Source: a virus. From it: 24,400 nucleotides of DNA. Below are positions 1 through 24,400 of the stretch, in pieces. The translations under genes and the position numbers were made by a program. How positions within the stretch are numbered: position 1 is the stretch's first letter; every line of letters starts with the position of its first letter. The notes below the pieces were generated by a model. That model was not told the DNA's origin and searched no databases. It saw nothing but the letters and a program-made list of their open reading frames with translations. Location: the IMG/VR virus record IMGVR_UViG_3300005857_000014, positions 1-24,400 of that record. The stretch is one strand, 5' to 3'.

Positions 1-84
1 ATTGTATTCATCAACATAAAAGATATCATCTCTTTCCTTGTCAAATGGGTCAGTCCAGTAAGCTACCACTTTGATTTTTACCAT
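1..84 (-). CDS. Leftward gene, N-terminal 28 codons only (partial)
   Basis: An open frame starts at ATG (84-82, minus strand) and runs off the left edge without a stop. It begins MVKIKVVAYWTDPFDKERDD and is charged and rich in aromatic residues. An A-rich stretch without a Shine-Dalgarno site precedes the ATG, as for many rightward genes here. It lies 14 nt downstream of a possible 29-residue membrane peptide and would share its promoter. Leftward transcription suggests that early or regulatory genes lie beyond the window. The 28 residues are too few to identify a family. Confidence 0.5.
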   Translation of the reverse strand, partial: MVKIKVVAYWTDPFDKERDDIFYVDEYN

Positions 85-98
85 TTCGTTTTTGTTTT

Positions 99-188
99 TT
101 AATTGCGACTTTCATGCTTAATTAGCACAAATAATGTAGTAAGGAGCCATAGAAGGAGAACGAAGCCCACTCCTGCTTCATCTATCAT
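99..188 (-). CDS. Possible 29-residue single-span membrane peptide
   Basis: The frame encodes an acidic N-terminus (MIDEAG), an uninterrupted hydrophobic stretch of about 19 residues (VGFVLLLWLLTTLFVLI core) and a polar tail KHESRN. This is the shape of a one-span membrane microprotein. It sits about 45 nt after the predicted start of leftward transcription and 14 nt before the next leftward start, with an A-rich sequence before its ATG. Function is unknown: small phage membrane peptides can be holins, antiholins or exclusion factors, but nothing here decides between them. A chance frame of this length is possible; the clean hydrophobic profile is the main argument for it. Confidence 0.4.
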   Translation of the reverse strand: MIDEAGVGFVLLLWLLTTLFVLIKHESRN

Positions 189-239
189 TTTTCGTTTGTT
201 TCATTAATCACGACTTTTCTTTTTTAATTGTCTAATTGT

Positions 240-266
240 ATTATATTACAAAATTTTAAAAGTCAA
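240..266 (-). promoter_or_regulatory. Candidate leftward promoter
   Basis: On the minus strand there is TTGACT (266-261) and TATAAT (245-240) with a 15-bp spacer. Both hexamers are good, but the spacer is 2 bp shorter than ideal. Transcription would start near 233 and read the two small leftward frames. Confidence 0.5.
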
Positions 267-323
267 GTTTTTTAATTGTTGAAACCTATCTCAAAAACAT
301 ACGAAAAAACGGGACTTTTGAAA

Positions 324-345
324 GTTAATTCACAAGTTATTCACA
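324..345 (+). promoter_or_regulatory. DnaA box TTATTCACA with adjacent near-repeat
   Basis: TTATTCACA at 337-345 matches the DnaA-box consensus TTATNCACA exactly. A related sequence, GTTAATTCACA (324-334), precedes it at 12-bp spacing. The GTTA(A/T)T cores at 324 and 336 also resemble the GTTAAC half-sites inside the initiator gene, so this could instead be an operator for the initiator. It lies just upstream of the -35 box at 357. Confidence 0.45.
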
Positions 346-356
346 TTTTTAAGGGA

Positions 357-385
357 TTGACCCTGAAAAGGAGTTGAAATATAAT
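357..385 (+). promoter_or_regulatory. Strong sigma-70-type promoter
   Basis: TTGACC (357-362), a 17-bp spacer and TATAAT (380-385) give 11 of 12 consensus bases at ideal spacing. The predicted start is about 392, at the first stem of the structured RNA. It would drive that RNA and, by read-through, the initiator gene. Confidence 0.8.
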
Positions 386-390
386 TGAGG

Positions 391-550
391 TGTCCGTCTC
401 AGATGTCTGGGCTCCTTGTGCGGGCACCGGACATTGGAAAAAGGCCGGCAATTAAGCAATACCTCCGAGGAATGAAAAACGGGCGCCCGGCCCAACCTAT
501 CATTTAGCACACTACATAACTCCTCGGAGGGGCGCCCGTTTTCTTTTTCT
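391..550 (+). ncRNA. Candidate structured RNA (stand-alone small RNA or leader)
   Basis: This GC-rich block in AT-rich surroundings begins at the predicted transcription start. Possible stems are P1 391-396 with 428-433 (6 bp); P2 443-448 with 487-492 (GGCCGG/CCGGCC); P3 462-471 with 521-530 (10 bp); and P4 476-488 with 530-542 (13 bp, then a T-rich tract). P3 and P4 interleave (A-B-A'-B'), so they form either an H-type pseudoknot or mutually exclusive folds. P2 competes with P4. No known RNA family was recognised. It could be an independent RNA of about 155 nt or an attenuator controlling the initiator gene, whose ATG is at 564. Confidence 0.6.
476..550 (+). terminator. Terminator-like hairpin before the initiator gene
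   Basis: AAAACGGGCGCCC (476-488) pairs with GGGCGCCCGTTTT (530-542), followed by TTTTCTTTTTC. The GC-rich stem plus T-tract fits an intrinsic terminator, but the 41-nt loop is long, which argues for conditional termination. Each GGGCGCCC is also a palindrome by itself. Confidence 0.5.
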
Positions 551-563
551 CGGAAAATAAAAA

Positions 564-1451
564 ATGGTAAACGATAAAAATGTAAACAACGACGAAAAAA
601 ATATTTGGTGGACGGTCACAATTAACCTTTACGCAATTTACAAATATTTCCCGCAATTAGACATAATCGATGCGGTTTTGATTTATTATTTACGCGATAT
701 CTGCAGTTCAAAATCAAAAAGCCTTTTGAGAAAAACCAAAGACGGTAAGGAATTTACTTGGGTTTCCTATAAACACATTATTGAGCAGGTTCCAAGTCTG
801 CGTATCACTTCAAAGGTGGGAATCAGAAAACGCTTTTTAAAGCTTGTTAAATTGGGCCTTTTTGAATATTTCGTAGAAGACGGAAAATTGTTCGTGGCTC
901 CAACGGAACTTGTGGATCTTTTAGTATTTGCAAAGGTTCCTAGGGGTGTTAACTCTAGTTTACGGGGGCGTAAACCAGAGTTAACGGATGCGTTAACTCA
1001 GGTTAACACCCCGTTAACTCCAGTTAACGCCTACTATACTATAGACCATAATACTATATACCAAAATACTATAGACCATAATACTAATAAAGAAAAAGTT
1101 GCCAAAAAATCAAATTTTGTAATTTGTTGGGTTTGTAACAATCCTAAGGACAGAAAAGATTGTCTTCAAAGTTCTCCAGAAAGCTTTATCTGTAAAGAAT
1201 GTTTTGCGAAAAAAAGATTTGCTGTTCGTAGCAAAAAACCCGTAAAACAAGAAAAGACGTTAGAAAAAGTATTGAAAAAAGAGGAAAAACTTTACGAAAT
1301 TGAAAACCAACCAGTTTTTGATGTAAAGGAACAATCGGAAATGGTTACGGAAGTTTCAAGGGAAGAACGAAAAGAAAAGCGAAAGGGTGAAAAGCAAGCT
1401 AAGAGTAAAAAAACCAAAGAAGAATTGGATATTTGGGAAATACCGTATTAG
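564..1451 (+). CDS. Replication initiator-like protein (winged-helix N-terminus, zinc-finger C-terminus)
   Basis: The 295-residue protein starts at ATG 564 in an A-rich context without a clear ribosome site. Residues 1-120 look like the helix-rich winged-helix fold of phage/plasmid initiators (phrases such as VLIYYLRDI, FTWVSYKHII, VGIRKRFLKLVKLGLFEY). Residues 129-175 form a low-complexity linker whose DNA holds the iteron array and AT-rich repeats. C188, C191, C210 and C213 form a CxxC-x18-CxxC zinc site, followed by a highly charged Lys/Glu tail. It is probably a functional analogue of lambda O or the Firmicute phage replisome organisers: it would bind the origin and recruit the helicase loader or helicase. 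The evidence is architecture plus the origin within the gene; no homologue was identified by sequence alone. It sits between the control region and the terminase genes. Confidence 0.65.
   Translation: MVNDKNVNNDEKNIWWTVTINLYAIYKYFPQLDIIDAVLIYYLRDICSSKSKSLLRKTKDGKEFTWVSYKHIIEQVPSLRITSKVGIRKRFLKLVKLGLFEYFVEDGKLFVAPTELVDLLVFAKVPRGVNSSLRGRKPELTDALTQVNTPLTPVNAYYTIDHNTIYQNTIDHNTNKEKVAKKSNFVICWVCNNPKDRKDCLQSSPESFICKECFAKKRFAVRSKKPVKQEKTLEKVLKKEEKLYEIENQPVFDVKEQSEMVTEVSREERKEKRKGEKQAKSKKTKEELDIWEIPY
948..1028. repeat. Iteron array: four 16-bp dyads, putative origin
   Basis: Eight GTTAAC-like half-sites start at 948, 958 (GTTTAC), 970 (GTAAAC), 980, 992, 1002, 1013 and 1023, with steps of 10, 12, 10, 12, 10, 11 and 10 bp. 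They group into four imperfect palindromes at 948-963, 970-985, 992-1007 and 1013-1028, with starts 22, 22 and 21 bp apart, so all lie on one face of the helix. Lambda's origin likewise has four iterons inside gene O, followed by an AT-rich segment. Confidence 0.75.
1036..1086. repeat. AT-rich 21-bp direct repeats, putative unwinding element
   Basis: Positions 1036-1056 and 1066-1086 are identical (both contain ACTATAGACCATAATACT), 30 bp apart, in an A/T-rich tract immediately after the iterons. The repeats are in frame and encode TIDHNT twice. The position and composition fit a DNA unwinding element. Confidence 0.6.
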
Positions 1452-1501
1452 GAGCTAAAATATTAAAAGAGGTGAAAAATAGGCGATTTTTAGGGGAAAA
1501 A

Positions 1502-1837
1502 ATGCCAGGGTATAAACAACCACCTGAGGAATACAAATTTAAGAAGGGGCAAGGAGGAAGACCAAAAGGTGCGAGGAATTTCAAGACTATCTTTCTCGAA
1601 GCTGCAAAAGCTGTTGCAGAGGATTTGAAGTTGGGAAAAGAACCCGATAGGGTGCTGTTGGAAATCGTCAAAAGGGGAATTAAACAAGCCCTTAGGGGTA
1701 ACTATTCGTTCTACAAGGACATTCTAGATAGGATTTACGGACAAGCAAAACAGACAATCGAGACGGAAGAAAAGCGGGTTTTGGTCTTGATTGACGAGGA
1801 CGAAGAGGAAAAGCAGCCAAAAACATCTGAAAAATAG
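1502..1837 (+). CDS. terS: Small terminase subunit-like (DUF5681-like) protein
   Basis: The 111-residue protein begins MPGYKQPPEEYKFKKGQGG. The N-terminal signature Y-x-x-P-P-x(4)-F-K-x-G-Q-x-G-x-P-K-G is the hallmark of DUF5681 proteins, commonly encoded beside phage large terminases and presumed to be DNA-recognition subunits. A helical middle and an acidic tail (IDEDEEEKQ) follow. ATG 1502 was chosen because AGGGG lies 6 nt upstream and the family motif starts there; ATG 1433 in the same frame would add 23 residues and overlap the initiator gene. The stop TAG directly abuts the ATG of the large terminase. The role is inferred from motif and position. Confidence 0.7.
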   Translation: MPGYKQPPEEYKFKKGQGGRPKGARNFKTIFLEAAKAVAEDLKLGKEPDRVLLEIVKRGIKQALRGNYSFYKDILDRIYGQAKQTIETEEKRVLVLIDEDEEEKQPKTSEK

Positions 1838-3172
1838 ATGGAAAAAATAAACTTTTTTAAATTGGCAAATTTTACTCCGAAACAGCGGCTTTTTTTAGAA
1901 TTTACAAAAACTTATCGCTACACCTTATACGCTGGAACGGTTGGAACAGGGAAAAGCTATGCCTTGCGGTGGATTATTTTATATTGGCTTCTCTATTGGG
2001 GCGCTAAGGGACATAAAAATGTTCAAGGAGGGTTGTTTTGTAGGACCTATCCTGAACTTAACGATAGGCATTTGAAAAGGGTAAAACAGGAATTTCCCGA
2101 TTGGCTCGGAACCTACTACGAGCAGAAGCACGAATTTCACCTTCACGAGGATTATGGAGGTGGTATTTTGATGTTTAGAAATCTTGATGAGCCTGAGAAG
2201 TACAGGAGCGCGGAATGGGCAATTGTGGGCGTTGATGAACTGGTTCAAATACCTAAAGAAACCTTTGATTTGCTTCTGGAAAGAAATAGATGGCCAGGAA
2301 TAGAAAATACGAAATTTTTAGCCGTTTCTAATCCTGTTGGTGAATATTCGAACTGGGTAAGGGAATTTTTCGTAGAAAAAACTTCAAAAGATGAAAGATG
2401 CAGGGATGCAGGTTATTTGAAAGCCGAAATAGGGGATAATCCCTATTTGCCCGAAAACTATTATGAGGAGCTAGCAAAAGGGATGGATGAGTCATTGAAA
2501 AAGGCCTTACTTTATGGTGATTGGTATGCTTTGGAGGGTGTGATGGATGAAAAAGGGTATTTGCCATTATTGACATCGTCTCAGCTCCAGAATGCGATTA
2601 TAGATGTTGAAATCCAGAATTTCCACAATTCGGTAATTGGCATAGACCCTGGAGCGGGAGGAGACGCAACAGCAATCGTAATAAGGGACAATTTTGTGGC
2701 AAAAATACTTTTCAACAAGAGGCTTTCAGATACTATGCAGATACTTCCACTTTTAAGCGATTACATTTCCAAATATCAGCCCGTTGCCATAGTAATAGAT
2801 ATTACGGGGATAGGGAAGGGTATTTATGACAGATTGAACGAAATAGGTCTGTATCAGGAGGTTCATGGCGTGCAATTCGGACAAAGATCCAACTATCCCG
2901 AGAGGTTTTTTAACAAAAAGGCTGAGCTATATTGGAAAATGAGGGAGTGGATATTGACAAACGGAAAGCTTTTGAGGGACGACGCTTGGAATGAGCTTTT
3001 AACGCTGAGATACAAGGAACATTCGGACAGAGTAATAAAATTTCAATCCAAGGAGGATTTGCTGAAAAAAGGAATAAAATCTCCTAACGTTGCGGATGCT
3101 TTGGCTCTGACTTTCGAGGTTGATTTGTCCTCCTTGGCTGAGTTTGACAGGCTGAAAGAGTTTATGCTATAA
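1838..3172 (+). CDS. terL: Phage terminase large subunit (ATPase/nuclease)
   Basis: This 444-residue DNA-packaging motor has an N-terminal ATPase with Walker A GTVGTGKS (33-40) and Walker B ending in D133-E134 (AIVGVDE). A C-terminal RNase H-like nuclease follows, with acidic residues at D270 (VIGIDPGAGGDAT), D321 (IVIDITG) and D420 (NVADALAL). Domain order and length are typical of the family. The terminase pumps DNA into the prohead through the portal and cuts it. The ATG follows the small-subunit stop with no gap. The last codons contain a strong promoter, and the stop overlaps a downstream ATG (TAATG), which suggests translational coupling. Confidence 0.93.
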   Translation: MEKINFFKLANFTPKQRLFLEFTKTYRYTLYAGTVGTGKSYALRWIILYWLLYWGAKGHKNVQGGLFCRTYPELNDRHLKRVKQEFPDWLGTYYEQKHEFHLHEDYGGGILMFRNLDEPEKYRSAEWAIVGVDELVQIPKETFDLLLERNRWPGIENTKFLAVSNPVGEYSNWVREFFVEKTSKDERCRDAGYLKAEIGDNPYLPENYYEELAKGMDESLKKALLYGDWYALEGVMDEKGYLPLLTSSQLQNAIIDVEIQNFHNSVIGIDPGAGGDATAIVIRDNFVAKILFNKRLSDTMQILPLLSDYISKYQPVAIVIDITGIGKGIYDRLNEIGLYQEVHGVQFGQRSNYPERFFNKKAELYWKMREWILTNGKLLRDDAWNELLTLRYKEHSDRVIKFQSKEDLLKKGIKSPNVADALALTFEVDLSSLAEFDRLKEFML

Positions 3173-3173
3173 T
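3144..3173 (+). promoter_or_regulatory. Consensus promoter inside the end of terL
   Basis: TTGACA (3144-3149), an 18-bp spacer and TATAAT (3168-3173), with TG one base before the -10 (extended -10). All 12 hexamer bases match the sigma-70 consensus. The predicted start is about 3180, about 27 nt before the next gene. It would drive the portal and head genes independently of terminase transcription. Confidence 0.75.
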
Positions 3174-3207
3174 GAAGCTGAAAACTCCCAAAATGGACGC
3201 AAATTAA
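3172..3207 (+). CDS. Possible 11-codon bridging minigene
   Basis: The reading frame MKLKTPKMDAN begins with ATG overlapping the terL stop (TAATG) and ends in a TAA that overlaps the next ATG (TAATG) in the same way. It may only keep ribosomes moving between terL and the following gene. The internal promoter at 3144-3173 would start RNA inside it, so it would be translated only from long transcripts. Confidence 0.25.
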   Translation: MKLKTPKMDAN

Positions 3208-3632
3208 TGTTTTTTGCTCGAATGTTAAAGGACTTTAGCAACCTGCTTGTTGCAAGGATTACTAAAAAAGAGATACTTTCAAAAAGGCCCGAAGCATTGA
3301 ACGAATTTGAGGCTGAAGGCAAAAAGTATTATGTGTTGAAAGAGGAATGGTTCGAAAATTTTAAGAGAGTTTTAAAAGATATTCTTTTGCAAAGGGCTAT
3401 TCGGCAGAAATATTACCTTTATTCCGAAATAGTTTTTAGGGAAACGGCTGATGCTCTCTATGGTGTTGCCTTGGCTTATCCAAGGTGGGTTGGTTTTCTT
3501 AGGCGGCTTTTGAGGCTTCCTTTAATTACCACAGAGGAATTTGTAAAAAAGGCCCTTGAAAAGATAAACGAGTTCGAATTTAAACCAGTTTACGTCGAAG
3601 AATTTCAAAGTCCTCAACAAAATGCTAAATAA
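3207..3632 (+). CDS. Unknown protein between terminase and portal
   Basis: The 141-residue protein is predominantly helical and rich in Lys, Arg, Glu and aromatic residues, with a basic segment WVGFLRRLLRLPLI (about 94-107). No signal peptide, zinc site or recognisable catalytic motif is visible. ATG 3207 was chosen for its TAATG overlap; ATG 3222 (MLKDFSN) is an alternative. The end overlaps the portal start by 11 nt, so the two are probably co-translated. Position suggests a head-assembly or packaging role, which is an inference from context only. Confidence 0.8.
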   Translation: MFFARMLKDFSNLLVARITKKEILSKRPEALNEFEAEGKKYYVLKEEWFENFKRVLKDILLQRAIRQKYYLYSEIVFRETADALYGVALAYPRWVGFLRRLLRLPLITTEEFVKKALEKINEFEFKPVYVEEFQSPQQNAK

Positions 3633-5574
3633 ATTTGAACTTTCCTTAAAGGATTTAACAGATTGGACTGAACAAGAAATTCTTGAAACTGTGAGGGAAC
3701 AATTTAATGACAGCCAACAAGAATTGAGGGTAAAGAAACGCTATTGGATTGAATATATTAAGCTTTATCTCAATCAAGAAAGAAAGAAAGTTGGAGATTT
3801 GCTGATTGGTTCTAATCTTTTGTATACGCAGTTTCACGAGGTTTATTCCTCAATCGATAATGATAATATGCGGGTGGAATTCAGGGCAAGAACTCCCAAA
3901 GATGAGGAAAAGGTCATTTATACCAATGCTGTTGCAAAGTTCGATTTTGAAGAAATGAATATGCCTATGGTTCAAAGGGAGCTTTATTGGAATACGATTT
4001 TCTTTGGAACAGGAATATTGGATGTTTCGCAATACGACACAAGGAGAAAAATCGTTTTACCTTCAGTTCAATCTCCTTTTACCTTTTTTGTAGATAAATA
4101 TGCGAATACAATCGAAGATGCACGGTATGCCGGAAGATATATTTACAAAACCTATTACGAACTCATAAATGATAGTAGATTGGATCCGGAAAGGGTTAAA
4201 AAAATTGCTGGTTCAAGTTACCCGGCTTCGATAGAAAAAACGGTGTTAGAACGAACAGCGAAAAATATTCTTTTGGAAGGACTTTATGTGCAGGAGCCCT
4301 TGCATCCACAGGCCTATCTTGAGCTTCTTGAATGGTATATGTACGCAAACAATAAATTGTGGGTTATTTGGACTGATAACAAAATTTCTACCATTTTAGG
4401 CTTTCAAAAAGTTGATTACAGAGATAAGGGCAATGGGGAAAGCAAAATACCTTTTGTTGTTTATTATTACCAGAAAACTCCTTTCGGTTTCTGGGGCATA
4501 GGCCTTCCTGATGTTTTGGAAAATTCTCATAGAATTTTGGTTTATCTTTCAAATTTGATGCTTCAAGGCATTAGACTAGATGCGACACCTCAATTTTTGG
4601 TTAATTTTCAAGCTGTTTTAAATCCAAAAGATTTGATAACGAGAGAAATTAATAAGATTGTTTTTACAAAGGTTCCTCCTGCGGGGCAAATAGTTCCCTT
4701 TCCTAAAACGCAAGCAGTTTCCAATGATGTTTTAGCTTATTATCAAATGATTGTTAATGAAGCGTTAGGAGCGGCAGGAAGTCAGAGAATTCTTAGGGGT
4801 TCGCTTACAGCAGTTAAAAAGACAGCTACAGAAGTTGCAATGGCAAAAGCAAAACAGGATATGTTAATGTCGAGCATAATGAGGAATATTATTGCGGGAG
4901 AAAAGGATTTCTGGTATAGATGGCTTAAGAGACACCAGAGATTTATGAAGGAGGGCGATTTTAAGTTAGTTGAAATGATTGGTTCTTATGGGGCAAGCAA
5001 ATTTGTTGAGGTTAGTAAGAGACAATTTATACCTGAGGTTGATCCCTCTATCGAAGTAGTTTCATCTTTGGTGGCAGAACCGCAAAAAATTGTAAGAAGA
5101 AGAGATTTAGCCGAAATAATTCCTCTTTTGGAACAAATAGGAGGAAATGTAAGATATGCCGTTAAAAGCCTTTTAAGAGATATGGATTTTACCCCAGAAC
5201 AAATTGATCTTTTATTGCCTCCATCTCCGCACCAGCTCAAAGCAAGGCAGGAGAACGAATTTCTTAAAGAAGGAATTTGGATTGATATTGATGAAAACGA
5301 TAATGATATAGAACATCTTGAAGAGCATTATAAGATACCGGAAAATGATGTTGTAAAATTGCATATTGAGGCGCATTTGATGAATTATATGAGGAAGCAA
5401 GGTTTGCAAGGCAAAAGCAAAATCTTGGAGGAACAACCAGAGGAGGAGCTGGAGGCTCCAGAATTGGAACAGCCAGAGGAGGTTGAAAAAGAATTAACAC
5501 AAGAAATTCCCACTGAAGCAATCCAATCAATGGTCGCTCAATTAATGCCACAGACCCCAGAAGAGGTTAAATAA
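3622..5574 (+). CDS. Portal protein
   Basis: The 650-residue protein directly follows the terminase region, has the length typical of P22-like/podovirus portals (600-750) and precedes scaffold and capsid. Family-like features include a helical N-terminus, an aromatic-rich stem/wing region (WNTIFFGTGILDVS; VVYYYQKTPFGFWGIGLPD, which resembles the FYGIGLPE-type portal motif), a long helix with LTAVKKTATEVAMAKAKQDM, and an acidic Glu/Pro-rich tail after about residue 590. The portal forms the dodecameric ring for DNA passage and the docking site of the terminase and neck proteins. Family assignment is by pattern and position. Confidence 0.85.
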   Translation: MLNKFELSLKDLTDWTEQEILETVREQFNDSQQELRVKKRYWIEYIKLYLNQERKKVGDLLIGSNLLYTQFHEVYSSIDNDNMRVEFRARTPKDEEKVIYTNAVAKFDFEEMNMPMVQRELYWNTIFFGTGILDVSQYDTRRKIVLPSVQSPFTFFVDKYANTIEDARYAGRYIYKTYYELINDSRLDPERVKKIAGSSYPASIEKTVLERTAKNILLEGLYVQEPLHPQAYLELLEWYMYANNKLWVIWTDNKISTILGFQKVDYRDKGNGESKIPFVVYYYQKTPFGFWGIGLPDVLENSHRILVYLSNLMLQGIRLDATPQFLVNFQAVLNPKDLITREINKIVFTKVPPAGQIVPFPKTQAVSNDVLAYYQMIVNEALGAAGSQRILRGSLTAVKKTATEVAMAKAKQDMLMSSIMRNIIAGEKDFWYRWLKRHQRFMKEGDFKLVEMIGSYGASKFVEVSKRQFIPEVDPSIEVVSSLVAEPQKIVRRRDLAEIIPLLEQIGGNVRYAVKSLLRDMDFTPEQIDLLLPPSPHQLKARQENEFLKEGIWIDIDENDNDIEHLEEHYKIPENDVVKLHIEAHLMNYMRKQGLQGKSKILEEQPEEELEAPELEQPEEVEKELTQEIPTEAIQSMVAQLMPQTPEEVK

Positions 5575-5577
5575 ACG

Positions 5578-5769
5578 ATGCCTCTTTCAAAACGCGGCAA
5601 GGAAATACTTAAAAAGTTTCAGGAACAATACGGCAAGGAGGAGGGAACAAGATTTTTTTATGCTTCAATAGTTAAGGGGTTGATACCTCACGAGAAAGTT
5701 ACCAAAGGAAAAGGAAGCGGAAAACTGGAAAAGGCTATTAGAACCTATCAAAGAAAAAGGAAAAAATAA
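5578..5769 (+). CDS. Small basic phage protein, YGKEEG..FYAS type
   Basis: The 63-residue basic protein begins MPLSKRGKEILKKFQEQYG. The pattern YGxxxGxxxFYASIxKG is recognisable in small proteins found near phage portal and capsid genes, whose function is not established. Its Lys/Arg-rich tail (TYQRKRKK) could contact DNA. It starts 3 nt after the portal stop, and its TAA overlaps the next ATG (TAATG). Confidence 0.75.
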   Translation: MPLSKRGKEILKKFQEQYGKEEGTRFFYASIVKGLIPHEKVTKGKGSGKLEKAIRTYQRKRKK

Positions 5770-6083
5770 TGGAGGAAAGAATATTGCTTGAAGAATACTT
5801 TGGCAAACAATTGAAAGAATATCTTGCTGATAATCCTGAAAAAGTGCAGCAACTTTATTTGAGGCTAAAATCGTTAGCGGCATCCGAGGAATGGAGGGTT
5901 TTTCAAAAAATTATCGAGGATACAAGGGAAAGGGTTATACAAAATTTTGAAAATTCTCCTACGCAATTGGAAACCCTGATTGCCTATAGGGAAAGCCTGG
6001 CGGCCCTTGACTTTTTGAGAAACTTGCCCGAAAATCTTATGAGGGTTATAGAGCTGGAATTTACGGATTTGACCGGCGCGTAA
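5769..6083 (+). CDS. Unknown helical protein (104 aa)
   Basis: This acidic, almost wholly helical protein (LKEYLADNPEKVQQLYLRLK, then RVFQKIIEDTRERVIQNF) has no Cys, membrane segment or enzyme motif. It is coupled to the preceding gene by a 1-nt overlap. The C-terminal 15 nt of the gene carry the -35 box of the next promoter. Position between portal and scaffold suggests a minor head or assembly factor; no family was recognised. Confidence 0.75.
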   Translation: MEERILLEEYFGKQLKEYLADNPEKVQQLYLRLKSLAASEEWRVFQKIIEDTRERVIQNFENSPTQLETLIAYRESLAALDFLRNLPENLMRVIELEFTDLTGA

Positions 6084-6097
6084 TTAAGGCTTATAAT
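6069..6097 (+). promoter_or_regulatory. Promoter giving a near-leaderless transcript
   Basis: TTGACC (6069-6074), 17-bp spacer, TATAAT (6092-6097). The predicted start is about 6104 and the next ATG is at 6107, so the mRNA would have almost no 5' leader. Confidence 0.7.
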
Positions 6098-6106
6098 TTT
6101 TGAGCA

Positions 6107-6424
6107 ATGCCAAAGAAAAATACAGATAACGAACAAGAAATAAAAGCCCAAAATGAGGCAAATTATCCACGAATAATTGGTGGAATTTGCGAATTTTGCG
6201 GCATTTCTGCGAAGGAATGTGAGCATTACAAAGATGCTTTTTATAACAATCAATTCGTTTGCCTTTGCGGAGGAAGTAGGGTTCAATCCACTTTTAATCA
6301 GTCCATTTATATGTATGTTCCAGAATGGAAGGCTTGGATTTGTAATTCCGAAGGCTGCAGAAGGCAAGTTGAGTTAAGAGGAGGATTTACAAAAGAAGAA
6401 ATTTTGCGATTTTATGTTCCATAA
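6107..6424 (+). CDS. Small zinc-binding protein
   Basis: The 105-residue protein is rich in potential zinc ligands: C28-x2-C31-x6-C38-x-H40 in the first half, and C52-x-C54 with C79-x4-C84 in the second, fitting two zinc knuckles. The N-terminal 20 residues are polar. The function is unknown; it could be a structural minor protein or a nucleic-acid-binding regulator. It has its own promoter with almost no leader, so its expression may be timed separately from the portal genes. The gene is followed by the duplicated hairpin region. Confidence 0.8.
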   Translation: MPKKNTDNEQEIKAQNEANYPRIIGGICEFCGISAKECEHYKDAFYNNQFVCLCGGSRVQSTFNQSIYMYVPEWKAWICNSEGCRRQVELRGGFTKEEILRFYVP

Positions 6425-6438
6425 TCGTTAGTTTTTTC

Positions 6439-6466
6439 CTTCCCTGTCTGCTCCCGGGCAGGGAAG
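6439..6466 (+). promoter_or_regulatory. Twin hairpin, copy 1
   Basis: CTTCCCTGTCT pairs with GGGCAGGGAAG (11 bp including two G-U pairs) around the loop GCTCCC. It is the first of two tandem copies 65 nt apart. T-runs precede rather than follow it, so it is not a standard intrinsic terminator. Its 3' arm carries an AGGGAAG ribosome-site-like sequence followed by a 4-codon frame (6470-6484). Confidence 0.7.
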
Positions 6467-6503
6467 CGTATGCCAAGGGCGTAAGGCATTAAGTTATTTT
6501 TCC

Positions 6504-6531
6504 CTTCCTTATCTGCTCCCGGGTAAGGAAG
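6504..6531 (+). promoter_or_regulatory. Twin hairpin, copy 2, covering the scaffold ribosome site
   Basis: CTTCCTTATCT pairs with GGGTAAGGAAG around the same loop, GCTCCC. Relative to copy 1, two stem pairs change on both sides (C-G to T-A and G-C to A-T), so pairing is preserved. The 3' arm includes AAGGAAG (6525-6531), 8 nt before the scaffold ATG (6540), so folding would hide the ribosome-binding site. Confidence 0.75.
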
Positions 6532-6539
6532 TGTATTAA

Positions 6540-7052
6540 ATGGGCGAAGAACAACTTCAACAACAAGAACCTGTTCAACAGGAGCCCGCTCAAGAGGGTT
6601 CCGTTCAAGAAGAGGCCCTCCTCGAGGTACAGCAACAGGCCGATGAAGGTCCTGTTGTTAAGGTTTTGAGGCAGAAGCTTGAGCAGGAAATAAAGACAAG
6701 GAAGAAACTTGAGGAGGAGCTTGCGAAAACAAGAGAGTTTTTGAATGTTTCTGATGTGGGTGAGTTGATGAAAAAAATAGAAAGATTGGAACTTGAGAAT
6801 CTTGTAGCCAAAAAGTATCCAGAACTTTCTGAGGAAATTGAAGAAATTATGCGCTTTAAAAGGGAAGGAGAGTCTATAGAGGACGCAATTCTCAGGTACA
6901 TCGGCAAAAAATCAGTCGAAAATAGGCAATCTCAAGTGGGTTTTTCCTTAGGTTCAAGTAAATTAAGTTCTCCTCCATCGGAACCCCAAGGAAAAATTAG
7001 TAAAGAACAGGCTGAACAGCTATTTAAACAGCTCTACTATCCTGAAGAATAA
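6540..7052 (+). CDS. Capsid scaffolding protein
   Basis: The 170-residue, strongly acidic Gln/Glu-rich protein has a disordered N-terminus (QLQQQEPVQQEPAQEG), a central coiled coil (about 40-95: LRQKLEQEIKTRKKLEEELA) and a helical C-terminus (ISKEQAEQLFKQLY). Composition, length and location directly upstream of the major capsid gene are those of phage scaffolds, which template the procapsid and are then released or degraded. The ribosome site AAGGAAG lies in the 3' arm of a hairpin, which suggests control of translation. Confidence 0.85.
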   Translation: MGEEQLQQQEPVQQEPAQEGSVQEEALLEVQQQADEGPVVKVLRQKLEQEIKTRKKLEEELAKTREFLNVSDVGELMKKIERLELENLVAKKYPELSEEIEEIMRFKREGESIEDAILRYIGKKSVENRQSQVGFSLGSSKLSSPPSEPQGKISKEQAEQLFKQLYYPEE

Positions 7053-7066
7053 AAAGGCTGTTCAGC
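7011..7066 (+). repeat. 10-bp inverted repeat at the scaffold/capsid junction
   Basis: GCTGAACAGC (7011-7020, within the scaffold coding end) and GCTGTTCAGC (7057-7066) are perfect inverted repeats with a 36-nt loop containing the scaffold stop. This could fold in the mRNA between scaffold and capsid genes and affect their relative expression. There is no long T-tract. Confidence 0.45.
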
Positions 7067-7095
7067 TTTGTGGGTTCTGATGGATATACGATAAG

Positions 7096-8037
7096 ATGCC
7101 TATGACAACAACATCTAACCTTGAGGCAGCCCACAAAGCTCTGGGAATTTATTATGATACCGTCGTTATTGAGTCACTACAGCCAAACCTTTATTTCGAA
7201 CAATTTGGAACTGTAGTCAATGTACCTCAAGGCAATTACACCTCAAGGTTCTTCACATTTAACAAGATTGCAACCTCTTCCGTTTCCACCCTCACAGAAG
7301 GAACTCCTCCAACCGGTATCGCTGTCTCAGTCAATGCTATTGATATAACACCAACACAATATGGTATCAATGTTGAACTTACAGACTTAGTTGCCTTGAC
7401 TGCAGTTTTTGATTTAATCAATACAACCCTAAACGAGGTTGGTAAAGCAATGGCAAGAAAAATTGATGAAGTCATTCAAACAGTTGTTAATGCTGGAACA
7501 AATGTAATTTATGCCGGAGGTAAAACTTCAAGAAGCGCTCTTACAGCATCCGACTTGTTTGATGCCAACCTCGTAAGAAGGGCTGCTGCTTTATTAAGAA
7601 AGAATGCCGCTCCTGAATTCACAAATAAGGGCGGTGGTTATGTTGCTATTACAACTCCTGAAGTAGTTTTTGACCTTAAATCTAATACAGCTGTTGGTCA
7701 ATGGATTGATATGCATAAATATGCTGCTCCCGAAAATCTCTTTAATGGTGAAATTGGTTCAATGGACGGTGTAAGAATTGTTCAATCTCCTAATGTCTTA
7801 ACATTCTCCTCAACAGTTACAGTTCATCCTACAACCTTCATTGCTGCTGACGCTTATAGAATTTCCTATTGGCTTGCTAATAAAGTAAATACATATGTCC
7901 TTCCTCCTGAAAGCAATCTTTCTGTTGCTAACCCATTAGGTCAGAAGGGCTCAGTAGGTGCTAAGACCAACATCGGCGTAGCACGAACACAGGAGGAAAG
8001 GATTGTAAGGGTAGAAAGTGCAGCATCTTCTCTATAA
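7096..8037 (+). CDS. Major capsid protein, N4-gp56 family (HK97 fold)
   Basis: The 313-residue protein carries N4-gp56-type signatures: TEGTPPTGIAVSVNAIDITP, then QYGINVELTDLVALTAVFDL, a long helix with MARKIDEVIQTVVNAGTNV, and AITTPEVVFDLKSNTAVGQW. The N-terminus is short and the length is normal for the family, which forms the icosahedral shell. Leu is encoded less often by TTG and more codons end in C or T than in neighbouring genes, which fits a highly expressed gene. ATG 7096 lacks a good Shine-Dalgarno site; the 43-nt spacer includes TATACGATAAG just before it. It is preceded by the scaffold gene and followed by a GC-rich hairpin. Confidence 0.92.
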   Translation: MPMTTTSNLEAAHKALGIYYDTVVIESLQPNLYFEQFGTVVNVPQGNYTSRFFTFNKIATSSVSTLTEGTPPTGIAVSVNAIDITPTQYGINVELTDLVALTAVFDLINTTLNEVGKAMARKIDEVIQTVVNAGTNVIYAGGKTSRSALTASDLFDANLVRRAAALLRKNAAPEFTNKGGGYVAITTPEVVFDLKSNTAVGQWIDMHKYAAPENLFNGEIGSMDGVRIVQSPNVLTFSSTVTVHPTTFIAADAYRISYWLANKVNTYVLPPESNLSVANPLGQKGSVGAKTNIGVARTQEERIVRVESAASSL

Positions 8038-8074
8038 TTTGACTGGAATTAGCGGTGGAGAGTTCCTTCTTACG

Positions 8075-8105
8075 GGATAGGGTGGGGTTGCTCCCTGCCC
8101 TATCC
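8075..8105 (+). terminator. GC-rich hairpin after the capsid gene
   Basis: GGATAGGGTGGGG pairs with CTCCCTGCCCTATCC (13 bp including G-U pairs) around a 5-nt loop. It lies 38 nt after the capsid stop and 22 nt before the next ATG. No T-tract follows (GCACATTAAAAAC), so it may be a weak terminator or an RNA-stabilising or processing structure rather than a full stop. It contains TGCTCCC, which is also in the twin-hairpin loops. Confidence 0.5.
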
Positions 8106-8126
8106 GCACATTAAAAACTTTTCAAT

Positions 8127-8801
8127 ATGACTTTGCAGAAGATTTTTGACAAAACAAGGAGATTGACAAATACGACAACTGCAACCTTAAAAGATGATAG
8201 ACTTTTGGATTTGACAAACGAAACCTATTTGGATATTCAAAGAAGGTTGGCACAGGAAGAAATAGAGATTTTTGGAACAATTAAAAAAACTGATTTGATT
8301 GCAGGACAAGCAAACTATCAATTGCCATCCGATTTATTGACAATTTTGAGGTTAGAGGTGAATTATGACGATCCTACAGACAATACAAAATGGGTAAAGG
8401 TTAATCAAACTGATTTGGCAAATCTTCCTTTTGAGTTTTATAGGCTTTTGCAATCACAGCCTAAATCAAAACCATTAATGGATTTATTTGCTTCTCAGAT
8501 TTTTCTTTTTCCTCAACCAACAGCAAATCAGGTAAATGGTATAAGGCTTTGGTATATTCCAAGGCAACCGGAATTTACTTCGGCATCGGATGAAATACCT
8601 CCAATTTTAAGTAATTACTGGGAAGTTTTTGCCTATGGAAATGCTTTTAGATATTTTGAGGAAATAGGACATCCGGAAGCTAACAGAAAATTGGAGCTTT
8701 ATGAAGCCTTTTTACAGAAAATGATTGAGGATTTAAGGGTGGAAACAATAGAGCCAATCAAGATACAGACGGTCGATTACTTTAATCAAGGATGGCTTTA
8801 A
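8127..8801 (+). CDS. Head-tail adaptor (connector) protein
   Basis: The 224-residue protein follows the common adaptor pattern: N-terminal helices with a DDRLLDLTNETYLDIQRRL segment, a beta region with ANYQLPSDLLTILRLEV, then FLFPQP and IRLWYIPRQPEF, and a final helical section (FRYFEEIGHPEANRKLELYE). It resembles P22 gp4/T7 gp11-type adaptors, which sit under the portal and recruit the tail. Its position right after the major capsid gene agrees. Family assignment is by pattern; no search was done. Confidence 0.75.
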   Translation: MTLQKIFDKTRRLTNTTTATLKDDRLLDLTNETYLDIQRRLAQEEIEIFGTIKKTDLIAGQANYQLPSDLLTILRLEVNYDDPTDNTKWVKVNQTDLANLPFEFYRLLQSQPKSKPLMDLFASQIFLFPQPTANQVNGIRLWYIPRQPEFTSASDEIPPILSNYWEVFAYGNAFRYFEEIGHPEANRKLELYEAFLQKMIEDLRVETIEPIKIQTVDYFNQGWL

Positions 8802-8807
8802 TAAAAA

Positions 8808-10157
8808 ATGGCTTTCGATCCAGTAAGAAATTTCGCTAAAGTCAATGTTAAACAAGGTTATGATAGTACTGCCACTGTTATTCAATTGGCTTTAGGAGAA
8901 GGGGATAAATTGCCGGATCCTGCTACAGAGGGGCAATACAATTTAGTATGGTGGAATGCTACAGATTATTCGGATCCTACTGATGATCCTTACAAAGAAA
9001 TTGTTAGAGTTACCGCAAAATCAGGAGATCAATTGACAATTTTAAGGGGGCAAGAAGGTACAACCGCACAAGATCATAATTTGCCAGGGAAATCCTATAA
9101 GATGATGCTGACATTGACAAAGAAAACCTATGAGGATTTGCAGACAATTGAGGTTTATAAAGATGGGACATTAGTAGGACAAAGAGCGAGATTAAATTTT
9201 TTGAATTTTGCTGATATAAACGATGACGTTGCCAACCAAAGGATAAATTTGAATTTGGGAAGTTTTATGCAGTATAACTTTGGAGACGGGAGTGACGGTG
9301 ATTTGATAATATCGGCGGGAACAACCACAATTAATTTGGGAGGTAATAAGGTTTTTGTAAGAAAATATAGGAACTTGAAAATTACTGGAAATGCCAATTT
9401 AACATTTACGAATCCTCACAATGATGGAACATTAATTGTTTTTTTGGTTAAAGGTGATTGTGAATTAACTTCTAATGCTACAAATACAATCGATTTGAGA
9501 AATTTAGGAGGAGTGGGAGGAAGCGGAGAAGCACCTGGAAGGGGCTGGTTTTTGATGGGAGGAGGTGTAGTAAAGATAGGAATAGGAACAGTAGTAGGAA
9601 ATAGTCCCTTTGGAAATTTCGGACCATTTCACGGTTCAGGTGGCAGTTCTTCTGTTAATGATAGTCCTAATAGAGAAGAGTTTGTTTTTGATAGGGTTTC
9701 AGCAACGGGAGCGCATAATGTTTTTTATGCTCGTGGATATTCGAGGGCCCCTTATTTTGCGAGTAGTTCTTTCATTCCGAGAGAATTTTTGCCATTACCA
9801 GGAGGAGGAGGTTCTGGAGGGACAAGATATGATAATAACGCTTCATTAACAGGAACTCCTGGGGCTGGAGGCAGAGGAGGTGGAGGTTTGTTAATTTTAG
9901 TAGGAGGGAATTTGATAACTTCTTCTGCTTTTACTATAAATGCTTCTGGTTCTAATGGAACTGCTGGAACGGGAGGAGCAGGGTACGGAGGAGGTGGAGC
10001 AGGAGGAAGTATTTTGATTGTTTATAGGGGAACTAAAACTGGAACAGATGTGACTTTTAATGTTACTGGTGGAAATGATGGCGGAGGAGGAACTACATAT
10101 AAGGGTGCAGATGGAATAGGATTAATAGTGCCAATAACCGCAATTATAGGTTTATAA
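8808..10157 (+). CDS. Glycine-rich tail fibre/adhesin
   Basis: The 449-residue protein has three parts. Residues 1-110 form an N-terminal domain (AKVNVKQGYDSTATVIQLAL; YNLVWWNATDYSDPTDDPYKE; ILRGQEGTTAQDH) of a type seen at the start of phage virion appendage proteins. Residues 150-230 are a beta-rich part with a GDGSDGDLIISAGTTTINLGG start. Residues 230-449 are dominated by glycine patches (GGVGGSGEAPG, GGGGSGGTRYD, GAGGRGGGG, GGAGYGGGGAGG, GGNDGGGGTTY). Poly-glycine patches are known from receptor-binding adhesins such as T4-type gp38, where Gly-rich helices bundle. It is probably a virion appendage or receptor-binding protein. Its location next to head-tail genes is unusual for a distal fibre. 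Confidence 0.7.
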   Translation: MAFDPVRNFAKVNVKQGYDSTATVIQLALGEGDKLPDPATEGQYNLVWWNATDYSDPTDDPYKEIVRVTAKSGDQLTILRGQEGTTAQDHNLPGKSYKMMLTLTKKTYEDLQTIEVYKDGTLVGQRARLNFLNFADINDDVANQRINLNLGSFMQYNFGDGSDGDLIISAGTTTINLGGNKVFVRKYRNLKITGNANLTFTNPHNDGTLIVFLVKGDCELTSNATNTIDLRNLGGVGGSGEAPGRGWFLMGGGVVKIGIGTVVGNSPFGNFGPFHGSGGSSSVNDSPNREEFVFDRVSATGAHNVFYARGYSRAPYFASSSFIPREFLPLPGGGGSGGTRYDNNASLTGTPGAGGRGGGGLLILVGGNLITSSAFTINASGSNGTAGTGGAGYGGGGAGGSILIVYRGTKTGTDVTFNVTGGNDGGGGTTYKGADGIGLIVPITAIIGL

Positions 10158-10161
10158 AACA

Positions 10162-10353
10162 ATGCTTGTAGCAATATCATCACAACCATTAGCAGGAGGT
10201 TATAAAGATAGCAATTTCAGGAAAAATGTTATTACAATTAATTGGATTGAGGAAACAAAACCAACAACAATTTGGCAAGTAGATTTAACAAAACCAACAA
10301 CAATTTGGAGGGACGATTTAACAAGACCTTCAACCGATTGGCAAGATGCTTGA
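10162..10353 (+). CDS. Small Trp-repeat protein
   Basis: The 63-residue protein has a C-terminal half of 11-residue repeats: TKPTTIWQVDL, TKPTTIWRDDL, TRPSTDWQDA, with a weaker unit (INWIEE) before them. Each unit centres on one tryptophan followed by acidic residues. No known family was recognised. The stop overlaps the ATG of the following membrane protein by 8 nt. Short Trp/Thr repeats may make a small beta or extended binding surface in the virion; this is inference. Confidence 0.7.
   Translation: MLVAISSQPLAGGYKDSNFRKNVITINWIEETKPTTIWQVDLTKPTTIWRDDLTRPSTDWQDA
10255..10351 (+). repeat. 33-bp in-frame tandem repeat
   Basis: Units lie at 10255-10287, 10288-10320 and a diverged third from 10321. 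The first 21 bp of units 1 and 2 are identical (ACAAAACCAACAACAATTTG plus one more G) and both end in GATTTA. This encodes the 11-residue protein repeats. Confidence 0.85.
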
Positions 10354-10609
10354 ACAGGAACTTGTCAAATTGGCAATCCAATTTGGAGGGGCAACGGCTG
10401 TATTGATATCGTTGTATTTTGTTTTGTCGAAGATTTCAGAAATTGCGAGGAATAAAAATGGCTGGAATTTGGTTAAAAAGATTGATGAATTAGAAAATAA
10501 CCACTTAAAATCATTGGAAAATAGGGTAGAACGATTGGAAGATTTGGTAATAGATTTGTCGGAAAGGGTTAGTAGATTAGAAGCGAAAATTAATGGCAAA
10601 ATTCAATAA
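10346..10609 (+). CDS. Holin-like membrane/coiled-coil protein
   Basis: The 87-residue protein has one membrane span (about 13-30: FGGATAVLISLYFVLSKI) followed by a charged linker and a heptad coiled coil (about 45-83: IDELENNHLKSLENRVERL). The layout matches small phage holin-associated or XhlA-like proteins, though XhlA usually has the coil before the span. It could equally be a virion or membrane-anchored accessory protein. It overlaps the preceding gene by 8 nt, and the next start lies 1 nt past its stop. The only recognisable endolysin is 12 kb downstream, so a lysis role is unproven. Confidence 0.55.
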   Translation: MLEQELVKLAIQFGGATAVLISLYFVLSKISEIARNKNGWNLVKKIDELENNHLKSLENRVERLEDLVIDLSERVSRLEAKINGKIQ

Positions 10610-10610
10610 A

Positions 10611-10928
10611 ATGAACGAGGAAATAAAGCAAAAAACAACGCTGGAGGAGATAAAGCCAAGGGGAGGTCTTGCTTTTCCCTTGGATTATGAAGATATTTCG
10701 GTTCTTGATAGTACTTATATTGGTGCGTATATAGTAACCCTACAGAATGGCTCGGCGGTAATTTTTGATCCAAAAGTAAAAACAACATCAGTGGTTATTG
10801 CAACGCATAGGGACTTTACAGGATCAACCGTTGGTCTTTTAAGAGCTTGGACTGATAACGGAGTTATTTATATTCAGTCTACTTCTACTAACGATAACAG
10901 TCAAATTAATGTTTTGTGTAAATACTGA
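10611..10928 (+). CDS. Unknown beta-rich protein
   Basis: The protein has 105 residues from ATG 10611; an in-frame ATG at 10593 would add six residues inside the upstream gene. The later start was chosen because TAAaATG (stop, one base, start) recurs at other junctions here (12487/12489, 20823/20825). The sequence has alternating hydrophobic/polar strands (YIGAYIVTLQNGSAVIF; VGLLRAWTDNGVIYIQS) and no catalytic motif. Strand-rich composition and context suggest a small virion or tail component. The TGA overlaps the next ATG. Confidence 0.75.
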   Translation: MNEEIKQKTTLEEIKPRGGLAFPLDYEDISVLDSTYIGAYIVTLQNGSAVIFDPKVKTTSVVIATHRDFTGSTVGLLRAWTDNGVIYIQSTSTNDNSQINVLCKY

Positions 10929-12487
10929 TGCCAAGAGCAAAAAGAAAGACAGCTAAATCGGAGGTGGGAATTCTTGTTCTTGATAATTTCAGTAGATCAA
11001 GTTTTGTGAAAAGAGAGGTTTCTTTTGACAGTGATTTGCTTCATAGGTTGGTTTTATCTCCAACTTATCTTTTCAAATTTGCTGATAATCCTTCATTTTT
11101 GGATTATGGGGATAAGCCTTATCCGCTTTTGTCTCATTTGCCATCCACAACAATTAATTTGCCGTCAGGAAGTGGATATCCCACGGCTTATATGACACCA
11201 TCGAATGCCAACGATAATAGGATAATTTATATTGCCACATCGACAGGAAGAGTTTTTGCTTTATCGCAGACAGGAATAGCAAGAAATTTTGGGCAACCAG
11301 TAATATTGACAACTCTACAAAATGAGACAACATTGGCAAAATTTATAGGAAAAATTTTCTTTATTAATCCATCGCAAACGAGCATTTATCATATTGATGA
11401 AACATCAACAGGAACATCTTGGACTTCCTTGTCTGGTTTTGTTTCTCCTAAGTTTGGTTTGACCTTTAGTGTGTATTTTTATGTGGCAGATAAATCAGCA
11501 AGTGCTAATCCATTTAGGAATTTGATAAAGGTCTATGGAACTTCGTTAAGTCAGGTTGGTAGCCTTGATATTGGACAAAATAAAGACATTCAGGATATCG
11601 TCAATAATAACAACAGGTTTTTGGTTGTGATAGCTAACGATGCCAATGTTTTTACTGAACAGTATATGTTTTTATGGGATGGTTCTCATCAGAATAGGCC
11701 ATTTCACATCATCAGGCTTCCGGGAATTTATTCGGGAAGTGTGGTTTATGGTGGGGCCTTTTTCATTTTTGTAAGATATGGGAATTCCACATATATTTAT
11801 GAGCTTGCGGGTTATTCTTTGAGGTTGATTGATGTTTTGCCAAACATAGTCATTAATGAGACATTTTTGCCACAATATCGGATAACTTCGTATGGAAACT
11901 TGATAATTTTTCCTGCGACCTTGAAAGATTTGAATATCAATTGCCTAATTCTTTACAATATTTTTGAAAAGGAAACAATGGCCTTGTATGCTTCAGATTT
12001 GGCAAATACGATTTATGGGGTTTGGAGCGTATTGGACCTTTCCAAGAATTTTAGGGTGTTTTATAATTCAAATGAAGCTAATAAGATTTATCATAGGCTT
12101 GTTTTGCCAAATGAGGGAATGAATTCTTATGAGGCAAGTCAAGGAACAAATAGTTTTCAACAGGTTCCGGTGCCTATCTATTATAGCAATGTAATCAACT
12201 TTTTCAGAAGGGTGATGATAAGGAGGGTGGATGCCTTTTATGGAAATAAGCCTACGGGAACTAACAAGATTGACATTTTTTTGAGAATGGTAGATGAATT
12301 TCAGGGAGAGACAACATTTAACGAGCAGGTACTCACAATTGACAATCAGAAAATGGATAATTATCATGTTTTTGATTCCGTGGGGCTTACTGGTAATAGA
12401 TTAGAGGTGCAAGTTTCGATAACTACGGATGGTTCCTTTAGGGGAGGACTGAAGAGAATTGTCATTTATTATGTTCCGTTAGCGTAA
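10928..12487 (+). CDS. Probable tail tubular/nozzle protein (beta-propeller-like)
   Basis: This 519-residue, largely beta-stranded protein has blade-like repeats (IIYIATSTGRVFALSQ; YIYELAGYSLRLIDVLP; LIIFPATLKDLNINCLILY). Its C-terminal part has a RRVDAFYG... beta-sandwich-like segment and ends KRIVIYYVPLA. The order adaptor, fibre, large beta-propeller protein, then internal proteins resembles podoviruses, where T7 gp12 or P22 gp10 forms the tail nozzle. The basic N-terminus (PRAKRKTAK) is short. Identification rests on length, secondary-structure impression and order, so it is moderate. Confidence 0.5.
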   Translation: MPRAKRKTAKSEVGILVLDNFSRSSFVKREVSFDSDLLHRLVLSPTYLFKFADNPSFLDYGDKPYPLLSHLPSTTINLPSGSGYPTAYMTPSNANDNRIIYIATSTGRVFALSQTGIARNFGQPVILTTLQNETTLAKFIGKIFFINPSQTSIYHIDETSTGTSWTSLSGFVSPKFGLTFSVYFYVADKSASANPFRNLIKVYGTSLSQVGSLDIGQNKDIQDIVNNNNRFLVVIANDANVFTEQYMFLWDGSHQNRPFHIIRLPGIYSGSVVYGGAFFIFVRYGNSTYIYELAGYSLRLIDVLPNIVINETFLPQYRITSYGNLIIFPATLKDLNINCLILYNIFEKETMALYASDLANTIYGVWSVLDLSKNFRVFYNSNEANKIYHRLVLPNEGMNSYEASQGTNSFQQVPVPIYYSNVINFFRRVMIRRVDAFYGNKPTGTNKIDIFLRMVDEFQGETTFNEQVLTIDNQKMDNYHVFDSVGLTGNRLEVQVSITTDGSFRGGLKRIVIYYVPLA

Positions 12488-12488
12488 A

Positions 12489-14423
12489 ATGCCACAAATA
12501 CAGACTAAAACACAACCCACAACAAGAACGCAACCAACAAAAACAAGTACACCTGCAGTTGCTCCTTTTACTCCGGCTCCTGCTTCTGTTACTGCTTCGG
12601 GAGTTTATCAAAGACTTGAGAGTGCAATAAAGGACTTTTTCAAGGGATTGGCTACGGCATTAGTAACAGCTCAACAGGTAAAGCCCACTGCAACAATTCA
12701 TCAGGCCTTTATGACATATGCTACCAGTGCTGCTCCCAGAGTTGGTGGAGGAACTCCTCCTCCAGTTACTCGTCCTACAACTCCTCCCGGGACATTTCAA
12801 GTAGCTTCGCAATATATAGCTCCTTTAACTTCTCCTTTGCAGGCTATTGTGGGCCCGGCTACCAAACAATATGAGGAACTTAAAAAGCGTCAGGAGCTAG
12901 AATCACAATTTACACCTGCAACTCCTGGTAGGGTGATGCGGGCCGAATTGTATTTGCAATCCTTGCAGAAACAAAAACAACAACAAGCAAAGCAGGCACA
13001 GGCTCAGCCAACATCTCAGGTTGTCGTTACTCAGCCCACATCTCAAGTTCCAAAAACAACAGGAGCAACACAGACTGAAGGAACCCGGGGCAAGACAAAA
13101 ATCGAACCCATAACTGGTGCTACAACGCAGACATGGGCTGGAACAGTTTCTCAAATGGATATTATGCAATCACCTTTTGCTCAGGATGTTTTTAATTTGC
13201 TGCAACAGACAGCACGGCCAGAAGCTCCAACAATTACCAATGTTCCTCCAGGAGCGGAAATCCAAATCTTTAGGGATCCTCTAGGAGGTTCCACTCCATT
13301 CTTTGGGCATATCATACAGCCAGGTGAGACGCTCACTAAAATAGCTCAAAAATATGGTGTTTCCATTGACGACATTTTGAGGCTCAATAGGGACAGAACA
13401 GATGCGATAAAGAGCAGGGATTTAATAATCGCTGGAAAAGAGATAAGAATTCCTGTGGTTCAAAAAGAGTTACAACAACCAGCTTTGTTAGGACAGAAAT
13501 TCACCTCTGCGGACGAGATAAACCAGAAGGCAAGAGAAAATCTTCAACTTCCTCAACCTCAAATAAACGAAAATAGGCTTAACCAGCTTATTTTAGAGAA
13601 GACAGGAGTGGATCTTTCAGGGGTTGATACCGCTTTTAATAGATTAGTGCAATTAAGCGATCCTAATTTCTATGTTAATCAATATAATCAATTGCTTGAA
13701 AGAACCGGAATTTTAAAAGATATACAGGCATTAGCGGATTTGAGAAGTATTATGGAGAGGACGAAACAGGATGTTTTGGAAGAAGCAGCGAAGGTGGGAG
13801 GTTTAGTTACAGAAAGCCAAGTTGCTGAAGTTGTTAATTTTAGGCATGGAATATTGAAAGCTCAATATGAAGCTCTTGCAGATGCCATAGAAGCCAAAGA
13901 AAGGTTGATTGATAGGATAATGAAATATACCGCTATGGACAGAAAATTTATAGCAAATATATTAGAGAAGCAATTGAATCTTGAACAGTGGAAAGTAAAG
14001 TTAGCGATGGATTCTGTTAAATGGGATTTTAATGCTCAAAAGGAATTGATGAATAGAAATCTTAAAAAGCTCGAAGGATATGTTAAAGGTGGTCAATTGC
14101 ATACCGCTTCACCTGATTTGCTTTATCATTTTATCGATCCAGAAAGTCCGTTGTATGCTGGTATTACCGTTGATGAGTTGAGGCTCTATATTAGGATGTC
14201 ACAAGAGGCGGCACGTCAAAGGGAATTGAAGGAATTGAGGGCAAAGCAATTGATTCAGAAGACATTGGAGGATATGCAAAGAGCACGAGCTAAAGAGGCA
14301 AGGGCTTGGGCTAAAGAAATGAGAGAAAGGGAATTGCATCCATTGAGAAAGAAAATATTGGAAAAAAGATTAGAAAAATTGATTAAAGAAACTGAAGAAA
14401 CATTAGATCCCGAAACATTCTAA
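12489..14423 (+). CDS. LysM-domain virion protein
   Basis: The 644-residue protein has a low-complexity Thr/Pro/Gln/Ala-rich N-terminus (about 1-215). A LysM domain follows (about 274-324: HIIQPGETLTKIAQKYGVSI, NRDRTDAIKSRDLIIAGKEIRIP). The rest is a long helical/coiled-coil part (about 370-644) with a very basic and acidic end. LysM binds peptidoglycan or chitin glycan chains. Placed before a giant internal protein, it may be an internal or tail protein that contacts the cell wall during DNA delivery. No lytic catalytic domain is visible. It starts 1 nt after the previous stop (TAAaATG). Confidence 0.7.
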   Translation: MPQIQTKTQPTTRTQPTKTSTPAVAPFTPAPASVTASGVYQRLESAIKDFFKGLATALVTAQQVKPTATIHQAFMTYATSAAPRVGGGTPPPVTRPTTPPGTFQVASQYIAPLTSPLQAIVGPATKQYEELKKRQELESQFTPATPGRVMRAELYLQSLQKQKQQQAKQAQAQPTSQVVVTQPTSQVPKTTGATQTEGTRGKTKIEPITGATTQTWAGTVSQMDIMQSPFAQDVFNLLQQTARPEAPTITNVPPGAEIQIFRDPLGGSTPFFGHIIQPGETLTKIAQKYGVSIDDILRLNRDRTDAIKSRDLIIAGKEIRIPVVQKELQQPALLGQKFTSADEINQKARENLQLPQPQINENRLNQLILEKTGVDLSGVDTAFNRLVQLSDPNFYVNQYNQLLERTGILKDIQALADLRSIMERTKQDVLEEAAKVGGLVTESQVAEVVNFRHGILKAQYEALADAIEAKERLIDRIMKYTAMDRKFIANILEKQLNLEQWKVKLAMDSVKWDFNAQKELMNRNLKKLEGYVKGGQLHTASPDLLYHFIDPESPLYAGITVDELRLYIRMSQEAARQRELKELRAKQLIQKTLEDMQRARAKEARAWAKEMRERELHPLRKKILEKRLEKLIKETEETLDPETF

Positions 14424-14426
14424 AAA

Positions 14427-17400
14427 ATGGAACAGGAATCCCAAAAATCACTTTTTCAAAATGTTTTAGAGAAAGCAAGTTATATAGGGAATTTTGTTAA
14501 AAATACCGTTTTGTCTGCTGTGAGAGGGTTGGCAAGAGAAGGAGGGGCTTTGACATTGTGGTTGAAAAATAAAATTACCGGCAAGAAAGAAGAATTTATA
14601 GCTCAAGACAGTGTGTCAAGGATTTTATTTGGAGATGAACCATTGCAAGAGAAAGATCCTATACAAGTTGCCAAAGATGCCATTAATTTTATAGGTGATA
14701 TAACTTGGAGGCCTTTTGCAAGGGCAGTAGGGAAAATTGGATTGACAGCAATAGAGAAAATAACCGGAGAAAAATTAAAAGAACCGTTGAAAGTTGAAAA
14801 GGCACCCTTGCCGGGATTGTATAGGTTTATTTTTGGTGAGGAGCCGTTGTCTCCTTTGGAAGCGGAATGGCAAAGATATAAAGAATGGGGTAGGAGGCAT
14901 TTTGGGGAGCAATGGGGAGATAAATTAGGAAGTTTAGCATTTTTAGGATTTTTAGGATTGGATTTGTGGATACCAATAGGAGGAGGAGCAGGAAGGGTTT
15001 TTTTAAGGAAGGAAGTTTTGCGGGATATAGCTAAATCAACAGATAAAAGATTTATTAAGAATACGCTTTTGAAGGAATTGCCAGAACTTCATCATCCAAA
15101 AATCATTGGAAAAATTGATGAAATTGCTGAAAAATTGGTAGGAGTTAATAAGCCTTCCGCAGTTAGGAAGGTTTTGCAGAGTGAATTTGATAACATTGCA
15201 AAGGAAATGGGGGTTGATTTGGAAAAAATTAGAAAGGAAATGATGGAAACTGATTTCAGGAAAACCATTTCTGAAACAATAGAAAAGATAAAAGCGGAAG
15301 GAGTAAAAGAACCTCCTATTCCTCCAAGGCCCCCTAAAAATCCTCCATTGGATAATCTTCCATTTAGGCCAGAGTTTAATCCGAAGGGGGGAGAATATAG
15401 GGTTCATGGATTTTTCAGAAATCTTTGGGAAAATAAGCCCGAATTTCGTGAAAGAGTTTCAGAACTTTTAGACGAACTTTCCATTTATTATGAACCCATC
15501 AAGAATAAGGAAATCATTGAAAGAGCTGTTGCTGAATTGATGCAGTATGAGACTTTGGATGAGGCTTTTAAAAAGATTGGAAGAAAATTTGAAAGAACAA
15601 TACCAAGAGATCCAGGAAGATTGGCTACTGAGATAGTTAAAAATGTTCTATTGTCCGAGGCATATTGGGAAGCCGGAATGAAGGTTCGTGCAATTAGGAT
15701 AATGAACAATGTAATTGGCCTTTATGGAGAGATAGGACGAGCATTACAAACGGCAAGATTTACTCCTCGTTTGTCTCCGGCTTATTTAGCGGCTTGGGCA
15801 CCTAAAAAATTCGTAAATGTTTTGAAGGAAATGGCAGAGCAAAAAGGAAGGGCTTTGTCCGATGAATTTCTTAATGATATTGAACAAAAAATAAGGAAGA
15901 TTTTTAAGGATATAGAAGTCCCAGCTGAAAAGGAAAAAGCATTGATGGAGTTAATTAATAAGGAAATTGCCCCTCAGTTGCCATTGACTTTCTGGGAGGG
16001 GCTCAATCTTTATAGATATGGAAATATGCTTTCAGGTCCTGTCACGCATTTAAGAAATATATTAGGTAACGTGGTTCAATTAATTAATAAAAATTTTTTC
16101 GTTTTACCTATGGAGGCGGTGGTTGAATATGTAAGACATCGGCATAATCCCGCATTGAGATTTTCGGATTTGCCTAAGATTTGGAAATATACATTTGGTT
16201 CAATAGGATTGGCTTACGAAACAGCAATTAAGACATTTTCAAGTGGCGAAATTTCCACAAGGATGTTTGATTTTTTGAAAGGAGAAGAAGATGCCTTTAA
16301 GGCAATGATAAATTTTGCGCGGTACAACAATGTTCCTTTGGTTTTAAAGCCTGCCTCCGCAATTTCAAGGTTTATGGAAGCTACGGATAAGTTTTTTGCC
16401 ACCTTAATAGCCGAGGGAGAGAAGTATAGATTGATGGAGCAGGCCAGAAGAGCAGGACAAAAAATTACAAAAACACTTGAAAGACAAATAATGGAGCAAG
16501 CACAAGAAGTTGCTGAGGAATACTTCTTTAGAAGAAATTTAGGAGTAGGAAGGGAAAAATTGAATTATTTTGCTCAAGCATTGGATTGGATTGGTGAAAG
16601 TATTTTAAGAAAAAGAAACGAGGCATTAGAAAGTAAAAATCCCGCTATTAAAACATTGGGATTATTATTGAGTATGCTTGTTCCATTTATTAGGACACCA
16701 GTAAATATTGGTATAGCAATGCTTGAACATTCTCCATTGGGTTTTATAAGACCGAGAGATAGTTATACTTCAGAAAAACTTGCTCAAGCAATTGTAGGAA
16801 GTATTTTTACTGCTGTGGGTGCTTGGTATGCTTTTAATGATAGAACTACTTGGCTTCCACCTAAAGATCCAAAAGAAAGGGCTATTTTTTATGAAAATAG
16901 AAAACCATTTTCCATTAATATAAACGGAATTGACGTTCCTTTGCTTTATTTCGGACCATATGGTGTGGTATTTGCGGTACCTGCGGCCTTGAAATGGGCA
17001 TTAACAGAAAGAAAACCAGATATTTCTCCTGGATTAGATGAAGCATTAGCATCAACAGCTTTAGAAACGGTAAGATTTTTAATGTCTCAAACATCCCTTG
17101 AGGGACTAACAAGGTTAGGAAGAGTTTTAAGTGGAGATGAAGATTGGAAACAATGGAGTTTTGTAGGAGGACATTTAGGGCAATATATACCCTTGGAAGG
17201 ATTTTTGAGAACCATAGCGAAAATTACTGATCCTGTTCATAGAAAAATTGGAGTTGATTTTTGGGGTTCGGTCAAGGCAGATATTCCATTTCTTAGGCAA
17301 ACACTTGAGGCTTACGAGAATATTGGGGGTGAAAGTGATTTTGCTTGGTGGCAGACAATTGTTCCTTATGCTACAGGAAGAGAGAGTATGCCATTTTCCC

Positions 17401-18089
17401 TTGCTTTGAAAGAATTACAGATTGATAGACGAAGAAGAGAAGCCTGGAGATTATATGCAAAAGACAAGTTGAAGCTTGAAGATATCGAAGCTTGGGTAGA
17501 AAGAGCAAAAATTGGTTTTAGATCTGATAGGAATTTAACTGAAAGAGAAATTGAAGAAGGAATGAGGGTTTTTGAGGCTTTGAAGACTTATGAATTTAAA
17601 AACAGAGATGCCTTAAATGGAGCTTTATATTTTGCTACAGTTTTCTTGGAACAATTAAAGAAAGAAGGTAGAATAGATGAATTTAAGCGAGCGGTAGAAG
17701 GATTGCCAAAAGAATATGTAAAAGAAATCAAAAAAATAAGAGAAGAAAGAAAAAGGTTGCAGCAACTAAATTTACCAGTTCCATTGCCATTAGATTTAAC
17801 AGGTAAAAGCGTAAAAGAACGAGCAGAAATTTTACACAAATTCTTCAAGGACATTAAAAACAAGGTTTCAAGGGAAGATTGGTATAGAATTCAAAGAATA
17901 TTGAAAGAAAAGAAAGTTTTAACAAAAGCTGTGGTTCAAGAAATCAAAAAACTTATTGCAAAAGAAAAGGGAATCCCAATTAAAGAAGATATTAATATGG
18001 AGCAACAAATTCCCGAAAGAAAATCAACAGGAGTAATTGTATTAGAAAGAGGGTCGGAATTAGAAACTGAAGAAGACGAAGAAGAATGA
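14427..18089 (+). CDS. Giant internal/ejection virion protein
   Basis: This 1220-residue, mostly helical protein has several hydrophobic stretches: about 167-192 (LGSLAFLGFLGLDLWIPIGG), 742-768 (LGLLLSMLVPFIRTPVNIGI), 784-800 (AQAIVGSIFTAVGAWYAF) and 838-858 (YFGPYGVVFAVPAAL). At 532-547 it contains NMLSGPVTHLRNILGN, a pattern recurrent in large phage polyvalent or internal proteins (LPD-type domains). The tail is highly acidic. Length, hydrophobic helices and place after the tail proteins fit a podovirus ejection protein that leaves the capsid and forms a conduit through the envelope (compare T7 gp16, P22 gp20). No lytic motif was recognised. It overlaps the next gene by 4 nt (ATGA). Confidence 0.65.
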   Translation: MEQESQKSLFQNVLEKASYIGNFVKNTVLSAVRGLAREGGALTLWLKNKITGKKEEFIAQDSVSRILFGDEPLQEKDPIQVAKDAINFIGDITWRPFARAVGKIGLTAIEKITGEKLKEPLKVEKAPLPGLYRFIFGEEPLSPLEAEWQRYKEWGRRHFGEQWGDKLGSLAFLGFLGLDLWIPIGGGAGRVFLRKEVLRDIAKSTDKRFIKNTLLKELPELHHPKIIGKIDEIAEKLVGVNKPSAVRKVLQSEFDNIAKEMGVDLEKIRKEMMETDFRKTISETIEKIKAEGVKEPPIPPRPPKNPPLDNLPFRPEFNPKGGEYRVHGFFRNLWENKPEFRERVSELLDELSIYYEPIKNKEIIERAVAELMQYETLDEAFKKIGRKFERTIPRDPGRLATEIVKNVLLSEAYWEAGMKVRAIRIMNNVIGLYGEIGRALQTARFTPRLSPAYLAAWAPKKFVNVLKEMAEQKGRALSDEFLNDIEQKIRKIFKDIEVPAEKEKALMELINKEIAPQLPLTFWEGLNLYRYGNMLSGPVTHLRNILGNVVQLINKNFFVLPMEAVVEYVRHRHNPALRFSDLPKIWKYTFGSIGLAYETAIKTFSSGEISTRMFDFLKGEEDAFKAMINFARYNNVPLVLKPASAISRFMEATDKFFATLIAEGEKYRLMEQARRAGQKITKTLERQIMEQAQEVAEEYFFRRNLGVGREKLNYFAQALDWIGESILRKRNEALESKNPAIKTLGLLLSMLVPFIRTPVNIGIAMLEHSPLGFIRPRDSYTSEKLAQAIVGSIFTAVGAWYAFNDRTTWLPPKDPKERAIFYENRKPFSININGIDVPLLYFGPYGVVFAVPAALKWALTERKPDISPGLDEALASTALETVRFLMSQTSLEGLTRLGRVLSGDEDWKQWSFVGGHLGQYIPLEGFLRTIAKITDPVHRKIGVDFWGSVKADIPFLRQTLEAYENIGGESDFAWWQTIVPYATGRESMPFSLALKELQIDRRRREAWRLYAKDKLKLEDIEAWVERAKIGFRSDRNLTEREIEEGMRVFEALKTYEFKNRDALNGALYFATVFLEQLKKEGRIDEFKRAVEGLPKEYVKEIKKIREERKRLQQLNLPVPLPLDLTGKSVKERAEILHKFFKDIKNKVSREDWYRIQRILKEKKVLTKAVVQEIKKLIAKEKGIPIKEDINMEQQIPERKSTGVIVLERGSELETEEDEEE

Positions 18090-19585
18090 AATATATTTGT
18101 TTAACCTATGACGGACATGGTCTTCCGGTGTTTTACAAACTCCTTTTGGAGGGGAATGATGTTATAGTGGGACAAGTTAAAGAATTGGAGCATATGCCAA
18201 AGGAAGAAGAAGAATTGAAAAAAAGAAGGCTCTCCCTTTATGATGGAATGGTTGAAAAAATTGATGCAGATGAGCTTATTGAAAGGATGAGAAAAGAAAA
18301 TCCCGATGACTGGTTTGTTATTTGCGATTTTAATTATGTTTATCCTTATGCTGAAAAATTAAAGAAAATGGGTTTTAAGGGAATTTTGCCAACAAGAGAG
18401 GATTTTGAATTTGAGGAAGATAGAAACAAAGCAAAAGAGTATGTTTTCAGGAAATATAAAATTTTTTCTCAGCAGGATGTACAAGAATTCAATGATATCA
18501 AAGAAGCCTTGGACTTTTTGAAAAAAAGCGAGAAGATTTATGGTATAAAGGGTTTTAATCCTGAAGCACCAACATACTTTCCGATTTCAAATGATAAACA
18601 GATTGCTTATGATGAGTTGGAGGATGTTATGATAAGTAATCAAAAGCTTTATGAAAGCGAGGGTTTTATTTTGGAGGAGAAAATTGAAGATATGATTGAA
18701 TTCATCCCAGAAATCATAACATATGACGGAGAAATTGTGGGAATGAGTATAGATCTTGAAAATAAGCCAATAGGAGCAGGGAATATTGGTTTTCAAACTG
18801 GAGATGCCGCTTCGTTTATTTTTTGGATAAAAAAGGATGAACCTGCTTTTCAGAAGCTTTATGAGTTGTTTTTCAGGCCTTCGATGGATAAGTGGGTTCG
18901 AGAAGACGAAATGGTAGTGTGGGATGCTGGTGTTATGTATTCTCCAAGTAGAAATGCTTTTTATTTTACGGAATTTTGCAGTAATCGTGAAGGCTATTCA
19001 TCCCTGTTTAATAAACTTTCAACATTTAAAAGCGTATCGGAATATTATGAAAGAATTATGGAAAAGCAATATCTTTTTGACGAAGATGTAAAGCCCTTTG
19101 GCAATTCTATTAGGGTTTTTAACGAAATAAAGGACAAAAATTTTAAGAATTTGATAATGAGGGATGCTCGTATAATAACGGACGAAAACAATTCAAATGT
19201 GTGGTTGTGGGATGTTTATAAGAAGAATGGAAAACTTTATACTGCCGGTTACGATCATAATTTAGCAGTAATAACCTACGCAGGTGATAATTGGAAAGAA
19301 AATTTTTATGTTATAGATAGCATGCTTTCCGATGGCAAGACATTCGTTTTTCCGGGAATGCTTTATAGAAGAGCATTTGATTTGATAAGGAATGATTATT
19401 CCCAGAATTTCGAAAAAAGAATAAGGTTTGTTTATAATTTCCTTGAAAGGGAAATTCCATCGGATTGGCAGAAAGAAGAGATGATAATTAAAGAACAAGC
19501 GCTTATCAAAAGAGAAGAGGAAGAAGAGAGTAGGCAAACGAAGCAATTATTAGACGACTTATTAAAACAAATCGAGGAGCTTTAA
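18086..19585 (+). CDS. ATP-grasp (PurD-like) protein in the virion operon
   Basis: The 499-residue protein resembles phosphoribosylamine-glycine ligase in layout. It has a pre-ATP-grasp Rossmann-like start (YICLTYDGHGLPVFYKLLLEG), a helix and strand (KAKEYVFRKYKIFSQQDVQEF, NDIKEALDFLK) matching PurD's lid entry, K155 in IYGIKGF where PurD has the ATP-binding lysine, and GFILEEKIED (193-202) like the hinge EEFLEG. PIGAGNIGFQTG follows, then TEFCSNREGY (E296, N300, R301), near the metal-binding E/N/R of the family. The C-terminal part (about 340-499) is unlike PurD and ends in a charged helix. ATP-grasp enzymes join carboxylates to amines or thiols with ATP; the substrate here is unknown. The 4-nt overlap with the ejection protein and adjacency to fibre genes suggest a structural or virion-modifying role rather than purine synthesis. 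Confidence 0.65.
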   Translation: MKYICLTYDGHGLPVFYKLLLEGNDVIVGQVKELEHMPKEEEELKKRRLSLYDGMVEKIDADELIERMRKENPDDWFVICDFNYVYPYAEKLKKMGFKGILPTREDFEFEEDRNKAKEYVFRKYKIFSQQDVQEFNDIKEALDFLKKSEKIYGIKGFNPEAPTYFPISNDKQIAYDELEDVMISNQKLYESEGFILEEKIEDMIEFIPEIITYDGEIVGMSIDLENKPIGAGNIGFQTGDAASFIFWIKKDEPAFQKLYELFFRPSMDKWVREDEMVVWDAGVMYSPSRNAFYFTEFCSNREGYSSLFNKLSTFKSVSEYYERIMEKQYLFDEDVKPFGNSIRVFNEIKDKNFKNLIMRDARIITDENNSNVWLWDVYKKNGKLYTAGYDHNLAVITYAGDNWKENFYVIDSMLSDGKTFVFPGMLYRRAFDLIRNDYSQNFEKRIRFVYNFLEREIPSDWQKEEMIIKEQALIKREEEEESRQTKQLLDDLLKQIEEL

Positions 19586-19587
19586 AA

Positions 19588-20823
19588 ATGTCCAACATCG
19601 ATAAAGAATATATTAGGGCTTTATCCAAGATAGTTGAAAAAATAAGAGGTTTGCAGGAATTGGTTAAGAGGGTTTCCGATATAGAAAAAATTCCCTCTTT
19701 TGAAAGGATTGTTAAAACATTGGAGGAAATTTCCAAAGAAATTGATGTTTTGAAAAACGAAGTATTTCAGTATAAAAACGCTTTTAAGACAAATATTCTT
19801 GATTTGCGAACTTCCTTGGATAAGCTTAGGAACAAAATCGATAAAGATTTATTAGTCATTATTGATGAGTTGAGAAAGGAAATTGAGGGAGTTAAATTTG
19901 TAAGTGAAAGGGATAGGGAACTGGGACAAAGGGTTCGAGTGACGCTTGCGGAAATTATTAAGGACATTAAAAAAGATTTAGAAAATCTTAAAAACGAAGT
20001 TAAAAAATATGCGGAAGAATTAAGATTTACGAAGGAGGGATTGTTAAAATCTCCTGGAATAATTGGACCATCCGCTTCTGGTATTGAGGTATTGTTGAAT
20101 AATTTGAAGAAAGGAGTTTATTCCCAACTTAATTTGGTTGCGGGAAATAATGTAGTTTTTGATGTATCCGAAAACAGACAAGAAGGTAGAATAAATCTCA
20201 CTATCCATTCCACTGGAGGAGGAAGTGGTGAAGGAGGAGCAACAACATTTTTACAGCTTACTGATACTCCTTCTTCTTATTTTACTCATGCGAATGAATT
20301 GGTCCAAGTCAATGATTCGGAAAATGCTCTACAATTTGTCAAACTTGCTTCTTTAATAAATCCTGGACAAGGAATATTTATAGAAGGAGCTGAATTTATT
20401 ACTATTAGTAATGATGGCGTTCTTTCGTTAAACGGACTTAAACACGACATAACCCTGGAAGGAACGCCTAACCAAATAAATGTTGAAACTTATAGTCCAA
20501 GAATTGTTTTATCAACGCCACAAGATATTCACGAGGGAGCAATGCCTACTTTCGCTGGGTTAATATTAAGAAAACCTTACGGAACTTATGATGAAACTAC
20601 CGCAGAAATTAGATTTTTAGAATTAGAAGAAAATGGTTCTAATTATGTTGGTTTTAAAGCCCCAGATAATATACCGAATAATGTCATTTGGACCTTGCCA
20701 AATACAGATGGGCTTCCAGGACAAGTTTTAAGTACAAATGGATCTGGTGTTTTGAGCTGGAAAACTGTTCCCGAAGGAGACCCCACAATTTATGCGATAA
20801 TTTATTCAATAGCACTTGGATAA
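19588..20823 (+). CDS. Tail fibre protein
   Basis: In this 411-residue protein, residues 1-155 form a long coiled coil (heptads such as IEKIPSFERIVKTLEEISKE). Beta-strand modules with signatures common in phage fibres follow: FLQLTDTPSSYFTHANELVQ (about 224-243), DGVLSLNGLKHDI, and AEIRFLELEENGSNYVGFKA with LPGQVLSTNGSGVLSW near the end. Such proteins usually trimerise through the coil and display beta modules for receptor contact. It has a good ribosome site (GGAG, 8 nt before ATG), unlike most neighbours, which may reflect a need for separate initiation. Confidence 0.82.
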   Translation: MSNIDKEYIRALSKIVEKIRGLQELVKRVSDIEKIPSFERIVKTLEEISKEIDVLKNEVFQYKNAFKTNILDLRTSLDKLRNKIDKDLLVIIDELRKEIEGVKFVSERDRELGQRVRVTLAEIIKDIKKDLENLKNEVKKYAEELRFTKEGLLKSPGIIGPSASGIEVLLNNLKKGVYSQLNLVAGNNVVFDVSENRQEGRINLTIHSTGGGSGEGGATTFLQLTDTPSSYFTHANELVQVNDSENALQFVKLASLINPGQGIFIEGAEFITISNDGVLSLNGLKHDITLEGTPNQINVETYSPRIVLSTPQDIHEGAMPTFAGLILRKPYGTYDETTAEIRFLELEENGSNYVGFKAPDNIPNNVIWTLPNTDGLPGQVLSTNGSGVLSWKTVPEGDPTIYAIIYSIALG

Positions 20824-20824
20824 A

Positions 20825-21322
20825 ATGAAAAAACTTATCACAAATTACGTATTTAACCCAGCAGAAAAAACAATTATTTTTGAAGATTACGATTCTATTG
20901 AATTGGAAAGGATTTTGCTGATTACGAATGTAACAAGAAACGAGATAATTTATAGCTTTGCCGACCCCTCAAAGGGAGGTAGTGTAAGTGGAAATGTTTT
21001 GACTCTAAATTATGACACAACAGGAATGAATGCAGATGATAAATTGCAGATTTGGTATGAAGACGTTGAATTACCAGCGCTAGAAAGTGGAAATATTAAT
21101 GATTTACTTCAACTTTTTAAAATGTTAGTCCAAAGTCCAATAGGAAGGTTAGTCATTGACCCTGTTGGTAGATTAAGAATAATAATTGATGGAGCGGCTT
21201 CAGCAATTACGGTAGCTCAAACTGGTGTTTGGATGATGCCAACATATTCTAACGGCAGTATCATATTTCAACTTTCAAATATGGAATATAATGAAGTCCA
21301 AAGGTCTAAATTTACTTTTTAG
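20825..21322 (+). CDS. Fibre-associated beta-sandwich protein
   Basis: The protein has 165 residues from ATG 20825, which follows the fibre stop as TAAaATG; an upstream in-frame TTG at 20816 is less likely. It contains LERILLITNVTRNEIIYSFA and GGSVSGNVLTLNYDTTGMNA with DKLQIWYED, a beta module seen in baseplate/fibre-region proteins of environmental phages. A second part (LLQLFKMLVQSPIGRLVIDP) follows. It is likely a distal fibre or baseplate component. Recognition is by pattern only. Confidence 0.65.
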   Translation: MKKLITNYVFNPAEKTIIFEDYDSIELERILLITNVTRNEIIYSFADPSKGGSVSGNVLTLNYDTTGMNADDKLQIWYEDVELPALESGNINDLLQLFKMLVQSPIGRLVIDPVGRLRIIIDGAASAITVAQTGVWMMPTYSNGSIIFQLSNMEYNEVQRSKFTF

Positions 21323-21329
21323 TTAAAAA

Positions 21330-21527
21330 ATGTACAGCAAGGAAGTTTTTAAAATCAAAAATAATCAATATGGTTATAAAATTTTTAAAAATGGTGAGGT
21401 AATAATAATCCAGGATTTTAAGCCGGGCGTTGAAGGTTGGCAAACAATGACACAAGAAGAAGCAAACTTGTTAGCAGATCAAGAAATTGAAAAATTGGTC
21501 GCATTAGAAAATTCTCAACAAATTTAA
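21330..21527 (+). CDS. Small fibre-region protein (65 aa)
   Basis: Two short parts are visible: a strand-rich start (YGYKIFKNGEVIIIQDFKPG) and a helical end (MTQEEANLLADQEIEKLVAL). It could be an assembly factor or chaperone for the neighbouring fibre proteins, but no family was recognised. The start has an A-rich AGTTAAAAAATG context. The gene is 2 nt from the next one. Confidence 0.65.
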   Translation: MYSKEVFKIKNNQYGYKIFKNGEVIIIQDFKPGVEGWQTMTQEEANLLADQEIEKLVALENSQQI

Positions 21528-21529
21528 AA

Positions 21530-22477
21530 ATGCCCTTTAATCATAATCTAAAACCAGGAATAGATTTACCAGTATATCAGTGGTTAAGATTTATGCCTGC
21601 TTCATCATCACATGGTTCTTGTATGTGCAATGATGAAAGAGGTACTGATAGATTTATTTATTTTATTTTTTCCGCAAATTCGTTTTGGAGATATGATACT
21701 TGGAGCGATAGTTGGCAACAATTAGCAAGTCCACCATCATTTAATTTTGGCCCTGGAACTGCAATGGTTTTTGATCCATCAAGGGGTTCACAAGGCTATA
21801 TTTGGTTATTTGGCCCCCTATCTTCATCTCCATTTGCCATTTTTGCCTATTATGATATCGCAAATAATAGTTGGACCTCAAGAGCAGCTCCTTCGGGATT
21901 ATCAGGACAATGGGGTACTGATGCAGCCTTGGTTCATACCTGTTCTTCATATAATTCTTCGGGAAACGATGATTACATTTATTTGATAGGGAACAACTCA
22001 ACAACCTTTTATAGATATTCCATTTCTACAAATACTTGGACTACTTTAGCGGCACTTCCAGCGGGAGCGGGAACTGGTTGCGCAATACATTGGGATTTTG
22101 GACCAGGAGGGGATGCGGATAAATTGTATGTTATAAGAGGAGCTGGAACTTCTACAATTTTTAGGTATTCGATTTCATCAAATTCTTGGACTACTATAAC
22201 TTACAGGCCCGCAACTGAAACATTTACTACGGGAACAGTTTCCGCTTATGATCCTGTTAGAAGAAGGATTTGGATAGAAAAAGATAATACCCACAGAATG
22301 TTTTATCTTGAATTGGGAACCTTAACTATGTTTCCAGGTGGAGTTTGGCCCTTTTCCGCAGGTTCAGCAGTAGTAGGTGACGGATTGTGCTATGTAAAAA
22401 CTCCTGATGGGGCTGAGTATCTTTATTTCAGAAGACATTCGGCAAATGAATTTTGGAGAACCTTAATTTTCTTATAA
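21530..22477 (+). CDS. Kelch-like beta-propeller adhesin
   Basis: The 315-residue protein has recurring Kelch-type blades, each pairing an aromatic strand with Y-x(3)-N/D-x-W: FWRYDTWSDSWQQLASPP, FAYYDIANNSWTSRAAPSG, FYRYSISTNTWTTLAALPAG and FRYSISSNSWTTITYRPA. A last blade ends FWRTLIFL and resembles the first, which would close the ring. Five to six blades can be counted. Kelch propellers are protein- or glycan-binding platforms. After the fibre genes, this is probably a receptor-binding tip or accessory. No signal peptide is visible. Confidence 0.75.
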   Translation: MPFNHNLKPGIDLPVYQWLRFMPASSSHGSCMCNDERGTDRFIYFIFSANSFWRYDTWSDSWQQLASPPSFNFGPGTAMVFDPSRGSQGYIWLFGPLSSSPFAIFAYYDIANNSWTSRAAPSGLSGQWGTDAALVHTCSSYNSSGNDDYIYLIGNNSTTFYRYSISTNTWTTLAALPAGAGTGCAIHWDFGPGGDADKLYVIRGAGTSTIFRYSISSNSWTTITYRPATETFTTGTVSAYDPVRRRIWIEKDNTHRMFYLELGTLTMFPGGVWPFSAGSAVVGDGLCYVKTPDGAEYLYFRRHSANEFWRTLIFL

Positions 22478-22479
22478 CT

Positions 22480-22488
22480 TGATATAAT
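22480..22488 (+). promoter_or_regulatory. Extended -10 promoter, leaderless endolysin transcript
   Basis: TGATATAAT (22480-22488) is an exact extended -10 element. No good -35 is seen 17 bp upstream, which extended -10 promoters tolerate. The expected start falls on or next to the ATG at 22495, so the mRNA would be leaderless. This gives the lysis gene its own promoter. Confidence 0.65.
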
Positions 22489-22494
22489 TTAAAA

Positions 22495-24400
22495 ATGTGG
22501 AAATTTCTCAAAAATTTTTTGAAAAAAGAACAGTTTGGTTACGGCTGGTTAGGAGACGAAAAAGAATACCTTGACGAAAGAAATTATCATACGGAGGAAA
22601 TCTTTAAATCCTATCCCTCTCCTAATTGGATTGAAAAAAGGCCATCTGAATGGAGAAGATTCGAACCTATTAGAAATCAGTCGACTAGCGCTTCCTGTTT
22701 TCACGGTTCTGTTTTAGTTCTAACAGAAGATTTTTCATATAAACCCATTAGCGAAATAGAAGTGGGAGATTATGTTTTTACCCACATAGGAAAGAAAAGA
22801 AGGGTTGTAGAAACATTTAAAAGAAAATGGCAAGGAGTAACCTATAAAATAAAAGTTTTTGGCATTCCTTACGAAATAGAAGTTACAAAAGAACATCCAT
22901 TTTTAACAGACAAAGGATGGAAACAAGCTAAAGATTTGTCAACATCTGATTATATTGCCATTCCTACTCTGATTGATTATGTAGAAGATAAAACTATTTA
23001 TCATTTTGAAAAAGACCCAGATTTTTTATGGGTTTTGGGAATGTATTTAGCCGAAGGTAGTTTAAGAGAATATAGCGTTCATTTTACTCTTTCAAAGTTA
23101 GAATTAGATAAAGCAAAAAAAATTCAGAATATTATGAAAAAATTTGGTGGGAAAGTAGATATTTACTGGCAAAAAGCAAGACCCTCTGTATTAAATGTTA
23201 TTTTGTGGGGTAAAAAGTGGAAAAACATTTTTCAAGAGCTGGGAGGAGAATATTGTGATAAAAAAAGAATTAACAAAAGATTAATGAGTTTAGAACCATC
23301 TTTGCAATGGCAGATTTTTAAAGGATGGGAGGACGGAGATGGTTATTTCGATACTAAAAAAAGCAGGCATATAATTGTTACGACATCAGAAGAACTTGCT
23401 TGGCAGATGTATCATATTGCCTTACGAAATAAAATTGGTGCTAATCTTCAAAAAAGAAAAACTCCAGAATGGAAAAAACCCGTTTTTGTTCTTGATTACA
23501 CATTTCCTCTTAAGGGGCGCAAATCTAATTATAGGAAGTTTTTTTCTCCAGATTATAGATATTTATTTACAAAAATAGTTTCCATAAAGAAAAATCCTGC
23601 TTATAGGGGTCATCACGTTTATAATTTAGAAGTTGAAGAGGACCACACTTATTTGGTTTATTCATTAGCGGTTCATAACTGCGTTGCACATTCATTGGCT
23701 CTTGCTCTTGGAATTGAAAACTATTTAGAAGAAGGAAAATTTGAGATTTTATCGGCAAGATTTATTTATTCTCGTGGCTATGTAGAAGCAACAGGAGGAG
23801 GAATGTATTATCTTCAAGCTTTGGAAATTGCTAGAAAAGAAGGAACCTGTTTAGAACAGCAAATGCCCTCTTTGGGTTTAGGCGAAGACGATATGAGAAA
23901 AAGAGATGATGAAACTCCAAATATAAGATGGGTGGCCCAGATTTACAAAGCAAATTCTTATGTTTTCCTTCCCCTGGACATAGATATAGTAGCTGGCATT
24001 ATAGAGCAAACAAAAAAGGGAATTCTTTTAGGAACGAGGTTTAACCAAGGAGGATTTGCCAAACCGGAAGTAGTCTTGGACAAAAATGGAATATACGGAC
24101 ACGCAATTGTAGCAACAGATTACACTATTTACAAAGGCAAAAAAGCGTTGATTTTTCAGAACTCCTGGTCCAGAGACAGCTGGGGCATCAACGGACTGGG
24201 AATAATCACTGAAGAACAGTTTAAAAACGGAGTTGTTTTGGCGGCATACCTTATCGATTTCAAATACGAACCACAAAAGACCAATAAGCCAAAGTTAGTT
24301 ATCAATGCAAGAAGCCTAAAAGTTGGAGATAGGGGCGGTGATGTTGTCAAATTACAAGTTGGTCTTCAGTGGCTTGGATATTTTCCTGTAAATCAAGAGT
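22495..24400 (+). CDS. Papain-like cell-wall hydrolase with intein at the catalytic Cys (partial)
   Basis: The frame is open from ATG 22495 to the right edge (635 codons, no stop). The host protein is a papain-family (C1A-like) cysteine peptidase: RNQSTSAS before the intein joins CVAHSLALALG after it, recreating Q-x(n)-S-C-x-A-x-S. H536 lies in YGHAIVATDY and N556 in FQNSWSRDSWGINGLG, completing Cys-His-Asn. From about residue 600, LKVGDRGGDVVKLQVGLQWL is the start of a PG_binding_1 peptidoglycan-binding domain, cut by the window end. It is probably an endolysin or virion peptidase cleaving cell-wall peptides. The catalytic cysteine (C396 of the precursor) is also the intein's +1 residue, so the enzyme should be inactive until splicing. 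No signal peptide is seen. A leaderless promoter precedes it. Confidence 0.9.
   Translation, partial: MWKFLKNFLKKEQFGYGWLGDEKEYLDERNYHTEEIFKSYPSPNWIEKRPSEWRRFEPIRNQSTSASCFHGSVLVLTEDFSYKPISEIEVGDYVFTHIGKKRRVVETFKRKWQGVTYKIKVFGIPYEIEVTKEHPFLTDKGWKQAKDLSTSDYIAIPTLIDYVEDKTIYHFEKDPDFLWVLGMYLAEGSLREYSVHFTLSKLELDKAKKIQNIMKKFGGKVDIYWQKARPSVLNVILWGKKWKNIFQELGGEYCDKKRINKRLMSLEPSLQWQIFKGWEDGDGYFDTKKSRHIIVTTSEELAWQMYHIALRNKIGANLQKRKTPEWKKPVFVLDYTFPLKGRKSNYRKFFSPDYRYLFTKIVSIKKNPAYRGHHVYNLEVEEDHTYLVYSLAVHNCVAHSLALALGIENYLEEGKFEILSARFIYSRGYVEATGGGMYYLQALEIARKEGTCLEQQMPSLGLGEDDMRKRDDETPNIRWVAQIYKANSYVFLPLDIDIVAGIIEQTKKGILLGTRFNQGGFAKPEVVLDKNGIYGHAIVATDYTIYKGKKALIFQNSWSRDSWGINGLGIITEEQFKNGVVLAAYLIDFKYEPQKTNKPKLVINARSLKVGDRGGDVVKLQVGLQWLGYFPVNQE
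22696..23679 (+). mobile_element. Intein (328 aa) with LAGLIDADG homing endonuclease
   Basis: The intein runs from C68 to N395 of the precursor. The N-terminal block is CFHGSVLVLTEDFSYKPISE with IEVGDYVFTH. Block B is VTKEHPFLT with T131 and H134 (TxxH). Two endonuclease dodecapeptide-like motifs, WVLGMYLAEGS (about 179-189) and FKGWEDGDGYFD (275-286), carry acidic E187 and D280/D282. The C-terminal block is HVYNLEVEEDHTYLVYSLAVHN followed by +1 Cys. Penultimate His, terminal Asn, first Cys and +1 Cys are all present, so class-1 splicing should work. The intact motifs argue that both splicing and homing functions are under selection or the intein arrived recently. Confidence 0.95.

Follow-up and report, generated by a model that had tools for sequence, protein, structure and literature searches.

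A LAGLIDADG intein at the predicted catalytic cysteine of a papain-like phage peptidase

In a fragment of a tailed-phage genome, a mobile LAGLIDADG intein interrupts a papain-like peptidase gene at the codon of its predicted catalytic Cys, and it is probable (roughly 80%) that the enzyme is made as an intein-locked, inactive precursor, that it acts on the cell envelope at lysis, and that the intein is kept by homing. The window, i.e., the whole stretch of DNA analysed, is the entire IMG/VR record IMGVR_UViG_3300005857_000014, a linear fragment of 24,400 bp with phage genes for a terminase, a portal protein, a major head protein and an internal-virion-protein-like product. It further encodes a Kelch-repeat beta-propeller protein directly 5' of the peptidase (21530-22477, Pfam Kelch) and a 644-aa, probably virion-associated protein with a LysM domain (12489-14423, 7.6e-11).

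The precursor and its intein

The last open reading frame of the window is confirmed to consist of an N-extein, a class 1 LAGLIDADG intein and a papain-like C-extein (Table 1). Within the precursor, Pfam matches were obtained to Intein_splicing (PF14890, 4.9e-14, above cut-off) and to LAGLIDADG_3 (PF14528, 4.2e-8), and of the NCBIfam splice-region models intein_Nterm begins at residue 68 while intein_Cterm ends at residue 396. The element thus combines the features of a class 1 LAGLIDADG intein, namely C68, TxxH, H394-N395, C396, a Hint profile, both LAGLIDADG acids and its precise absence in homologues. The initial annotation had listed a complete set of intein blocks (C1, TxxH, two LAGLIDADG motifs, the terminal HN and the +1 Cys) and a length of about 328 residues; every residue named is correct, with Pfam and NCBIfam in agreement, and 328 aa (38.9 kDa) indeed lie between C68 and N395. 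On the basis of these residues we infer protein splicing by the canonical class 1 route, in which the intein would be excised by C68, the His of TxxH, N395 and C396. An AlphaFold model of the precursor is of low confidence within the Hint domain (mean pLDDT 59, with most of the splicing domain at pLDDT <50), and no structural conclusion is drawn from it.

Table 1. Coordinates of the precursor, its predicted functional residues (window positions) and SLT-like small open reading frames of related phages
Feature	Position	Strand	Basis or remark
Precursor ORF, papain-like peptidase split by intein	22495..24399	+	635 codons; incomplete, runs open (>24399) into the contig end
N-extein, 67 codons, C-terminal end RNQSTSAS	22495..22695	+	Alignment to L002
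Gln62, papain oxyanion-hole Gln position, 6 residues upstream of the catalytic Cys	in N-extein
Intein, 328 codons, class 1 type with LAGLIDADG endonuclease domain	22696..23679	+	Pfam, NCBIfam boundaries, exact absence in homologues
Block B TxxH, T131-H134	22885..22896	+
LAGLIDADG motif 1, VLGMYLAEG, residues 180-188, acid E187	23032..23058	+
LAGLIDADG motif 2, FKGWEDGDG, residues 275-283, acid D282	23317..23343	+
Intein-terminal His394-Asn395	23674..23679	+
C-extein, remainder of papain-like domain and start of PG-binding domain; begins CVAHSLA	23680..24399	+
Cys396, +1 extein residue, predicted catalytic nucleophile	23680..23682	+	Invariant column, cathepsin/Procerain B profile match
His536, predicted catalytic His (GHAI)	24100..24102	+
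Asn556, predicted catalytic Asn (NSW)	24160..24162	+	Asp in several distant relatives
PG_binding_1 start, cut by contig end	24331..24399	+	Alignment to L002 residues 285-342
SLT-like small ORF	L093:839-1297	-	Motif
SLT-like small ORFs	L096:8924-9373; L099:10916-11470		Motif
SLT-like small ORFs	G001 contig C4 31224-31637 (L103); contig C5 21300-21770 (L105)		Motif

The peptidase and its probable role at lysis

The ligated extein matches Peptidase_C1 (PF00112) with 4.4e-6, above the curated cut-off, the match being weaker in some relatives, and it contains the active-site set Gln62, C396, H536 and N556, of which the latter two had been placed correctly in the initial annotation. There are ten intein-free homologues, 31-86% identical to the window extein. 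The closest, on the 41.7 kb phage contig L002, is 86% identical, and its alignment, which had been proposed as a check, is free of gaps across the extein junction; the other nine (about 31-80%) come from viral contigs as well as from Parcubacteria and WOR-3 MAG contigs. In all ten, Cys68 and His208 (L002 numbering) are invariant and the third residue is Asn or Asp. A profile of the family retrieved papain-family structures from the PDB (Procerain B, 8.9e-12, and cathepsin K), and an AlphaFold model of the L002 protein (pLDDT 74) was matched by Foldseek to papain-fold proteases with a probability of 1.00 and a TM-score of 0.74 by target length. Because of the invariant Cys and His, the profile match and the modelled papain fold, the +1 Cys of the intein junction is predicted to be the papain catalytic Cys, which agrees with the nucleophile role first proposed for it. 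With the papain family (MEROPS C1A, e.g., cathepsin K, Procerain B and the bacterial xylellain 3ois) the peptidase shares the Gln, Cys, His, Asn site and the fold, but it differs by its C-terminal PG_binding_1 domain, by being phage-encoded and by being interrupted by an intein.

The intein divides the protein where the active-site helix begins. The precursor would be translated with this helix split, and upon excision C396 would serve the ligated peptidase as its catalytic Cys. Since C396 must leave the intein to take up its catalytic position, no activity is expected of the precursor until it is spliced, as had been suggested at the outset and as position and modelled fold support; it would thus be an obligatory inactive form, locked by the intein.

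A PG_binding_1 match is present in all ten intein-free family members scanned (in L016 below the Pfam cut-off), and the domain is complete in L002 (PF01471, 1e-16). The peptidoglycan-binding domain originally assigned to the peptidase is thereby borne out in the relative, although only its start lies inside the window, because the contig covers 307 of the about 349 extein residues. Open reading frames near the peptidase match holin PHROGs in L002, L015 and L012, and small hydrophobic ones are located directly 3' of it in L008, in the phage of L017 and in both MAG contigs; the holin-like neighbour is known from these relatives, the window ending short of that position. This neighbourhood supports a lysis-cassette setting, and in conjunction with the PG_binding_1 domain it supports, but does not prove, a lysis role, with the envelope of the host cell as the most likely target of the ligated enzyme at lysis.

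However, enzymes of the C1A family usually cut proteins and are, to our knowledge, not established as peptidoglycan hydrolases, so that the peptidase might instead be a virion-associated or envelope-protein protease (directed, e.g., at S-layer or pilus proteins) encoded in the late region and not an endolysin. The hydropathy profile, which reveals no transmembrane segment in the peptidase, would fit such an enzyme as well. In addition, related phages carry small open reading frames, mostly with one N-terminal hydrophobic segment, which display a CESS-type SLT-like motif; their likeness to lytic transglycosylases is by motif only, and two of them gave no match when scanned against Pfam. Such a membrane-anchored product is a candidate second wall enzyme and could be the muramidase, and because related phages carry it the peptidase need not be their sole endolysin. 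Considering that PG_binding_1 is found across the family and that a holin-like neighbour occurs in several phages, we regard a protease of this kind as unlikely, albeit a serious alternative, and the label of endolysin given in the initial annotation as plausible but unproven.

Across the window, G381, G382 and contigs C4 and C5 of G001, identity of the peptidase gene is 77-89%, whereas the remaining genes of these phages share only 22-65% or are unrelated. Two pairs are exceptions, namely the close relatives G381 and G382, and the window and G001 contig C4. This contig belongs to an intein-free phage related to that of the window, with identities of 81% for the head protein, 58% for the portal protein and 52% for the terminase. 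As its conservation greatly exceeds that of the other genes, the peptidase gene appears to move between phages, which suggests exchange of this putative lysis gene within one host group. The hosts are probably Parcubacteria according to metagenome binning, as two phage-like contigs were assigned to one Parcubacteria MAG and one more contig to another.

Inteins at the catalytic motifs of phage peptidases

Over its first 211 residues the peptidase of L003 shares 89% identity with the window extein, yet it has no intein at the Cys. It carries instead an intein of 357 aa, only 29% identical to that of the window, with the junctions GHAI|CFHPD..AVHN|CATDY, which starts 3 residues past the equivalent of His536 and thus directly after the catalytic-His motif. 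L017 has an intact intein 46-50% identical to the window intein at the equivalent Cys (YQNGVPK|C..HN|CVAEAY), whereas its exteins are only about 20% identical to those of the window; homology to this diverged papain-like peptidase was established by profile comparison (E = 9e-8). Scanning with the C-terminal splice junction yielded L107 and L108, which represent a third family of peptidases; their N-terminus is Tat-like, and an intein interrupts them at QEIGD|C..HN|CVAH. In L107 (2606-5791) one peptidase even contains two inteins, one at the Cys motif and one after NSWG, the catalytic-Asn motif, of which the second ends in GN|S without the penultimate His. The intein-free L127 and L128, 62-64% identical, show no gap at either site. 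Here, assignment to C1A rests on the QEIGDC, His and NSWG motifs and on weak profile scores (PF00112 0.04-0.19, best PDB profile match 0.06).

Taken together, three further phage peptidases (L017, L107 and L108) from two other families have an intein at the same Cys, and occupancy amounts to four cases at the Cys motif, one at the His motif (L003) and one at the Asn motif (L107). Judged by motif, all three catalytic motifs are hence occupied somewhere among phage papain-like peptidases, and the predicted active site is a hot spot for inteins. Scans for close relatives with the L003 intein and with the L017 peptidase each retrieved the query alone, and among patescibacterial inteins related to that of the window, which reside in SufB-like, IscU-like and other cellular genes, no peptidase host was seen.

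Persistence of the intein and comparison with known systems

Since both LAGLIDADG acids are retained, homing of the window intein into intein-free relatives, as had been envisaged for its putative endonuclease, is plausible in principle. However, active homing into the nearest intein-free alleles is not supported, because the 40 bp around the insertion site are only 55-62% identical there (22-25/40); for comparison, a site identity of 75% was given for one pair in a study of mycobacteriophages (PMC5050341). Synonymous differences near the Cys codon were raised (11/17 versus 102/229 in comparison with L002) but not significantly so (Fisher p = 0.13 and 0.19), and co-conversion at the insertion site is not claimed. 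Patchy occupancy and the presence of different inteins at different motifs fit selfish homing elements, and the intein would be kept by homing together with the difficulty of precise loss from an invariant active-site motif, not by regulation of lysis.

Alternatively, the intein might serve as a regulatory lock of a zymogen, with slow or conditional splicing in response to temperature or redox state timing the activation of the peptidase. That the intein sits on the very catalytic residue, and that in L107 two of the catalytic motifs are occupied, would suit such a device, as would the fact that the nucleophiles of intein and extein are both Cys, and for mycobacterial DnaB inteins conditional splicing is documented (PMC6195587, PMC7360933). 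On the other hand, intein-free alleles are in the majority (10/12 in the peptidase family, including the phage peptidase 86% identical to that of the window), the inteins retain their endonuclease domains, and different inteins at different motifs in different phages are to be expected of parasites and not of one regulatory device. We therefore consider regulation by the intein improbable, and the idea put forward at first that splicing times lysis is unsupported, as most close relatives lack an intein. It is likewise quite doubtful that the catalytic motifs of phage papain-like peptidases form a general intein trap in which some phages use the intein as a lock on the zymogen before lysis.

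The intein has a G + C content of 31% as compared to 36-39% in the exteins and for this reason looks foreign, in line with a degenerate element that no longer splices and leaves the gene inactive; yet this is very unlikely in view of the intact frame, in which neither a splicing residue nor a LAGLIDADG acid is missing, and of the equally intact L017 intein at the same site. An assembly artefact fusing two genes, conceivable for one metagenomic contig, can practically be dismissed, since the junction is exact, in frame and located at an invariant Cys, and since the independent contigs L017, L107 and L108 share this architecture.

Inteins at a catalytic Cys already exist in phages. In the thymidylate synthase of Aeromonas phage PS1 (TP|CFVAG..THN|CHFSF) and in C5-methyltransferases (Lactobacillus phage Nyseid, MG765276; L133, FGFP|C..HN|CQDISVAG; L030, GGTP|C..HN|CQSYSIAG), the +1 Cys is by motif likewise the catalytic nucleophile; these hosts, however, act in nucleotide metabolism and DNA modification, respectively, and are neither lysis genes nor proteases. 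Mycobacteriophage inteins are found in TerL, RecB, RDF, TOPRIM, ThyX and other proteins and resemble the window intein in lying next to active-site motifs, in their patchy distribution and in their homing endonucleases (PMC5050341). The intein hosts named among 841 mycobacteriophage genomes include no lysin or peptidase, 11 inteins being in hypothetical proteins (PMC5050341), and a set of 224 mycobacteriophage endolysins is reported to lack both introns and inteins (PMC3314691). Along with the fact that the open-access literature searched yielded no phage lysis peptidase with an intein, this bears out the initial impression that such a host is uncommon, and a papain-like peptidase appears to be a new one.

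Mobile homing elements as such are familiar from phage lysis genes in the form of group I introns in lysin genes, which act by RNA-level and not by protein splicing. While the phage intein hosts named in the sources are mostly DNA, nucleotide or packaging proteins, the lysis-region peptidase would extend these hosts to a new class. That three catalytic motifs of a single enzyme superfamily were hit separately, two of them in L107, illustrates with unusual clarity how inteins follow the conservation of active sites. With natural intein-locked proteases one could examine directly whether a lethal late function can be gated by splicing, and such proteins are candidate tools for producing proteases as inactive precursors.

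Two candidates were discarded: PHROG 36001, matched by several of the open reading frames described here, as a peptidase family, its similarity being to inteins that in annotated phages lie inside methyltransferases and other enzymes, and a 710-aa open reading frame of G382, at first suspected to hold an intein, which is a C-terminal domain fusion. The L002 phage (record G381) has a further intein in its terminase large subunit (L093:11613-14345), at GRGHR|C..SHN|CSVV beside the Walker B strand, which is absent from the terminase of its close relative G382, where Thr occupies the +1 position. Finally, a patescibacterial IscU/NifU-like protein (L071, G187:C20) carries an intein at GNPI|C..HN|CGDVM, likewise at a functional Cys.
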